Of a DNA stretch of 64,000 nucleotides, positions 1 through 64,000 are shown one piece after another. This DNA comes from Pectobacterium colocasium (GTDB taxonomy: Bacteria > Pseudomonadota > Gammaproteobacteria > Enterobacterales > Enterobacteriaceae). Location: positions 1,922,001-1,986,000 of the forward strand of contig NZ_CP084032.1 of NCBI RefSeq assembly GCF_020181655.1. The letters are read 5' to 3'. The notes beneath the pieces are model-generated. The model worked only from the letters and a program-made list of their open reading frames with translations, had not been told where the DNA came from and searched no databases. Positions within the stretch are counted from its first letter, which is position 1. Every line of letters begins with the position of its first letter. The position numbers and the translations under genes are program-made.

Positions 1-666
1 CAGTTTACCGATGCGAATAATATCGCGTCCCTGTGATTTTCGATGCTTGTTGGAGTCGCGCAGAGAATAAATGCAGCCGCAATACTCCTGTTGATAGAAA
101 CGTTCGCGCTTGCTGATTTCGATCATGCGCGATGAACCGCCGCCTTTGCGCCAGTTGTAATCCCAGTAGGTGATGCCGGGATATTTCTGCGCGGCGTTCT
201 GGCCACATTCGTTAATCTGCTGCATGTTTTTCCAGCGGGAAATTCCCAGTGAACTGGAAATGACGCTAAAACCGTTTTCTGCGGCGTACAGCGCGGTGCG
301 CTCGAAGCGCATATCGAAACACATGGTGCAGCGAATGCCACGTTCGGGTTCCCACTCCATGCCTTTGGCGCGCTCGAACCAGTTATCCGTATCGTAGTCG
401 GCATCGATGAACGGCACGTTATGCTGTTCGGCGAAGCGGATATTTTCCTCTTTGCGGATCAGGTATTCACGCTGCGGGTGGATGTTAGGGTTATAAAAGA
501 AAATGGTGTAGTCGATGCCAGAAGCGGTGATGGCTTCCATGACTTCACCAGAGCAGGGCGCGCAGCAGGAGTGCAGCAGCAGCTTGTCGGCATTATTCGG
601 CAGAGAAAGCCGCGGGCGTTGCAGCGCAGCGGTTTTGACGTTCTGCATAGTTTTGATGTTCGACAT
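1..666 (-). CDS. queH: Epoxyqueuosine reductase QueH (3' end off the left edge)
   Basis: QueH-family epoxyqueuosine reductase, which carries out the last step of tRNA queuosine synthesis in the cytoplasm (family knowledge). The reverse strand is open from an ATG at 664-666 to base 1, giving 222 residues with no stop, so the C-terminus is missing. The family's cysteine motifs are visible: HSCCAPC near residue 33, [10 protein letters not shown] near residue 110 and [12 protein letters not shown] near residue 200; these bind the Fe-S cluster and metal in characterised QueH. It is transcribed away from dusC across a 214-bp gap, so two tRNA-modification genes are divergent neighbours. E. coli uses the unrelated QueG instead. 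Identity is very likely; the true end is unseen. Confidence 0.9.
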
Positions 667-880
667 AATAAATAGTCACTTCGTTGTGGTCCGTTAGGAC
701 AGTGTCGGCTCAAATTCGTCACGAATTATTGATGATATACTCACAAGAGGCAACCTCTGCGCCCGTCCTGCCTTATCTTTCCCGTTGCGTTCCTCGTACA
801 ATACCCCCTAAGATTGCCTGCTTTTTTAGCCGTGCAATGAATGGCTGTGATTAACGATAAAATGGTTACCGAGTAGCGTT

Positions 881-1813
881 ATGCGTGTTCTGCTTGCCCC
901 GATGGAAGGTGTTCTCGACTCATTAGTGCGAGAACTGCTGACTGAAGTAAATGATTATGACCTGTGCATCACCGAGTTTTTACGCGTGGTGGATCAGTGT
1001 CTGCCGGTGAAGTCCTTTTATCGCCTTTGCCCTGAATTGCACCACGCCAGTCGCACGCCGTCCGGCACGCTGGTGCGCGTGCAGCTACTGGGACAATATC
1101 CACAGTGGCTGGCGGAAAATGCGGCGCGGGCCGTTGAGCTAGGTTCGTATGGCGTCGATCTCAACTGCGGTTGTCCGTCCAAGCTGGTGAACGGCAGCGG
1201 TGGCGGGGCGACGCTGTTAAAAGATCCCGAGCTGATTTATCAGGGCGCGAAAGCGATGCGTGAGGCGGTGCCAGCTCATCTGCCGGTTACAGTGAAAATA
1301 CGGCTGGGCTGGGATTCCGGCGATCGCCAGTTTGAAATCGCCGACGCGGTGCAACAAGCGGGCGCAAGCGAACTGGTCGTGCATGGTCGCACCAAAGAGG
1401 ACGGGTACAAAGCCGAATGCATTAACTGGCAGGCAATAGGGAAAATCCGCCAGCGATTGCGGATTCCGGTGATCGCCAACGGCGAAATCTGGGACTGGCA
1501 GAGTGCGCAGGACTGCATGGCGACAACGGGTTGCGACGCAGTGATGATCGGGCGAGGGGCGCTGAATGTGCCGAACCTGAGCCGCGTGATTAAGTATAAC
1601 GAACCGCGTATGCCGTGGCCGGAGGTCATGCTGCTGCTACAAAAATACGTGCAGTTGGAAAAACAGGGCGACACGGGAATGTATCACGTCGCACGCATCA
1701 AACAGTGGCTGGGCTATTTGCGTAAAGAGTACGACGACGCCACCGAGTTATTCAGCGAGATCCGTACCTTGAAAACATCGGCAGACATCGCGCGTGTGAT
1801 TGGTGAGCCGTAG
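881..1813 (+). CDS. dusC: tRNA-dihydrouridine(16) synthase DusC
   Basis: FMN-dependent enzyme that reduces U16 in the tRNA D-loop. The 310-residue product has the family's usual length. It opens with the FMN-barrel motif LAPMEGV and carries NCGCPSK at residues 95-101, with Cys98 the expected catalytic proton donor. [14 protein letters not shown] and MIGRGAL are the later flavin-phosphate and barrel motifs. The C-terminal helical part ([11 protein letters not shown]) resembles DusC rather than DusA or DusB. The ATG at 881 is the only start that keeps the first beta strand. It is monocistronic: queH diverges upstream and the mmu operon has its own promoter downstream. Confidence 0.95.
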
Positions 1814-1910
1814 GCGCTCACCGTTTCCCCACTTTTGCCTTCCCACTCTTCGTGTTTTCATCACGCTGTTCAGATTTAACGCACTTCATCGCTCCCCTTC
1901 CGGCCTGCAC

Positions 1911-1969
1911 TTTACTTTACGAATCGGTTGACGGTATAACACTCTATCTGTCTGGAAGTTTAGACGTCT
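1911..1969 (+). promoter_or_regulatory. mmuP promoter with tandem MetJ met boxes
   Basis: A perfect 8-bp met box, AGACGTCT, lies at 1962-1969. Two weaker boxes abut it in register: 1954-1961 (GGAAGTTT) and 1946-1953 (ATCTGTCT), each matching 5 of 8. Tandem 8-mers are the known MetJ operator form. A plausible promoter is TTTACT (1911-1916), an 18-bp spacer and TATAAC (1935-1940), which puts the operator over the transcription start. Methionine-responsive repression of mmuPM fits the pathway. The promoter hexamers are inferred; the perfect box is seen directly. Confidence 0.8.
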
Positions 1970-1985
1970 ATAATAAAAGGTCATC

Positions 1986-3398
1986 ATGGAACAACACGCA
2001 CCAGGCTCGGAAGGGCAATTTAAGCGCACCATGAAAGCTCGCCATCTGGTGATGCTCTCGCTCGGCGGCGTCATCGGGACCGGCCTGTTTTTTAATACGG
2101 GCTACATTATTTCCACGACGGGTGCCGCCGGGACGCTATTGGCGTATCTGATCGGTGCGCTGGTGGTGTATTTGGTGATGCTGAGTCTGGGGGAATTGTC
2201 CGTCGCGATGCCGGAAACCGGGGCGTTCCATGTGTATGCATCCCGCTATCTTAGCCCGGCTACGGGCTATACCGTGGCGTGGCTCTATTGGCTGACGTGG
2301 ACGGTCGCGCTGGGTTCCAGCCTGACTGCTGCGGGTTTTTGCATGCAGTATTGGTTCCCGCAGGTGCCGGTCTGGACCTGGTGTCTGCTGTTTTGTGTGC
2401 TGATCTACCTGTTGAATATCGTGTCGTCCCGCTTCTTTGCTGAAGGGGAATTTTGGTTCTCGATCGTTAAAGTCGTCACGATCCTTGCTTTTATCGTGCT
2501 CGGCGCTGGCGCGATGTTTGGCTTTATTCCCATGCAGGATGGTTCTCCCGCGCCGTTCTTCCAGAACATTACCGCGTCTGGCTGGTTCCCACACGGCGGC
2601 CTGCCGATCTTGATGACGATGGTGGCAGTAAACTTCGCTTTCTCCGGTACGGAGCTGATCGGTATTGCGGCAGGGGAAACCGAGAATCCACAGAAAGTTG
2701 TGCCGATGGCGATTCGTACGACCGTTGCGCGACTGGTGATTTTTTTCCTGGGGACGGTGCTGGTGCTGGCGGCGATAATCCCGATGGAAGAGGCCGGTAT
2801 CGCGAAAAGCCCGTTTGTTCTGGTGTTTGAAAAGATTGGTATTCCTTACGCCGCCGATATTTTTAATTTCGTGATTTTGACGGCGATTCTGTCCGCCGCT
2901 AACTCAGGGCTGTATGCCTCGGGGCGTATGCTGTGGTCGCTGTCCAATGAAGGCACGTTGCCGCGCCGTTTTTCTCGTCTGACGCGCCGTGGCATTCCGC
3001 TCTTTGCCATTTCCGTCAGTATGTTGGGCGGGCTGCTGGCGCTGTTTTCCAGCGTGGTCGCACCGGATACCGTTTACGTGGCGCTGTCTGCGATTTCCGG
3101 CTTTGCCGTGGTGGCGGTGTGGCTGAGCATCTGCGCCTCGCACTATATGTTCCGCCGCCACCATATCCGTACGGGAAAACCGCTGTCCGACCTGCAATAT
3201 CGTGCGCCCTGGTTCCCCATCACGCCGATTCTTGGCTTCCTGCTGTGCTTACTGGCCTGCGTCGGACTGGCGTTTGATCCCAGCCAGCGAATTGCGCTGT
3301 GGTGTGGAATTCCGTTTGTCGCGCTGTGCTACGGTGCTTATTATTTCACGCAGTCAATGAAGAAGCGTGGATTAACGGGAGTGGAAGACATTGCGTAA
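1986..3398 (+). CDS. mmuP: S-methylmethionine permease MmuP
   Basis: Amino acid permease of the APC superfamily (AAT group) that imports S-methylmethionine, an abundant plant sulphur compound. The 470-residue product has about twelve hydrophobic segments. The family signature [19 protein letters not shown] is in segment 1 and [13 protein letters not shown] is in segment 6. It overlaps mmuM by 8 bp, so the two are translationally coupled. The ATG at 1986 follows an AAAAGG ribosome-binding site. The partner gene and the MetJ operator upstream distinguish it from other AAT-family permeases. For a plant pathogen this provides methionine scavenging inside host tissue. Confidence 0.93.
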
Positions 3399-4338
3399 AA
3401 ATACGGTTACCGAACTGCTGGCGACGGCACCCACGATTGTGCTGGATGGCGCGCTGGCGACCGAACTGGAAGCGCGCGGTTGTGATTTAACGGATCCACT
3501 GTGGTCGGCGAAAGTGCTGGTTGAAAACCCGGCGCTGATTTATCAGGTTCATCTCGACTATTTCAAGGCAGGGGCGCAGTGCGCGATTACGGCCAGCTAT
3601 CAGGCGACGCCGCAAGGGTTTGCGGCGCGTGGCTATAGTGAAGCGGCGTCGTTGGCGTTAATTGCCAAGAGCGTGCAGCTTGCGGCGCAGGCGCGGGATG
3701 ATTACTGGCGCGACAATCCACAGGCTGGGTCGCTGCTGGTTGCGGGGTCAGTCGGGCCATACGGCGCCTATCTGGCGGATGGCTCGGAGTATCGCGGTGA
3801 TTATCAGCTGCCGCAGACTGACATGATGGCGTTCCATCGGCCGCGTATGGCGGCGCTGTTGGCGGCGGGAGCGGATCTTCTGGCCTGTGAGACGCTGCCG
3901 TCTTTTGCGGAAATCGAGGCGCTGATTGCGTTACTGACGGAGTTCCCGCAGGCACAGGCGTGGCTCTCCTTCACGCTGCGTGACAGCGAACACCTCAGCG
4001 ACGGTACGCCATTGCGCACGGTGCTGGCGTGGGTTAATGCCTGTGCGCAGGTGGTTGCCGTGGGGCTCAACTGCATTGCGCTGGAAAACGTGACGCCCGC
4101 GTTGACGCATCTGTCTTCACTGACAGATTTGCCGTTGGTGGTTTATCCCAATTCCGGCGAGCAGTATGATGCGGTAACGAAAACATGGAGCAGCGCTCAC
4201 GATGCGGCCTGCTCGCTGACGGCGTATCTGCCCGAGTGGCAAGCGGCAGGGGCGCGTCTGATTGGCGGCTGCTGTCGCACCACACCCGCTGATATTGCTG
4301 GTATTGCACGCTGCTGCCAGCATGGGCATCAGCACTAA
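3391..4338 (+). CDS. mmuM: Homocysteine S-methyltransferase MmuM
   Basis: Zinc enzyme that transfers a methyl group from S-methylmethionine (or S-adenosylmethionine) to homocysteine, giving methionine. The 315-residue product matches the E. coli family length. It shows [13 protein letters not shown] at the N-terminus, [19 protein letters not shown] and the zinc-binding GGCCRTT with Cys294 and Cys295; the third ligand is expected in the GLNCIALEN motif. The start is a TTG at 3391 preceded by GGAGTGGA, inside the last codons of mmuP. Overlap with mmuP and the upstream met boxes support one methionine-repressed operon. Confidence 0.95.
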
Positions 4339-4354
4339 ATAAGGGGATGCTGAG

Positions 4355-4903
4355 ATGGAAAATGAGGTGAACCTGCAACAGGTGTACTCGCTTGCCAGAC
4401 AGCGCGTCGCGCCCGATGCGCCGGTAACGGTGCTGTGCATTGGCGAACAGCAGACGACGGTTGTCTGCGGAACGGCATCACACCCATCGATAACCCTGCA
4501 ACTGACCATCGGTTTTGATAAAACGGCGGCGACGTTTTTCAGGCACCTTCCTCCAACGCCAGACGAAATGGAATTGGCGATCATGGCGGTCGAAGATGAA
4601 GTGACGCGCATTCGCCACGATATCCCAGCGGGTTCCGCTCTGTTTGCTTTTGATCCCGCCTTGGTGACTATCGCTCAGATTTCTGGAGCAGAAAAAGAGG
4701 ACGCTGGCTGGCGCCTGCCGCAGGATGACATGGAACGGACATTTAAACGTCTGGAACGTGTCATGTTGGGGAGTCCGGCTGTCTGGGAGGGCATTTCGCT
4801 TGAGAACGCTTTCTCTGCCCGGTTGCTGATTTTGCGTGAGTTTATGCACCATCACGGCTTCGATTCTGCACTGATTTTGCTATTACCTGAGGTTGTTGCG
4901 TGA
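4355..4903 (+). CDS. Conserved-looking protein of unknown function in the mmu operon
   Basis: A 182-residue soluble, acidic protein that I do not recognise. It starts 16 bp after mmuM with a good Shine-Dalgarno (AAGGGG) and ends just before a strong terminator, so it is the third gene of the mmu operon. There is no signal peptide or membrane segment. A helical stretch rich in Glu and Asp (DEMELAIMAVEDEVTRIRHD) lies around residues 70-90 and a helix-rich C-terminal half follows. Base composition is like its neighbours and the frame is clean, so it is probably a real gene. A role in methionine or methyl-group metabolism would be inference from position only. Confidence 0.7.
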   Translation: MENEVNLQQVYSLARQRVAPDAPVTVLCIGEQQTTVVCGTASHPSITLQLTIGFDKTAATFFRHLPPTPDEMELAIMAVEDEVTRIRHDIPAGSALFAFDPALVTIAQISGAEKEDAGWRLPQDDMERTFKRLERVMLGSPAVWEGISLENAFSARLLILREFMHHHGFDSALILLLPEVVA

Positions 4904-4941
4904 AGAACTAGCGGTTTTTGCCTTCTCAGCTACTATTAACG

Positions 4942-4978
4942 GCGGTCAGCGTCCAGTAAGGGCACTGACCGCTTTTTT
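4942..4978 (+). terminator. Rho-independent terminator of the mmu operon
   Basis: GCGGTCAG (4942-4949) pairs with CTGACCGC (4965-4972) and six T residues follow. It closes the mmuP-mmuM-4355 transcription unit. Confidence 0.9.
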
Positions 4979-5303
4979 GTTGGGAAATATCCGAAGGTAT
5001 TCGTCAATGAGTATGCTCTGACAGGACATTGCTCTCAGGATATCTGACGTTGTAAGGTAATAATGCGGTTTTATTATCAAGGTCGGCATTGCTATCGCGG
5101 TGACAGCCTGTGACAGGACGTAAGGCGTGAATCAAGGAGGATAAGAGGACGGCCACTGAGCCATATTATGTTACCTGTATTATCTATTTTGCGGATGACT
5201 GAATCATTATTATCTTGAATTTCCGTATGGCAGCGTAATAAAACACTGTTCTATATGGCGGATATTCAATGCTATTTCAGGGAGTCCAGTGAGGGGAAAG
5301 AAC
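4979..5303. other. Intergenic region between the mmu operon and cyaB
   Basis: About 325 bp that become AT-rich towards the adenylate cyclase gene. I see no convincing open frame. A strong Shine-Dalgarno-like stretch (AAGGAGGATAAG) near 5134 is not followed by a start codon at useful distance. The region probably holds the cyaB promoter, but no hexamer pair stands out. Confidence 0.4.
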
Positions 5304-5846
5304 ATGGTTGAACATTTCACAGGGAAATATGAAGTTGAACTTAAATTCCGCATTGACGATATAGCCGTTTTCAGGAATACGCTTTTTAGCCTTCATCCTG
5401 AGGCTTTTGTCTTTGAAAATAAAGAGCACGACGTTTATTACGATGATGCAGAGAATCGCCTGCGGCAGCAAAATATCAAAATGCGGGTGCGCCGCATGGA
5501 GCCATCGGGGATTAAGCTCTGGATCGTGAAAGGGCCGGGCGTCGATCGCTGCGAAGCGGTTAATGTCGAAGATTTTGAAAAAACCCACAGCATGCTACAG
5601 ACGTTAGGGTATCAGCCCCTTTTTGAAATTCATAAAATCCGCAGCATCTACTTTTTAGACGCCTTCCATATTACGCTCGATTATATTGAGACCTTGGGTT
5701 ATTTCGTAGAAATATCGGTAATGACCGATGATGAAACCCAGTTGAAAGCACTCAGGGATAGGTGTATAGAGTGTGCGATACGACTTCAATTGTCATTGGA
5801 TAATATTGAAACGAAATCCTATTATCAATTATTAGGCTTTAACTAA
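5304..5846 (+). CDS. cyaB: Class IV adenylate cyclase (CYTH domain)
   Basis: CYTH-fold adenylate cyclase of class IV, the small cyclase type known from Aeromonas and Yersinia pestis. The product is 180 residues, the usual size. The defining ExExK motif is YEVELKF, with Glu10, Glu12 and Lys14. Later conserved pieces are MRVRRMEPSGIKLWIVKGPG, EIHKIRSIYF and a C-terminal SYYQLLGF. An in-frame GTG at 5289 exists, but the ATG at 5304 follows AGGGGAAAG and puts the motif at the position seen in the Yersinia enzyme. It stands apart from the expected class I cyaA, so a second cAMP source is inferred. Some CYTH proteins are triphosphatases; overall similarity favours cyclase. Confidence 0.88.
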   Translation: MVEHFTGKYEVELKFRIDDIAVFRNTLFSLHPEAFVFENKEHDVYYDDAENRLRQQNIKMRVRRMEPSGIKLWIVKGPGVDRCEAVNVEDFEKTHSMLQTLGYQPLFEIHKIRSIYFLDAFHITLDYIETLGYFVEISVMTDDETQLKALRDRCIECAIRLQLSLDNIETKSYYQLLGFN

Positions 5847-5903
5847 CTGTTATTTTCTGGTTATTGAATTGTTGTTTTTAGTGTTCGATTTACACACGGG
5901 GAA

Positions 5904-6263
5904 ATGATGAAAAAATCTATTTCGGCGGCGTTGGCCACGGTAGTGATGGTGTTTTCTCTGCCTGTTCATGGTAGCGATGTGGCGCAATATAAAGATGGCA
6001 GCTATATCGGAAAAGCGCAGGGTAAGGCGGCAGACGTTGAGGTTACGGTCAGCATTAAAGACGGAAAGATCGCTAATGCTGAAGTGTTGAAGCACGGCGA
6101 TACCGAAGCCATGATGCTGAGCGCGACGGATCAAATCGTGCCGGAACTCATTGAGAAGCAGGATATTGACAAGGTGGATGCGGTAACAGGGGCAACGTTA
6201 TCGAGTCATGGGGTGATTAACGCGGTGAAGCAGGCACTGGAACAGGCAAAAGTCACGCCGTAA
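5904..6263 (+). CDS. Exported FMN-binding domain protein, likely flavinylated
   Basis: A 119-residue FMN_bind-family protein with a Sec signal peptide (about residues 1-23, ending PVHGS). The core domain has two DGSY/KDGKI-type strands and the motif DAVTGATLSS at residues 92-101. In this family the threonine of the GAT motif (here Thr98) receives FMN covalently from ApbE. Such proteins carry electrons in the periplasm. It lies 57 bp after cyaB and 36 bp before a small membrane protein, which could be its electron donor or anchor; that link is inference. No ApbE gene is in the window. Confidence 0.82.
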   Translation: MMKKSISAALATVVMVFSLPVHGSDVAQYKDGSYIGKAQGKAADVEVTVSIKDGKIANAEVLKHGDTEAMMLSATDQIVPELIEKQDIDKVDAVTGATLSSHGVINAVKQALEQAKVTP

Positions 6264-6299
6264 TCGTCACTGTTACCGTTGAGGAAGGAATCTACTGCC

Positions 6300-6809
6300 G
6301 TGGAAGACCTGCTGATTATTCTGCGTCATACACCTTACTGGGTGTGGATTGTTTTGGGTTACCTGATTTATGCCGGAATAAAAGCCAGCCAGCCGAGGCG
6401 ACAATCGCTGACGCGGATGCTGGTTGTGCCAATTGTTTTCATGGTGTGGGGCGTTAGCGCCATTTTTCATACGCTGCTGTTCCCGCTTGCGGCGGCAGGA
6501 GGATTTCTGCTGGCGTTACTCGTTGGGCTGGGCATCGGGTGGATGTTGGGGAAAACGTCAGGCGCTTATCTGCCGGAATCACGTGTTTTTCAGCGCACGG
6601 GGTCATGGTGGCCGCTGGGCTTGATGCTGCTGACGTTTTGTTCTCGTTTCTATTTTTCCGTCCAACTGGCTCGGTTTCCCGCGTTGGCACATGACCTTGT
6701 ATTCTGTCTATTGTCCGGCGCGGTAGGTGGAATTACCGCTGGAATATTTAGCGGTGTCAGCCTGTGTTTGCTCAACCAGATGCGCAAAATAAAACCGTCT
6801 CTGACGTAA
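6300..6809 (+). CDS. DUF6622-like inner-membrane protein
   Basis: A 169-residue membrane protein with five or six hydrophobic segments and little else, resembling the DUF6622 family from memory. The opening HTPYWVWIVLGYLIYAGIKA is typical of that group. I chose the GTG at 6300 because AGGAAGGA lies 10 bp upstream; an earlier in-frame TTG at 6279 would read through that site. It is probably cotranscribed with the FMN-binding protein. Function unknown. Confidence 0.75.
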   Translation: MEDLLIILRHTPYWVWIVLGYLIYAGIKASQPRRQSLTRMLVVPIVFMVWGVSAIFHTLLFPLAAAGGFLLALLVGLGIGWMLGKTSGAYLPESRVFQRTGSWWPLGLMLLTFCSRFYFSVQLARFPALAHDLVFCLLSGAVGGITAGIFSGVSLCLLNQMRKIKPSLT

Positions 6810-6828
6810 TGCTATAAAAAACAGTGGG

Positions 6829-6848
6829 TTGACAAAACCGTTTGTCAA
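6829..6848. promoter_or_regulatory. Perfect inverted repeat upstream of pbpG
   Basis: TTGACAAA-ACCG-TTTGTCAA is a perfect 8-bp inverted repeat, and TTTGTCA recurs at 6850-6856. It sits about 110 bp before pbpG. The left arm contains a consensus -35 hexamer, and a TATAAT is at 6903-6908 but too far away to pair with it. The arrangement looks like an operator; the regulator is unknown. Confidence 0.45.
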
Positions 6849-6959
6849 AATTTGTCACAAAGCTTTTTCTGCTGCATGAGTGCGTGGGGAAGGGCGGTAA
6901 ATTATAATGCCGATGCCTATCCCTTTCATTTAACAGAATACTGTTTAAGTTATTGAAGA

Positions 6960-7907
6960 ATGACTAAAAATTTTAAGCTTTCTCTTTGTGGCCTGTTGCT
7001 GCTGTCAACCCATGCTGTGATGTTGCCTCAGGCTGTGGCGAAAGCGCCGACGTACTCCGCCGGCACTGCGCATCAGGAAATTGCTTCCGGTAGCGCTATG
7101 GTGGTGGATTTGCGTGATAACCACATTCTGTATTCCAGTAACCCAGATGTGGTGGTGCCGATTGCTTCGGTGACGAAATTGATGACGGCGCTGGTGGTGC
7201 TGGATGCCAATCAGCCGCTGGATGAAATCATCTCTGTGGATATCAGCCAGACGAAAGAAATGAAAGGGGTGTACTCGCGCGTTCGTCTGAATAGTCAGAT
7301 CAGCCGCCATGACATGCTGTTACTGGCGCTGATGTCCTCAGAAAACCGGGCCGCGGCGAGTCTGGCGCACCACTATCCGGGCGGCTATCAGGCGTTTATC
7401 CGCGCGATGAATGCCAAAGCCCGTGCGCTAGGCATGGCTCACACGCGCTATGTCGAGCCGACCGGGCTGTCCATCAATAACGTCTCGACCGCCCGCGATC
7501 TCACTAAACTCCTGATCGCCAGCAAGCAATATCCGCTGCTGAGTCAACTGAGCACCACGCAGGAGAAAACGGCGACGTTCTCTAATCCGACGTACAGCCT
7601 GCCGTTCAGAAACACGAATCATCTGGTCTATAAAGCTGACTGGAGCATCCAACTGACCAAAACGGGCTTCACGAATCAGGCGGGACACTGTCTGGTGATG
7701 AGGACGGTCATTAATCAGCGGCCTGTGGCGCTGGTGGTGCTGGACGCATTCGGTAAATACACGCACTTTGCCGATGCTAACCGCCTGCGTAAGTGGATGG
7801 AAACCGGCAAGGTCAGCGAGGTGCCTGCCGCCGCGCTGAGCTATAAGAAACAAAAATCGCTGGCTTCCCGCCAACCGCAGAGCATGGCGAGCATAGAAAC
7901 CGAATAA
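6960..7907 (+). CDS. pbpG: D-alanyl-D-alanine endopeptidase (PBP7) PbpG
   Basis: Low-molecular-mass penicillin-binding protein that cuts DD-cross-links in periplasmic peptidoglycan. The 315-residue product has a signal peptide (to about residue 28). All three active-site boxes are present: Ser70-Val-Thr-Lys73, Ser126-Glu-Asn128 and Lys233-Thr-Gly235. Length and the [13 protein letters not shown] context match PBP7 rather than the carboxypeptidases DacA/DacC, which have an extra C-terminal anchor. The ATG at 6960 has only a weak Shine-Dalgarno. It is monocistronic and convergent with the GST gene. Confidence 0.93.
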
Positions 7908-7945
7908 CGGTTCCTTCTTTCTGATGCTTGAGAAGGGAATATTAA

Positions 7946-7966
7946 CGGTGGCCGAACGGGCCACCG
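7946..7966. terminator. Hairpin between convergent pbpG and GST genes
   Basis: CGGTGGCC (7946-7953) pairs with GGCCACCG (7959-7966). T-runs on either side are short, so it is a possible weak bidirectional terminator. Confidence 0.5.
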
Positions 7967-7977
7967 CTTCTACAGCG

Positions 7978-8664
7978 CTACGCGCGAGCGCGCCGATCTT
8001 CTATCACTTCTCCCGCTTTTCTCACTTCTTCGTCATGTTCATCTTCACGCCAGGTTTCCGCTAAAGCATCTTCCAGCCAGCGCTGCATAGCAGGCTGCGC
8101 TAACAGATGGTCGCAATAGGCAGTGGCTTCCGGCGATACGGGAAGCTGATAGGTTTTGATACGGAACACAACTGGCGCAAAGAAGGCGTCTACTGCTGAA
8201 AACTGTTTTCCTGCCAGAAACGGCCCGCCAAAGCGCGTTAGCCCTTCCTGCCAGAGTTCACAGATGCGGTTAATGTCGTTGCTGAGGGCGGGAGATATTT
8301 CGTTCATTTTGACGCGCACGCCGCAGCTCATGGAACAGGTATTGCGCAGGGCGGTAAAACCAGAATGCATTTCGGCCGCGGCACAGCGTGCCCAGGCGCG
8401 GGTTTTGGCCTCGGCAGGCCAGACGCCGGGATGCTTCTCAGCCAGGTATTCGGTAATCGCCAATGAATCCCAAACGGTGATATCGCCGTCGATCAGGCAG
8501 GGGACTTTTGCCGTCGGTGAAAAGGCCTTAAACGCCGGCTGTGCCATGCCTGGTGCAAAAACAACCAGTTTCTCTTCGAAAGGAATCGACAGTGTTTTCA
8601 ACAGCACCCACGGACGCAGTGACCAGGACGAATAATTTTTATTGGCGATATACAACTGATACAT
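7978..8664 (-). CDS. Glutathione S-transferase family protein
   Basis: A cytosolic GST-fold protein of 228 residues. The thioredoxin-like N-terminal domain reads NKNYSSWSLRPW, with serines where the activating residue sits, then the cis-proline motif KVPCLIDGD and the glutathione-contact ITVWDSLAITEYL. An all-helical C-terminal domain follows, ending in a charged tail. I chose the ATG at 8664 because AAGGAGC lies 8 bp upstream; the frame is open further but without a site. Substrate is unknown. It stands alone between pbpG and the DeoR gene. Confidence 0.85.
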   Translation of the reverse strand: MYQLYIANKNYSSWSLRPWVLLKTLSIPFEEKLVVFAPGMAQPAFKAFSPTAKVPCLIDGDITVWDSLAITEYLAEKHPGVWPAEAKTRAWARCAAAEMHSGFTALRNTCSMSCGVRVKMNEISPALSNDINRICELWQEGLTRFGGPFLAGKQFSAVDAFFAPVVFRIKTYQLPVSPEATAYCDHLLAQPAMQRWLEDALAETWREDEHDEEVRKAGEVIEDRRARA

Positions 8665-8789
8665 GTCTGATGCTCCTTGTGTTGACGAAGCCTTAGCATT
8701 AGCACGAAAGGAGGGAGAAATCATCCTCCACTTCTCTGCCAGCCTGGTGTGCGTAATCGTGCTACGAGACTAAACATTATCGTGCGTGG

Positions 8790-9560
8790 TCAGGCTATGA
8801 TCACCTGTTGGCAATGCATCTGTAGTAATGCCAGTTCGGGGTTGTCCGCACTGGCGGCATCGGTCACGATCATATCGATTTCCGGCAGGGTGGCATAGAC
8901 CACGCGGCTGGTGGTGCCAATCTTGCTATGGTCCGCGAGGATAATTCGCGTTCGTGCATACTGCACCATGGCTCTGGCAATAGCCGCTTCATGGTGAGCA
9001 AAACTGCTGGCACCGGAAGTGGCAACTACCCCCACCGGAGAGAGAAGTGCGACATCGGCGCGATAGCGTTGTAGTTCATTGATGGTGATGTCGCCGCTGG
9101 TTGCCTGTGCCGATGCGCCCATGTAGCCACCGAGTAATATCACGCTATGCTGTGCAACGGATTCCGTCGCGGTGAGTTTTTGTGCCACGGTCAGGCTATT
9201 GGTAATGACCGTCATTCCCGGCATGGAGAGCAACTCATCGGCTAACAGAGAAGTCGTGCTGCCCGCGTCGATAAACAGGGTTTGCCCGGCTTTTAACTGC
9301 TGTACGGCCGCGCGGGCAATGGCCTGCTTTTCTTTTTCGCGCACGGTATTACGAACGGACAGCGGCAGTTCCGGTTCTTGTGTTGTTGCCACAATCCCGC
9401 CGTGAACGCGGCGCAACGCGCCTGCGGCTTCCAGCTTCACGATATCGCGTCGTACGGTTTCGCGTGACACACCAAGATGTTGAATGATTTTCTCGGTGCT
9501 CACCTGGTTTAATGTCGAGAGCAGTGCCTGTATGCGATGTAACCGCGTTTCTTCTAACAT
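8790..9560 (-). CDS. DeoR-family transcriptional regulator
   Basis: A 256-residue repressor-type protein. Residues 1-55 form the winged helix-turn-helix typical of DeoR (LLSTLNQVSTEKIIQHLGVSRETVRRDIVKLE). The effector domain contains FIDAGSTTSLLADEL, VITNSLTVA and ILADHSKIG, the sugar-phosphate-isomerase-like signatures of the family. It is the last gene of the transporter operon, 31 bp after the permease on the same strand, which suggests it controls the operon and perhaps the divergent PLP enzyme. DeoR regulators commonly sense phosphorylated small molecules, consistent with a phosphonate or phospho-amino-alcohol substrate; the ligand is not known. Confidence 0.88.
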   Translation of the reverse strand: MLEETRLHRIQALLSTLNQVSTEKIIQHLGVSRETVRRDIVKLEAAGALRRVHGGIVATTQEPELPLSVRNTVREKEKQAIARAAVQQLKAGQTLFIDAGSTTSLLADELLSMPGMTVITNSLTVAQKLTATESVAQHSVILLGGYMGASAQATSGDITINELQRYRADVALLSPVGVVATSGASSFAHHEAAIARAMVQYARTRIILADHSKIGTTSRVVYATLPEIDMIVTDAASADNPELALLQMHCQQVIIA

Positions 9561-9591
9561 AGCTTTCCATTCTTTGAGGTTCTGACACCGG

Positions 9592-11244
9592 CTACACCGT
9601 TTGCCGTTTCTCTGTCACAAGATGCAGAAGCAGGGCTGTCATGGCGACAATCCCCATAATACACGTAGAAAAGGCGGCAGCCTGTGAGGTAAAGCCGGCT
9701 TCATCCAGCCGCATCACGGTAACGGCACCTAACGGCAATGACGGCGTGACCAAAAAAATCACGGCCGATAGTGTAACCATTGAGCGCATGAATAAAAACA
9801 TGGCGACCGAAATCAGCGTGACACGCATGGCTGGCAGATAAACATCACGTAAAATACGTACCACACCGCCGCCTAGCACCGTGGTGGCATCTTCCATTGC
9901 ATGTGGAACGTTACGCATTCCCATCATCATCGTAGTGTAGCCTTGCGTGTGGTAGTGATAATAATTGCACAGTGCCACCAGCAGGGCTGAACCGTACAGC
10001 ATGCCCCAGGGAAGATCGGCCGTATTGAACGTAAACACGTAAGATAACCCTAATACCAGACCGGGAACGGCAACAGGCAACGCGCTGAGCAGTACGGCGG
10101 CGTTGGCGACTTTGCCCGGCTGCCGATGAATACCGAAAGTGAGCAGGAATAACAGCACGGTGCCGACCATAGCCGCCAGCGCCGAAATCCACACCGATGT
10201 CCACAGCGGGGTGTAGCCACCCGCGAGGTCGATATCATAATGCTTAAGCGTCAGGTCCAGACGGTACGGCCATAGGCGTATCATGCTGGCGATAATAACA
10301 GTGCCAATGACGGCGATAATGGTGAACGCGATCGTCATGGTGGCCAGATAGAATGACATATCGCGAGTACGCAAAGGTTGCGGCACATGCGGGATAGCCG
10401 CGTGTGTGCCAATTGCTTTTTGCCGTCTTGCCGCGGCGCGCTCTATCCAGATAGACGCCGCCGCAGGCAGCAGCAGTAAAATCCCCACGACCGCACCCAT
10501 ACCGAATTTCATCTGGCCGCTGACCTGGCTGTAAATCTCGGTGGCGAGTACGGAGAAGTTGCCGCCGATCACAATCGCGTTGCCGAAGTCCGTGATGGTA
10601 ATGGTAAAAATGACAAAGGCGGCACTCAGCAGGCCGTATCGCAGGCCTGGGAGGGTAATATCCAGAAACTGTCGCCAGTCGGACGCGCCCAGCACATTGG
10701 CGGCTTCATACTGGCGGGTATCGCTATGGCGCAGGGTGGTGCGAATGATCAAAATGGCCTGCGGCAGCGCGTACAGAACGTTGGCAATCAACAGCCCCCA
10801 AAAGCCATAAATATCCAACCGCACACCAAGCAGATTACCGATGATGCCATTTCTTCCCAGCAGAAAAATCAGCCCCAAGCCCAACACCAGCGAAGGCGCA
10901 AGTATAGGAAGTGCGGTCGCAAAGGCGATAAAACGTTTCGCGGGCATGGCGGTACATTCCAGCCCATAGGCAACAATGAATCCCAGTAACAGCGTGACCA
11001 ATGTGGTGACGACGCCTAATAACAAACTGTTTGCTGTTGCCCGCCAGATGCCGGGTGAATCCATCAGCACCAGATAGTTGGATAAGCCAACGGTGCCGTT
11101 TTGATCGTCCAGCAGACTGTGCCAGGCGATACTCAGCATGGGGATGCCGAAAAACATCAGCAGCGCCATCAGTGGAAGCCACAGACAGAGACGTGAAAGC
11201 CAGCGGTCACTGGCCGTTTGCGGAGGGAGAAGTGAATGGCTCAT
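9592..11244 (-). CDS. ABC transporter permease, 2-aminoethylphosphonate type (two fused permease halves)
   Basis: A 550-residue inner-membrane protein made of two binding-protein-dependent permease domains in tandem, each with about six segments and an EAA loop (EAANVLGASDWRQFLDITLPGL in the first half, AMEDATTVLGGGVVRILRDVYLPAM in the second). This fused layout is typical of the iron/aminoethylphosphonate permease group. It overlaps the ATPase gene by 4 bp (ATGA). With one ATPase and one binding protein this makes a complete importer. Assignment of 2-aminoethylphosphonate rests on family resemblance; Fe(III) and related phosphorylated amines are alternatives. Confidence 0.85.
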   Translation of the reverse strand: MSHSLLPPQTASDRWLSRLCLWLPLMALLMFFGIPMLSIAWHSLLDDQNGTVGLSNYLVLMDSPGIWRATANSLLLGVVTTLVTLLLGFIVAYGLECTAMPAKRFIAFATALPILAPSLVLGLGLIFLLGRNGIIGNLLGVRLDIYGFWGLLIANVLYALPQAILIIRTTLRHSDTRQYEAANVLGASDWRQFLDITLPGLRYGLLSAAFVIFTITITDFGNAIVIGGNFSVLATEIYSQVSGQMKFGMGAVVGILLLLPAAASIWIERAAARRQKAIGTHAAIPHVPQPLRTRDMSFYLATMTIAFTIIAVIGTVIIASMIRLWPYRLDLTLKHYDIDLAGGYTPLWTSVWISALAAMVGTVLLFLLTFGIHRQPGKVANAAVLLSALPVAVPGLVLGLSYVFTFNTADLPWGMLYGSALLVALCNYYHYHTQGYTTMMMGMRNVPHAMEDATTVLGGGVVRILRDVYLPAMRVTLISVAMFLFMRSMVTLSAVIFLVTPSLPLGAVTVMRLDEAGFTSQAAAFSTCIMGIVAMTALLLHLVTEKRQTV

Positions 11245-12251
11245 GCTTGCACCCAGGCGCAGTCTTCTGCGCGAATTGAGAGATGAACGGGGTCTCCAGA
11301 GGACCAGTTAACGGCGCTGCTGGTTTCGACCAGCAGTGGTTGCGATTTCCACATCACCTGAACACGTTGAATGCTGCCGAGGAAGCTGGTGTTGATAACC
11401 CGACCTTCCGCGCCTTCTGCTTTATGTAATTCGATGCGTTCCGGGCGAATAAACAGCTCTGCGTCTTCCGGTAGCACAGTATTTTGCGCGGAAGGAAGCA
11501 GCTCGGGCATACATGCAGTGACGACATCACGTGACAGCAAATTACTGTGCCCCATGAATTCGGCCACGAAGCGTGTGCGTGGGCTGGTATAGAGTTCATG
11601 TGGTGTGCCTTCCTGAACAATACGTCCACCGTGCATGCAGATGATTTTATCCGCCATGCTCATTGCCTCTTCCTGATCGTGCGTGACCATCAGTGTCGGA
11701 ATGCCAAGACGTTGTTGCACGTCACGCAGTTCCTGACGCAGCCCAGCACGCACGCGTGCATCCAGTGCTGAAAGCGGTTCATCCAGTAAGAGCAGGGAGG
11801 GATTGACCGCCAGTGCGCGGGCAATCGCAACACGCTGCTGTTGCCCGCCTGAAAGCTGGGCAGGATAACGATCGCCGAATCCACTAAGGCGTACGGTGTC
11901 CAGCAGATCGCTGACGCGTGCGGCAACTTCCTCGGCAGGCGTCTGGCGAATTTTGAGACCGTAGCCAATGTTTTGTGCAATCGTCATGTGGGGAAAGAGT
12001 GAATAAGACTGAAATACGATGCCAAAGCCTCGCTCTCTCGCGGGCACGTTGACCAGATCGCGGTCATCCAGCGTGATTTTCCCCCCATCGCAGCTTAGCA
12101 ATCCGGCAATGATGCGCAGCAATGTCGTTTTGCCACAGCCGCTTGGCCCAAGAAGGCAGACAAATTCGGCATTTTCAATCGACAAATTGATACGGTCGAG
12201 AGCGACATAACCCTCAAAGCTTTTATAAAGATTTTGAATAACCAGTGCCAT
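11241..12251 (-). CDS. ABC transporter ATP-binding protein, 2-aminoethylphosphonate type
   Basis: A 336-residue cytoplasmic ATPase with Walker [10 protein letters not shown] at about residue 35, signature LSGGQQQR, Walker [13 protein letters not shown] and the H-loop [11 protein letters not shown]-terminal TOBE-like regulatory domain follows, with FIRPERIEL. The spermidine/iron/phosphonate (PotA/FbpC-like) subfamily fits. It is translationally coupled to the downstream permease. The gene order binding protein, ATPase, permease, regulator is continuous on the minus strand. Confidence 0.9.
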
Positions 12252-12327
12252 GAATGCGACCTCTTAATGACGGCTTCCGCGCAGTTGGAATACGCTGTGC
12301 GGCAGCCTCTACAGCGAATACAGACCA

Positions 12328-13347
12328 CTATCGGCCGATGGTTTTTTGCCAGGTTGCCAGTGTGGCGTCACGATCGCTGGCGCTTTTGGTGAAATCCACG
12401 GGATAGAGCACCTGTGTGAGATCGGCGGGCAGGCCAGCCACTTGCGCGGCTTTTGACTGTTCAACGCCAGGTATTGTCACGATCTCTTTATATTTGGTGT
12501 AGAGCGTGGCGGCATGGCTGGAGAGCGTCCAGTCAAGAAAGCGCTTCGCGTCGGGTTTGTTTTTGGCTGCCTTCATCAGGGCGGAGGCTTCTAATTCATA
12601 GCCAGCCCCATCGTTTGGGATCACCATCTTGATGGGGTAGCCTTCTTCAATCGATTGCATCGCGGCGAAAGCCAGCGATACGCCAATCGCATATTCGCCC
12701 GTCCGTGCCGCTTTACACGGACGTGAGCCGGACTTGGTGTATTGGGCGATGTTGCCATCCAGCGACTTCAGGAATGCCCAGCCATTTTGATCCCCTTTAG
12801 ATTGCAGCAGCGCCGCGATTTGCAGATAGCCTGTGCCGGAGGAAACCGGATTGGGCATCACGATTTCCCCTTTATAGACCGGGTTGGTCAGATCCTGCCA
12901 GGATGCGGGAACAGGCAGATTCTTAGCTTTTAACGCTTCGGTATTGACGCAAAAGGCAGCCATATAGCCTGTTGCTGCAAACCATTTGTGATCCGGGGCG
13001 CGGTAGGTGGCGGCAAGGCTATCGCTCCCTTTGGCATCGTAGGGCTCCAATAAGGCGGACAAGCGTGGATCCATCACGCTGGTCACGGCCCATCCCCAAA
13101 TGACGTCATGTTGCGGATTCTTGGATTCCGCCAGAATCCGTGGGCCGAGATCGCCAGTGGACAAGCGCAGTACGTTGATTGTCAGGTCGGGTAAGTCTTT
13201 TTTGGCCTGTGCGACGTAATCTTTGATCTCATCTTCTTCCAATGAGGTATAGACCGTGATGGTGCCTGCTTGTGCGACAGCGCTCGCCAGTGTGGCACCG
13301 ATGAGTGCAGCGATCAGACTGGTGCGGCGCAATGAAAATCGGTTCAT
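12328..13347 (-). CDS. Periplasmic substrate-binding protein, 2-aminoethylphosphonate type
   Basis: A 339-residue exported binding protein. The Sec signal is MNRFSLRRTSLIAALIGATL and onward, ending near AQA|GTITVYTSLEEDE. The mature start (TVYTSLEEDEIKDYV) is typical of the Fe/aminoethylphosphonate cluster of binding proteins, and no iron-type tyrosine pair is obvious. The ATG at 13347 has AGGGGAA upstream; the frame is open to 13476 but without a ribosome site and before the signal peptide. First gene of the transporter operon. Confidence 0.87.
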   Translation of the reverse strand: MNRFSLRRTSLIAALIGATLASAVAQAGTITVYTSLEEDEIKDYVAQAKKDLPDLTINVLRLSTGDLGPRILAESKNPQHDVIWGWAVTSVMDPRLSALLEPYDAKGSDSLAATYRAPDHKWFAATGYMAAFCVNTEALKAKNLPVPASWQDLTNPVYKGEIVMPNPVSSGTGYLQIAALLQSKGDQNGWAFLKSLDGNIAQYTKSGSRPCKAARTGEYAIGVSLAFAAMQSIEEGYPIKMVIPNDGAGYELEASALMKAAKNKPDAKRFLDWTLSSHAATLYTKYKEIVTIPGVEQSKAAQVAGLPADLTQVLYPVDFTKSASDRDATLATWQKTIGR

Positions 13348-13761
13348 AAACGTTCCCCTACGGTTGTGGAAAAGGTTGGCATCAGTGTTCCTCTCGCGTT
13401 GAACGGTGCGTAACACGCTCTGTGTATTTTTGTGTTTATTGCGAGTGGTGTGAGGTTTTAGCACTAATCGTGCCATTTTCTGATTTGAGAGAAATGCTTG
13501 TTAAAATACTTATATAAATAAGTAGATTAGGTATTTTTTCCTACACGTGGGCCAATCCCATAACGGATGCATGGCATCGTGCGTGATGTGATATGACGGA
13601 TTTATTGCACTTTTTTGGCATATTTGTGCATCAAAAAAGTGCATTTTTTTGTATTTGTGTATTTTGTTGCTTTTAGTGTAGGGTGAGTGTCATCTGAACC
13701 TGCACGATGCGTTTTATCCCTGTGTGACGCAGTCGTGCCACCACCTTATGTAGGAGTGATT
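13348..13761. promoter_or_regulatory. Divergent control region with a large inverted repeat
   Basis: This 414-bp gap lies between the transporter operon and the PLP enzyme. TGCACTTTTTT (13606-13616) and AAAAAAGTGCA (13633-13643) are perfect 11-bp arms around a 16-bp spacer. GATGC-ATG-GCATC at about 13566-13578 is a second small palindrome. The region is AT-rich and must hold both promoters. A DeoR operator is the simplest reading; a transcript hairpin is the alternative. Confidence 0.55.
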
Positions 13762-15108
13762 ATGGCGACACGCTCAACCATCATGGATACCAATAGCTTT
13801 CGCGCTGAACATGCGGATGCGCTGGATGAGGATACACGCAGGCTGACGAATAAGCGTACTCAGGTGTTAGGGGACTCCTATCGTTTGTTCTACCGTAATC
13901 CGGTACATCTGGTTCGCGGTGCTGGGCAATACCTGTGGGATGCCAGCGGGCATAAGTATCTGGATGTCTACAACAATGTCGCCAGTATTGGACACTGTCA
14001 CCCTGCGGTCATTGACGCTGTTAACGAACAAATGCGCCTGCTCAACACACATACCCGTTATTTGCACGAGCGTATTCTGGATTACTCTGCAGATATCCTC
14101 AGTACGGTGCCTGCGGCGATTAACAAGGCGATGTATATGTGTACCGGGTCGGAGGCCAACGATCTGGCGATTCGCGTAGCGCGCGCCTACAGCGGTGGGA
14201 CAGGGATTATTGTGAGCCGCGAGGCTTACCACGGGACCAGTGAACTCACTTCCGGCGCCTCACCGGCTCTCGGAAGCGGACAGACTCTGGCGGCGACAAC
14301 GCGTCTTGTGCCCGCGCCTGACCGCTATCGGGTCAATGCGCCGGATCTGGGCGTGTGGTTTGCGCAGCAAATTCAACGGCAAATTGATGACATGGCTGCG
14401 AACGGTATTAAATTTGCCGGCTTTCTGGCGGATTCCATTTTTTCCTCGGATGGTGTCTTACCGGGACCGGCTGGCTACCTGAAACCGGCCATTGATGTGG
14501 TGCACGCGAATGGGGGAATTTTCATTGCGGATGAGGTACAGCCTGGATTTGCCCGCACGGGCGAGCATTTTTGGGGATTTGGTCGGCACGGTATTGTGCC
14601 GGATGTCGTCACGCTGGGTAAACCCATGGGCAACGGCATACCGGTGTCGGCGCTGTTGGCAAAAGCCGATGTGTTGGCGGCATTCAGCGATGAAATTCCC
14701 TATTTTAATACCTTCGGTGGGAATCCGGTGTCGATCGCCGCTGCGCAGGCGGTATTGCGCGTGATTCGCGAAGAGGGGTTGCAGGAACACAGCCGCTGTG
14801 TCGGGGAAAAATTGCAGCGTGAGCTGGCGCTGCTTGCCGATCGCCATGCGTGCATCGGTGATGTGCGCGGCGCGGGGCTGTTTATCGGCTTTGAGCTGGT
14901 CAGCGATCGAGAAACAAAAACGCCGGATAAAGCACTGGCGCTGGACGTAGTTGAACAACTTCGTGCCGAACGGGTGCTCACGTCGGTGGCCGGGCCGCAT
15001 GGGAATGTGCTGAAACTGCGTCCGCCGCTGGCGTTTCAGGAGCACGATATTGACTGGCTGGTTGGAGCGCTCGATCGGGCTTTGCGTTTGCAATCATCGC
15101 GGCGTTAA
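13762..15108 (+). CDS. Class III PLP enzyme, phospho-lyase/PbfA-like
   Basis: A 448-residue PLP-dependent enzyme of aminotransferase class III. The Schiff-base lysine lies in TLGKPMGNG, with IFIADEVQPGFARTG before it and YFNTFGGNPVS after it. The C-terminal half (IGDVRGAGLFIGFELV, RETKTP, GPHGNVLKLRPPL) resembles the AGXT2L1 group, which includes ethanolamine-phosphate phospho-lyase and PbfA (1-hydroxy-2-aminoethylphosphonate ammonia-lyase), more than ordinary transaminases. It is divergent from an aminoethylphosphonate-type importer and a DeoR gene. Erwinia is classically reported to degrade amino alcohols through such a lyase, but no kinase gene is adjacent here. ATG 13762 follows TAGGAG; an earlier GTG at 13687 is less likely. 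Confidence 0.82.
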   Translation: MATRSTIMDTNSFRAEHADALDEDTRRLTNKRTQVLGDSYRLFYRNPVHLVRGAGQYLWDASGHKYLDVYNNVASIGHCHPAVIDAVNEQMRLLNTHTRYLHERILDYSADILSTVPAAINKAMYMCTGSEANDLAIRVARAYSGGTGIIVSREAYHGTSELTSGASPALGSGQTLAATTRLVPAPDRYRVNAPDLGVWFAQQIQRQIDDMAANGIKFAGFLADSIFSSDGVLPGPAGYLKPAIDVVHANGGIFIADEVQPGFARTGEHFWGFGRHGIVPDVVTLGKPMGNGIPVSALLAKADVLAAFSDEIPYFNTFGGNPVSIAAAQAVLRVIREEGLQEHSRCVGEKLQRELALLADRHACIGDVRGAGLFIGFELVSDRETKTPDKALALDVVEQLRAERVLTSVAGPHGNVLKLRPPLAFQEHDIDWLVGALDRALRLQSSRR

Positions 15109-15457
15109 TCTTCCCACATGCGCATGTGGCGACCGTTGTTCGCTTCATGCGCCTTCATGCTGTCCATCTTTTCTCGCCGCTGCTCAGGCAGAATGTTCGT
15201 TTTGCGTATCGTCTAGCATTATTCTTGCAGTTTTTATTAAATGAAATCTCAATAAATGCACTATATTACGCGCTGTGCATTTGAGTGCGTCGGTGCGGCA
15301 GCCACTATCGGGAAGCCTTATTCGCTTAAGGCAGGAGAAGGTGTTTTTCGCCTTGTCAGAGAAGGGATGTGACCGTCGGAATCTTCAACCTGTCTTGTGC
15401 TTCAGCGCCTTATTCTGTTTTGCTCTGACGCCTGGATTGACTGGGTCTTTATAACGA
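15109..15457. other. Intergenic region upstream of bglX
   Basis: 349 bp without a convincing gene. CCACATG-CG-CATGTGG (15114-15129) is a perfect palindrome right after the PLP gene and could act as its terminator, though it lacks a T-run. A second small hairpin (GCCTTA/TAAGGC) lies near 15317-15333. The AT-rich stretch 15220-15270 could hold the bglX promoter. Confidence 0.4.
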
Positions 15458-17764
15458 ATGAAATGGCTTACTTCACTGACTATAGCAATTGGACTTGCTT
15501 GTAATCCGGCGTTTGCGCAGGAATTGACGTCTGCGCCGGCATCAATATCGCCTTCACACCAGCAACGCGACGCGTTTGTCACGGATCTGCTGAAGAAAAT
15601 GACGTTGGAAGAGAAGGTCGGTCAGCTTCGACTGATCAGCGTCGGGACGGATAACCCGAAAGAAGCCATTCGGGAAATGATCAGAAACGGTCAGGTTGGC
15701 GCGATTTTTAATACGGTAACCCGTCCGGATATTCGTGCAATGCAGGATCAGGTCATGCAGCTCAGCCGCCTGAAGATTCCGCTATTTTTTGCCTACGATG
15801 TGGTACACGGCCAGCGCACCATTTTCCCTATCGCACTGGGGCTGGCTTCCAGTTGGGATATGAGCGCCATTGAGAAAAGCGCACGCGTGGCGGCTTATGA
15901 AGCGACGGAAGACGGGCTGAACATGACCTGGGCGCCGATGGTGGATATCACCCGCGACCCCCGCTGGGGCCGTGTGTCGGAAGGTTTCGGTGAAGACACC
16001 TGGTTGACCAGCAAAATTGCCGGTGTGGTTGTGAAAGCCTTTCAGGGCGATGACGTCACCGGACGCCACTCGCTGATGACCAGCGTAAAACACTATGCGC
16101 TCTACGGCGCGGTGGAAGGCGGGCGCGACTATAACACCGTGGACATGAGCCCTCAGCGCATGTTCCAGGACTATATGCCGCCTTATAAAGCGGCGATCGA
16201 CGCGGGCAGCAGCGGTGTGATGGTGGCGCTGAACTCCATCAACGGCACGCCAGCGACTGCAAACAGTTGGTTGCTGAAAGATGTGCTGCGCGATCAGTGG
16301 AATTTCAAAGGCATCACCATTACCGATCACGGTGCGATTAAAGAGCTGATTAAGCACGGCGTGGCCAGCGATCCGCGTGATGCATCACGTCTGGCGGTGA
16401 AATCCGGTATCGGCATGAGCATGAGCGACGAGTATTTCGTCCGTTATCTGCCCGATCTGGTGAAAAGCGGGGCGGTGAGTATGCAGGAGATCGACGATGC
16501 CTGCCGTCAGGTGCTGAACGTAAAATATGATATGGGGCTGTTTGACGATCCGTATCGTCATCTGGGGCCAGTAGGTTCCGATCCGGTGGATACCAATGCG
16601 GAAAGTCGTTTGCACCGTCTGGATGCGCGCGATGTGGCGCGGAGAAGTCTGGTATTGCTGAAAAACCGTCTGCAAACGCTGCCGTTGAAAAAAGAAGGTA
16701 CGATCGCCGTGGTTGGTCCCTTGGCTGACAGCCAGCGGGATACTATGGGAAGCTGGTCTGCTGCGGGCGTGACGAAACAGACGATTACCGTTTATCAGGG
16801 GCTGAAGAATGCGGTCGGCGACAAAGCCACCATTCTCTATGCCAAAGGCGCCAACGTCAGTAATCATAAAGGCATTATCGACTTCCTGAACCAGTATGAA
16901 GATGCTGTGCAAGTGGATAAACGTCCACCGCAGGTGATGATCGATGAAGCCGTTGCCGCGGCGAAGAAGGCGGATGTTGTGGTTGCGGTTGTCGGCGAAG
17001 CGGCAGGTATGGCGCATGAAGCCTCCAGCCGCTCGAACATCGATCTGCCGCAAAGCCAGCGTGACCTGATCGCCGCGCTGAAAGCGACGGGTAAACCGCT
17101 GGTTCTGGTGCTGATGAATGGTCGTCCTCTGGCGCTGGTGCGTGAAGATCAGCAGGCCGATGCGCTACTGGAAACCTGGTTCAGCGGCACGGAAGGTGGT
17201 AATGCGATCGCCGATGTGCTGTTTGGCGACTATAACCCATCCGGCAAACTGCCGATGTCCTTCCCGCGTTCCGTCGGCCAAATCCCGATTTATTACAATC
17301 ACCTGCCATCAGGCCGTCCTTACACGCCGGAAAACCCAGGAAAGTATACGTCTCACTACTACGATGAAGCCAATGGGCCGCTCTATCCGTTTGGTTACGG
17401 TCTGAGCTATACCACCTTCAGCGTGTCGGATGTGCGTTTGTCCAGCCAGACGATGAAGCGTAACGGAACGATCAACGCCAGCGTGACGGTGAAAAACACC
17501 GGCAGCCGCGCAGGGGAAACCGTTGTGCAGCTATACGTGCACGATGTGGTCGCTTCCATCAGCCGTCCGGTGAAAGAGCTGCGTGGTTTTGAGAAAGTGA
17601 TGCTCCAGCCGGGAGAGTCACGCACGGTTACCTTCACGCTCGATCAGGATGCGCTGAAGTTCTACAACGCCCGCATGCAGCAGGTGGTGGAACCTGGCAA
17701 GTTTGACGTGATGATTGGTCTGGATTCACAGCGTGTGAAGAGCGAGAGTTTCACCCTGCTATAA
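15458..17764 (+). CDS. bglX: Periplasmic beta-glucosidase BglX (GH3)
   Basis: Glycoside hydrolase family 3 enzyme that releases glucose from beta-glucosides and cello-oligosaccharides in the periplasm. The 768-residue product has a signal peptide ending NPAFA. The N-terminal barrel shows KMTLEEKVGQLR, MTWAPMVDITRDPRWGR and the nucleophile region GITITDHGAIKEL, with Asp as nucleophile. The C-terminal sandwich (YPFGYGLSYTTF) and FnIII-like domain (GETVVQLYVHD) complete the usual layout. Length equals E. coli BglX (765) within a few residues. In a soft-rot organism it may help digest plant wall fragments. It is monocistronic with a hairpin after it. Confidence 0.95.
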   Translation: MKWLTSLTIAIGLACNPAFAQELTSAPASISPSHQQRDAFVTDLLKKMTLEEKVGQLRLISVGTDNPKEAIREMIRNGQVGAIFNTVTRPDIRAMQDQVMQLSRLKIPLFFAYDVVHGQRTIFPIALGLASSWDMSAIEKSARVAAYEATEDGLNMTWAPMVDITRDPRWGRVSEGFGEDTWLTSKIAGVVVKAFQGDDVTGRHSLMTSVKHYALYGAVEGGRDYNTVDMSPQRMFQDYMPPYKAAIDAGSSGVMVALNSINGTPATANSWLLKDVLRDQWNFKGITITDHGAIKELIKHGVASDPRDASRLAVKSGIGMSMSDEYFVRYLPDLVKSGAVSMQEIDDACRQVLNVKYDMGLFDDPYRHLGPVGSDPVDTNAESRLHRLDARDVARRSLVLLKNRLQTLPLKKEGTIAVVGPLADSQRDTMGSWSAAGVTKQTITVYQGLKNAVGDKATILYAKGANVSNHKGIIDFLNQYEDAVQVDKRPPQVMIDEAVAAAKKADVVVAVVGEAAGMAHEASSRSNIDLPQSQRDLIAALKATGKPLVLVLMNGRPLALVREDQQADALLETWFSGTEGGNAIADVLFGDYNPSGKLPMSFPRSVGQIPIYYNHLPSGRPYTPENPGKYTSHYYDEANGPLYPFGYGLSYTTFSVSDVRLSSQTMKRNGTINASVTVKNTGSRAGETVVQLYVHDVVASISRPVKELRGFEKVMLQPGESRTVTFTLDQDALKFYNARMQQVVEPGKFDVMIGLDSQRVKSESFTLL

Positions 17765-17774
17765 TGATGGTTGT

Positions 17775-17805
17775 CTCGCCGCCGGGAGCAAGTGCCGGCG
17801 GTGAG
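17775..17805 (+). terminator. Stem-loop after bglX
   Basis: CTCGCCGCCGG (17775-17785) pairs with CCGGCGGTGAG (17795-17805), one G-T wobble, 9-base loop. The following T-run is weak, but the stem is strong. Confidence 0.65.
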
Positions 17806-17839
17806 TTAATACGAAGGGTGATTATCGTCATACCGCGTG

Positions 17840-17891
17840 ATTGCGGGAAAGTAGGGTATTGCGGGAGAGTAAGGTATTGCAGGAGAAGGGT
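17840..17891 (+). repeat. Triplicated 18-bp ribosome-binding-site-like leader of idi
   Basis: Three tandem units: ATTGCGGGAAAGTAGGGT (17840-17857), ATTGCGGGAGAGTAAGGT (17858-17875) and a diverged, slightly shorter ATTGCAGGAGAAGGGT (17876-17891). Each carries a purine-rich Shine-Dalgarno-like core, and the last one is the real site before the idi ATG. The 18-bp period preserves reading frame, so TTG codons in units 1 and 2 could give N-terminally extended Idi with repeated RESRVL/RESKVL. Confidence 0.85.
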
Positions 17892-18431
17892 ATGCCGTTG
17901 ACTGAAGTGGTTCTGGTTGATGAAAGTGACAAGCCAACGGGGGTAATGGAAAAGCAGGAAGCGCATGTAAAAGGGGCATTACATCGTGCGATCACCGTCT
18001 ATATTTTCAACTCTCGCCAGCAACTGTTATTGCAGCAGCGTGCGGAGGAGAAATACCACAGCGGCGGTTTATGGAGTAACACCTGTTGCAGCCATCCTGC
18101 GCCCGGTGAAGAGACATTACAGGCGGCACACCGCCGTTTGTATGAAGAAATGGGATTACGCTGTGTGCTAACGCCGATGTTCACATTGACCTATCGCCTG
18201 CCGCTGGATAACGGGCTGATTGAGCATGAGCTGGGGCATGTGTATTTTGGCGTAACGGATGACCTTCCGCAGATAAATCCTGATGAGGTATCGAGCTATG
18301 AATACCAATCAATGGACGATATTGCACGGCGGATGACGGCGACGCCCGAACAGTTTACCGCTTGGTTCCAACTGACCTTCGCGCGTATTCCTGAGTACTG
18401 GCAGACGTTTCTGTTTGAACAATCACGTTAG
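17892..18431 (+). CDS. idi: Isopentenyl-diphosphate delta-isomerase (type I, Nudix)
   Basis: Interconverts isopentenyl and dimethylallyl diphosphate for isoprenoid synthesis in the cytosol. The 179-residue product has the active-site NTCCSHP (catalytic Cys) at about residue 65, the Nudix-like helix AAHRRLYEEMGL, and the second-half ELGHVYFG and the acidic NPDEVSSYEY motif with the catalytic Glu. The ATG at 17892 follows AGGAG by 6 bp and gives the typical enterobacterial N-terminus. The frame is open upstream through an in-frame tandem repeat, described separately. Monocistronic; a hairpin follows. Confidence 0.95.
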   Translation: MPLTEVVLVDESDKPTGVMEKQEAHVKGALHRAITVYIFNSRQQLLLQQRAEEKYHSGGLWSNTCCSHPAPGEETLQAAHRRLYEEMGLRCVLTPMFTLTYRLPLDNGLIEHELGHVYFGVTDDLPQINPDEVSSYEYQSMDDIARRMTATPEQFTAWFQLTFARIPEYWQTFLFEQSR

Positions 18432-18467
18432 TCAGAACGGCCGTGTTAGCTACACCACTGTGTTAAT

Positions 18468-18487
18468 TGCCGCGTTTCCATGCGGCA
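18468..18487 (+). terminator. Hairpin downstream of idi
   Basis: TGCCGC (18468-18473) pairs with GCGGCA (18482-18487) around an 8-base loop. No long T-run; a weak terminator at best. Confidence 0.4.
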
Positions 18488-18553
18488 CTGTTCGTGCATT
18501 CTTACCGTAAATTTGTGCCGTAGGGATAGAGGTAACCCTGCGAGTCGAATGCT

Positions 18554-18661
18554 TCAGCCTGAGTGCACGATAATAATGTAACCCACCAGCATCATGCCGG
18601 AGATGCCGCCTAAGGCAAGCAGGGCAAAGAGGCCGATAATACCGATTTTTTGAAGAGTCAT
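18554..18661 (-). CDS. 35-residue single-span membrane protein
   Basis: A very short gene on the minus strand, found by reading for ribosome-binding sites. ATG at 18661 follows AAAAGGATAACCTG, a good site at proper spacing, and the frame stops at 18554-18556. The product begins MTLQKIGIIGLFALLALGG and continues as a single hydrophobic helix rich in Gly, Ile and Met before a short VHSG end. This is the form of the small stress membrane proteins of enterobacteria, but I recognise no named family. It lies between idi and the LysE-type exporter with its own space on both sides. Confidence 0.65.
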   Translation of the reverse strand: MTLQKIGIIGLFALLALGGISGMMLVGYIIIVHSG

Positions 18662-18752
18662 CAGGTTATCCTTTTGTTAATTGCCCCGAATTATAAAGCC
18701 TTCCACCCGTGAAACAAGATCGAAACGCTCCGCGCTTTTTAAATAAACCGCA

Positions 18753-19415
18753 TTAGCGAAATAAAAGCAGCGCACCAAAAAACATCAGAATGACGCCAGC
18801 ACCGCGTTCAATCGGGTTAAGCCAACGCGTTAAACGCTGCTGAATCAACGGACGAGCGATCAGTGCGGCGATCAGCAGATCCCACACCAGAACGACAGAA
18901 AACATCCAGCTACCGCTGACGAATTGCTGCGTGGGTGTCACATTTTGCCCAAGAATACTGGTCATCAGGCTGATGTAGAACAGCATGTTTTTGGGATTCA
19001 GTAGCGCCGAGCCGAGTCCCAGCAAAATTTGTTTACGCAGCGTCGGACAGTGGTCGGACGGTTGTTCCGCCTGTAATGAGAGCACTGAACGGCTTTTCAC
19101 TAACTGATAGCCCACCCAGAGCAGATAAGCTGCCCCGCCTAACTCGATGAGGGTAAACAGCGTGGGCGAATGTTGAATGCCTGCCCAGCCAATCGCCGCC
19201 AGCAGAATGTAAATGCCGTTACCCAGCGCGATGCCCAGACAAATCCCCGCACTGCCGCGCAGTTGGTAACGAATGGCGTAAGCTGTCAACAAAAAGAAGT
19301 CCGGGCCTGGACTCAGCAGCGCCACAAAATGTGCCAGCGCCAGAGCGGGAAAGTGAGTGGGAAAGAGAGCCTCGGCGGAAAACAGGGTATTGATAAACGG
19401 CGCATTGATGAACAT
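18753..19415 (-). CDS. LysE/RhtB-family amino acid exporter
   Basis: A 220-residue inner-membrane protein with about six hydrophobic segments. The family signature is at the start: LALAHFVALLSPGPDFFLLTAYAIRYQLRGSAG, with the SPGPDFF motif, followed by GIALGNGIYILLAA. The first half contains LLWVGYQLVKSR and the second LNPKNMLFYISL. These are conserved in RhtB/RhtC/LeuE proteins exporting threonine, homoserine or leucine. I chose ATG 19415 because GAGGTC lies upstream; the frame runs further without a site. The adjacent AraC-type gene on the same strand is likely its regulator. Exact substrate unknown. Confidence 0.87.
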   Translation of the reverse strand: MFINAPFINTLFSAEALFPTHFPALALAHFVALLSPGPDFFLLTAYAIRYQLRGSAGICLGIALGNGIYILLAAIGWAGIQHSPTLFTLIELGGAAYLLWVGYQLVKSRSVLSLQAEQPSDHCPTLRKQILLGLGSALLNPKNMLFYISLMTSILGQNVTPTQQFVSGSWMFSVVLVWDLLIAALIARPLIQQRLTRWLNPIERGAGVILMFFGALLLFR

Positions 19416-19467
19416 GGTATGTCTGACCTCAATAAGTAATCGAGGCCAGTCTAGACAAGGCGTCCCG

Positions 19468-20313
19468 CTATTTATTGTCAAATATTGATCGCGCGTACTG
19501 ACCCGGCGTCGCGGCGGTGTATTGCACAAACGTTTTGTGAAAATGGCTTTGATCGCAGAAGCCGCTTTGATAGCTAGCATCAACCAGCGGTGTGCCTTGT
19601 TTCAGCAGCGATTTGGCATACTCAATACGGGCATTATTCAGGAATGCCATCGGCGTGATGCCAGTATCGTGACGAAACTGTCGCACGATGGTTTCACGTC
19701 TCAGGTTTAACTCCTCCGCCAGCGTTTCCAGCGAGGGGGCTTCTTGCAAATTATTCAACAGACGTTCGCGTACATGGCGTGTCGTGATTTGCGATGCCTG
19801 ATGCGGTAATGCTGGCAAACCGGAAGGGGCGGGAAGGCAATATTGTTGCCAGATGGGTGCCAGCATCGCTTTGAGCTGGTTATCTGCCGCTGCACTGTCT
19901 CCCCGATACAGCAGGGCAATGATGTGCTGATAATGTCTAAACCGTTCGGGATCGCGTAAGACGACGCAGTTGCAACGCAGGGTGTCCACTTGATAACCAC
20001 ACAGCGCAGCGATTTGAGCGAGACACCAGTCGGTATCCAGATACAGCATGTGATAACTACGCGTTTTGCCGGGCAGCGGGTTACAGCTATGCGGCTGTTG
20101 GGGATCGATAAAGATCAGATCGCCAACCTGTAAGTGGTGAGTGTCGTTGCGGTAATGGCATAGCGTTTCGCCGTGTTCTATCGCCCCAATCGAGAATTGC
20201 GCATGGCTGTGTGTTTTATAGGCATGACTGCTGTTGCGCGTGCTGCGGCCTTCAACGTGCGGTAAGTGTGGTGAAAACCAGTACGATTGGTTAATGGCAT
20301 GGACTGAGGACAT
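19468..20313 (-). CDS. AraC-family transcriptional regulator
   Basis: A 281-residue regulator with an N-terminal cupin-type sensing domain (HSHAQFSIGAIEHGETLCHYR, then LIFIDPQQPHSCNP) and a C-terminal AraC DNA-binding domain of two helix-turn-helices (LETLAEELNLRRETIVRQFRHDTG and VDASYQSGFCDQSHFHKTFVQ). Such regulators with a LysE exporter next door usually activate the exporter on sensing an amino acid. It lies upstream of, and on the same strand as, the exporter (52-bp gap) and is divergent from dinG. Ligand unknown. Confidence 0.88.
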   Translation of the reverse strand: MSSVHAINQSYWFSPHLPHVEGRSTRNSSHAYKTHSHAQFSIGAIEHGETLCHYRNDTHHLQVGDLIFIDPQQPHSCNPLPGKTRSYHMLYLDTDWCLAQIAALCGYQVDTLRCNCVVLRDPERFRHYQHIIALLYRGDSAAADNQLKAMLAPIWQQYCLPAPSGLPALPHQASQITTRHVRERLLNNLQEAPSLETLAEELNLRRETIVRQFRHDTGITPMAFLNNARIEYAKSLLKQGTPLVDASYQSGFCDQSHFHKTFVQYTAATPGQYARSIFDNK

Positions 20314-20526
20314 AATTTACCGAAGCTATTGTTTACGGAAATAGCGTTTACCGCTCGCGATAAAGGTCGTGTTTGATAAACAGATGTGTCTGGTAAAAAG
20401 AATAACTTACCCTAATCGTTGGGCGGAAGATTGTCGAGGTCAGAAGCATCGCACACGTGATATCGGCTGACGTCGCCGGGCGTCTGTGGGACAATGGCGG
20501 CCAGATTACACAAATACAGAGTATGC

Positions 20527-22626
20527 ATGACGCTGTCCCCCGCAATAAAATTGCAGATTGGTCAATGGTATAAGGCCCTGCAAGAACAAATCCCGGATTT
20601 TATTTCCCGCGTTCCCCAGCGACAGATGATTGCCGAAGTGGCGAAAACGCTGGCGGGTGATTACCCGCGCCATCTGGCTATTGAAGCGCCAACCGGCGTC
20701 GGGAAAACGCTTTCTTACCTGATTCCGGGTATTGCGGTGGGGCGTGCGGAGGATAAAACACTGGTGGTCAGCACGGCGAATGTGGCATTGCAGGATCAGA
20801 TTTACAGCAAAGATTTGCCGCTGTTGCAGAAGTTTATTCCCGAACTAAAATTTACCGCCGCATTTGGCCGTCGTCGTTATATTTGCCCGCGCAATCTGGC
20901 GATGTTGGCAACCGATCCCGATGCGCAGGGGGATTTACCGCTCTTTCTGGATGACGAACTGATGTCCGCCAGCAAGGAGGAAAAGCGTACCTGCGTACGG
21001 CTCGAAAAGGCGCTGCAAGGTTACGCCTGGGACGGACTACGCGACCATTATCAGGATACGATTGACGATAGCCTGTGGCAGAAGCTGAGTACTGACAAAG
21101 CGAACTGTCTCGCGCACAACTGCCATTACTATCGTGAGTGCCCGTTCTTCATCGCACGGCGTGAGATCGAACAGGCCGATGTGGTCGTCACCAACCATGC
21201 GCTGGTAATGGCGGCGATGGAAAGCGAGTCGGTACTGCCTCCCCCTAAGAATCTCCTGCTGGTGCTCGATGAAGGGCACCATATTCCTGACGTTGCCCGC
21301 GATACGCTGGAGATGTCCGGTGATATTCATCCCGCTTATATGATGGCGCAACTGGAACAACTGGTGCAGCTCATCGGGCAATGTATGGCGCAGTTTGCCC
21401 CTAAATCACCGCCGCGACTCGCTAATAGTGAACGGTTAACCAGCCACTGTGAGGAGATCCGCGAGTGCGTGCTGTCTTTCTCGCAAATGTGCGGGCTGTT
21501 TCTTCCGCATGATGGGCAGGAAACCGAGTACCGCTTTGCGATGGGCAAAATGCCGGATGAAATGCGTGAACTCTGCGTTCGGTTGTTCAAATTGACCGAT
21601 ACGCTGCGGGCGCTAGCGGAGTATATGCTTAACGACCTGAGTGAGAAAACCGGGAAGCATGATGTGGTGCGGGTCTATCATGCCTTGTTGAAAATGAGCC
21701 GCCAGCAGGGCTACCTTGAGTCTATGAGTAAACTGTGGCGGCTGGCCGCGATGGAGAAATCTTCAAATGCGCCAGTTTCCAAATGGATCACCAGGGAAAC
21801 GCGTGATAACCAGCCGCATCTTCACCTTCACTGCGCGGGGATCCGCGTCTGCGAGCAGCTTGAAAGACTGCTGTGGAGTAAGGTATCGCACGTCGTGGTG
21901 ACCTCGGCGACGCTGCGTTCGCTGAACAGTTTTGCGCGTATTCAGGAACTGTCTGGTCTCGGTGAGGAAGAGGGGGACACGTTTATCGCGCTGGATTCGC
22001 CGTTCAACCACCGTGAACAGGGGCGTCTGGTGATTCCTAAAATGCGGTATGAACCGCTGATCGAATCTGAAGCGCAGCATATTGCTGAAATGGCGCAGTT
22101 TTTCCGGGCGGAGCTAAAGCAGGATAAACATAAAGGCATACTGATGCTGTTTGCCAGTCAACGTGCCATGCAGCTGTTTCTGACACAGGTTACCGATTTG
22201 CGTCTGATGCTGCTGGTTCAGGGAGATAAGCCGCGCTACAGGCTGGTTGAACTGCATCGTCAGCGGGTACAGGAAGGGCAGACTAGCGTACTGATTGGCT
22301 TACAATCCTTTGCAGAAGGATTGGATCTCAAAGGGGAACTCCTTTCTCAGGTGCATATCCATAAAATCGCGTTTCCGCCCATCGATAGCCCGGTGATTCT
22401 GACGGAGGGCGAGTGGCTAAAAAGCCTCAAACGGCATCCGTTTACCGTACAAAGTTTGCCCAGCGCCTCGTTTAACCTCATCCAGCAGGTTGGACGCCTG
22501 ATTCGCAGCCATGATTGCTTTGGTGAAATCGTCATTTACGATCGCCGCCTGTTGAGCAAAGGCTATGGCGCACAGCTGTTGGCGGCGTTGCCCGTTTTCC
22601 CGATCGAACAGCGAGATATGCCATAA
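20527..22626 (+). CDS. dinG: ATP-dependent DNA helicase DinG
   Basis: XPD-like superfamily 2 helicase, 5'-3', with a 4Fe-4S cluster, that unwinds R-loops and forked DNA in repair. The 699-residue product has Walker A EAPTGVGKT at residues 53-61, Cys120 in RRRYICPRN as first cluster ligand and a trio of cysteines in KANCLAHNCHYYRECPF. DEGHH is the Walker B box, and QQVGRLIRS is motif VI. The ATG at 20527 matches the E. coli N-terminus (xxLxxAIKxQIxxWYKALQEQIPDF). In E. coli dinG is followed by ybiB; here about 23 kb separates them. A clear LexA box is not visible. Confidence 0.96.
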   Translation: MTLSPAIKLQIGQWYKALQEQIPDFISRVPQRQMIAEVAKTLAGDYPRHLAIEAPTGVGKTLSYLIPGIAVGRAEDKTLVVSTANVALQDQIYSKDLPLLQKFIPELKFTAAFGRRRYICPRNLAMLATDPDAQGDLPLFLDDELMSASKEEKRTCVRLEKALQGYAWDGLRDHYQDTIDDSLWQKLSTDKANCLAHNCHYYRECPFFIARREIEQADVVVTNHALVMAAMESESVLPPPKNLLLVLDEGHHIPDVARDTLEMSGDIHPAYMMAQLEQLVQLIGQCMAQFAPKSPPRLANSERLTSHCEEIRECVLSFSQMCGLFLPHDGQETEYRFAMGKMPDEMRELCVRLFKLTDTLRALAEYMLNDLSEKTGKHDVVRVYHALLKMSRQQGYLESMSKLWRLAAMEKSSNAPVSKWITRETRDNQPHLHLHCAGIRVCEQLERLLWSKVSHVVVTSATLRSLNSFARIQELSGLGEEEGDTFIALDSPFNHREQGRLVIPKMRYEPLIESEAQHIAEMAQFFRAELKQDKHKGILMLFASQRAMQLFLTQVTDLRLMLLVQGDKPRYRLVELHRQRVQEGQTSVLIGLQSFAEGLDLKGELLSQVHIHKIAFPPIDSPVILTEGEWLKSLKRHPFTVQSLPSASFNLIQQVGRLIRSHDCFGEIVIYDRRLLSKGYGAQLLAALPVFPIEQRDMP

Positions 22627-22647
22627 TAAATTACTCTCTATGCGTTC

Positions 22648-22693
22648 GCTGAATAAAGGGGTAACTAATCCCTATTTAGCGCTATATTTTTTT
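22648..22693 (+). terminator. Terminator of dinG
   Basis: GCTGAATAAAGGG (from 22648) pairs imperfectly with CCCTATTTAGC (to 22680), followed by a T-rich tail (22686-22693). Confidence 0.7.
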
Positions 22694-24574
<1,881 letters not shown>

Positions 24575-24580
24575 TGTAGC

Positions 24581-24606
24581 AAGGACGGGGAAATCCCCGT
24601 CCTTTT
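24581..24606 (+). terminator. Strong terminator between prtW and inh
   Basis: AAGGACGGGG (24581-24590), AAAT loop, CCCCGTCCTT (24595-24604) and a short T-run: a 10-bp stem. It should make prtW mostly monocistronic and limit read-through into inh-prtDEF, keeping exporter levels below protease levels. Confidence 0.9.
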
Positions 24607-24628
24607 CTGTTATCTACTAGGGGCCACT

Positions 24629-24991
24629 ATGAAAAAGTTAATCATCGCGGCGTTGTTAAGTGCAATAAGCGGAGGATGTATGGCAAGTAGTCTGAAATTA
24701 CCTTCAGCAAGTGAGCTAAGCGGCGTATGGCAATTGCGTGGCGGAGAACAGCAGTGCGAGGTTGTGCTGCACAATACGCCGTTAGTGGATAACATCTGGC
24801 GTCTTGAGGGTGATGTAGCGTGTTTAAAAGCGCTGCTGCCGGATGTGCCCGCCGGATGGCGGCCGACGCCGGACGGTATCACGCTGACGAAAGCGCAGGG
24901 TCAGTCCGTCGCGTTTTTTAGCAAGGAAAAAGAGGGCTATACGCTGACGTTGCCTGATGGCAGTACACGGACGTTGCATAAACAGCCCTGA
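24629..24991 (+). CDS. inh: Periplasmic inhibitor of the metalloprotease
   Basis: A 120-residue Inh-family (MPI/Inh) beta-barrel inhibitor that blocks serralysins trapped in the periplasm. The signal peptide ends near GGCMAS; the cysteine there also resembles a lipobox, so lipidation is possible. The mature protein reads [13 protein letters not shown], the segment that plugs the protease active site in this family, with a cysteine pair (QQCEVVL and DVACLKAL) for the usual disulphide. Small size, position between protease and exporter genes and the family motif agree. Translation starts at ATG 24629. Confidence 0.93.
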
Positions 24992-25008
24992 CAGGAGAGG
25001 CAAACGCA

Positions 25009-26736
25009 GTGAGTCAACTAGCAAATAAGGAACGTTCGTTGTTGAGTATACTGCGTCCTTTCCGGCGCAGCTTTTGGAGCATTGGGATTTTCAGCGCCAT
25101 CGTTAATCTACTGATGCTGTCGCCCTCTATCTATATGCTGCAGGTTTACGATCGCGTACTGGCGTCGGGGAATGGCACCACGTTGCTGATGCTCACCCTG
25201 CTGATTGCCGGTCTGGGGATATTCATGGCGGCACTCGAATGGGTGCGAAGTCTGGTGGTCGTGAGACTCGGCACCCGTATCGACCTACAGCTGAATCAAC
25301 AGGTTTTCAACGCCGCGTTTGAGCGCAATCTGGAAGCCGGTGAGGCCAAAGCGGGTCAGGCACTGAACGATCTCACGCTCTTGCGGCAGTTCATTACGGG
25401 CAACTCACTGTTTGCCTTCTTTGATATTCCCTGGTTTCCCTTCTTTTTATTGGTGCTGTTCCTGATCCACCCGGTTCTCGGCCTGCTGGCGCTGGGAGGG
25501 ACGGTGGTGCTGGTGCTGCTGGCGTGGCTGAATCAGTATCTCACCACGTCGCCTTTGGAAGAGGCTAACCATGAAGCGCTACAGGCGACCCATCTTGCGG
25601 ATACGCAACTGCGCAATGCGGAAGTTATTGAATCGATGGGAATGTTGCCTAACTTGCGCCGCCGCTGGCTGGGGCAACACTACCGCTTTATTACCTTGCA
25701 AAATCTGGCAAGTGAACGGGCTGCGGTTGTCGGCGCGGCATCCAAACATGCACGCGTTTTTCTGCAATCGCTGATGCTCGGCGTGGGTGCCTTGCTTGCG
25801 ATTAAGGGCGAGATTACGCCAGGCATGATGATTGCGGGGTCAATTCTTGTTGGGCGTGTGCTGAGTCCTATCGATCAGTTTATTGGTATTTGGAAACCGT
25901 TAAGCAGCGCCCGTCAGGCCTGGCATCGACTGAGTCGTATCATGGCCGCGTATCCACCTAAAGCGGTGCCGATGGCGTTACCTGCGCCAGTTGGCCAGCT
26001 CAGCGTCGAGAATGTGCTGTTGCAGACGCCACAAGGGGCGGCCAGGTTGCAGGACATCCATTTCTCGCTTCAGGCGGGGGAAACGCTGGCGATTCTGGGC
26101 GCCTCCGGTTCGGGGAAATCGACACTGGCACGCCTGCTGGTGGCGACGCAAACACCAACGCGCGGCAAGGTTCGACTGGATGGCGCCGATCTCAACCAGG
26201 TAGATAAAACCGCGTTTGGCCCGGCGATGGGCTACCTGCCGCAGGATGTGCAGCTCTTTAAGGGCACGTTGGCGGAGAATATTTCCCGCTTTGGCGAACA
26301 TGATGCGGAAAAAATTGTGGCGGCGGCGAAGCTGGCTGGCGTCCACGACATGATTCTTAGCCAACCGCAGGGATACGACACCCCGCTCGGCGCTGACGGC
26401 AACGGGCTGTCGGGCGGGCAGCGGCAGCGCATTGCTCTGGCGCGTGCAGTGTATGGTGACCCCTGTCTGCTGGTGCTTGATGAGCCGAACTCTAGTCTCG
26501 ATAACGAAGGTGAAATGGCACTGGCACAGGCGATCTCGCATCTTCAGAAGCGGGGGGCGACGGTGGTACTGATTACGCATCGTCCTGCGTTAACCACGCT
26601 GGCACATAAGATTCTGGTGCTCAATCAGGGGAGGCAGCAACGCTTTGGCCCTGCGCGCGATATTCTGAGCGAACTGCAACCGCGACGTGCCGCCAATCAG
26701 GCACAAATGACACCTTCTGCCGCTGTCCAGCGGTAA
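25009..26736 (+). CDS. prtD: Type I secretion ATPase/permease PrtD
   Basis: Inner-membrane ABC exporter for the protease. The 575-residue product has six hydrophobic segments in the first 300 residues and an ATPase domain with Walker [16 protein letters not shown], signature LSGGQRQR and Walker [14 protein letters not shown]. Length matches the protease-exporter type, which lacks the peptidase-like N-domain of HlyB. It starts with GTG at 25009 behind AGGAGAGG and is 17 bp after inh. With PrtE and PrtF it forms the channel across both membranes. Confidence 0.95.
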
Positions 26737-26742
26737 CACGGA

Positions 26743-28092
26743 ATGACGACAACAGGGAAAGACATGTCCGCATCAGAAATAAGCGAAGAGAGTATGAACC
26801 AGACGGCGCAGCGCGATGAAAAACGTGCCGTGCGTCTGGGGTGGCTGCTGGTGCTTGCCGGGTTTGGTGGCTTTCTCCTGTGGGCACTGTTTGCCCCCTT
26901 GGATAAAGGCGTGATGGTGAATGGCAGCGTGGTGATTTCCGGTAACCGCAAGGTTGTGCAGCACAATCAAGGCGGCATTGTCGATAGAATTCAGGTGAAA
27001 GACGGCGACAGAGTCGAGGCCGGCCAGATCCTGCTCACGCTGAATGAGGTTGATGCGCGTTCGGCGAGTGAAGGGCTGGATGGTCAGTATTTACAGCTGG
27101 TGGCACGGGAAGGTCGACTGCTTGCCGAGCAGCAGCGCCTGAACGATATGGTGATGACGCCCCGCCTGCAACTTCTCGCTGAAAGGCCGGAGATGAACGT
27201 AATTACGGCATTGCAGCGTGATTTACTGCGCAGCCGTCAGCAATCACTCAAGCTTGAAGCTGAAGGAATGCGTTCCAGTATTGCAGGCATGGAGGCGTCA
27301 CTCAGCGCCCAACGTCAGGTGATGTCCAGTAAGCAGAAGCAGCGGGAGACGCTGGAACAGCAGCTACAAGGGCTGCGTTCACTGGCGGCGGAAAACTATG
27401 TACCGCGTAACAAAATGCTGGAGAACGAACGTTTGCTGGCGCAGCTTAACGGCGACATCGCCCAGTTGGCGGGGGATACGAACCGTATCCGCCGTGATAT
27501 TGAGCAACAAACGCTGCTGATAGCACAGCGTCAGCAGGAATACGACAAGGAAGTGAACAGCGAGCTGGCGGAAGTGCAGGCGTTGCTGAGTGATGTGGGC
27601 AGTAAGAAGGAAAAAGCCGATTTCAATTTGGCGAATATCCAGATGCGCGCGCCTGTTTCCGGCACGGTGGTCGGGCTGAAAGTGTTTACGGAAGGCGGTG
27701 TGATTGCGCCGGGGCAGACGCTGCTGGAGATTGTGCCGGACGATCAGCCGCTGTTGGTGGATGCGCGCCTTCCCGTGGAGCTGGTGGATAAGGTCTGGCC
27801 GGGGCTACCCGTCGAGTTGCAGTTCGTCGCGTTTAACCAAAGCACAACGCCGCGCGTAGCGGGAACGGTCGAGCTGTTGTCCGCCGACCGCCTGCTGGAT
27901 GAGCGAGACGGTTCTCCTTATTACAGCCTGCGCGTGATGGTGGATGATGCAGGAAAACGTGAGCTGGAGGGGTTGGAAATCAAACCCGGCATGCCAGTAC
28001 AAGGGTTTGTGCGTACTGGGGAGCGGTCGTTCGTCAATTATCTATTTAAGCCTTTAATGGATCGCCTGCATCTGGCATTAACGGAAGAGTAA
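26743..28092 (+). CDS. prtE: Type I secretion periplasmic adaptor PrtE (HlyD family)
   Basis: Membrane-fusion protein linking PrtD to the outer-membrane channel. The 449-residue product has a short cytoplasmic N-terminus, one transmembrane segment (about residues 33-52), a lipoyl/barrel domain beginning GSVVISGNRKVVQHNQGG, a long coiled-coil hairpin (about 110-290) and the return lipoyl and beta domains. The start at 26743 gives the length known for PrtE, but ATG 26764 has a better ribosome site (AGGGAAAG) and could be the real one. It sits 6 bp after prtD. Confidence 0.94.
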   Translation: MTTTGKDMSASEISEESMNQTAQRDEKRAVRLGWLLVLAGFGGFLLWALFAPLDKGVMVNGSVVISGNRKVVQHNQGGIVDRIQVKDGDRVEAGQILLTLNEVDARSASEGLDGQYLQLVAREGRLLAEQQRLNDMVMTPRLQLLAERPEMNVITALQRDLLRSRQQSLKLEAEGMRSSIAGMEASLSAQRQVMSSKQKQRETLEQQLQGLRSLAAENYVPRNKMLENERLLAQLNGDIAQLAGDTNRIRRDIEQQTLLIAQRQQEYDKEVNSELAEVQALLSDVGSKKEKADFNLANIQMRAPVSGTVVGLKVFTEGGVIAPGQTLLEIVPDDQPLLVDARLPVELVDKVWPGLPVELQFVAFNQSTTPRVAGTVELLSADRLLDERDGSPYYSLRVMVDDAGKRELEGLEIKPGMPVQGFVRTGERSFVNYLFKPLMDRLHLALTEE

Positions 28093-28094
28093 TC

Positions 28095-29462
28095 ATGCAA
28101 AGGATCGCGATAATCATGCTGTTTGGGCTGCTTTCTTCGGGCGCGAGCGCATTAGGACTGCTTGATGCCTGGGAGTTGGCGTTGCGTAACGACGCTCAGT
28201 TTCGTGCGGCGGGGTTTGAACGTGCGGCAGGTCAGGAAGAGGAAAACATCGGGCGTGCCAATCTGCTCCCCAACCTCCAGTATGGCTATAGCGCTAACCG
28301 CAGCCACTCCAAAGTCACCCAAACGGATAGTTTCACCAATAACACGCTAAAACGTGATTACAACAGCTACACGTCCACGTTGTCGCTGCGCCAGCCGCTG
28401 CTGGATTATGCAGCCTGGGCGCGCTATCAGCAGGGCGTTGCCCGCACACTAATGGCCGACCAGCGTTTTCGCGATCGCAGTCAGGATCTGATGGTACGGT
28501 TATATAAAGCCTGGAGTAGCGCGCTGCTGGCGCAGGAAAAACTGCAATTGCTGGATGCGCAACAGCGGGCGTATCAGGAGCAGTTGGCGCTGAATAAACG
28601 TCTCTTACTTGCGGGCGAAGGGACGCTAACGGATGTGCGGGAAACGGAAGCGCGCTTTACGCTGATGGAAGCACAGCGGATTGAGCAGCAGGACAATCTG
28701 GATGCCGCGATCACCGATCTGGAAAATATGACGGGTACAGCGCTGGATATCACGGCGCTGCATCCTCTGACGCTCACTCAACTGCCGCCTGCGGAATCAG
28801 GCAAGCAGACGCTGGCGCAGTGGCGCGATCTTGCCGTGCAGCATAATGCCAAACTGGCGACGCAGCGCGAGGGGCTGACGGTCAGTCGTTATGAAATTGA
28901 ACGCAGCCGCGCCGGACATTTACCCACGCTGTCGTTGGTGGCATCGTCGCGCAATAGCCGTTCGGAAAGTGAATACAACTACAATCAGAAATACGACACG
29001 CAGAGTGTCGGCTTGCAGCTGAACGTGCCGCTTTATTCCGGCGGTTCCGTCTCGGCATCGATGCGGCAGGCCGCAGCGCAATATCAGCAAACTCAGGCGG
29101 AACTGGACGATCAAACCAAACAAACGCTGGCGGAATTGAAAAAATACTACAACCTGTACAACAACGGGTCGGCGAAAATTAAGGCCTGGCAAATGACCGC
29201 CTCGTCGGCACAAGAAGCGGTCAACGCCACGCGATTAAGCGTCGCGGGCGGCGAACGTATCAATCTGGATATTCTACTGGCCGAACAGGATTGGTATAAC
29301 GCCCGACGAGAGCTGGCGGAAGCGAAATACAGCTGGCTTCAGGCATGGCTCTTACTGCGCTATACCGCAGGGACGCTGAACGAGAAAGATATTCTGGAAC
29401 TGGCGGCCTGGTTTCAACCAGCAACGGATCCATGGGGCAACGGCAAGACCATCACAAACTAA
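28095..29462 (+). CDS. prtF: Type I secretion outer-membrane channel PrtF (TolC family)
   Basis: Outer-membrane efflux protein of the TolC family, dedicated to protease export. The 455-residue product has a signal peptide (MQRIAIIMLFGLLSSGASA), then LLDAWELALRNDAQFRAA, the typical first TolC-repeat helix, and a second repeat with the QLNVPLYSGG strand near residue 311. It follows prtE by 2 bp and ends the prt operon. A hairpin 185 bp downstream could end transcription. Confidence 0.94.
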   Translation: MQRIAIIMLFGLLSSGASALGLLDAWELALRNDAQFRAAGFERAAGQEEENIGRANLLPNLQYGYSANRSHSKVTQTDSFTNNTLKRDYNSYTSTLSLRQPLLDYAAWARYQQGVARTLMADQRFRDRSQDLMVRLYKAWSSALLAQEKLQLLDAQQRAYQEQLALNKRLLLAGEGTLTDVRETEARFTLMEAQRIEQQDNLDAAITDLENMTGTALDITALHPLTLTQLPPAESGKQTLAQWRDLAVQHNAKLATQREGLTVSRYEIERSRAGHLPTLSLVASSRNSRSESEYNYNQKYDTQSVGLQLNVPLYSGGSVSASMRQAAAQYQQTQAELDDQTKQTLAELKKYYNLYNNGSAKIKAWQMTASSAQEAVNATRLSVAGGERINLDILLAEQDWYNARRELAEAKYSWLQAWLLLRYTAGTLNEKDILELAAWFQPATDPWGNGKTITN

Positions 29463-29647
29463 AGCAGATGACAAAATTATCTACGGATAATCGGATAAGG
29501 TTTTTGTCAGCAGCAACGTTTACGTACATGCATCATGAAGTAGGGCGAGTACAGGACGACGATAAATGGTTCAATTCTGTAGGATATTGTGCCTCAGTAA
29601 TACTTAAACTCCTTTAAAATCATCAAACATCCTCATTTTGCATAATG

Positions 29648-29673
29648 GCCTCCGTTCTTATCAGGAGGCTTTA
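29648..29673 (+). promoter_or_regulatory. Hairpin covering the holin Shine-Dalgarno
   Basis: GCCTCC (29648-29653) pairs with GGAGGC (29664-29669). The right arm is the Shine-Dalgarno (AGGAGG) of the holin GTG at 29676, so the left arm is a built-in anti-Shine-Dalgarno. The short T-run after it could also make it the prt operon's terminator. Confidence 0.7.
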
Positions 29674-29675
29674 TC

Positions 29676-30005
29676 GTGAAAAAAATCAAAAAACCGCGTC
29701 TTACCGGCTGGATTGTGACATCCGCTTTTCTCTTTGCTGTTATCGGGCTGATTTCACCACAACAGCTTCCCGTCACCGTCTATAAGCTCTCGCTTATTTC
29801 ACTCGCTGCGGTATTAGGCTATTGGCTGGATCGCTCGCTGTTTCCTAAAGCGCGTCCCGGTCTGTTCCTCGAACAAGGCGATGAGCCGGTGCCGCGTGGA
29901 CGTTTCCCTGTTCGGGACGGTCACCACACTGTATTTGCCGCCGCGATGTTACGACGTGCGCTGATTGTGTCAGCCGTTTGCATCGGCGTAGCGATGGGGT
30001 TGTGA
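29676..30005 (+). CDS. Putative holin
   Basis: A 109-residue membrane protein with three hydrophobic segments (about 10-28, 32-48 and 88-107) and a basic N-terminus (MKKIKKPRLTG). It is the first gene of the lysis cassette, 1 bp before a transglycosylase, where tailocins and phages keep their holin. It resembles the putative phage holin family found in carotovoricin clusters. Starts with GTG at 29676; its ribosome site is buried in a hairpin. Its job would be to open the inner membrane so that the particles escape. Confidence 0.8.
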   Translation: MKKIKKPRLTGWIVTSAFLFAVIGLISPQQLPVTVYKLSLISLAAVLGYWLDRSLFPKARPGLFLEQGDEPVPRGRFPVRDGHHTVFAAAMLRRALIVSAVCIGVAMGL

Positions 30006-30006
30006 T

Positions 30007-30618
30007 ATGCGCTACTTTCTCATCACGCTGCTTGTTAGCCCGATGTTTTTTAGCGCGGTGGCCTGCGCCGACACGATCCCTCGTGCCGCGCAGGTGTACC
30101 GTAGTGATGTCATCCGCAGCGCACGGCTGGATTGGGGCATGAATGCCCCGATTGCGGACTTCGCGGCACAACTTCATCAGGAAAGCGGCTGGAATCCACG
30201 GGCCGTCTCGCCCGTCGGTGCACAAGGGCTGGCGCAGTTTATGCCGACAACCGCTGACTGGTTTAGCGGTATCGTTCCTGAGCTTCGGGCAAACCAACCG
30301 TTTAATCCGGCCTGGGCTATCCGCGCGCTGACGGGTTATGACCGCTGGCTGTGGACACGAATCAGTGCCCGCAATGATTGCGAACGCATGGCAATGACCT
30401 TGTCGTCCTACAACGGCGGACTTGGCTGGTTACAGCGTGATAAACAGCGCGCGAAAATTGCCGAGAAGGACATCCTTCGCTGGTTTGGCCATGTGGAAAC
30501 CGTCAATGCCGGGCGCAGTGCCGCCAACTGGCGTGAGAACCGTCATTATCCCGACCGCATTTTGCATCAGTTGGCACCACGGTATTTGAGTTGGGGGAGG
30601 GCGAGCTGTGTGGAATAG
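30007..30618 (+). CDS. Endolysin: lytic transglycosylase
   Basis: A 203-residue SLT-type transglycosylase. A signal or signal-anchor segment (about 1-21) precedes the catalytic core with QLHQESGWNPRAVSPVGAQG, in which the ES pair holds the catalytic glutamate, then GLAQFMPTTADWF and SSYNGGLGWL. These match the GLAQFMP and AYNGG boxes of the family. It cuts peptidoglycan glycan strands during lysis. It overlaps the Rz gene by 11 bp. The export signal suggests holin-independent crossing of the inner membrane, as for signal-arrest-release endolysins. Confidence 0.9.
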   Translation: MRYFLITLLVSPMFFSAVACADTIPRAAQVYRSDVIRSARLDWGMNAPIADFAAQLHQESGWNPRAVSPVGAQGLAQFMPTTADWFSGIVPELRANQPFNPAWAIRALTGYDRWLWTRISARNDCERMAMTLSSYNGGLGWLQRDKQRAKIAEKDILRWFGHVETVNAGRSAANWRENRHYPDRILHQLAPRYLSWGRASCVE

Positions 30619-31282
30619 TCTGTTTCTCAATAGCCTGAAATCCTTTCTTTCGCCACGTGTGGTCACCGTTCTGTTTGCTGTTGTGTTGCTACTCGCGGTC
30701 TATCTGACGGGGCGTAATCAGGGTTATCAACTGGCACAAGCACTGGGGGATGCCGCGCTGGCGAAACAGCAGGCGGCATTCAACTTGCTACAGCAGCAGC
30801 AGGCTGAAACCCACAACCAGCTATTACGTGCGGCGGCAGAGCAATATCAGCAGCAGGTAGCGCGTGGGAATCAACTCGAACAGCGCTATCTCGCTGCGCG
30901 TCAACAACTGGCGGCGGATAACGCCGCCCTGCAACGGAAGATCGATTATGTTACTCAGCAATATATTGACGAAAAAGGAAAAATTCAGCCTGTGCAGTGC
31001 GTGTTTACTCGTGGCTTCGTGCAGCACTACAACGCCGCTTTCGGTCTGTCCGCCGACGGTGCCACAGGCATTACCGCCGCTGCCCGCCGCACTGGCGCAG
31101 CGCCCGGTTCCGGCGCAGCCGCTGACGCCGAATTACAATCTTCAGGCATCTCCCAGCGCGATATCCTCGCCAACATCAGCGACAACGGAGAACGCTACCA
31201 GACGCTAAGCGCGCAGGTTAACGCACTGCTGGATTACATCGAAGCGTTACAACAGGCAAGGGAGGTAACACGTGAAGATTGA
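30608..31282 (+). CDS. Inner-membrane spanin (Rz-like)
   Basis: A 224-residue protein with one N-terminal membrane segment (about 17-34) and a long Gln/Ala-rich coiled coil (about 50-120), the design of an i-spanin. It contains an embedded Rz1 frame, described separately, which supports the assignment more than sequence similarity does. The second half is Ala/Gly-rich where it is constrained by the other frame. Position after endolysin is usual. It fuses inner and outer membranes at the end of lysis. Confidence 0.85.
   Translation: MWNSLFLNSLKSFLSPRVVTVLFAVVLLLAVYLTGRNQGYQLAQALGDAALAKQQAAFNLLQQQQAETHNQLLRAAAEQYQQQVARGNQLEQRYLAARQQLAADNAALQRKIDYVTQQYIDEKGKIQPVQCVFTRGFVQHYNAAFGLSADGATGITAAARRTGAAPGSGAAADAELQSSGISQRDILANISDNGERYQTLSAQVNALLDYIEALQQAREVTRED
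30948..31208 (+). CDS. Outer-membrane spanin lipoprotein (Rz1-like), embedded in Rz
   Basis: An 86-residue frame wholly inside the Rz gene, shifted by +1. It starts at ATG 30948 with GGAAG 8 bp upstream. A signal with KKEKFSLCSACLLVASC ends in the lipobox LVASC, and a proline-rich part follows (CPPTVPQALPPLPAALAQRP), the hallmark of Rz1. Complete embedding is known for lambda Rz/Rz1. Calling tools commonly miss it. The frame is also open upstream to 30864. Confidence 0.85.
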   Translation: MLLSNILTKKEKFSLCSACLLVASCSTTTPLSVCPPTVPQALPPLPAALAQRPVPAQPLTPNYNLQASPSAISSPTSATTENATRR

Positions 31283-31601
31283 AGTGGAGTTCTGGTCGCT
31301 GGTCGGCCTGCTGTTGTCGTTTATGAGCTTCCTGTTTGCCGCTGGGCGGATTCTGCTTACCCAGATTGAAAAACGGCTGAACGAGCGTTTTGCCGCGCTG
31401 GAAAATGCGCGCCAAAAGAGCGAGCAAGGATGGACGCGGCTGGAGCGTGAGTTTCTGGAATTTCGCGCTGATTTACCGCTGATTTACGTGCGGCGTGAGG
31501 ATTACATCCGTGGTCAAACGGTCATCGAAGCCAAACTGGATGCGCTTTACAACAAACTGGAGTTAGTGCAGCAGCGGCATGTGGGAGGCAATCATGGCTG
31601 A
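31272..31601 (+). CDS. Small membrane-anchored coiled-coil protein (Mu DUF2730-like)
   Basis: A 109-residue protein with one hydrophobic N-terminal segment (about 8-27) and a charged helical remainder (QIEKRLNERFAALENARQK). Size, architecture and position resemble the DUF2730 gene of Mu-like phages, whose function is unknown. It overlaps the Rz gene by 11 bp and the next gene by 8 bp, so it is a true cassette member. Confidence 0.7.
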   Translation: MKIEVEFWSLVGLLLSFMSFLFAAGRILLTQIEKRLNERFAALENARQKSEQGWTRLEREFLEFRADLPLIYVRREDYIRGQTVIEAKLDALYNKLELVQQRHVGGNHG

Positions 31602-31905
31602 CACGCAGCGTATTCGGCAGGAATCGATGCGTTGGCATTTGCTGATCGCATTAAATAAAACACGCCCTTACACCGCGAATGAAATGTTCCTGCTGGCGCT
31701 GATGCAGCGGCTGTATGCCGATGCCTCTGCGCTGGAGCTACGTCATGCGCTGGATTACCTGGCCGATCGCAAGATGGCGGTATTAACCAAGGAGGTGAGC
31801 GGCGTCTGGCTGGCGAATCTCACCCGTCTTGGCGTGGATGTCGTGGAATATGCGGTGGATTGTATGGTTGGCATCGCCCGGCCTGAAAAATACTGGGATC
31901 GGTAA
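31594..31905 (+). CDS. Small winged-helix-like phage protein (Mu gp26-like)
   Basis: A 103-residue protein without membrane segments. The middle (NEMFLLALMQRLYADASALELRHALDYLADRKMAVL) looks like a winged-helix fold. In Mu-like phages a small gene of this form follows the DUF2730 gene. It could be a DNA-binding regulator of the lysis or tail operon; that is inference. The ATG at 31594 follows GGGAGG. Last gene before a strong terminator. Confidence 0.65.
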   Translation: MADTQRIRQESMRWHLLIALNKTRPYTANEMFLLALMQRLYADASALELRHALDYLADRKMAVLTKEVSGVWLANLTRLGVDVVEYAVDCMVGIARPEKYWDR

Positions 31906-31965
31906 TCCCATTGCATGGCTTGCGCTTCTGCCTTTGCGCGTTGTCAGTGTCGCCATATTTCTCTG

Positions 31966-31996
31966 CGCCAGCACGATTGTGTTGGCGTTTTTTTTA
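31966..31996 (+). terminator. Terminator of the lysis operon
   Basis: CGCCAGCAC (31966-31974), GATT loop, GTGTTGGCG (31979-31987), then a run of eight or more T. It separates the lysis genes from the tail operon. Confidence 0.92.
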
Positions 31997-32167
31997 TCGA
32001 AATAATTTTTATTTTTCATGGTATTAGCCGTTATTTTTCAAATAAATCACGTCGCTGTTTTTTCTAAAACAGATTAAAAGCCGCCGCCAACCGTTATCCG
32101 GATACTAGCGCCATCAACATGATGCGTCACCAAAACAGGACGCCATCAACACAGCGGGTGAACGGAT
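31997..32167 (+). promoter_or_regulatory. Promoter region of the tail structural operon
   Basis: An AT-rich stretch between terminator and gp37-like gene. The inverted repeat CTGTTTT-TTCT-AAAACAG lies at 32055-32072. It is not a LexA box (spacing 10 between CTGT and ACAG, not 8). Carotovoricin genes are known to be activated by RdgB, a Mor-like activator, so an RdgB site here is a reasonable guess. No good -35 hexamer is visible, as expected for an activator-dependent promoter. Confidence 0.5.
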
Positions 32168-32635
32168 ATGAATACCAGACCAATTATCGATGCGGTGATA
32201 GCCCGCCTCAAGCAGCACTTACCGGCACGGCGGATTGCGTCCTGTCCAGAAAACATTCTGACCGGGCCAGAGCTTCTGACGGCTGGCGATGTGCTGGTGG
32301 GGTATCGCGGTTCCGAGTTTTCCGCACCGGAAGATGCGGATTCTCCGGTTCAGACGCAGCGGCCACAGCTGATGGTCGCTGTGTTGCTGCCCGAGCTGGA
32401 TGGCGAAGACGGCGTGCTGGCCACGCTCGATACCGTCCGTCAGGCGCTGGGGGGATACCGACTGCCTGACTGCCATCGCGGTATTCGGTTAGTTCGTGAC
32501 CGTTATGTTGGCTACACCGAAGGACGCTGGCACTACGCCATTGATTGCACCACAGAAACCCTTTTTATCGAAGACCGCGAGCAGACGGATGGTCCGCTGC
32601 TTACCACGGTTAATTATGAGGAGAAAGACGCATGA
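32168..32635 (+). CDS. Mu gp37-like tail protein (DUF1834)
   Basis: A 155-residue soluble protein resembling the gp37 (DUF1834) group, found just before the sheath gene in Mu-like tails and thought to be a tail-completion or terminator protein. The opening IIDAVIARLKQHLP and the DVLVGYRGSEF segment agree. First gene of the structural operon; overlaps the next by 4 bp (ATGA). Confidence 0.78.
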   Translation: MNTRPIIDAVIARLKQHLPARRIASCPENILTGPELLTAGDVLVGYRGSEFSAPEDADSPVQTQRPQLMVAVLLPELDGEDGVLATLDTVRQALGGYRLPDCHRGIRLVRDRYVGYTEGRWHYAIDCTTETLFIEDREQTDGPLLTTVNYEEKDA

Positions 32636-32829
32636 AGTATCGCTATACCGGCCCCGCCAGCGGCGTCACGCTGGCAGATGGTCAGGAAATCCTGCTTTGG
32701 CCTGCTCAGGTGACTGAACTGCCGGCAGATCATGAGTACGTGAAAACGCTGATCGCGCTGGGCTATTTGCTGCCTGTCGCGGGTCAGGTTCTGGCTGATA
32801 GCGCAACGGAGGTGACCCTTGGCCGCTAA
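32632..32829 (+). CDS. Mu gp38-like small protein (DUF2635)
   Basis: A 65-residue protein beginning MKYRYTGPASGVTLADGQEILL, the kind of opening seen in DUF2635 (Mu gp38) proteins. Function unknown; it always sits between gp37 and sheath genes. It overlaps gp37 by 4 bp and the sheath gene by 11 bp. Confidence 0.78.
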   Translation: MKYRYTGPASGVTLADGQEILLWPAQVTELPADHEYVKTLIALGYLLPVAGQVLADSATEVTLGR

Positions 32830-34246
32830 TTATTTACACGGTGTAGAAACCATTGAAGTTGAAACCGGTGCTCGTCCGGTGAAAACCGTCAAATCTGCGG
32901 TGATCGGGTTGATTGGTACGGCGCCGCAGGGTGCGGTAAATGATGTCACGCTGTGTCTGTCCGAAAAAGATGCGGCACAGTTTGGTAGCCAGTTCAGCGG
33001 CTATACCATCCCGCAGGCGCTGGATGCCATTTACGATCACGGCGCAGGTACGGTTCTGGTCATCAACGTGCTGGATCCGGCGAAACACAAATCGTCGGTG
33101 AGCGCAGAAAAAGTCACGTTTGACAAAGCGACCGGTACGGCGCAACTGGCGAACCGTGTGGTTGCCAAACTGGTGCTGATGGCGGCGGAAGGCAGTCAGC
33201 CGTTTGTCGAAGGTCAGGACTATACGCTGGATGCACAAACTGGCGTCCTGAAAAACCTGGGCAAAAATATCGATGCCGCCGCTGTGGTTAGCGCGTCTTA
33301 TGACTTTGCTGATGTCACGAAAGTGACTGCCGCCGACATCATCGGCAGCATCAACGCCGCGGGCAAACGTACCGGTATGAAGCTGTTGAACGATACCTAC
33401 AACCTGTACGGCTTCTTTGCCAAGATTCTGATTTCGCCGGTGTTCTGTACGCAAAATAGCGTAACGACCGAGCTGATCGCACTGGCGGACAAACTGGGCG
33501 CGATTGCCTACATCGATGCGCCAATCGGTACCACTTTTGCGCAGGCGCTGAGCGGCCGTGGCCCGGAAGGCACGATCAACTTCAACACCAGCTCTGAACG
33601 CGCTCGTCTGTGCTATCCGCACGTCAAAGTGTACGACGCGGAAACCAACAGCGAACGTCTGGAACCGCTATCGGCGCGTGCTGCCGGCCTGCGTGCCAAA
33701 GTCGATCTGGAAAAAGGTTTCTGGTGGTCGTCGTCCAACCAGGAAATCAAAGGGATCACCGGTGTAGAGCGCCAGCTGTCCGCGATGATTGACGATCCGC
33801 AGAGTGAAGTGAACCTGCTGAACGAGCAGGGCATCAGCACCATTTTCAACAGCTACGGCTCCGGCCTGCGTCTGTGGGGTAACCGCACCGCCGCCTGGCC
33901 AACCGTGACGCACATGAAGAACTTCGAAAACGTGCGTCGTACTGGCGATGTGATTAACGAATCCATCCGCTATTTCAGCCAGCAGTACATCGACATGCCG
34001 ATCAACCAGGCACTGATCGACGCATTGGTGGAATCGGTCAACGCCTATGGTCGCAAGCTGATCGGCGATGGTGCGCTGCTGGGCTTTAAGTGCTGGTTCG
34101 ATGCCGCGCGTAACGAGCAAACCGAGCTGGCGGCAGGGCACCTGTTGCTTAACTACAAATTCACTCCGCCGCCACCGCTTGAGCGTCTGACCTTTGAGAC
34201 GGAGATCACCTCGGAATACCTGGTAACGCTGGAGGGCACTAACTGA
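32819..34246 (+). CDS. Tail sheath protein
   Basis: Major contractile sheath subunit, 475 residues. It starts with TTG at 32819 behind GGAGGTGA. Typical sheath pieces are YLHGVETIEVETGARPVKTVKSAVIGLIGTAP at the N-terminus, and VDLEKGFWWSSSNQEIKGITGVERQLS and the conserved C-terminal LLGFKCWFDAARNEQTELAAGHL region, which forms the strand-exchange mesh. Mu gp39 and P2 FI are homologues. Contraction drives the tube through the target envelope. Confidence 0.95.
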   Translation: MAANYLHGVETIEVETGARPVKTVKSAVIGLIGTAPQGAVNDVTLCLSEKDAAQFGSQFSGYTIPQALDAIYDHGAGTVLVINVLDPAKHKSSVSAEKVTFDKATGTAQLANRVVAKLVLMAAEGSQPFVEGQDYTLDAQTGVLKNLGKNIDAAAVVSASYDFADVTKVTAADIIGSINAAGKRTGMKLLNDTYNLYGFFAKILISPVFCTQNSVTTELIALADKLGAIAYIDAPIGTTFAQALSGRGPEGTINFNTSSERARLCYPHVKVYDAETNSERLEPLSARAAGLRAKVDLEKGFWWSSSNQEIKGITGVERQLSAMIDDPQSEVNLLNEQGISTIFNSYGSGLRLWGNRTAAWPTVTHMKNFENVRRTGDVINESIRYFSQQYIDMPINQALIDALVESVNAYGRKLIGDGALLGFKCWFDAARNEQTELAAGHLLLNYKFTPPPPLERLTFETEITSEYLVTLEGTN

Positions 34247-34770
34247 TGGCCGGGAAAATTGAAGTAAACCGTATTACCAACGCCAACATCTACATCAACG
34301 GCACCAACCTGCTGGGGCGTGCGCAGGAAATCAAACTGCCGGATGTCTCCATGATCATGCAGGAGCACAAGGCGCTGGGTATGGTCGGTAAGATCGAACT
34401 GCCTGCGGGCTTCGACAAACTGGAAGGTGAGATCAAATGGAACTCCTTCTACCGCGAAGCAATGCTGGCGGCGGCGAACCCGTACCAGTCGCTGGCGCTA
34501 CAGTGCCGCTCCAGCGTGGAACGCTACGGCTCTCAAGGCCGTATCGAAGAAGTGCCGCTGGTGACGTACATGACCATCATGTTCAAAAAGAATCCGCTGG
34601 GTACGTTCAAGCAGCATGAAAACCCGGATTTCAGCAGCGCATTCAACTGCACCTACATCAAGCAGGTGATGAACGGTGAAGACCTGCTGGAGCTGGATTA
34701 TATGTCCAACATCTTCATGGTGGGCGGCGTGGATCAACTGAACAGCTACCGTGCCAATATCGGCGGTTAA
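34246..34770 (+). CDS. Tail tube protein (P2 FII-like)
   Basis: Major tube subunit of 174 residues. The core KIEVNRITNANIYINGTNLLGRAQEIKLPDV and KHEN/DFSS region match P2 FII-type tube proteins. Its ATG overlaps the sheath stop codon (TGATG). It polymerises into the hollow rod inside the sheath. A hairpin follows the gene. Confidence 0.94.
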   Translation: MAGKIEVNRITNANIYINGTNLLGRAQEIKLPDVSMIMQEHKALGMVGKIELPAGFDKLEGEIKWNSFYREAMLAAANPYQSLALQCRSSVERYGSQGRIEEVPLVTYMTIMFKKNPLGTFKQHENPDFSSAFNCTYIKQVMNGEDLLELDYMSNIFMVGGVDQLNSYRANIGG

Positions 34771-34782
34771 TTTATCTTCCAG

Positions 34783-34801
34783 GCCCGCTGTCAGGGCGGG
34801 C
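34783..34801 (+). terminator. Hairpin after the tube gene
   Basis: GCCCGC (34783-34788) pairs with GCGGGC (34796-34801), followed by GTTTCT. It is a weak terminator that could reduce transcription beyond the most abundant structural genes. Confidence 0.55.
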
Positions 34802-34826
34802 GTTTCTATCAATCAATAAGGTGACC

Positions 34827-35123
34827 ATGTCAGAAAAAGTATTTGATATTATTGACTTAGAAAATAATATTCACTTTCAATGCCGTGAAGATGTCTACAT
34901 TTTGGATGCGGGGGAAGAGGCGGGTTTTACTTTACCCTATTCAAGTCGTGCTGGTGCGGACTCGACATCTGTAGCCCGTTTGATCTCTGGCCAGGTTGAT
35001 CAGAGTGATGGCTCCTATTTAGATGACAACCAGAAAGCGGCCGGCTTCTTTCTGACGGATACCTCTTACCCGCTAAGCAATTGTGTTGTTCGCTTCTATG
35101 CAGAAGATGAGCTGCATCATTAA
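34827..35123 (+). CDS. Ferredoxin-like protein lacking all Fe-S ligands
   Basis: A 98-residue protein plainly related to plant-type 2Fe-2S ferredoxin: FQCREDVYILDAGEEAG, LPYSSRAGADSTS, SGQVDQSDGSYLDDNQ, LTDTSYPLSN and YAEDEL follow plant ferredoxin along its whole length. The four ligand positions, in exact C-x4-C-x2-C-x29-C spacing, are Ser40, Asp45, Ser48 and Asp78, so no cluster can be bound in the normal way. The two remaining cysteines (19, 86) are elsewhere. There is no signal peptide. It is more AT-rich than neighbours and sits between its own two hairpins, like a phage moron. Start ATG 34827 behind AAGGTG. Function unknown. Confidence 0.88.
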   Translation: MSEKVFDIIDLENNIHFQCREDVYILDAGEEAGFTLPYSSRAGADSTSVARLISGQVDQSDGSYLDDNQKAAGFFLTDTSYPLSNCVVRFYAEDELHH

Positions 35124-35150
35124 TTATCAATGTTCGCGTTATCGTAATGA

Positions 35151-35172
35151 GAGGGGCTTCGGCCCCTTTCTT
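35151..35172 (+). terminator. Terminator after the ferredoxin-like gene
   Basis: GAGGGGC (35151-35157), UUCG tetraloop, GCCCCTTT (35162-35169). The stable tetraloop and T residues make a good intrinsic terminator. Confidence 0.8.
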
Positions 35173-35262
35173 ATGCCCGCCATTTTCGTTTTCTAATTCA
35201 CTTTAAAATCGTTATTCCTCGCTGCACGCGATACTGCTCCCGACATTTACTAAGGAGCCGTT

Positions 35263-35583
35263 ATGCACACTGAAACCTATTCTCTGCAATTCCCTTACAC
35301 CACCTCTGCTGGCCAACGCGTGGAGTCCATTTCGCTCAAGCGTCTGAAAGTCAAAGACATCAAAGCGGTAAAAAAAATCAGCGATGACCCAAGCAACTGG
35401 GACGACGCACTGCTGTCGCGCATGACCGGTCTGGTGCCGGAAGACATCGATGAGATGGACGCGCAGGACTATATGGCGCTGCAAAAACGATTTCAGCAGC
35501 TACTTGGGTTGGATAACGCAGCCGGCGCTGCTGTGGAAAGCGCAGGCGCTACTGGCGAGGTGGTTTCGCTTTCAGCCGAGTGA
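35263..35583 (+). CDS. Tail assembly chaperone, short form (gpE/Mu gp41-like)
   Basis: A 106-residue protein in the usual place before the tape measure gene. It reads LQFPYTTSAGQRVESISLKRLKVKDIKAVKKISDD, then GLVPEDIDEMDAQDYMALQKRFQQLLG, typical of the phage tail assembly protein group (Phage_TAC_7-like). The chaperone coats the tape measure while the tube assembles. A longer product by frameshift is expected and described next. Confidence 0.85.
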   Translation: MHTETYSLQFPYTTSAGQRVESISLKRLKVKDIKAVKKISDDPSNWDDALLSRMTGLVPEDIDEMDAQDYMALQKRFQQLLGLDNAAGAAVESAGATGEVVSLSAE

Positions 35584-35671
35584 AATTGATGCGCTGGAAC
35601 TGGACGATTTTGAACGCTGGTTGGATGAAGCCAGCGAACAGATAAAACGTGAGAACGGTGAGGAAGACTGA
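35263..35671 (+). CDS. Frameshifted tail chaperone E+E' product
   Basis: A second frame, open to 35671, overlaps the end of the short chaperone and reads LLARWFRFQPSEIDALELDDFERWLDEASEQIK, the typical gpE' tail (Trp-rich, then a Leu-Glu helix). It has no start of its own that makes sense. The shift from the first to the second frame is +1 or, equivalently, -2. Lambda and P2 use -1; Mu gp41/gp41' is known to use -2, so this cluster follows Mu. The slip should lie between about 35520 and 35580. Confidence 0.78.
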
Positions 35672-35710
35672 TAACTGACATGATTACTGAGTCCACCATC
35701 CACCCTAACC

Positions 35711-35738
35711 CGGCCAGCGATAGGACGCTGGCCGTTTT
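35711..35738 (+). terminator. Strong hairpin between chaperone and tape measure genes
   Basis: CGGCCAGCG (35711-35719) pairs perfectly with CGCTGGCCG (35726-35734), then TTTT. A GNRA-looped hairpin (35827-35840) lies further on in the same 216-bp non-coding gap. Confidence 0.8.
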
Positions 35739-35853
35739 ACTCCCTCACCACCTGTCTTCTTCTCCTGCTGATTACCGCCCTTTTCCTCGTTTTATCCCCG
35801 GTTTGTGATGGGGAAACCAAGCTGGAGCGGCGCAAGCCGCCGTCTCCGATCCG

Positions 35854-35870
35854 CCCCGTAAGGGGTTTTT
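35854..35870 (+). terminator. Short hairpin with T-run before the tape measure gene
   Basis: CCCC (35854-35857), GTAA, GGGG (35862-35865) and five T. It is only 17 bp before the tape measure start. Confidence 0.55.
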
Positions 35871-35887
35871 CTAAATGAGAGTGAACC

Positions 35888-38365
35888 GTGGATATGCTTT
35901 TAAACGGTGTCATGCTGGGCAGGGCGTTTGGCGCCACGCTGGATGACACAAAAAAATCCCTGCAGCCACTTAGCGATAAACTCAAACAAGCTGAGGAGTG
36001 GCAGCGTCTGTTTAATCAGTCGCTAGAACGTTTTGGCAATGTCAGTTTGCGCAGCACACAAGTGACATCCCGACTGAGCCAGTCATTAAGTAAATTGGTA
36101 ACCAATCAGGAACGGCTGGAGAGTAGCCAGTCACGTCAGGAAACGCTACGTAGCCGTCGAAGTGAACTCGCTAGTGACTTTAAGACTAAGCGCGAACAGT
36201 TCGGTTCTGTCATGAAGCCAATTGTGGCGTCGGTTACACGCTATGCGTCGTTCGAGGCGCAGTTGCGCGACATCAGCGTTGCTCATGGGATATCGAGCGA
36301 GCAGGAAAAGTTGATGGGGCAGAAGCTACGTCAATCTTCTCAACGCGTAAACCAAACGCCGGATGCGCTGCTTAGCAGTACCGGACAGCTGCTTGCTCGC
36401 GGTATGTCAAAAGAGCAGGTAACGGATGTAGCCGAGGTGCTGGGGAAAACGTCAACGGCCTCTGGCGCGGCGCTGTCCGATCTTACCGCGCTTTCGGCCA
36501 CATTGGATGGCGTGTTTAACCTGAAAGGAGCGAAAGCGCTGGAGGAATCCTTCTCCCGCATGCTGGCGGGGACTAAGCAAGGGTTTTCCATGGCGTCGAT
36601 GGCGCAATACGCGACGGCGCTGGCTCCAGGATTTACGGCGATGGGGGCGACGGGTAATCAAGCGCTGAGTCAGTTAGTTTCCAGTCTGAGTGCGACAAAA
36701 GGCACGGATACGGAAGCGAACACGGCTGCCCGGCTGGAGAGCTTTATGAATGCCGTGGGGCGAACCGACATTGCTGACAGTTACGGCAAAGCGGGCGTGA
36801 ATTACAACGCGTTGCTGAAAAGCCATATGAAAGATGGATATTCACAGTACGACGCAGCGGTTCTGATTGGCAATCAGTTGATCGACAGCAAAGGCAGTCA
36901 ATTCCAGAAACGCTGGGACATGGCGGCGGGTAACGTGGACGCACAGCAAAGCTTAATGCAGCGTTACGGCTTGCAGGAGGTGTTCCGAACACCAGAAGCG
37001 CTCAATCATGCGATGTCGATGAAACAGAATTGGCAGAGCTATCAAGCAAACCAGCAGCGGATGAATAGCCCGGCGGCCACGCAAACGCTGGGTCTCGACT
37101 TCGCCCGACAGAATGACACATTGACCGCGCGCTGGAATCAAATGACAACGTCAGTGATGAACATTGCGCTCAATGTGGGAGAAGCACTGACGCCGGTATT
37201 GGTTTCCTTGAGCGACATACTGATTCCTATTTTGGATCAATTGGTGACCTGGACGGCAGCGAACCCTGAACTGGTTCGCGGGATCGTGATGGCCGTTGCC
37301 GGTTTCTTCGCGTTCAGAATGGCATTGAGCGGGGCGAAGTTGGGGATGACCACGCTGTTATCGCCTTTGCAGAGCGTTTGGGGCGGTATTTTGCAAGTTC
37401 AGCGCGGTTGGCAATTGTTCAATGCGGGATTAAGAACGACGGGCGTATTACAAGGTGTGGGAGCGGCGCTGAACTGGCTGGTTGGCGGAGCCGGAACATT
37501 AGGGCGCATGCTTGGCGGTGTGTTACGCAGCGGCTTGATGATGGCAGGCCGAGCAATATTGGTGCTGGGGCGTTTGCTGCTGACAACACCAATTGGCTGG
37601 ATAATTACCGCGATTGTGGGGGCAGTTGCTTTGATTTACTACTACTTTGATCCAATCGCTGCATTTTTCAAAGATCTCGGTTCAAAAATTGGCAATGCTT
37701 TCGATGCGGGTCTGGAAGCGCTCAGTGATGCGGTATCCGGTGGCGTAGTAGGTATTACCGCTTTACTGCTCGATTGGTCACCCTACGGTGTGCTGTATTC
37801 CATCTTTGCTGATACTGTTAGCGAACTGGGGATTCAGCTTCCCGGCAGCCTCAGTGAGCTCGGTGGCGTGATTATTGATTCCCTGGTTAAGGGGCTGGTC
37901 AGTTATTTCCCTGAGCTAAAAAATGTCCTGAAAACGATCGATGAGTTTATTCCCGATAGCGTTAAAGACTTTCTGGGTATCGGCTCGAAGAAAGTGTCTG
38001 TAGAAGCCAGCGGTCAATCTGTGGCTGCCAGTGTTATGACTCCACCCGTTCTGCAACCCACTCAAGTATCTGCATTGTCGCTACAGCCGACGCAGCATGT
38101 TGAATTACCTAAGACTGAGGACGCAATGCCAACGCCGCAACAGCGGGTTGCAATGACATCATCTGTCGGTGGAGCGAAAGGTAAGTTAGTCAGCGCAGCC
38201 CCTTCCGAACGTGTTCAGGTTGCTTTCTCACCCACCATTTATCTCAACGGCCAGAAGGCTGCGCCAACGCCTGAAATGACGAAGACGCTGACGCTTAGCA
38301 TGAATGAACTGGAAAATATGTTGAACAAGCTGCTCACTCAGCGTGAGCGCAGGGGGTATGCCTGA
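35888..38365 (+). CDS. Tail tape measure protein
   Basis: An 825-residue protein that sets tail length. The first 140 residues are coiled coil with repeated Ser/Gln/Arg, then the conserved tape-measure core (YASFEAQLRDISVAHGISSEQEKL, LARGMSKEQVTDVAEVLGKTS, PGFTAMGATGNQALSQL). A long hydrophobic stretch with several segments follows at about 440-600 (WGGILQVQ to WIITAIVGAVALIYYYF). GTG 35888 or ATG 35894 are both possible starts. At about 1 A per residue-equivalent helix this predicts a tail of the order of R-type particles. Confidence 0.92.
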   Translation: MDMLLNGVMLGRAFGATLDDTKKSLQPLSDKLKQAEEWQRLFNQSLERFGNVSLRSTQVTSRLSQSLSKLVTNQERLESSQSRQETLRSRRSELASDFKTKREQFGSVMKPIVASVTRYASFEAQLRDISVAHGISSEQEKLMGQKLRQSSQRVNQTPDALLSSTGQLLARGMSKEQVTDVAEVLGKTSTASGAALSDLTALSATLDGVFNLKGAKALEESFSRMLAGTKQGFSMASMAQYATALAPGFTAMGATGNQALSQLVSSLSATKGTDTEANTAARLESFMNAVGRTDIADSYGKAGVNYNALLKSHMKDGYSQYDAAVLIGNQLIDSKGSQFQKRWDMAAGNVDAQQSLMQRYGLQEVFRTPEALNHAMSMKQNWQSYQANQQRMNSPAATQTLGLDFARQNDTLTARWNQMTTSVMNIALNVGEALTPVLVSLSDILIPILDQLVTWTAANPELVRGIVMAVAGFFAFRMALSGAKLGMTTLLSPLQSVWGGILQVQRGWQLFNAGLRTTGVLQGVGAALNWLVGGAGTLGRMLGGVLRSGLMMAGRAILVLGRLLLTTPIGWIITAIVGAVALIYYYFDPIAAFFKDLGSKIGNAFDAGLEALSDAVSGGVVGITALLLDWSPYGVLYSIFADTVSELGIQLPGSLSELGGVIIDSLVKGLVSYFPELKNVLKTIDEFIPDSVKDFLGIGSKKVSVEASGQSVAASVMTPPVLQPTQVSALSLQPTQHVELPKTEDAMPTPQQRVAMTSSVGGAKGKLVSAAPSERVQVAFSPTIYLNGQKAAPTPEMTKTLTLSMNELENMLNKLLTQRERRGYA

Positions 38366-39294
38366 TGTTTGCGGTATTAGGAGATATTGAATTTAAAGTA
38401 ACCGCCTATTGGGACGGCTTTAATACGTCATTCGGGGCAGATTACGCCGAACATAGCCGTATTGAAGGTAAACCCGGTCTGCAATTCATCGGCGCGAAGC
38501 TGGACGAGATTCGCATTAGCCTGGTGTTTCACCAGCAATATTGCACGCCGGATGTGGAACTGAAGCGCTTGAATGAGGCGATGCGAGCGCATCAGGCGAT
38601 GGCGCTGGTCTTCGGTAATGGGGACTATCGCGGCTGGTTTGTGATTACTGCTCTGACCTCGACCAGCCAGCATACCGACGCGAAGGGCAACGTATTGGCA
38701 ATGAATGCTGAACTGACGCTGCGCGAATACATTGGCGATCCGAAGAATCCGCTCAAGCCGCCGGCGATACAGACGCCTGTTCCTAACGTCAGCGCAATCA
38801 CCAAGGCTGTTGAGAAAGTGAACGACTTTGCGACCTCGTTACGTACGGCCGTTACGTATGCCAAGAAGGCGCAGTCTGCCTTTAAAGCGGCGAAAACCAC
38901 GGTGCAGATTGTCAAACGGATGAAGAAAAATCCCGAAACGGCGCTGTTGCAAGTTCCCGGGCTGTTAACGCAAGTAGGAAATGTATTGACGCCGTTAAGT
39001 GAGGTGGAGCCTGCGTTTAAAAAAACGGCAGAAGCCATTTCTGATGCCGCCGTTCAGGCAGAGAAGATGATGCCTGAAATTACGGCGGTGAATAAAGCGG
39101 CGAATGATGTGCTGAAACAGATCAGGCAAGTTGCCGACTTGTTGCAGGGCGTCGACAGTAAAAACGTCATCGAAAGGGTGGAAGCCATCAGTAAACATGT
39201 TGATGCAGCTAGCGACACGTTTAAAGGCGCGGAACCTGCGCTGAGCAAACTGACGGCGGAAATCGTGAAGAGGGTTGAAGCATATGCACCTTGA
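38365..39294 (+). CDS. gpU-like tail protein with a long helical extension
   Basis: A 309-residue protein. Residues 1-125 resemble P2 gpU (FAVLGDIEFKV, LQFIGAKLDEIRISLVFHQQY, LVFGNGDYRGWFVITALTSTSQ, LTLREYI). The rest is Ala/Lys-rich helix with repeated TAVTYAKKAQSAFKAAKTTVQ-like heptads, absent from P2 gpU (about 160 residues). It starts at the tape measure stop codon (ATGATG) and overlaps gpX by 11 bp. The extension may take a structural role as in Mu gp43-type proteins; inference. Confidence 0.82.
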   Translation: MFAVLGDIEFKVTAYWDGFNTSFGADYAEHSRIEGKPGLQFIGAKLDEIRISLVFHQQYCTPDVELKRLNEAMRAHQAMALVFGNGDYRGWFVITALTSTSQHTDAKGNVLAMNAELTLREYIGDPKNPLKPPAIQTPVPNVSAITKAVEKVNDFATSLRTAVTYAKKAQSAFKAAKTTVQIVKRMKKNPETALLQVPGLLTQVGNVLTPLSEVEPAFKKTAEAISDAAVQAEKMMPEITAVNKAANDVLKQIRQVADLLQGVDSKNVIERVEAISKHVDAASDTFKGAEPALSKLTAEIVKRVEAYAP

Positions 39295-39496
39295 ACATAT
39301 CACTACACAAGGCGAACGCTGGGATACCTTGTCCTATCGGTATTACGGCGATCCGCTCGGCTATCCGCGGATCATTGCCGCGAACCCGCATATTCCGATT
39401 GTGCCGCTGTTGCCATCAGGCCTAGTGGTTCTGATTCCGATTATTGAACAGGCAGAAGCCAGCAACGCGGAGGATACCCCACCATGGCTGCGTTAA
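39284..39496 (+). CDS. gpX-like tail protein (LysM-type)
   Basis: A 70-residue protein reading HITTQGERWDTLSYRYYGDPLGYPRIIAANPHI, the LysM-like fold of P2 gpX, which bridges baseplate hub and tube. Start ATG 39284; a TTG at 39275 is less likely. It overlaps the genes on both sides. Confidence 0.9.
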   Translation: MHLEHITTQGERWDTLSYRYYGDPLGYPRIIAANPHIPIVPLLPSGLVVLIPIIEQAEASNAEDTPPWLR

Positions 39497-40644
39497 CGGA
39501 AGAATTAACCTTGCTCTCGCCCGCCGTGTCGGACGTGCTGCAACCCGCGTTCACCCTGTGGTATCAGCAGAAAGACATTACCAATGATATCGCGCCGTAT
39601 GTCACCAGCGTGACGTATACCGACAGCATCAAGAATGAATCGGATTCGATCGAGGTCAGGCTCGACGATACCGATGGCCGCTGGATGGATAAGTGGTATC
39701 CCGGTACGGGCGATACGTTATCGCTCAAGCTAGGCTACCGCGGTGAAACGCTGTTTAACTGCGGCACGTTCTCGATAGATGAAATTGAGGTTAGCGCACC
39801 GCCCAGCGAAGTGATGATTCGCGGCGTCGCGACATCGGTCAACCGTGCATTGCGAACCAAGTCAAACCGCGGTTTTGAAGATACGACGCTAGCCGCCATT
39901 GCGACACGCATCGCGAAAAAGCATCAGTTGATGCTGGTAGGCAAGATTCAAATCATCAAGATCGATCGTGTTACGCAATATGCGGAAACTGATGTCGCTT
40001 TTCTAAAGCGGCTCGCCAGCGAATATGGCTATGTTGTGAAAGTGGTCAGCGACCAACTGATTTTTTCCCATCTGGCAACGCTGCGCAGCCAGGCGCCTGT
40101 TCGACAAATCAAGCCAACGGATGTCGCGCGTTTTTCACTGCGCGACACCATCAGCCACGTCTATAAAAACGCCAAGACGAAATATCAGAAAGGGAGTGAA
40201 AAGAAACTGATGGTTTATGAAGCTGACGGAGGCGTGAAAAGCGAAATGAAGTCTGCTGGCGCCGAGACCAGTGCGGATACGCTGAAAGTTAACGCCCGCG
40301 CGGCGGATGCCTCTGGCGTGCGGATGAAAACGGATGCCGCGTTGGATGCGCATAACGAAAAGCAGCAAACGGGATCGATGACGCTGATGGGCAGCCCACA
40401 GTTGGCGGCGGGGAATAAAGTTGAACTGGTGTCGTTCGGCCAGCTTTCTGGTCAGTGGTTGATCGAATCGGCTCGCCATGTTCTGGAACGGGGTAGTGGT
40501 TATACCTCCGAGATCGGTGTGACGCGCGGACCGATTACGGCAGGTAAGCGTAAGTCGGACAGCGGAAAAACGCTGGTGACTTACCATCCTGATGGCAGCC
40601 AGACAACACAAACGGTTAAGAGTAAAAAGGATGTGGGGTTATGA
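39484..40644 (+). CDS. gpD-like baseplate hub protein
   Basis: A 386-residue P2 gpD-family protein (T4 gp27 fold). Pieces are LWYQQKDITNDIAPYVTSVTYTDS, DSIEVRLDDTDGRWMDKWYP, GDTLSLKLGYRGE and FSIDEIEVSAPPSEVMIRG. It forms the central hub that holds the spike. It overlaps gpX by 13 bp and gpV by 4 bp. Confidence 0.93.
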   Translation: MAALTEELTLLSPAVSDVLQPAFTLWYQQKDITNDIAPYVTSVTYTDSIKNESDSIEVRLDDTDGRWMDKWYPGTGDTLSLKLGYRGETLFNCGTFSIDEIEVSAPPSEVMIRGVATSVNRALRTKSNRGFEDTTLAAIATRIAKKHQLMLVGKIQIIKIDRVTQYAETDVAFLKRLASEYGYVVKVVSDQLIFSHLATLRSQAPVRQIKPTDVARFSLRDTISHVYKNAKTKYQKGSEKKLMVYEADGGVKSEMKSAGAETSADTLKVNARAADASGVRMKTDAALDAHNEKQQTGSMTLMGSPQLAAGNKVELVSFGQLSGQWLIESARHVLERGSGYTSEIGVTRGPITAGKRKSDSGKTLVTYHPDGSQTTQTVKSKKDVGL

Positions 40645-41222
40645 GTTTATCTCGTCGAATTGGCACGATCAGTGCGCTGGATGAGGTTCGCGTTATGGTG
40701 CGCGTCCGTTTACCTGAGTGCGACAATCTGCGAACGGCCTGGCTACCGGTATTACAGCGCAATACGCAGAATAATAAGGATTACTGGTTGCCAGATATTG
40801 GCGAACAGGTCGAAGTTCTGCTGGACGGCAACGGCGAAGATGGTCTGGTTCTGGGGGCGATTTACTCCGCTGTTGATGTGCCAACGCTGGCAGATAAGGA
40901 CAAAAGGGCGGTAACGTTCGCTGACGGCGCGCACATTGAATATGATCGCCGAACGCATACGTTAACGATCAACGGCGGCGTGCAGCATATTGCAATTAGC
41001 AGCGGCACTGACGTGGTGGTTAACGCTCAGAAAGTCACTATCAATGCGCCAGAGACGACGGTGACGGGTAAGCTGCTGGTACAAGGACAGCTTACCTACG
41101 AGAGCGGGATGTCCGGTTCCGGTGGCGCCAGCCTCAGTGGTGATGTCAATATCTCCGGCAACGTCAGCGCCAGCGGCAGTGTGATGGACGCGGGTGGCAA
41201 CTCCAACCATCACTCGCACTAG
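40641..41222 (+). CDS. gpV-like baseplate spike protein
   Basis: A 193-residue spike. The N-terminal OB domain (RIGTISALDEVRVMVRVRLP, WLPDIGEQVEVLLDGNGEDGLVLGAIY) is followed by a beta-helix rich in Val/Ser/Gly and a C-terminal NSNHHSH. The HxH end matches the iron-binding tip of P2 gpV, which pierces the outer membrane. It precedes a hairpin and gpW. Confidence 0.93.
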   Translation: MSLSRRIGTISALDEVRVMVRVRLPECDNLRTAWLPVLQRNTQNNKDYWLPDIGEQVEVLLDGNGEDGLVLGAIYSAVDVPTLADKDKRAVTFADGAHIEYDRRTHTLTINGGVQHIAISSGTDVVVNAQKVTINAPETTVTGKLLVQGQLTYESGMSGSGGASLSGDVNISGNVSASGSVMDAGGNSNHHSH

Positions 41223-41260
41223 TATTTTTCTAAACCGTTTTACAATTCCTTCCTCTCACC

Positions 41261-41279
41261 GGGGGCGACAATAGCCCCC
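41261..41279 (+). other. Hairpin abutting the gpW start codon
   Basis: GGGGGC (41261-41266) pairs with GCCCCC (41274-41279); the gpW ATG is at 41281. No separate Shine-Dalgarno is visible, so the stem may control gpW translation. Confidence 0.6.
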
Positions 41280-41280
41280 T

Positions 41281-41628
41281 ATGAAAACTCAATCTGTTTT
41301 TTGGCAACCGGCGCTGCAACGTTCTGGCGAAATCGTCGAAGGAACGGCAGATATCATGCAGGCGATTCACATCATCCTGCGGACACCCTGCGGCAGCGAC
41401 CCACATCGGCCTGACTTTGGTAGCAATCTACATCTGTATCTCGATTATCCGATCGATCGTGCGATCCCGCATGTCGTCAGGGAATCGGTAGAAGCGATCA
41501 AACGATGGGAACCTCGCTGCCAGTTACTGGCGGTTAAACCTTCTGTGAATGGGGCTCACCTGACGCTGCACGTTAGCTGGAAAACCGCTAACGGCGCGAC
41601 ACAGACCACGGAGTTGTTATGGCGCTGA
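41281..41628 (+). CDS. gpW-like baseplate wedge protein (T4 gp25 fold)
   Basis: A 115-residue lysozyme-like-fold wedge protein. RTPCGSDPHRPDFGSNLHLYLD is the gp25/gpW signature (RPDFGs). Length equals P2 W. It overlaps gpJ by 10 bp. Confidence 0.93.
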   Translation: MKTQSVFWQPALQRSGEIVEGTADIMQAIHIILRTPCGSDPHRPDFGSNLHLYLDYPIDRAIPHVVRESVEAIKRWEPRCQLLAVKPSVNGAHLTLHVSWKTANGATQTTELLWR

Positions 41629-42722
41629 CAGAACCCAATTTTATTGAACGCGACGCGGCGAAGATTACCGCCGAAATGATCGCGAAATATGAAGCTGACT
41701 CAGGGAAAACACTCTATCCAGCGCAGGCCGAACGCCTGCTGATCAACCTCTTTGCTTACCGGGAAACTTTATTGCGTAGCGCGGTCCAGGAAGCCGCCAA
41801 GCAGAACCTGGTCGCGTTTGCTCGTGCGCCGATGCTGGATTATCTGGCAGAACTGGTCGGCGTCTCCCGTTTGGCGGCGCAGCCGGCGCGTGCAGAGCTG
41901 CGTTTTACCCCCGAAGCGCCGTTAGTCAGCGATTTGCTGATTCCAGCAGGCACCCGCGTTAGCGCATCGGACAGCGTAATGTTCTCCACCGACAGCGATG
42001 CGCTACTGAGAGTGAACGGCAGCGGCGTCACTGTAATGGCGACCTGTACCGAAAGTGGCGAAGTGGGCAATGACTGGCTGCCAGCCCAGATCAGTACGCT
42101 GCTGGATGAGATTGGCGACAGCGATTTACGTGTCGTCAATATCACCAAAAGCAGCGGTGGGTCTGCGGAAGAGGATGACGATCGCCTGCGGGAACGCGTT
42201 CAACTGGCGCCGGAGTCGTTTAGCACCGCGGGATCGAAACTGGCGTATCGCTTCCATGCGATGCGGGCGCACCAAAACATTGTTGATGTCGCGGTGATGT
42301 CACCGGAACCGGGTGAGGTGGTGCTGTACCCGTTGCTCAGCACTGGTCTGCCGGACAGCAGCCTGCTCTCGCTGGTGGAAAGCTTTTGCTCCGACGAGCA
42401 GGTGCGCCCGCTGACGGATTTTGTCTCCGCTAAATCCCCCACGCAGGTGGATTACGCCATCAACGCCAAATTGACGCTGTTCAACGGTGAACAGGCTAGT
42501 GTCGTTCAGACTGCGGCGGAGAAAGCCGTGCAAGCCTGGGTTGAAACCCGTACCGCCACATTGGGGCGCGATATTGTTCCGAGCCAGATTATCGCCACGC
42601 TTTCCATTCCCGGCGTGTATCAGGTGGAACTCGTTTCACCGTCATTGATGGTGCTTGATGACAGCGAATGGGCGAACTGCACGGGCATCAATGTCAGCGT
42701 CGTCGGGGTGTCGAATGGCTGA
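41619..42722 (+). CDS. gpJ-like baseplate wedge protein
   Basis: A 367-residue P2 gpJ-family protein (T4 gp6 fold). The N-terminus has TLYPAQAERLLINLFAYRETLLRSAVQEAAKQN and LVGVSRLAAQPARAELRF; SAEEDDDRLRERVQLAPESFSTAG is the core motif. It builds the baseplate ring with gpW and gpI. It overlaps gpI by 8 bp. Confidence 0.94.
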   Translation: MALTEPNFIERDAAKITAEMIAKYEADSGKTLYPAQAERLLINLFAYRETLLRSAVQEAAKQNLVAFARAPMLDYLAELVGVSRLAAQPARAELRFTPEAPLVSDLLIPAGTRVSASDSVMFSTDSDALLRVNGSGVTVMATCTESGEVGNDWLPAQISTLLDEIGDSDLRVVNITKSSGGSAEEDDDRLRERVQLAPESFSTAGSKLAYRFHAMRAHQNIVDVAVMSPEPGEVVLYPLLSTGLPDSSLLSLVESFCSDEQVRPLTDFVSAKSPTQVDYAINAKLTLFNGEQASVVQTAAEKAVQAWVETRTATLGRDIVPSQIIATLSIPGVYQVELVSPSLMVLDDSEWANCTGINVSVVGVSNG

Positions 42723-43296
42723 TTCACTACGACTGCTGCCACCGCCTCTTGCTGCCGACGCCCGCTTTCGCTCGTTGGCGGAGTTAGCCGACCGCTTCGA
42801 TGACATCGATCTGAATACCTTACTGGTTTATCTGATCGATATTGCCGATAGCAGCGCATTGCCTTGGCTAGCCGAACAGTTCTCGCTGTTTGGCGACGGA
42901 TGGGAACTGGCGGAATCGGATGATTCCAAACGTGCGTTGATCAAGGCCGCTATCGATCTGCATCGCAGCAAAGGAACGCCGTGGAGCATTAAAGAGATCA
43001 TCCGCCGTTTCGGCTTCGGCGAGAGCACGCTGATTGAGAACATCGGTCGCCTGAGTTACGACGGGGAAACCACCTACAAGAACCTTTATGTACACGGCGA
43101 CAAAGCGGCGTGGGCGGTCTATCGCGTGCTGCTAAAACAACCGATCACCAACGATCAGGCCAGAATGTTACGCAATGCCATTGGGATGTTTGCCCCAGCA
43201 CGGTGTCACCTGGCCAGCATCGAATATTGGGAAGTGCCTATCCGCTACAACCGGACGGCGACATACGACAGTAACTACAATCATGGGAGCGCTTGA
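42715..43296 (+). CDS. gpI-like baseplate wedge protein
   Basis: A 193-residue P2 gpI-family protein (T4 gp7 C-terminal fold). It contains LLPPPLAADARFRSLAELADRF, ALPWLAEQFSLFGDGWELA and HRSKGTPWSIKEIIRRFGFG, the common TPW motif of the family. ATG 42715 follows GGGGTG; the frame is open upstream inside gpJ. It anchors the tail fibre to the baseplate. Confidence 0.92.
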   Translation: MADSLRLLPPPLAADARFRSLAELADRFDDIDLNTLLVYLIDIADSSALPWLAEQFSLFGDGWELAESDDSKRALIKAAIDLHRSKGTPWSIKEIIRRFGFGESTLIENIGRLSYDGETTYKNLYVHGDKAAWAVYRVLLKQPITNDQARMLRNAIGMFAPARCHLASIEYWEVPIRYNRTATYDSNYNHGSA

Positions 43297-43298
43297 AC

Positions 43299-45185
43299 AT
43301 GGCGAATTTGTCAGAGAACCCGCAATGGGTTGACGGCATTTACCAAATCGAAACGTCGGATCCGGTCGTGGGTGGACCGGACGGCGTCTCAAACCGACAG
43401 GCTAAAGAATTGGCCAGTCGTACCCGCTATTTGAAAAAAGAGCAGGAAAAAACGGGCAGCCATCTGGCGATACACGCCGCCGCCGCCGATCCGCATACGC
43501 AATATGCGCCGAAGGAGAACCCAACCTTTACCGGCACGCCAAAAGCGCCAACGCCTGCAACGGATAGTAATAGTCAGCAAGTGGCAACGACGGCGTTTGT
43601 GAAATCTGTTGCTGCGGCGTTGGTGAATGGTGCGCCAGCGGCACTGGATACATTGCAGGAATTAGCGAAAGCGATGGGTAACGATCCAAATTTTTCGGCG
43701 ACGGTGCTGGATGCTATCGCTGATGTAAAAGCCGAGGCTGCGAATAAACTGAATGCACACAATGCAGCGGCTGATCCACATACGCAATATGCACCAAAAG
43801 CGAGCCCAGTATTGACGGGTAAGCCGACGGCACCAACGGCGGCACAAACATCGAATGATACACAAGTTGCGACAACCGCATTTGTTAAAGCGGCTGTTAC
43901 CGCATTGGTGAATGGTTCCCCAGCAGCATTGGATACCTTACAGGAACTGGCCAATGCATTGGGCAACGATCCGAAGTTCTCAACGACGGTGTTGAATGCA
44001 TTAGCGGGAAAACTGGCAAAAGATCAGAACGGTGCGGATATTGCGGATAAGAATCTGTTTATTAAAAATATTGGCGCTGCCCGTGCTTTTCACGGAGCGA
44101 TAAACATTGGCGGTGATAATGGTGCGTGGAAAACTTCTGATTTTATTGCTTGGTTGAAGAGTCAGGAGGCATTCAACCATCCCTATTGGGTTTGTAAAGG
44201 TGGATGGTATTACGCAGGGAATAAAATTATTACCGATACGGGCGTCGGTAATATTCAATTGGCTGGCGCGGTTATTGAAGTGTTTGGAACAGAAGCGGCG
44301 ATGACTATTCGTATCACTACGCCTTCTACAGTGACTGCCGCTGGGGCAATACCCAATGCGCAGTTTACCTATATTAATCATGGTGATAATTATTCCCCAA
44401 GCTGGCGGCGGGATTATAATACACGCAACTTGCCTACTGCTGCAGATGTGGGGGCGATACCATTTTCCGGCGGTACATTAACTGGGGAACTCACATCCGC
44501 TAAGCCTGATAATTATCGCATCAGTTACGGTGATTATGGCGTTTATATGCGTAATGATGGTGCGGCTTTTTATACCCTGCTAACAAATAAGGGAGATCCA
44601 TATGGCAATTACAATGCCCTGAGACCATTTCGAATTCACCTTGAGTCAGGTGACGTTCAAATGTCCCAGAATGTTGAGGTTGAAGGCATTCTTTCAGAAA
44701 AAGGGGCTCGAGTTTATAGCTCAAAAAATAAACCGACTCCTGCTGACATTGGAGCGCTACCTGTCGCAGGAACTGCTGTTGCAGCTACAAAATTAGCCAC
44801 ACCGCGTAAAATCAACGGTGTGGTATTTGATGGTTCGGCGGATATTACTTTAACTCCCGCAAACCTTGGTTTGCGGGAAATCATTGAAACTGGTTCTGGT
44901 TCAGGATTCTATTGGAGAAAATACTCAGATCGAGTGATAGAAATTTTTGCGAGAGTAGATGTTATTACAGGAACGAATCAAACCATTTCTTTTCCTGTAA
45001 AAACTAACGGGGTGATTTTCATTTTAGCAAATGACTTCGGCGGATATTCGGGTCCAAATGCCTATACGGTAAGACCTTATAATGTAACTGAATCTGGTTT
45101 TTCTGTTTATTGGGATCGATTTAATGAGAATGGAGGAGGGAATAAGAAAAGTTTATATTATCATGTAATTGCTAATTCACTTTAA
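43299..45185 (+). CDS. Tail fibre protein
   Basis: A 628-residue receptor-binding fibre. It starts with baseplate-attachment sequence (NPQWVDGIYQIETSDPVVGGPDGVSNRQAKELASRTRYL), then two near-identical copies of a 98-residue unit containing AAADPHTQYAPK and LVNGxPAALDTLQELA. The middle and C-terminal parts are AT-rich and unlike the rest of the cluster. Two TPAxxG-type linkers occur (TPADIGALP, TPANLGLRE); the second carries a Hin/Gin-type crossover site. The last about 100 residues would bind the target cell. No tail-fibre assembly (tfa) gene follows. ATG 43299 has GGGAG upstream. Confidence 0.92.
   Translation: MANLSENPQWVDGIYQIETSDPVVGGPDGVSNRQAKELASRTRYLKKEQEKTGSHLAIHAAAADPHTQYAPKENPTFTGTPKAPTPATDSNSQQVATTAFVKSVAAALVNGAPAALDTLQELAKAMGNDPNFSATVLDAIADVKAEAANKLNAHNAAADPHTQYAPKASPVLTGKPTAPTAAQTSNDTQVATTAFVKAAVTALVNGSPAALDTLQELANALGNDPKFSTTVLNALAGKLAKDQNGADIADKNLFIKNIGAARAFHGAINIGGDNGAWKTSDFIAWLKSQEAFNHPYWVCKGGWYYAGNKIITDTGVGNIQLAGAVIEVFGTEAAMTIRITTPSTVTAAGAIPNAQFTYINHGDNYSPSWRRDYNTRNLPTAADVGAIPFSGGTLTGELTSAKPDNYRISYGDYGVYMRNDGAAFYTLLTNKGDPYGNYNALRPFRIHLESGDVQMSQNVEVEGILSEKGARVYSSKNKPTPADIGALPVAGTAVAATKLATPRKINGVVFDGSADITLTPANLGLREIIETGSGSGFYWRKYSDRVIEIFARVDVITGTNQTISFPVKTNGVIFILANDFGGYSGPNAYTVRPYNVTESGFSVYWDRFNENGGGNKKSLYYHVIANSL
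43458..44039 (+). repeat. Tandem duplication in the fibre shaft
   Basis: Two consecutive copies of an about 98-residue unit, beginning HAAAADPHTQYAPK and HNAAADPHTQYAPK and ending NDPxFSxTVL. The second copy is diverged in codon use, so this is an old duplication or an exchange product, not an assembly artefact. Confidence 0.85.
44854..44879. promoter_or_regulatory. Hin/Gin-type crossover site inside the fibre gene
   Basis: A 22-bp palindrome at 44856-44877 with arms CCCGCAAACC and GGTTTGCGGG around a TT core. The AAACC-2-GGTTT core and the two-base unpaired centre are the consensus of hix, gix and cix inversion sites; read on the minus strand the 26 bp start with TTC like hix and cix. It falls at codons 519-527 of the fibre gene. 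No second copy is seen downstream. Confidence 0.78.
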
Positions 45186-45187
45186 TA

Positions 45188-45207
45188 GGTGGCCCTTATG
45201 GGCCACC
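45188..45207. terminator. Hairpin after the tail fibre gene
   Basis: GGTGGCCC-TTAT-GGGCCACC, an 8-bp perfect stem 2 bp after the fibre stop. The T-run is weak. It lies between two converging frames. Confidence 0.55.
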
Positions 45208-45230
45208 ATTAAAATAAATAGTTTTAAGTT

Positions 45231-45410
45231 TTATTCTATATCGTAAGTTATAATGGTTTCCATCTCTGTATCATGAGTACTAACAATATTGGTATCTGCT
45301 ACAGAAAATGAAACTATACCCGTGATATTGTGTTTTATGTCGAACAGCACTGGGCTATCCGGTTCAGTATTCCCGGCATAAATAAGTGGTTGTACCGGTC
45401 CGGTATAGTT
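45231..45410 (-). pseudogene. Remnant of a convergent frame, possibly the alternative fibre end
   Basis: A 59-codon open frame on the minus strand ending TAA at 45231-45233, with a stop just before its first codon and no start. It reads NYTGPVQPLIYAGNTE, DSPVLFDIKHNITGIVSFS and METIITYDIE. Composition is AT-rich like the fibre end. In invertible fibre segments the silent version lies tail-to-tail with the expressed one, exactly this orientation and place. I do not recognise the sequence, so the reading as alternative fibre C-terminus is inference. Confidence 0.5.
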
Positions 45411-45443
45411 TCATCTACAAAAAAACGCAGGCATACTCCATAA

Positions 45444-45665
45444 ATAGGGCTTCACTATTTACCGCCTTACAGTCTGAATCTGAATGCGATAGAGTGCTTA
45501 TGGAAAGTGATGAACGAGCATGCAAGGAATAATCGCTATTTTGAAGATACGCGCGATTTTCGGGATACCATATTCAACTTTTTCTCAACCATGCTGCCAG
45601 AAATAGCGGACGCGCTGACGTCCAGAATTCACGATCTCTTTCAGGTGCTCAAACCTGCGTCTTGA
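45444..45665 (+). pseudogene. IS630-family transposase remnant
   Basis: The C-terminal 73 codons of an IS630-type transposase: IGLHYLPPYSLNLNAIECLWKV, then NEHARNNRYFEDTRDFR and LPEIADALTSRIHDLFQVL. The LPPYSxNLNxIExLWK box is the end of the DDE domain. A stop lies just upstream and the remainder is missing. It splits the fibre-switch region. Confidence 0.85.
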
Positions 45666-45689
45666 GTTTTATTGGGTATATCTCATTAC

Positions 45690-45967
45690 GTAATTGATAC
45701 TTCGACGCCCGCAGGTCGCTTTTTCTTTCATATAATGAGCTTGCTGGTGCAGATGGAGCGAGAACTGGCCTTGATACTGCACGTTTGCAGGGACGTATTG
45801 GTGGACGGAAGCGGTTGATGACGTCAGATGTGCTTTTCTAGGCTGAAGCGATGTTGGCGACAGGAGCCACGCGCCTTCAGGTGGCGAATATCGTCGGTGT
45901 ATCAGAAAAAACCATCTATAAATACTTTCCCGCTCGGAGTCAGGGCGACGTTCCTGCTGTTGGCTAA
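45690..45967 (+). pseudogene. Decayed Hin/Gin/Pin-type DNA invertase
   Basis: The catalytic-domain end reads VIDTSTPAGRFFFHIMSLLVQMEREL, a close match to the serine invertase motif (IDTSxPxGRFFFHxMxxLxxMEREL). A frame change with loss of a few codons leads to ARLQGRIGGRKRLMT, then a TAG at 45840-45842, then ATGATRLQVANIVGVSEKTIYKYFPA, the C-terminal helix-turn-helix. The N-terminal catalytic serine region is missing. The gene cannot give active enzyme. Confidence 0.88.
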
Positions 45968-46076
45968 AACGCGGCGCAATAGCAATTTCCTTTGCGCCAG
46001 AATCACCAGAACCCCACCAAACATGTTATTTTCATTGATAAGTTCTTTACTGTGTCGCCGAAAATGAGAGGCCAGC
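45968..46076. other. Gap between invertase relic and ybiB
   Basis: No gene seen. It should contain the ybiB ribosome-binding site and possibly the original dinG-ybiB junction. Confidence 0.4.
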
Positions 46077-47045
46077 ATGGATTACACCAAAATTATCAAA
46101 GAAGTGGGGCGCGGGAAGAATCATGCGCGTGATGTCGATCAGGCCACGGCTTATGAACTGTATAGCGCGATGCTGCGCGGTGACGTGCCAGATCTGGAAC
46201 TCGGTGGACTGCTGATTGCGTTTCGTATCAAAGGTGAATCAGAAGCCGAGATGTTGGGTTTTTATCAGGCGATGAACGAACAGGTATTGCGTCTGACTCC
46301 GCCTGCTGGCTTTCCTATGCCCATCGTGCTTCCCAGCTATAATGGAGCGCGCAAGCAGGCGAACCTGACCCCTCTGTTAGCGCTGCTGCTGGCAAAACTG
46401 GGTTTTCCGGTATTGGTACATGGCGTGAGCGAGGACCCGACTCGCGTCACCAGCGCGGAGATTTTGCGTAACCTCGGCGTGACGATTGCAGAGAACGCTG
46501 AACAGGCTCAACAGGAGCTTGATAACGGTAGTCCAGTATTTATCCCTGTCTCGACATTATGCCCTGCCATCGATCGCCAGTTACAGTTACGCTGGCGTAT
46601 GGGCGTGCGTAACAGCAGCCACACGCTGGCCAAGGTGGCGACGCCGTTTGGTGAAAGCGACGCGCTGCGCGTCGCCAGCGTTTCTCACCCTGAATATGTT
46701 TCTCGCGTGGGAACATTTTTTAACGATATCAACGGGCGTGCGCTTTTGATGCACGGCACGGAGGGGGAGGTTTATGCCAACCCGCAGCGCTGCCCGGAGA
46801 TTCATTTTATTCATCAGCAACATACTAACGTGTTGCAACTGCGGCAGGATATCAGCGTCGCACCCAATGCTTTGCCGATTGCAAAGGATGCCGTCACTAC
46901 CGCGCGCTGGACGGTGCAGTGCCTGACGGGTGAAATTGCCATACCGCAGGCGATTCGTCTGCAACTGGCGTGCTGCCTGGTGGCTGCTGGCGAAGCGGCG
47001 ACAATGGAACAGGCGGTCGCCACGATCAAGAAGCGTCTTGGCTGA
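46077..47045 (+). CDS. ybiB: DNA-binding protein YbiB (TrpD2 family)
   Basis: A 322-residue protein of the TrpD2 group, anthranilate-phosphoribosyltransferase-like in fold but binding nucleic acid in E. coli. The N-terminal helical domain (IKEVGRGKNHARDVDQATAYELYSAMLRG) is followed by PSYNGARKQANLTPLLALLLAKLGFPVLVHG and the later SGP-like VRNSSHTLAK. In E. coli ybiB lies directly after dinG and is SOS-linked; here the two are 23 kb apart, so its promoter may now be different. Confidence 0.93.
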   Translation: MDYTKIIKEVGRGKNHARDVDQATAYELYSAMLRGDVPDLELGGLLIAFRIKGESEAEMLGFYQAMNEQVLRLTPPAGFPMPIVLPSYNGARKQANLTPLLALLLAKLGFPVLVHGVSEDPTRVTSAEILRNLGVTIAENAEQAQQELDNGSPVFIPVSTLCPAIDRQLQLRWRMGVRNSSHTLAKVATPFGESDALRVASVSHPEYVSRVGTFFNDINGRALLMHGTEGEVYANPQRCPEIHFIHQQHTNVLQLRQDISVAPNALPIAKDAVTTARWTVQCLTGEIAIPQAIRLQLACCLVAAGEAATMEQAVATIKKRLG

Positions 47046-47130
47046 TTGGTTGGAGCGCATTATTCGACCACGGTTTATCGCGTTACTTCACACAGCCAGA
47101 CGGCTGTCATTGGAAGAAAGAAGGAATAGC

Positions 47131-48999
47131 ATGCAACAGGTAGCGGACTATTTTAATGCTTTGAATCGCGACTATCTTACGGTTCATCAAGCGAAAGAAG
47201 AGCTGTTTTGGCAACTGTATATGGGAACGGGCAACGATGAGGTGTCCGAGCGTTTCTCGGCGGCAGAGAGTGCGTATAAGCGCTTTATTTCTCAACCGCA
47301 GCGTCTGGCTGAACTGAGAACCCATATCGCAACACTGGAAAACTGTCCGCGTAATGAGCAACAGCAGGTGCTGTTACACGGTTTGCAAGGTTGGTATCGG
47401 TTTTTCGATTGTAATGTGATTGAAGATCCACAGGCTCAGGCGCTGATGGATGAGATCATTGCCGCCGAAAGTGCGCTATACGCCAAGCGTAAATCCTATG
47501 AAATGACGCATCTGGATGCGAAGGGTGAACGTGTTTCCGCTTCGCTCGGGGAGTTGCTGACCAATCAGGCGACCAATGATACCGAAGCCTATCGTCAGAG
47601 TTCTCAGCAGGCGTTGCGCGATCTGGAGCAGTGGCTGTTGCAGAACGGCTTCCCCGAGCTGATTTCACTACGTAACCGCTTTGCTCGTCAGATGGGCTAC
47701 CGGAATTATTTTGACTACAAGGTTAATAAAACGGAGCGGATGACGCCGGAGCAGCTTTTTGCCATCCTCGATCCTTTCGAAGAACAGACCCGCGACGCGA
47801 ATGCCCGCAGCTTGAAAAATCTGGCGAACGAAAAGGGCGACGATGCGCTGCAACCGTGGAATATTCGCTATGCCAGCGCGGGTGATGTAACGCGCCAGCT
47901 CGATCCCTATTTCCCTTTCTCGGCGTCGCTGGAACGTTGGATCAACAGTTTTAAACGTTTGCGCATTGGGTTTAACGGTGCAGAAATGCAGCTTGATTTG
48001 CTGGTGCGTAAAGGTAAATACGAGAATGGCTTTATGCACGGCCCGGTACCGCCGTTTGTTCAGGAAGGAAAATGGGTGCCGGCACGGATCAATTTCACCA
48101 GCCTGGCAAAGCCGGATCAAATTGGCAGCGGATCCAGCGGCATTAATACGCTGTTTCATGAAGGTGGACACGCGGCGCATTTCGCCAATATCCGGCAGAA
48201 TGCGCCCTGTTTTTCACAGGAATTCCCGCCTACCTCAATGGCGTATGCGGAAACACAGTCCATGTTCTGTGACAGTCTGCTGGGTGACGCTGACTGGTTA
48301 AAACGCTATGCAAAGAATGCGCAGGGAGAGACGATTCCTGATGAATTGATCCGCGCGGATATCAGTACACAGCAGCCGATGCGCGCTTTCAATGAGCGAC
48401 ACATCCTGCTGGTGCCGTATTTCGAGTGGCAACTCTATTCGTGGGATGACGAAGCGCGTACGCCGGAAGCCATGACAAAACTGGCACGCGATACCGAACA
48501 GCGTATTTTGGGTATTAGCGGTAGTCCGCGTCCGACGCTGGCGATCCCCCATTTGTTGTCTATGGAGTCGGCGTGCTCTTATCAGGGCTATCTGCTGGCG
48601 CTGATGGCGGTGGAGCAGACGCGCAGCTATTTCCTGCAACGCGACGGCTATCTGACGGATAACCCGGCGATTGGCCCCGATTTGGCACAGCACTATTGGA
48701 AACCGGGTAATAGCGTCAGCCATGATGATACGCTGCGTAGTCTGACTGGTGAGGGGTTCAACCCCGCTTATCTGGCGCAGGCCTGCAATCTGACGGTCGA
48801 TGAAGCCTGGCAACAGGCGCAGGGCACGATGGCACAGGCTGCTGCGCGTCCTCAGCCTGCAGCGGATTTCGATCTGTCAGCTCGTATTCGCGTGGTCGAT
48901 GGTAGCCGCGTGCTGGCGGATAATGCGCAAGGGGATGAGAAGATGTGTCAGGATTTTGCGGCGTTTATTGAGCAAGCGTATCCGCGTTCAGAGGCATAA
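47131..48999 (+). CDS. M3-family zinc oligopeptidase
   Basis: A 622-residue cytoplasmic metallopeptidase related to oligoendopeptidase F and thimet peptidases. The zinc site HEGGHAAHF starts at residue 343, with the third ligand expected in PTSMAYAETQSMFCDSL about 30 residues later. The N-terminal half is helical. An ATG at 47131 behind AAGGAA is chosen; the frame runs back into ybiB without a good site. It degrades short peptides; no transporter is adjacent. E. coli has no gene at this place. Confidence 0.88.
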   Translation: MQQVADYFNALNRDYLTVHQAKEELFWQLYMGTGNDEVSERFSAAESAYKRFISQPQRLAELRTHIATLENCPRNEQQQVLLHGLQGWYRFFDCNVIEDPQAQALMDEIIAAESALYAKRKSYEMTHLDAKGERVSASLGELLTNQATNDTEAYRQSSQQALRDLEQWLLQNGFPELISLRNRFARQMGYRNYFDYKVNKTERMTPEQLFAILDPFEEQTRDANARSLKNLANEKGDDALQPWNIRYASAGDVTRQLDPYFPFSASLERWINSFKRLRIGFNGAEMQLDLLVRKGKYENGFMHGPVPPFVQEGKWVPARINFTSLAKPDQIGSGSSGINTLFHEGGHAAHFANIRQNAPCFSQEFPPTSMAYAETQSMFCDSLLGDADWLKRYAKNAQGETIPDELIRADISTQQPMRAFNERHILLVPYFEWQLYSWDDEARTPEAMTKLARDTEQRILGISGSPRPTLAIPHLLSMESACSYQGYLLALMAVEQTRSYFLQRDGYLTDNPAIGPDLAQHYWKPGNSVSHDDTLRSLTGEGFNPAYLAQACNLTVDEAWQQAQGTMAQAAARPQPAADFDLSARIRVVDGSRVLADNAQGDEKMCQDFAAFIEQAYPRSEA

Positions 49000-49087
49000 T
49001 GTTCGCTAACATAGCGAGTAAGAAAAAGGGGGCGAAAGCCTAATGCCGATCGTTTAAGGATTAGTTGAACGATCCAGCCGTTGGTGT

Positions 49088-49121
49088 AAAAAAGGTTCAT
49101 GACATTCATGGACCTTTTTTT
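49088..49121 (+). promoter_or_regulatory. Hairpin immediately before the transposase start
   Basis: AAAAAAGGTTCATG (49088-49101) pairs with CATGGACCTTTTTT (one G-T wobble, about 49108-49121), directly against the ATG at 49122. The T-run makes it terminator-like. Such structures protect IS elements from activation by outside transcription. Confidence 0.75.
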
Positions 49122-50444
49122 ATGCAACTTTCTCAGGCTCTTGGCATTATCAATCTTACTGCGCCGGAACAGATTCACACTCTGGCTGATCTCCTACCCG
49201 TTAGCATGATTGAACAGGCATTAACGCTCACTGATACCGTCACGCTGCGCAAGCGAAAACTCTCCCTTGAGTCCATGGTGTGGCTGGTTATTGGCATGGC
49301 CGTATTCAATCAGCGCCCTCTTTCCCACATCGTTAATCTCATGGATATCGCTGATCGCTCCGGCACCCCGTTCATCGCCCCCAGTTCAGTCATACAACGG
49401 CGGCAGACGCTCGGTGAGGCTGCTGTCAGAGAACTGTTTGATATCACACAACGACACTGGAACGAACAGGCTCAGCACCCACAATGGCATGGGCTTAACC
49501 TCTTTGCCGTCGACGGTGTGGTCTGGCAAACGCAGGATACACCGGAAAATGAGGCGGCCTTCGGCAAGGCCTCCAATCAGCACGGCGACAAGGGTTACCC
49601 GCAGGTGAGAATGGCTTGCCTGATGGAACTGAGCAGTCATCTGATAACCGCCAGTGCGTTCGGCCGCTACGATGTCAACGAGATGCGGCTGGCAGCAGAG
49701 CTGACCGGAAAAACACCCGATAACAGCATTACCCTGTTCGACAAAGGGTTTTACTCCGTCGGTTTACTGCATCACTGGCGAACAGCGGGGGAAAATCGGC
49801 ACTGGCTGCTGCCGTTGAAGAAAAATACGCAATACGAAGTGATAAGCAAGCTGGGCAGGCAAGACAGACTGGTACGGATAAAGACATCGCCGCAGGCGCG
49901 TAAACAATGGGCGACGCTGCCGGAGAGCATCACAGCGCGGTTGTTAACGAAGACGATAGAAGGAAAAACGCGAGAGGTGCTGACGTCACTGACGGACCCG
50001 ATGCGTTATCCGGCGGCGGAGGTGAACGCCCTTTACGCTCACCGATGGGAAATCGAGTTGGGATATCGCGAGGCGAAACAAGGCTTGCTGGGTAACAGGT
50101 GGCATTTACGGAGCAGACTGCCGGAAATGGTGAGGCAGGAGTTGTGGGGCGTGCTGCTGACGTACAATCTGGTGCGTTATCAGATGGTGAAAATGGCGTT
50201 TACGCTGAAAGGAGATTACCTGCCGTATCAGTTGAGCTTCAGCGGCGCCCTGACGGAAATCTGGCGATTACTTATCGGTCTGCCGGGTTCATCACCGGGT
50301 GCGATACCAGGACATCTGAAGCATTTTTATGAGCAGGCAATCTATCTGGTATTGCCGTTAAGAAGGGAGCGAAGTTACCCCCGAGAAATCAGGGGAAGAC
50401 GAGCGAAATATCCGTTAAAAAACAATGCCGGTCACCTTAAGTGA
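49122..50444 (+). CDS. IS4-family transposase
   Basis: A 440-residue DDE transposase. Asp131 lies in FAVDGVVW, Asp207 in LFDKGFY and the YREK signature Tyr305-x2-Arg308-x3-Glu312-x6-Lys319 is complete (YAHRWEIELGYREAK). Length equals IS4 of E. coli (442). The ATG at 49122 is chosen over the earlier in-frame start at 49065, which lies before the hairpin. Catalytic residues intact, so activity is possible. Confidence 0.95.
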   Translation: MQLSQALGIINLTAPEQIHTLADLLPVSMIEQALTLTDTVTLRKRKLSLESMVWLVIGMAVFNQRPLSHIVNLMDIADRSGTPFIAPSSVIQRRQTLGEAAVRELFDITQRHWNEQAQHPQWHGLNLFAVDGVVWQTQDTPENEAAFGKASNQHGDKGYPQVRMACLMELSSHLITASAFGRYDVNEMRLAAELTGKTPDNSITLFDKGFYSVGLLHHWRTAGENRHWLLPLKKNTQYEVISKLGRQDRLVRIKTSPQARKQWATLPESITARLLTKTIEGKTREVLTSLTDPMRYPAAEVNALYAHRWEIELGYREAKQGLLGNRWHLRSRLPEMVRQELWGVLLTYNLVRYQMVKMAFTLKGDYLPYQLSFSGALTEIWRLLIGLPGSSPGAIPGHLKHFYEQAIYLVLPLRRERSYPREIRGRRAKYPLKNNAGHLK

Positions 50445-50453
50445 CCGGCATTA

Positions 50454-50473
50454 GGCGAAAGCCCCCTTGTTGA
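50454..50473. terminator. Right part of a terminator split by the IS
   Basis: Without the IS and one copy of its target repeat, bases 49024-49040 and 50464-50470 join as AAAAAGGGGG-CGAAAG-CCCCC, a bidirectional terminator between the convergent M3 peptidase and glnQ genes. The IS now separates the two arms, though each target-repeat copy leaves a shortened stem. Confidence 0.8.
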
Positions 50474-51196
50474 TCAGGATACGTGTTGCAGGAATTCACG
50501 CAGGCGATCGCTGGGTGGATTCGTAATCAGCGTTTCTGGGTCGCCATCTTCTGCGATGCGGCCTTTATCAATAAAGATAAGGCGTGAAGCCACTTTATGG
50601 GCAAAGCCCACCTCGTGGGTGACGATGACCATCGTCATGCCTTCTTCAGCCAGATCTTTCATGACGGTCAGCACTTCGTGACGCAGTTCCGGGTCGAGGG
50701 CTGACGTCGGCTCATCAAACAGCATCAGCTTCGGTTTAACTGCTAAAGCGCGGGCGATGGCGACACGCTGCTGTTGACCGCCTGAAAGCTCGGAAGGGTA
50801 GTGATGCGCGCGTTCTGACAGACCCACTTTCGCCAGCAATTCCAGCGCCAGTTTCTCGGCATCGGCTTTATTCGCGCCGCGTACCCGAATAGGGCCGAAT
50901 GCGACGTTTTCCAACGCGGTAAGATGCGGGAACAGATAAAACTGCTGGAATACCATCCCGGCTTCCTGACGGATCAAACGCTCGTCAACGCGAGGATCGT
51001 TCACTTTAAGGCCGTCAACAATCAATTCGCCGCTGGTAATTTCTTCCAGCTTATTGATGCAGCGCAGAAGGGTAGATTTGCCCGAACCGGAAGGCCCGAT
51101 AATGACCACCACTTCACCCTGGCCGATAGTGAGATCGATATTGTGTAAGACCTGTGTCTTGCCAAAGTGTTTGGATACGTTTTTAAATTCAATCAT
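50474..51196 (-). CDS. glnQ: Glutamine ABC transporter ATP-binding protein GlnQ
   Basis: A 240-residue ATPase with Walker [15 protein letters not shown], signature [13 protein letters not shown] and Walker [16 protein letters not shown]-loop VTHEVGFA. Highly similar to GlnQ. It is the last gene of glnHPQ and overlaps glnP by 4 bp. It ends 10 bp from the IS4 target repeat. Confidence 0.96.
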
Positions 51197-51852
51197 ATAA
51201 TCTTAAGTCTTCTTTCCAGACGACGCAGAATAAAGCTGAGGATCAGCGTGATGCACAGGTAAATAATGGCAACCGCAGTCCAGATTTCCAGCGCACGGAA
51301 GTTACCCGCGATGATTTCTTGCCCAGAACGTGTCAATTCAGCCACGCCGATAACAATAAATAGCGAGGTATCTTTGATGCTGATAATCCACTGGTTACCC
51401 AGCGGCGGCAGCATGCGGCGCAGAGCAAGCGGAGCAATCACATGGCGTAGCGTCGCACGACGAGACAGCCCCAGCGCCAGACCCGCTTCGCGAAAGCCGT
51501 TGTGAATTGACAACACCGAACCACGCGTAATTTCCGCGATGTAAGCACCGGAGTTAATCATGATGGTCACCACAGCGGCGGCAAACGGGTCAATCCGCAC
51601 GGACGTGAAAATCATCGGCAGGGCGAAGTAAATAAACATCACCTGCACAACAATCGGGGTACCGCGAATAATTTCAATGAAAACGAGCGAAATACGGCTG
51701 GAAAACCAGCCGCCGTAGGCGCGGGCAAAACCCGCGACCACGCCAATCACCAGGCCGCCAAGCAGACCCAGAACAGAAATCAACAACGTCATTTTTGCCC
51801 CTTCCATCAGGAGGGGCAGAGAAGGCCAAATGGCACTCCAGTCAAACTGCAT
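51193..51852 (-). CDS. glnP: Glutamine ABC transporter permease GlnP
   Basis: A 219-residue permease of the polar amino acid (HisM/Q) type with five segments. [30 protein letters not shown] is the EAA loop. Position between glnH and glnQ and length match E. coli GlnP. Likely translationally coupled to glnQ. Confidence 0.96.
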
Positions 51853-51878
51853 GGAATATCTCCAGATTAAATCGGCAA

Positions 51879-52625
51879 TTACTTAGGTTCTACGCCAAAC
51901 CACTTCTTGTAGATCTCAGCATAAGTGCCGTTTTCACGCAGTGTTTTCAGGGCGCCATTCACTTTTTCACGCAGTTCGTTGCTGCCTTTCGGGAACGCGA
52001 TGCCGTATTGCTGGGCTTTAATGGAATCACCTACCGCTTTAAACTGGCCGTTGCCCGCGGTTTTGATGAAGTAGAGAATATTTGGCGTGTCGTGCAGCAC
52101 GGCGTCAGCACGGTTGGTACCCAGTTCCATATAGGCGTTGTCGATGTTTGGGAACTGGCGCAGATCTTTGGTTTTGATATTGGCTTTCGCGTAATCAACA
52201 GAACCCGTGCCGCTTTTCACCGCCAGCACTTTACCCGCTAAATCCTGCTCGCCTTTGATGTCGTTGTTGTCTGCTTTGACCATCACCAGCAGGCCACTGT
52301 TGTAGTAGCCGTCAGAGAAATCGATTGCTTTTTTGCGCTCTTCAGTAATGGTAATGCCTGCCAACGCCAGATCGATGTTACGCGTTTGCAGTGCAGGAAT
52401 AATGCCGCCGAAGTCCATTGGCTTCAGGGTGTACTTCAGGTTGAGCTGTTTAGCGATGGCATCCCAGAGGTCGATGTCAAAACCGACATATTTGTCGCCT
52501 TGTTTGAACTCAAAAGGGACGAAAGCGGTGTCTGTGGCGACAATCAGTTCTTTCTCAGCAGCATAGCTAGATACACTCATCATCAGTGTCAGTGCAGCCA
52601 AAGAGGCCTTAAGTAGTGATTTCAT
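51879..52625 (-). CDS. glnH: Glutamine-binding periplasmic protein GlnH
   Basis: A 248-residue exported binding protein. The signal peptide ends [23 protein letters not shown]; mature core includes [41 protein letters not shown] and [14 protein letters not shown], as in E. coli GlnH. First gene of the glnHPQ operon. Upstream is a 23-bp tandem repeat. In E. coli the operon is nitrogen-regulated; I could not see a clear sigma-54 promoter here. Confidence 0.96.
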
Positions 52626-52657
52626 TAAATCCTTCCTATTAGCAGTTGTGGGAGCTT

Positions 52658-52703
52658 TTTGTTTTACAGGCGTTTTAAGCTTTGTTTTACAGGTATTTTA
52701 AGC
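52658..52703. repeat. 23-bp tandem repeat in the glnH leader
   Basis: Two adjacent copies (52658-52680 and 52681-52703) of a 23-bp unit containing TTTGTTTTACAGG and TTTTAAGC, differing at two positions. It begins about 33 bp upstream of the glnH start. On the glnH strand the copies contain GCTTAAAA and CCTGTAAAACAAA. Confidence 0.85.
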
Positions 52704-52984
52704 ATAGTACATCGCACAAAAATGAAGCCTGAGCCAGTTACCCTGCGTTGTGCTTAACCTGTTGCTTTTATTCATTGCCCTGCCAGCGGTGAAATTTTCA
52801 CCTCCGATTCGCTCAGGCAAGGCGCTGCTATGATTAACTGATTTATACGAGGGAAACAACCGTTGATTGGTGTTATGTCCAATTAGTGCAGGCAAAAGCT
52901 AATTTTTTGAGCGTCTTAACGGATAAAATGCGTGGTTTGTGCAGGTTGTACCAAAAAGGGGGCGGCTTGAGCGGGGGAAATCGC
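52704..52984. promoter_or_regulatory. glnH promoter region
   Basis: No gene seen. The glnH promoter must lie here. Candidate sigma-70 elements on the minus strand are weak and no GG/GC sigma-54 pair was found by eye. Confidence 0.4.
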
Positions 52985-53011
52985 AGTAAAAAGGCTGCCT
53001 AAGCAGCCTTT
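52985..53011 (-). terminator. Terminator of dps
   Basis: AAAGGCTGC (52990-52998), CTAA loop, GCAGCCTTT (53003-53011). On the minus strand it is followed by TTTTTAC. Strong intrinsic terminator. Confidence 0.9.
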
Positions 53012-53038
53012 AAAGCGTTCGTCAGATGATAACGCCGA

Positions 53039-53542
53039 TTATTCAATGTTTGATTCGATGAACCACAGGAATTGATCCAGATCGCGCGATGCAGCGGTCA
53101 GGATATCCGCAGAGGCCTCATCTTCCGTTTTGCCAATTGCTTTGCGTACATTATTGGCGACAATCGCATAACGTTCCGCCAGGGCTTTCAGGTGATCCTG
53201 AACGCTATGGATGTTGGTTGGATAGCTTTTCAGCGAGGTTTGTTTACCCACAATTTGCACGGTACCCAGCGCCACACCGCCTATCTGCACCACGCGCTCG
53301 GCGATGGTGTCCTGATGGTCAATAATCGAGGTGCGGAAGCCATCCAGCATTTCATGAACGGCGATAAAATTTGCACCCCGCATGTTCCAGTGCGCTTGTT
53401 TGGTAATCAACGACAGGTCGATGAAATCAACAACCAGTTGGTTTAACAGTGCGATCGTCGAGGTTTTAACGCTATCATCCAAATCATTGCGAGTATAAAG
53501 CAGTGCGGACGGTGCTGATTTCACGAGTTTGGCGGTAGACAT
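53039..53542 (-). CDS. dps: DNA-protecting ferritin-like protein Dps
   Basis: A 167-residue Dps. N-terminal basic tail ([20 protein letters not shown]), ferroxidase residues in [12 protein letters not shown] and [21 protein letters not shown], as in E. coli. It oxidises Fe(II) with hydrogen peroxide and binds DNA in stationary phase. Next to glnH as in E. coli. Confidence 0.96.
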
Positions 53543-53888
53543 AATAGTTATCCTCTCTTTAATTATTCATAGTCTTACTGTTCAATGTGATTAATTATAG
53601 CAGCGATAAAAATTAATATTGAAAAGAATTGCCTATCAAATGAATAGCTCTAGCATAACGATGTTTGGGGTATTTGTAGGCAGGATTTATCTGATATCGA
53701 TAATGCGGTAACCCGGCATGTAAGTGCAATGTTTTAATTACGCTTGAAACATCATCTCATATATTGATAAATATCATCGTCACTTAGGTGAAAATAGTTA
53801 TTATTCGCCCGCTATCCTGATTGAAATAGAATGTCCTCGTTGTTTTCTCCTTAAAACATATGATGTGGAGTAAAGGGAGTCGTGCAGA
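53543..53888. other. AT-rich region between dps and the P-loop gene
   Basis: 346 bp, no gene seen. It contains the dps promoter (minus strand) and the start region of the P-loop kinase gene. No clear OxyR or other operator was recognised. Confidence 0.4.
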
Positions 53889-54440
53889 ATGAGAGTAAAT
53901 ATTATTGGTACCAGTGGAAGTGGCAAATCGATGCTTGCTCGCCGCTTGTCTGGAAAACTGGCTATTCCGTACATTGAAATGGATGCATTGTTTTGGCTGA
54001 AGGACTGGCAGGGGCGGGGCGATGCTGATTTTTTTCAACGGCTTGAAAAGGCGCTGGAGCCTGAAAGCTGGGTACTGGATGGTAACTATAATCGAACGCG
54101 TGAGATCAAATGGCGCAATGTTGATGTTGTGATTTGGGTCGATTACTGCTTTACCCGCACGCTGTTTCAGGCAATACGGCGTGCCTATGTTCGAGCATGG
54201 CGCAAAGAAGAGCTATGGAGCGGTACGGGAAATAAAGAATCTTTTCTCCGCAGTTTCTTTAGCCGGGATTCCATTATCCTCTGGACAATAAAAACCTATT
54301 CAAAAAACCGGAAACGGTATTTAGCGGATTTAGCCGACCCGCGCTATCGTCATATTTGTTTTATTACTCTGCGTTCTCCTCGGGAATGTGACACTTTTCT
54401 GCAACATTTTCCCGAAGAAATACGTATTCATTCTGTTTGA
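53889..54440 (+). CDS. P-loop kinase-like protein (FlaR/topology-modulation type)
   Basis: A 183-residue protein with Walker A IIGTSGSGKSMLARRLS at residues 4-20, then PYIEMDALFW, SWVLDGNYNRTREIKW and a helical part with RAYVRAWRKEELW. These are features of the small adenylate-kinase-like ATPases annotated as topology modulation or FlaR-like. Function unknown. In E. coli dps and rhtA are neighbours, so this gene is an insertion relative to that order. It overlaps rhtA by 13 bp on the opposite strand, at the 3' ends. Confidence 0.82.
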   Translation: MRVNIIGTSGSGKSMLARRLSGKLAIPYIEMDALFWLKDWQGRGDADFFQRLEKALEPESWVLDGNYNRTREIKWRNVDVVIWVDYCFTRTLFQAIRRAYVRAWRKEELWSGTGNKESFLRSFFSRDSIILWTIKTYSKNRKRYLADLADPRYRHICFITLRSPRECDTFLQHFPEEIRIHSV

Positions 54441-55315
54441 GTCGTCACTTTGGCCGCACCCGCGGGTTTTATTGTCAACGTTGCCCCTATTGATGCGATG
54501 ATAATAAAGATCAGCGCCATCCACTGTATGAACGAGAGATGCTCACTGAGGAAGAGGATCCCAGATAGGGCGGCAATCGCGGGTTCCATGCTCATCAAGG
54601 TGCTGAATGTTCTGGCTGGCAGGCGAGTCAATGCCACCATTTCCAGAGAATAGGGGAGCGCGGTGGACAGAATCGCGACGGCAATACCGAGCGGGAGTAT
54701 TGACAACGAAAATAGCGTGCTCTCCGCGTAATACGCACCGATAGGGCAGAAAATCAGCGCGGCAACGCAGGATCCGATAGCGACGGTTCCCGGCCCATGA
54801 TTTGCTCCCGCCTTTTGCCCAAACAGAATATAGAACGCCCAGCAAGCACCTGCACCCACGGCGTAAGCGGCACCTGTCAAGTCAACATTGCCGATATTGT
54901 GGCCCAGCGGTAGTAAGAACCACAGGCCAGCAACGGCCAGAAAAACCCATAAAAAATCAATTGGTCTGCGCGAGGCCAACATGGCAACGGCAAGCGGGCC
55001 GGTGAACTCCAGTGCGACAGCAATGCCGAGTGGCACCGTCTGCAATGAGAGATAGAAAAGGAAGTTCATCCCGCCCAGTGTGATGCCATAAACCAGCAGT
55101 GGCAGGCGGTTACTGCTAAAGCGCATCCGCCACGGCTTGAAGATGATACACAGAATGATCGTACCTATTCCCAGGCGTAACGCGGTTACGCCCGTTGCGC
55201 CAATGAGTGGAAACAGACTCTTGGCCAGAGCCGCACCGCTTTGGATAGAAAGCATTGAGATAATGATGAGGAATACGGGTACAAATGTTGATGAGCGGTG
55301 GGAAAATAAGGTCAT
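54428..55315 (-). CDS. rhtA: Threonine/homoserine exporter RhtA
   Basis: A 295-residue EamA-type exporter with ten hydrophobic segments, the same length as E. coli RhtA. Conserved pieces are SIQSGAALAKSLFPLIGATGVTALRL, GGMNFLFYLSLQTVPLGIAVALEFTGPLAVA and ILSTALPYSLEMVALTRLPARTFSTLMSMEPA. ATG 55315 follows AAGGCC. Lies between dps and ompX as in E. coli. Confidence 0.95.
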   Translation of the reverse strand: MTLFSHRSSTFVPVFLIIISMLSIQSGAALAKSLFPLIGATGVTALRLGIGTIILCIIFKPWRMRFSSNRLPLLVYGITLGGMNFLFYLSLQTVPLGIAVALEFTGPLAVAMLASRRPIDFLWVFLAVAGLWFLLPLGHNIGNVDLTGAAYAVGAGACWAFYILFGQKAGANHGPGTVAIGSCVAALIFCPIGAYYAESTLFSLSILPLGIAVAILSTALPYSLEMVALTRLPARTFSTLMSMEPAIAALSGILFLSEHLSFIQWMALIFIIIASIGATLTIKPAGAAKVTTQTE

Positions 55316-55691
55316 GCTTTTGGCCTTAAAACAGGTATAACATTCCGTTGCTATTATATCCAATTGTAAACAATTTGTCTGGTATGAATTGACTTTTATT
55401 GACCTTTATTTACGCATTATTTAATTGATTTATTTTTGCTCAACTCAGTTAGCATACAAACTGAGCGGTAAATTAGGAATTATCTGTTTTTTGGCCTTAC
55501 GGTGAATTTATTTTTAATCTAATTGTCACAATAAAAAAGCTAATATAATTAGTGCTATAGCTTGATTATGACAATATTTGTTACATCTAAAGGCTAATTG
55601 ATAAATATTTATAGGGCGGCAAGCCTCGAACTTCTTTGTTATATTTACAGCGTTAGTTAGTCTTTCATAAAATGAATTTGAGGCTGTAAAT
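55316..55691 (+). promoter_or_regulatory. ompX promoter and long leader
   Basis: 376 bp, very AT-rich. A possible promoter is TTGTCA (55523-55528), a short spacer of 15, and TATAAT (55544-55549), giving a leader of about 130 nt. OmpX mRNAs are known targets of the sRNA CyaR in enterobacteria; whether the site is kept was not checked. Confidence 0.45.
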
Positions 55692-56207
55692 ATGAAAAAA
55701 ATCGCGTGTCTTTCCGCTCTGGCTTGTGTATTAGCCGTTGGCGCAGGTTCTGCATTTGCTGGTCAAAGCACTGTAACTGCTGGTTATGCTCAAGGTGATG
55801 CTCAGGGCGTACAAAATAAAGTTAAAGGCTTTAACCTGAAATATCGTTATGAGCAAGATAATAACCCACTGGGCGTTATTAGCTCTTTCACCTACCTGGA
55901 AAAAAATGGTAGCGATGACGGTTTCTACAACAAAGGCCAATACATGGGCTTTACTGCTGGTCCTGCTTACCGTCTGAATGACTGGGCAAGCCTGTACGGT
56001 GTTGTTGGTTTCAGCCATGGTAAAGTTACAAGCAACAATACCAATGGTCAGGATAATGCTAGCAACGACGATTACGGCTTCACCTACGGTGCTGGTGTTC
56101 AGTTCAACCCAATTCAGGACGTTGCTCTGGATGTCGGTTACGAACAAAGCCGTATCCGCAGTGTTGACGTTGGTGCCTGGGCTGTTGGCGTAGGTTACCG
56201 CTTCTAA
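55692..56207 (+). CDS. ompX: Outer membrane protein OmpX
   Basis: A 171-residue eight-stranded beta-barrel. Signal peptide MKKIACLSALACVLAVGAGSA, then STVTAGYAQGDAQGV, QYMGFTAGPAYRLNDWASLYGVVGFSHGK, DYGFTYGAGVQFNP and the terminal aromatic GVGYRF. It affects surface properties and serum resistance. Position beside rhtA is conserved. Confidence 0.96.
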   Translation: MKKIACLSALACVLAVGAGSAFAGQSTVTAGYAQGDAQGVQNKVKGFNLKYRYEQDNNPLGVISSFTYLEKNGSDDGFYNKGQYMGFTAGPAYRLNDWASLYGVVGFSHGKVTSNNTNGQDNASNDDYGFTYGAGVQFNPIQDVALDVGYEQSRIRSVDVGAWAVGVGYRF

Positions 56208-56262
56208 TCTAACCCTGTAGGGGTTATTTACCCTCAGCGTTGGTTGTTAGATGTGTCGGAAG

Positions 56263-56291
56263 AATCCGCTCTTTTCAGGGCGGATTTTTTT
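56263..56291 (+). terminator. Terminator of ompX
   Basis: AATCCGC (56263-56269) pairs with GCGGATT (56280-56286), then T-rich run. Strong intrinsic terminator. Confidence 0.88.
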
Positions 56292-56552
56292 ATGGGGAGC
56301 TTCTTCCTGCCCTCCACCCTGTGGGTCATCGCAGGCGGCATTTTTTATGTCTGTTTGTCAAAGCTGTGACGAGTTTCGCCCGTCATTTAGTCAGTCACTT
56401 TCCCATTGATCGATATCTGGCCGTTCTTACTGCGATTGAGCAAAAGCAGCAGAGTGAGTCTGTCATAAGATTTTATCTTGACGTTAAGATTCTTTATGTG
56501 AAGATATTGACCATCAAGCAGCAATGATTGGCTCAAGTTATTGAGGTTAGAC
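56292..56552. other. Intergenic region before the nimT-like gene
   Basis: About 260 bp, no gene recognised. It likely holds the promoter of the MFS transporter. Confidence 0.4.
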
Positions 56553-57722
56553 ATGGTAGTGACATCAACAGCTCGTACGCGGGCTTTTCTTTTCTTCACG
56601 ATTATCCTGTTGGGATTGAATTTACGCCCCGTTCTGGCGGGAATTGGCCCGTTGCTGAATCAGATTCAGGCCGCAACGGGTCTGGATGACAGCATGGCAG
56701 GTATGTTAACCACGCTCCCCGTGTTCGCGATGGGATGGTGTGCGTTATATGGCGGTCAGTTGCAGGCACGTCTTGGAGAGTATCGGGGAATCACATTGGG
56801 TATTGTGGTTATTGCCCTGGCGTGCGGTGCGCGCTGGTGGCTTAATAGTGGCATTGCTCTGCTGGTGAGCGCTGCGCTTGCCGGGGTCGGGATTGCCTTA
56901 ATTCAGGCGCTGGTGCCATCGTTTATCAAGCTCCATTTTGGCCGTCATAGCAGTCTCCTGATGGGCTTTTATACCACGGCGATTATGACGGGCGCGGCGT
57001 TTGCGGCTTCATCGGTTTCTCCGCTGGCAAATGCGTGGGGCTGGCAAAGCGCGCTGGCCTGCTGGGGGATCGTGGCGTTGGTTGCCACGGTGGCCTGGCG
57101 CTGTGTGCCTAAAGCGTATACCGCGAAACAGGCGGCTGCGACCGTTCTGGCTACGCGCAGAACTGGGATGGATTGGCTGCTGATGGTGTTCTTCGGTATT
57201 GGTACGGGTGCGTATACGCTGGTGCTGGCCTGGCTGCCGCCGTATTACATTCAATTGGGGCTAGATGCGACGCAAAGTGGCTTGATGTTAGGGGGATTAA
57301 CGCTGACGGAGGTGATTTCCGGCCTGTTAGTGTCCACGTTTATCAACCGTTTTCCCGATCGGCGCAGGCTACTTATCCCTATCCTGATTGTGATGCTGGC
57401 AGGAATGATTGGGCTGATCGTCGCGCCGCTGACGTTCACGTACCCCATTATTATCATGCTGGGGATTGGCATTGGCGCACTGTTTCCGCTGTCGCTGATT
57501 GTGGCGTTGGATCAGGTGACGGAGTCACATAAGACCGGTTCAGTGATGGGCTTTGTGCAGGGCGGCGGCTACATCCTTGCCAGCCTGATGCCTTTGCTGG
57601 CTGGTTTTATACGCCAGCATACGGCGGGGCTGGAGCAGGCCTGGATGATTATGACCGTTGGTGTGATCGTGTTGATTCTGATGGCGACCCGTTTTGCTCC
57701 GCTGAAGAGCCCTAGCCGCTAA
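56553..57722 (+). CDS. MFS transporter of the CynX/NimT family
   Basis: A 389-residue twelve-span MFS protein. LGLNLRPVLAGIGPLL is the family opening, and GYTGLGMGP-like (RTGMDWLLMVFFGIGTGAY) and HKTGSVMGFVQGGGYILAS follow. NimT of E. coli exports 2-nitroimidazole; CynX is linked to cyanate. Substrate here unknown. ATG 56553 behind TGAGGTT is preferred over a TTG 12 bp upstream. Confidence 0.86.
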   Translation: MVVTSTARTRAFLFFTIILLGLNLRPVLAGIGPLLNQIQAATGLDDSMAGMLTTLPVFAMGWCALYGGQLQARLGEYRGITLGIVVIALACGARWWLNSGIALLVSAALAGVGIALIQALVPSFIKLHFGRHSSLLMGFYTTAIMTGAAFAASSVSPLANAWGWQSALACWGIVALVATVAWRCVPKAYTAKQAAATVLATRRTGMDWLLMVFFGIGTGAYTLVLAWLPPYYIQLGLDATQSGLMLGGLTLTEVISGLLVSTFINRFPDRRRLLIPILIVMLAGMIGLIVAPLTFTYPIIIMLGIGIGALFPLSLIVALDQVTESHKTGSVMGFVQGGGYILASLMPLLAGFIRQHTAGLEQAWMIMTVGVIVLILMATRFAPLKSPSR

Positions 57723-57740
57723 GCCATTTGTGGTGTTATA

Positions 57741-57762
57741 AGCGAGCGGAAACCCGTTCGCT
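57741..57762. terminator. Bidirectional hairpin between MFS and MATE genes
   Basis: AGCGAGCGG (57741-57749) pairs with CCGTTCGCT (57754-57762), one G-T wobble. It serves convergent genes. Confidence 0.6.
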
Positions 57763-57763
57763 A

Positions 57764-59167
57764 TCATTGGTCTGCGGGGGGGCGATAGCGCCATAGCCAG
57801 CGCCCGCTCATCAGACGGCGGTAATAGAAGAAGCCGCGTACAATCCAGTCAAAGAACATCCCCATCCACACGCCAATTACGCCAAAACCGAGCATCACGC
57901 CGAGGATATATCCCGCGATGACCCGACATCCCCACATACCTGCCATTGCCACCCACATGGTGTAGCTGGCGTCTTTAGCGCCTTTCAGACCGGCAGGGAG
58001 CACCCAGGACGCCGCCCAGATTGGCATAAATAGCGCGTTGAGCCACAGAAGATGTTTTGCTACTTCGATCACTTCCGGCTCATTGGTGTAAAACGATGCC
58101 AAAAAGCTGGCGCTGGGCACCGACAGTACAGCAAGCACACACAGCCCAATATTGGACAGCCAGAAGATGTACTTCAACTGGCGAGTGGACTGCATGATCT
58201 GGCCTTTCCCCAGTCGTGTACCAACGATGATCGTAGCGGCGGCGCCGAGTGAATTGCCGGGAAGGTTGATCAGCGTGGAGATGGAGAACGCGATAAAATT
58301 TCCGGCAATGACTTCGGTTCCCATACCCGCGACAAAACGCTGGGTGATCAGCTTACCGATGTTAAACATCACCGATTCTATGCTGGCGGGAATACCGATA
58401 CTGAGCACTTCATAGAGAATCGTCAGGGTAAAAGGTGCAAAGTAAGACTTGAAGGGAATACGCAACGCGCCGTTAAAACCGTGCATCAGCGTCAAAATCA
58501 CGAAGACCGCGCCGATATAGCGTGAAATAGTGATCCCGATGCCAGCACCAATAAAGCCAAGACCATCCCAGGAAAAGGCGCCGTAAATCAGCAGGCTACT
58601 GATGGCAATATTGAGGATATTCATCCCAATGTTGATGACCATGGGCAACTTGGTATTACCCGCTCCCCGCAACGCGCCACAGCCGACCAGCGCGATGGCG
58701 ACGGCAGGATACCCCCACACCGTCCAGCGCAGGAACGTGAGGGCTAATGCTTTAACCTGTGCGTCGGCCTGTCCTGCGATCAGATCGATAATCGCTGAAC
58801 CGGCGAATTCAACCAGCGCGACTAGCAGAAACGATGACAGAACCAGTAATGACATTGACTGGCGAGCCGCAGAACTCGCTTGCTTTCTATTGCGTTGCCC
58901 CAGGCTGAACGCGACAACAACGGCAGTCCCCAACGCGACGGCGGTAAAGAAGGCGATGATGACCATATTGAAGCTATCAGCCAGACCGACGGCTGCCATG
59001 GCTTCTTTCCCCAGCCAACTGACCAGGAAGGTGCTGAAAACCCCCATCAGCACGACGCAAAGGCCTTCAATAAAGATAGGGAAGGCGAGCGGTGAGATTT
59101 CTCTCCAGAAGAGAACGCGGTTGGAGTAACGCTTTTTATACCAGTCTGTGTCTTTTAATTTTTTCAT
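57764..59167 (-). CDS. MATE-family multidrug efflux transporter (EmmdR/YeeO-like)
   Basis: A 467-residue twelve-span MATE transporter. Family pieces are ISPLAFPIFIEGLCVVLMGVFSTFLVSWLG, GLADSFNMVIIAFFTAVALGTAVVVA and GALRGAGNTKLPMVINIGMNILN. It exports cationic drugs using Na+ or H+. ATG 59167 gives the start MKKLKDTDWYKKRY; a TTG at 59191 with GGGAA close by is the alternative, so the exact start is uncertain. Confidence 0.88.
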   Translation of the reverse strand: MKKLKDTDWYKKRYSNRVLFWREISPLAFPIFIEGLCVVLMGVFSTFLVSWLGKEAMAAVGLADSFNMVIIAFFTAVALGTAVVVAFSLGQRNRKQASSAARQSMSLLVLSSFLLVALVEFAGSAIIDLIAGQADAQVKALALTFLRWTVWGYPAVAIALVGCGALRGAGNTKLPMVINIGMNILNIAISSLLIYGAFSWDGLGFIGAGIGITISRYIGAVFVILTLMHGFNGALRIPFKSYFAPFTLTILYEVLSIGIPASIESVMFNIGKLITQRFVAGMGTEVIAGNFIAFSISTLINLPGNSLGAAATIIVGTRLGKGQIMQSTRQLKYIFWLSNIGLCVLAVLSVPSASFLASFYTNEPEVIEVAKHLLWLNALFMPIWAASWVLPAGLKGAKDASYTMWVAMAGMWGCRVIAGYILGVMLGFGVIGVWMGMFFDWIVRGFFYYRRLMSGRWLWRYRPPADQ

Positions 59168-59535
59168 GAAACGGTCTTGGAAGTATCTCAAGTTTCCCTG
59201 TCAGTACGGTAAACAGAGCCACAAAGTGGTGGCTCGCAAATAGCATCATTTTGCACGGTATCATGATATCCATTTGTGCAATCGCGACAGCATGGCTGTT
59301 TTTTAAAATAGCGTTCCTATTTACAGAGTATCAGCCGCCAAATCGATGTCCAGCCTGGATTGCTGTCCCCGCATGGAAAGTTGTTGCATGTTTTTATTAA
59401 TTAATTTAGATTTTTCTTTATTAGTTATTTCTAAATTAAAAGTAAGGCACATACAACCAGCGGTATCACCTTCCTTGCCGATTGAACACAGCCGCATTAT
59501 GCCGGGTTTCAGCGGCTCAAAAGAGGATCACGATC
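59168..59535. other. Divergent region between MATE and ygaP-like genes
   Basis: 368 bp, no gene recognised. AT-rich from 59390 to 59440. It must hold promoters for both directions. Confidence 0.4.
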
Positions 59536-60072
59536 ATGTCAACGCCAGTTGCTATCTCACCCGCCCAGACCCGCAAATTGTTAGATGAAGGTGCGATACT
59601 CATTGATATTCGCCAGCCTGAAGAGTTCGCCCGCGAGCATATTGTGCAGGCGAAACTGCATCCGCTGAATTCTTCCGCCGGGTATGTCCTCCCTAACGAT
59701 GCTAGGGAAGGAAAAACGGTGATTTTCCACTGCTTATCCGGCATGCGTTCGGAACAGAATGCTGGCCTGCTGGCACAGGCTGCTTCACCCGCAGCGGTTT
59801 TTCTTCTGCAAGGGGGAATGACGGCATGGAAAAAGGCGGGATTTCCGACAGAGGTGAATCATAAGCAGCCAATTGACCTCATGCGGCAGGTTCAAATCGC
59901 CGCTGGCGTACTGATTCTGAGTGGTGTATTACTGGGGTACAGCGTAAACAGTGCTTTCTTCCTGCTGTCTGGTTTTGTGGGAGCAGGGTTGCTGTTTGCT
60001 GGTGTTACCGGATTTTGCGGTATGGCAAAGCTGTTAAGGAGAATGCCGTGGAACCGTGCAACTCAACGCTGA
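59536..60072 (+). CDS. ygaP: YgaP-like rhodanese with two membrane segments
   Basis: A 178-residue inner-membrane rhodanese. The rhodanese domain (ILIDIRQPEEFAREHI, active Cys in FHCLSGMRSEQN) is followed by two hydrophobic segments (QIAAGVLILSGVLLGYSVNSAFFLLSGFVGAGLLFAGVTG in two parts). Close to E. coli YgaP over its whole length, including GFCGMAKLL and MPWN. Sulphur transfer from thiosulphate or persulphide; regulator gene not adjacent. ATG 59536 behind GAGGAT. Confidence 0.92.
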   Translation: MSTPVAISPAQTRKLLDEGAILIDIRQPEEFAREHIVQAKLHPLNSSAGYVLPNDAREGKTVIFHCLSGMRSEQNAGLLAQAASPAAVFLLQGGMTAWKKAGFPTEVNHKQPIDLMRQVQIAAGVLILSGVLLGYSVNSAFFLLSGFVGAGLLFAGVTGFCGMAKLLRRMPWNRATQR

Positions 60073-60136
60073 TTGGCCGGGATGACTGGCTGAAACCGTA
60101 AGCGGGGTGTTAACCACTAAAAACAGGAGCAGTAAT

Positions 60137-60466
60137 ATGGATATGAAGAACATTCCGTTTGGTACGACTGACTGGTCGCAAATAGAGCCCAGCGAGCATC
60201 AAGGGGAAACGGGGATCGCCTACTGGCGAACGCAGCGTTTTGATAATATTCGGGTTCGTATTGTGGAATATACGCCTGGTTATCTCGCCGATCACTGGTG
60301 CTCAAAAGGGCATATTCTGCTGTGCCTTGAAGGCGAGCTTCATACGGAATTAGATGATGGTCGTGTTTTTGTCCTCAAACCGGGAATGAGTTATCAGGTC
60401 GCGGATAACGCGGAAGCCCATCGCTCTTACACTGAGACGGGTGCGAAGCTGTTTGTTGTGGATTGA
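60137..60466 (+). CDS. DHCW-motif cupin-fold protein
   Basis: A 109-residue single cupin. YTPGYLADHWCSKGHILLCLEGEL contains the DHWC motif of this small family and the metal histidines, and GRVFVLKPGMSYQVADNAEAHRS the second cupin box. Function unknown. ATG 60137 follows AGGAG. It ends before a small hairpin. Confidence 0.85.
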   Translation: MDMKNIPFGTTDWSQIEPSEHQGETGIAYWRTQRFDNIRVRIVEYTPGYLADHWCSKGHILLCLEGELHTELDDGRVFVLKPGMSYQVADNAEAHRSYTETGAKLFVVD

Positions 60467-60472
60467 GGTGAG

Positions 60473-60516
60473 GGGCTAACCCAGAGTACGGAAATCAGAG
60501 TACGGCGATTAGCCCT
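60473..60516 (+). terminator. Possible terminator after the cupin gene
   Basis: GGGCTAA (60473-60479) pairs with TTAGCCC (60509-60515) around a 29-base loop containing a repeated AGAGTACGG. Weak T-run. Confidence 0.4.
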
Positions 60517-60703
60517 TGATTAGCTAACTTACCCTACCTGAGATCGCGTTCGTCGATGTCAGTAAACGTCCGTATAGAAAATTCAATCCATTGGTAGTGA
60601 CGTAAGCAATGCGCTTCTAATTCTGTTGTCGATATCGGCACATAACCATACAATTAAAGAGGTTAATGGTGCGGGGTTTATCATCTACACAACTCAGGAG
60701 TGT

Positions 60704-61173
60704 ATGAACATGTCTATCAGGATTGAACTTGCAGAACCAATGGAAGTGCTGAGTCTTCGGGTCGTTGGTCCCTATTACGAGAAAATACCGCAGGGATTTA
60801 ATGAAATATTATCATGGGCAAAGGAACACCATCTCTCCATTGATAAATCTCTGGCGTTTTACTGGGATGACCCCAGCCGAGTAGAAGCGGATGAATTACG
60901 GGCGGATGTGGCGATTACGTGCAAGCGATGCCATCAACGTTGCTGGACGGTACGGAAATACGCAGGGAAATCATTCCCGGTGGACTTTATGCCGTAACGC
61001 ACACCATTGTGAAAAATGGTGACTTTGCGCAAGCATGGAATGATTTTTATAAAGCGATCGATGCTCAGGGATACCGTCCGGCAGGTGATATATGCTATGA
61101 AAGCTATTTGTGCGATGGCAGTAATGGCAACTGGGAAATTGAAATATGGCAGTCGGTTGAAGAGGTGAAGTAA
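60704..61173 (+). pseudogene. GyrI/SbmC-like gene with a frameshift
   Basis: Two frames together give a complete GyrI-like (SbmC) protein. Residues from ATG 60710 (MSIRIELAEPMEVLSLRVVGPYYEKIPQGF... to DELRADVAIT) join with QAMPSTLLDGTEIRREIIPGGLYAVTHTIVKNGDFAQAWNDFY... to EIEIWQSVEEVK. The change is +1/-2-type at about 60915-60922; one missing base in ACGTG would explain it. Start ATG 60710 has AGGAG. It could be a real pseudogene, a sequencing error or, less likely, phase variation. Confidence 0.85.
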
Positions 61174-61336
61174 GCCTGTTCATAGGAAGTAACGAAAAAA
61201 TAAAATGTATTGGAGCAGCCTGCATCGTTACTATTTATACTTATACGCCGTAAAAATATTACATTATGGTATATCTCTGGCAATTGAGGTTATTTTGCAT
61301 TATCACAGGCACTCAATGAATGCCTGTTGTAATGCA

Positions 61337-62215
61337 TCACTTAGTCACTGAGTTATCGATAGTCTTAATGGCTGTCCCATTCTGCTGTTTGATAATGTTT
61401 AACTGAACGCCGTCAGATTTTCGTGTGGCTAATACATTAATATCCTTTTCATCATCGCAATTGAAATCACCTTGCAGCGACAGCGCGATGGCTTTCAGCG
61501 AATCATCGGTAGAGAAAGGAATATACGAAATAGTATTATCCTTGCTAATCATTTTGACACCTACAGCACCAGTAATGTCGTTCTGATACAGGTTATAGAT
61601 TTTTCCGTTACGAGAATCGGTATCAATAAATACCTCCGTTCCCAGCGCTTTTGCACTCGTCAAAACAATTGCGTCAAGGTCGGCACCCGGCGAATCGGCA
61701 TATTTCGACAGGCTGGTGTCGACGATTTTCAGATAGGTAAATGAATCAGACTCTGAATCAATTACGTCAACGTCATACCCAATTACAGAACCACGATTGG
61801 TTGTCGTTTGAGCGGATGCAGGATTAATAGCCTGAAACACGGGTGTGGCCTTGATCCATTCACTGCCGTCATTGGATACATAGGCATCCCACGATTCATA
61901 GGTTCCTGCTTCATAGACGTAGAAATCCGCATCGGCAGTACCGCTCTTTTTAATCGCGTACGGGGTAAAGCGAACCACAACGCTACCTGCTGCACCGAGA
62001 GAAAGTATATTTTCATTCGTGCTGTAGCGATTAGGTTCGCCAAGTATTCTTTCGGGCACTTTATAACTTGAAGATACATTAGGGCCGGGCGTATAGCTTA
62101 CGATTTCCGTGGCAAAACCCACTGCGGTACCCGGAATATCGGGATAACCTTTATAGGTTTCTGCAAAGGCTGAAGCTGATAATAGGCACATTAATGCAAT
62201 TGCATATTTTTTCAT
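61337..62215 (-). CDS. Exported protein of unknown function
   Basis: A 292-residue protein with a clean signal peptide (MKKYAIALMCLLSASAFA|ETYKGYPD). The mature part shows SLGAAGSVVVRFTPYAI, FYVYEAGTYESWDAYVSNDGSEWIKA and ADSPGADLDAIVLTSA, a pattern known from secreted cell-surface-type proteins. Function unknown. A second, beta-rich domain follows about residue 195. Monocistronic. Confidence 0.78.
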   Translation of the reverse strand: MKKYAIALMCLLSASAFAETYKGYPDIPGTAVGFATEIVSYTPGPNVSSSYKVPERILGEPNRYSTNENILSLGAAGSVVVRFTPYAIKKSGTADADFYVYEAGTYESWDAYVSNDGSEWIKATPVFQAINPASAQTTTNRGSVIGYDVDVIDSESDSFTYLKIVDTSLSKYADSPGADLDAIVLTSAKALGTEVFIDTDSRNGKIYNLYQNDITGAVGVKMISKDNTISYIPFSTDDSLKAIALSLQGDFNCDDEKDINVLATRKSDGVQLNIIKQQNGTAIKTIDNSVTK

Positions 62216-62798
62216 TTCACGTCCTCTTAATATAAAAATCCCACGATTATGGGGAATTCATTGATGTTATTTTACGTTTGCCAGTTCGTTAGTAATTAGC
62301 CCACGAAAATATCAATGGACATTGCACTAGCACGTAAGCATCACGTGTAATCGAACCGACAATAGGCTGCACCTAATAGTACTGACGACCGATTCACGTT
62401 GAGCAATGATCTCGCAAATCCTCGATGCTTCATTTAAATTCGTTTTAATATTTATCCAAGGCAGACTTTCCTGATGGATGAGCCTGTTATAGCGATGAAC
62501 GGTCAGCGCAAACCGCACAATGGCTCTGATATTCTCAACCTGCTTTGCGTAACGTTGTGTTATTGATTTTGTTATCTGAGATATTTACTGCTGGAAGGGA
62601 ACCGATATTTTTAGGATTGCAGGTAGGTCTTATCATTCACTATTTTGACAGTAAAACGCCTGTGCGTATAAAAGACGCATAGAATTTAGATCATGTTGTC
62701 TTTCACGCGGTAGGGGATGATGTGGGGATAGTGCGTTAACACCCGCTCACGTGTTCCGGATACACGGGCGGGCTTCCGATTGTTGGTCGCTGAGGTAG
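62216..62798. other. Gap between exported protein and integrase remnant
   Basis: 583 bp. No supported gene. A hairpin CCCGC(T)CACGTGT/ACACG(G)GCGGG lies at 62742-62772. The rest looks like non-coding or decayed island edge. Confidence 0.4.
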
Positions 62799-63095
62799 TC
62801 ATTCCACTAGCTTTACGAACTGGCTGTCTGCCAGTGGATCGTCTTGCGCGATATAGAGGTACTCGGCTTCCCGCATTTGTCTGGCATCAGCCAAAGAAAT
62901 TGCCGGATAGCTGCCAAACGTCAACGTAGTGCGCTTTTTAGTTTGTGGGTGGTAATAGCGAAAACGCCATGTCTTTGTGCCGGAAGGTTTGACGAACAAT
63001 AGCAGCCCGCCACCATCATGTAGCGACAATTCTTTGTCTATTACTTTAGCGGCTTTGACTTCCGTGTTTGTGAGGGGCTTTGCCTGAATGTCCAT
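62799..63095 (-). pseudogene. Truncated P4-type tyrosine integrase (N-terminus only)
   Basis: A 98-residue remainder of a P4-like integrase with the arm-binding N-domain (LTNTEVKAAKV, LSLHDGGGLLLFVKPSG, KTWRFRYYHPQTKKRTTLTFGSYPAISLADARQ). The catalytic tyrosine-recombinase domain is missing: the frame stops at 62799 after an unrelated end (SQFVKLVE). It marks a decayed island boundary. Confidence 0.88.
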
Positions 63096-63123
63096 GATCG
63101 TTATCTTTGTGACTACGGTTTTA

Positions 63124-63161
63124 TGGGACTACGCTGATTTAGTCCCAAATGTAGTCCCAAA
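63124..63161. repeat. AGTCCCAAA repeats upstream of the integrase remnant
   Basis: TGGGACTA (63124-63131) in inverted orientation to AGTCCCAAA at 63141-63149 and 63153-63161. Such repeats occur before P4-type int genes and could be arm-type integrase sites. Confidence 0.7.
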
Positions 63162-63204
63162 CTTTCCGGCTGTAAACGGGGTATCCCGATAGATAACAGG
63201 CAAC

Positions 63205-63241
63205 AAAAAAACCGCAAACTCAGTGAGAATGCGGGTTTTTG
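63205..63241. terminator. Bidirectional terminator
   Basis: AAAAAAACCGCA and TGCGGGTTTTT (63205-63240) form a stem with A- and T-rich sides. It lies between the integrase remnant and the next gene. Confidence 0.6.
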
Positions 63242-63429
63242 TGGGGTTTCCGGTAGTAAACGATACTAACCGCACGAGAGAAATTGAATTTGCATTATAA
63301 CAACCTGTTTTTATTGTTCATGTTATGATTCGTTTTTTGTTCATATAACTAAACGTATAACTAAAACGAAAAGTCATCCTGAAAAATAGTCTGCGCATGA
63401 CAGTAAGGTTTCGTTTGATACGCTGATTT
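63242..63429. other. Gap near the island edge
   Basis: No gene or tRNA recognised. An attachment site could be here, but no match to a tRNA 3' end was found. Confidence 0.35.
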
Positions 63430-63828
63430 TTAGTGCTGGGTGCGATGTACATTTAATTTTGCCTTACGACGCTCCAACACCATCATTTTGCGTGTGTGCT
63501 GCCATAAAATCCCATCGAGCAACATAAACTCACGCCATTCGGCTGTACCCAAAGAAAGAGATCTGTGCATCAACTCGCCGACACGTTCAGCAAGAAGTAG
63601 GTTTCTTACTCGTAGCAATTGCAACGGCGTGAATCGCCCATCATCACCCGCCAAAGGAAAGAATGCCTGGCGGCTGCGTTCCCCATGTTTCACTGCATTG
63701 GTGTTACCTACGGGAGCACCTGCACCGATACGTTTACCGCCCCAGCCGGACGATCTTGATTGTTGGTCGTGTTTTTTGTTGTCTTTCATGGCTGAGTGGC
63801 GATTAGTTAGTGGATGTGCGTTCGTCAA
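63430..63828 (-). CDS. GAGAP-motif phage/island protein of unknown function
   Basis: A 119- to 132-residue basic protein. GWGGKRIGAGAPVGNTNAVKHG is a motif seen in small phage terminase-like and island proteins. The rest is helical (LQLLRVRNLLLAERVGELMHR). ATG 63789 or TTG 63828 could be the start; neither has a good ribosome site. Function unknown; location beside an integrase remnant suggests mobile origin. Confidence 0.65.
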   Translation of the reverse strand: MTNAHPLTNRHSAMKDNKKHDQQSRSSGWGGKRIGAGAPVGNTNAVKHGERSRQAFFPLAGDDGRFTPLQLLRVRNLLLAERVGELMHRSLSLGTAEWREFMLLDGILWQHTRKMMVLERRKAKLNVHRTQH

Positions 63829-63846
63829 AACCCAAAAAGTAAAACA

Positions 63847-64000
63847 CTAAAGATCATCCAGCGTCATGCGTACTGGCTTGGGGTTGTGAAGATGTTCACG
63901 GACAACTTCAACTAATTCTACGTCTTCATCATTGAGTAACTTTTGTTTAAATGGGAGTCTTTCATTTTCAGCAACGTATTCCAACGTAAGGCGCAATGCC
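63847..64000 (-). CDS. RelB/DinJ-like antitoxin, C-terminal part (5' end off the right edge)
   Basis: The minus strand is open from base 64000 to TAG at 63847-63849, ending LPFKQKLLNDEDVELVEVV and NPKPVRMTLDDL. This resembles the C-terminal half of RelB/DinJ-type antitoxins. The start and any toxin lie outside the window. Type is tentative. Confidence 0.6.
   Translation of the reverse strand, partial: ALRLTLEYVAENERLPFKQKLLNDEDVELVEVVREHLHNPKPVRMTLDDL

Follow-up and report, generated by a model that had tools for sequence, protein, structure and literature searches.

What does a plant-type ferredoxin that has lost every ligand of its iron-sulphur cluster do inside a phage-tail bacteriocin? 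The question is raised by an ATG-started frame of 98 codons on the forward strand (34827..35123), found by open reading frame analysis of the window, i.e. the whole stretch of 64,000 nucleotides analyzed here from the 4.9-Mb chromosome of Pectobacterium colocasium. The 98-aa product is a single domain, without the killing domain that, joined to a ferredoxin domain, defines a pectocin. It is encoded within a P2-like tail cluster that also contains sheath, tape measure, baseplate, and fibre genes. Matched by gene content and genus, this cluster is carotovoricin, which is described for Pectobacterium in passages of PMC13195805 and PMC6963963. The features used below are:

32819..34246, + strand: tail sheath gene (Pfam Phage_sheath_1, E 9.5e-35; phrog_23)
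34246..34770, + strand: tail tube gene of P2 FII type, the left neighbour (Pfam Phage_tube, E 2.7e-54)
34783..34801, + strand: hairpin upstream of the ferredoxin gene (terminator-like scan match)
34827..35123, + strand: clusterless plant-type ferredoxin gene, 98 aa
34944..34946, + strand: Ser40 codon, cysteine ligand position 1 (alignment to PDB ferredoxins)
34959..34961, + strand: Asp45 codon, cysteine ligand position 2 (same alignment)
34968..34970, + strand: Ser48 codon, cysteine ligand position 3 (same alignment)
35058..35060, + strand: Asp78 codon, cysteine ligand position 4 (same alignment)
35153..35171, + strand: terminator GGGGC-TTCG-GCCCC with T run (stem 35153-35166), common to empty sites
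35263..35583, + strand: tail assembly chaperone gene of E type, the right neighbour (Pfam Phage_TAC_7, E 6.3e-21)
35888..38365, + strand: tape measure gene (phrog_28, E 4.9e-72)

Resemblance to ferredoxins was established by comparison with solved structures. Using phmmer against the PDB, the protein matched cyanobacterial ferredoxin 3p63 with an E value of 4.2e-25, by which a chance match or reading-frame artefact was rejected, and pectocin M1 (8jc1) with an E value of 1.2e-24. The match to plant and cyanobacterial ferredoxins spans nearly the whole protein, and in the four PDB alignments shown both ligand loops are gap-free, with S40, D45, S48, and D78 in the cysteine columns, precisely as the original prediction had placed them. 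With the ligands excluded, the protein is 55% identical to the pectocin M1-type domain. Structure modelling, which had been proposed as a check, gave a predicted beta-grasp ferredoxin fold; AlphaFold2 run from 26 Pectobacterium-type rows brought no gain (pLDDT 51.5). The Pfam Fer2 model is passed at 25.2 bits (cut-off 21) and NCBIfam fdx_plant at 92.9 bits (cut-off 81.15), and because the latter cut-off is passed the family is named '2Fe-2S' in databases. With cysteine missing from the ligand positions, the protein would not be expected to bind a canonical [2Fe-2S] cluster; electron transfer is therefore unlikely. No signal peptide was seen by eye on the 98-aa protein, leaving lysis as its obvious exit.

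One protein search yielded 25 relatives, and all of those with a source name were from Pectobacterium. Together with eight further Pectobacterium proteins (P0027-P0034, from a profile search with the best 120 of 235 matches listed) and the query, minus one fragment, these form a set of 33 full-length Pectobacterium-type proteins. None of the four ligand cysteines is present in 32 of the 33, P0029 keeps one, and the non-ligand cysteines 19 and 86 are kept in all 33. Other ferredoxin domains elsewhere in the genus, including those of pectocin type, retain all four cysteines, mostly as CRAG(A/S)CS(S/T)C. Several Pectobacterium loci (L018, L030, L031, L032, and L033) encode cysteine-bearing ferredoxins of 117-126 codons with a short tail and without a killing domain, which may be orphan pectocin heads or something else. 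The window's own genome also holds a pectocin-type ferredoxin fragment (L002, 2743428-2746523), matched only over residues ~47-82.

Substitution patterns were compared across 66 pairs from 12 genomes. The ferredoxin gene had a mean dN of 0.113 and a mean dS of 1.15 (four pairs saturated), versus 0.006 and 0.27 for the tube and 0.015 and 0.12 for the chaperone. Its N/S ratio of summed proportions was 0.19 over the same pairs, dN/dS against the window's copy ranged from 0.05 to 0.19, and the value for the family overall is about 0.1-0.2; the gene is therefore under purifying selection. The proposal that the ligands were lost while selection kept the remainder is upheld by these values (dN/dS about 0.05-0.2) and by the 32 of 33 proteins without ligand cysteines. 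Decay of the gene was rejected on its low dN/dS and its open frames in 12 genomes, and a relic confined to the window's genome was rejected on its relatives in other genomes. None of the outcomes named beforehand as refuting the original prediction occurred: the cysteines are lost in the relatives too, decay of a solitary copy does not account for the gene, and other species have conserved it. A strict 10-residue pattern scan of genome contigs found four loci, all in Pectobacterium, although a single pattern of this kind cannot show absence elsewhere. Among phage records, 279 matched (Synechococcus, Cyanophage, Prochlorococcus, and one Marine), without the tailocin gene among them; the 40 matches listed of the 279 were all annotated as ferredoxin. 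Plasmid searches matched 24 records, all below 60% identity and none the tailocin gene.

The original prediction likened the gene to a moron with its own hairpins. The tube is 98-100% identical in 21 of 25 Pectobacterium genomes, and of these 21 carotovoricin clusters 12 hold an intact ferredoxin gene, one a broken copy, and eight none, as expected of an optional insert between otherwise adjacent phage genes. The gap between tube and chaperone measures 477-509 nt in the 12 genomes with the gene and 142-159 nt in the eight without it. In G129, a member of another genus, the tube is 99% identical, the gap is 138 nt, and the gene is absent. The order tube, ferredoxin, chaperone holds in all 13 IMG/VR contigs found and in all 12 intact genome copies. 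The broken copy, in G021 (L017, L044), has a stop codon and lies ~1.5 kb from the tube; carotovoricin looks disrupted in this genome. The downstream terminator stem is also found in the eight empty Pectobacterium gaps (loop GAAA in one), and a related GC-rich upstream stem was seen by eye in the 12 ferredoxin-bearing gaps and in none of seven of the eight empty ones. The insert therefore lies ahead of the terminator and brings the upstream hairpin, so that only one of the two hairpins can be called the gene's own. In the remaining empty gap (G013) a stretch resembling the upstream hairpin remains, by eye, and reads as a deletion scar. By folding energy, 34771-34826 reaches -15.7 kcal/mol (z -1.5), and 35140-35180, the downstream terminator stretch, folds with a z of -3.9. 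A consensus scan found no promoter-like site between the upstream hairpin and the start codon, and two overlapping matches, both within the ferredoxin gene.

Base composition also sets the insert apart from its neighbours. GC content is 43.8% in the ferredoxin gene versus 53-56% nearby, and GC3 is 40% compared to 75% in the tube and 61% in the chaperone, which points to a foreign origin. Silent-site divergence of the ferredoxin alleles is 4-9 times that of the neighbours, and the alleles are therefore older than their surroundings; allele exchange by recombination would apparently be the simplest cause. Alleles down to 56% identity are paired with tubes of 98-100% identity. Other P2-like tails may have unrelated small genes in this slot (Phage_gp49_66, phrog_1239, phrog_9518), so the slot looks generally accessory. 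Such small genes occupy the tube-chaperone gap in several of the P2-like tails among L056-L073, and the gap is short (120-163 nt) in L067, L071, and L072. The window's own genome has a second P2-like tail (L058, G000:C1:1579799-1580320) with a tube 83% identical and Phage_gp49_66 in the slot.

Replacement of the ligands follows a pattern. Among the matches listed (best 120 of 235), 55 proteins had no ligand cysteine, fragments P0026 and P0087 having been dropped and the five proteins that retain one or two of these cysteines (P0029, P0035, P0066, P0088, P0115) standing outside all ligand-less counts. Exactly one acid is found at positions 40 and 45 in 52 of the 55 (32/32 Pectobacterium-type, 20/23 others), Ser is found at 48 in 50, and position 78 carries Asp in 50 and Glu in three. 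In a wider search (best 120 of 1457 matches listed; P0087 included) the one-acid rule at 40/45 was kept in 75 of 80 ligand-less proteins. Position 40 itself accepts six residues (S, D, G, A, Q, E). When the ligand columns are withheld from the tree, the acid at 40 changes 10 times on it, and among nine independent pairs differing at 40, seven differ in the opposite sense at 45, none in the same sense, and two are unchanged (p 0.016). The site is therefore jointly constrained, and two carboxylates and a serine may have taken the place of the cluster as partners for the hydrogen bonds of the loop.

Ligand-less forms were also found in Penicillium, Purpureocillium, and metagenome contigs, several with signal-peptide-like starts. 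The fungal proteins are P0045, P0086, P0137, and P0141 (Penicillium, Purpureocillium), and metagenome relatives with signal-peptide-like N-termini, judged by eye, are P0042, P0067, P0068, P0108, and P0135. Most of the fungal and metagenomic proteins (e.g. P0045 of Penicillium salamii and P0137 of Purpureocillium lilacinum) share the acid, serine, acid site; unlike the tailocin gene, they were seen in no tailocin context and form a separate clade on the tree. With the ligand columns left out, ligand-less forms occupy at least three places on a tree that was built from few columns; five changes between four and fewer cysteines fall on it, and the AU test does not reject their grouping in one clade (p-AU 0.245). 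L020 stood outside the first tree, and L020 and L024, a long branch, outside the second. Proteins retaining just one or two of the cysteines are possible intermediates. Three two-cysteine forms, P0066, P0088, and P0115, read CCSD, DTCC, and DSCC at the ligand positions, one of them in a lipoprotein-like sequence; they may mark steps on the way to full loss, or their two cysteines may pair as a disulphide. A literature search on such fungal proteins and on phage-linked clusterless ferredoxins did not find the family among the matches listed.

Pectocins of Pectobacterium enter cells via FusA by their ferredoxin domain (passages of PMC5095587). FusA was examined as a candidate partner. The window's own genome encodes FusB as well as a FusA whose match to the solved receptor, 4zgv, scores 1263.6 bits. 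Measured against this copy, FusA in 25 Pectobacterium genomes is 66-100% identical in 14 and ~45% identical in eight, with one broken (G020) and two without it. The 12 ferredoxin-bearing genomes have FusA of the 66-100% class in nine cases and the ~45% relative in three. By cluster, the ferredoxin gene is present in nine of 13 with FusA at 66-100%, in three of seven with the 45% relative, where a further copy is broken, and in none of the one with broken FusA; across these 21 clusters no clear link was found between gene presence and FusA class. Protein distances of the ferredoxin and FusA co-vary over 12 genomes (r 0.47, p 0.012; 0.465, p 0.012 given the gyrB region), p being uncorrected in one of eight different Mantel tests, and ferredoxin distances do not co-vary with tube or chaperone distances in the same 12 genomes. 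The co-variation is driven by G005 and G016, is contradicted by G010, and within the main FusA class (nine genomes) falls to r 0.19, p 0.27.

Conservation on the receptor-facing surfaces was compared with that of the remaining positions; the pectocin-type set of this analysis had L020, L021, and L024 removed. FusB contacts were mapped in what we take to be the numbering of spinach ferredoxin. The contacts came from passages of PMC13253070, and the residues of pectocin M1 shifted by FusA, from passages of PMC5095587, were mapped to 13 positions, one only roughly. In two uncorrected tests, conservation at the 13 FusA-perturbed positions did not differ from that of the remaining ones (p 0.59), and the FusB contacts varied more than the remainder (p 0.0098). 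In spinach ferredoxin, F64Y lowers FusB binding ~fourfold and D66N reduces it severely (passages of PMC13253070). Residue 64 in the tailocin family is most often Tyr and residue 66 is Asp in 64%; this speaks against import through FusB, and blocking without import is possible. Conserved residues specific to the family are I8, E12, F17, R51, A71, F90, and F91.

The function that we put forward, as a tentative proposal and one more possible than probable, is that of a redox-dead ferredoxin mimic released at lysis, with FusA as the first candidate. Here an optional carotovoricin cassette encodes a plant-type ferredoxin without any cluster ligand, which would be expressed by read-through with the tail genes and would leave the cell with the particles at lysis. 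Its activity would be protein binding; it would occupy ferredoxin-recognising surfaces on neighbours, with FusA the first receptor and candidate partner, and the outcome would be either that rival pectocins are barred from kin or that the ferredoxin-iron uptake of rivals is blocked. Several observations favour such a mimic: loss of the ligands makes electron transfer unlikely, yet the sequence is held and the old ligand site is constrained in the family; the high dS (1.15 versus 0.27 and 0.12) would suit a partner that varies among strains; the domain is the one by which Pectobacterium pectocins, 55% identical outside the ligands in the M1 type, enter at FusA; all 12 ferredoxin-bearing genomes have FusA or its ~45% relative (9 + 3); ferredoxin distances co-vary with those of FusA and not with those of tube or chaperone; the gene lies between tube and chaperone in 12/12 genome copies and 13/13 IMG/VR contigs; and with no signal peptide by eye, lysis is the evident way out. 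However, the co-variation rests on two genomes, with a third against it, and is weak within the class, gene presence shows no clear link to FusA class, FusA-facing positions are not more conserved and FusB-contact positions are more variable. To our knowledge, the fungal ligand-less relatives do not meet FusA. A published deletion was without a bacteriocin phenotype, possibly masked by an S-type pyocin (passages of PMC6813493). A decoy could, moreover, be encoded anywhere, yet all intact copies with known context sit in one slot, and the family-specific conserved residues hint at another partner.

Those last two points are shared by a more doubtful explanation, an accessory of the particle that binds tube, chaperone, or baseplate and tunes assembly or decorates the particle: the slot is constant, the adjoining tail genes are nearly identical, and the conserved residues are unlike those of other ferredoxins. 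The gene is nevertheless absent from eight of 21 clusters with near-identical tubes, alleles down to 56% meet tubes 98-100% identical, so that the tube is an unlikely partner, and other P2-like tails carry unrelated small genes at this position. The latter, including Phage_gp49_66, accord with a moron that acts inside the producer before lysis, e.g. as an inhibitor of some protein of the host or of a rival phage that recognises ferredoxin or the beta-grasp fold, as do the lack of a signal peptide (by eye) and the GC of 44% versus 53-56% that points to foreign origin. We consider this unlikely, given that non-induced expression needs a promoter, of which the consensus scan found none, and that we know of no intracellular partner of plant-type ferredoxins in Pectobacterium. 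Improbable, in our judgement, is a rebuilt site in which two acids and serines bind another metal or a small ligand in the emptied pocket. The acid at 40/45, Ser48, and acid at 78 do recur in Pectobacterium, fungi, and metagenomes, other beta-grasp domains have reused the cluster site for ligands (passages of PMC1949818), and plant C1-FDX holds an iron ion (passages of PMC9873573); but the acids could merely accept hydrogen bonds from the former cluster loop, and position 40 is open to six residues, as listed above. That the protein is a decaying or still ordinary ferredoxin is scarcely credible: the stop in the G021 copy and the single ligand cysteine of P0029 are set against purifying selection, open frames in 12 genomes, and the loss of every ligand cysteine in 32 of the 33 proteins. 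Returning to the released mimic, it may belong to something larger. With little confidence, we suggest that clusterless ferredoxins make up a class of binding proteins that has gone unrecognised, with the iron-sulphur site rewired to a fixed acid-serine-acid site in bacteria and fungi, of which the tailocin version would be a fast-exchanging, released receptor decoy, and that the class arose several times, or once and then spread between bacteria and fungi.

The gene itself is very probably already in print, contrary to the original prediction that no such gene had been described: passages of PMC6963963 and PMC6813493 report a ferredoxin gene of the ctv cluster. According to the former, a 'ferredoxin (2Fe-2S) protein' of this cluster was not identified in four taxa. 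According to the latter, which also cites up-regulation of carotovoricin in planta, deletion of the gene in strain Pcb1692 left bacteriocin zones normal, for which its authors offer an S-type pyocin or a non-essential gene as possible reasons. The published 'ferredoxin (fer)' is very probably the window's gene, the identity for Pcb1692 being one that we infer rather than take from a sequence comparison. A 'nitric oxide deoxygenase' gene of variable presence, reported for 88 of 365 carotovoricin clusters (passages of PMC13195805), is perhaps the clusterless ferredoxin gene; the word 'ferredoxin' is absent from the main text of that paper, and NCBIfam gave no nitric-oxide name for five proteins tried. 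The missing ligands are not noted in the passages of PMC6963963, PMC6813493, and PMC13195805 that treat the cluster. The novelty lies in the clusterless state, in the rebuilding of the site, in how far the alleles diverge, and in the family's wider membership.

Databases and the papers cited above file the carotovoricin 'ferredoxin' under iron-sulphur proteins; its sequence rules out a normal member of that class, which changes the experiments that make sense. That fungi share the site also means that clusterless proteins get through the standard family models under the name of ferredoxin, a misannotation of some reach. Since FusA is solved, as is the FusB-ferredoxin complex, and a deletion strain has been published, the decoy idea is directly testable. 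If true, a tailocin decoy would close to rivals the route by which they pirate iron.

Among known systems, the ctv 'ferredoxin (fer)' is ferredoxin-like, lies in the ctv cluster, and occurs in some species only, like the window's gene, but passages of PMC6963963 and PMC6813493 take it as a ferredoxin and do not mention missing ligands, allele divergence, or relatives. Pectocins M1, M2, and P have a ferredoxin domain fused to a bacteriocin domain, whereas the tailocin protein is without a second domain, and the pectocin-type proteins compared here keep the four cysteines that it lacks. Plant and cyanobacterial [2Fe-2S] ferredoxins share its predicted fold and about half of its residues; their four cluster ligands are all replaced in the tailocin protein. 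The C1-FDX domain of plant complex I is not known to hold an iron-sulphur cluster. This unusual ferredoxin-type domain has a structural or binding role and carries an iron ion (passages of PMC9873573), and the N-terminal domain of the L-proline dehydrogenase type is another such domain, in which the cysteines are lost (passages of PMC1949818). Unlike the tailocin gene, these two are mitochondrial or enzyme parts, neither mobile nor carried in tailocins.
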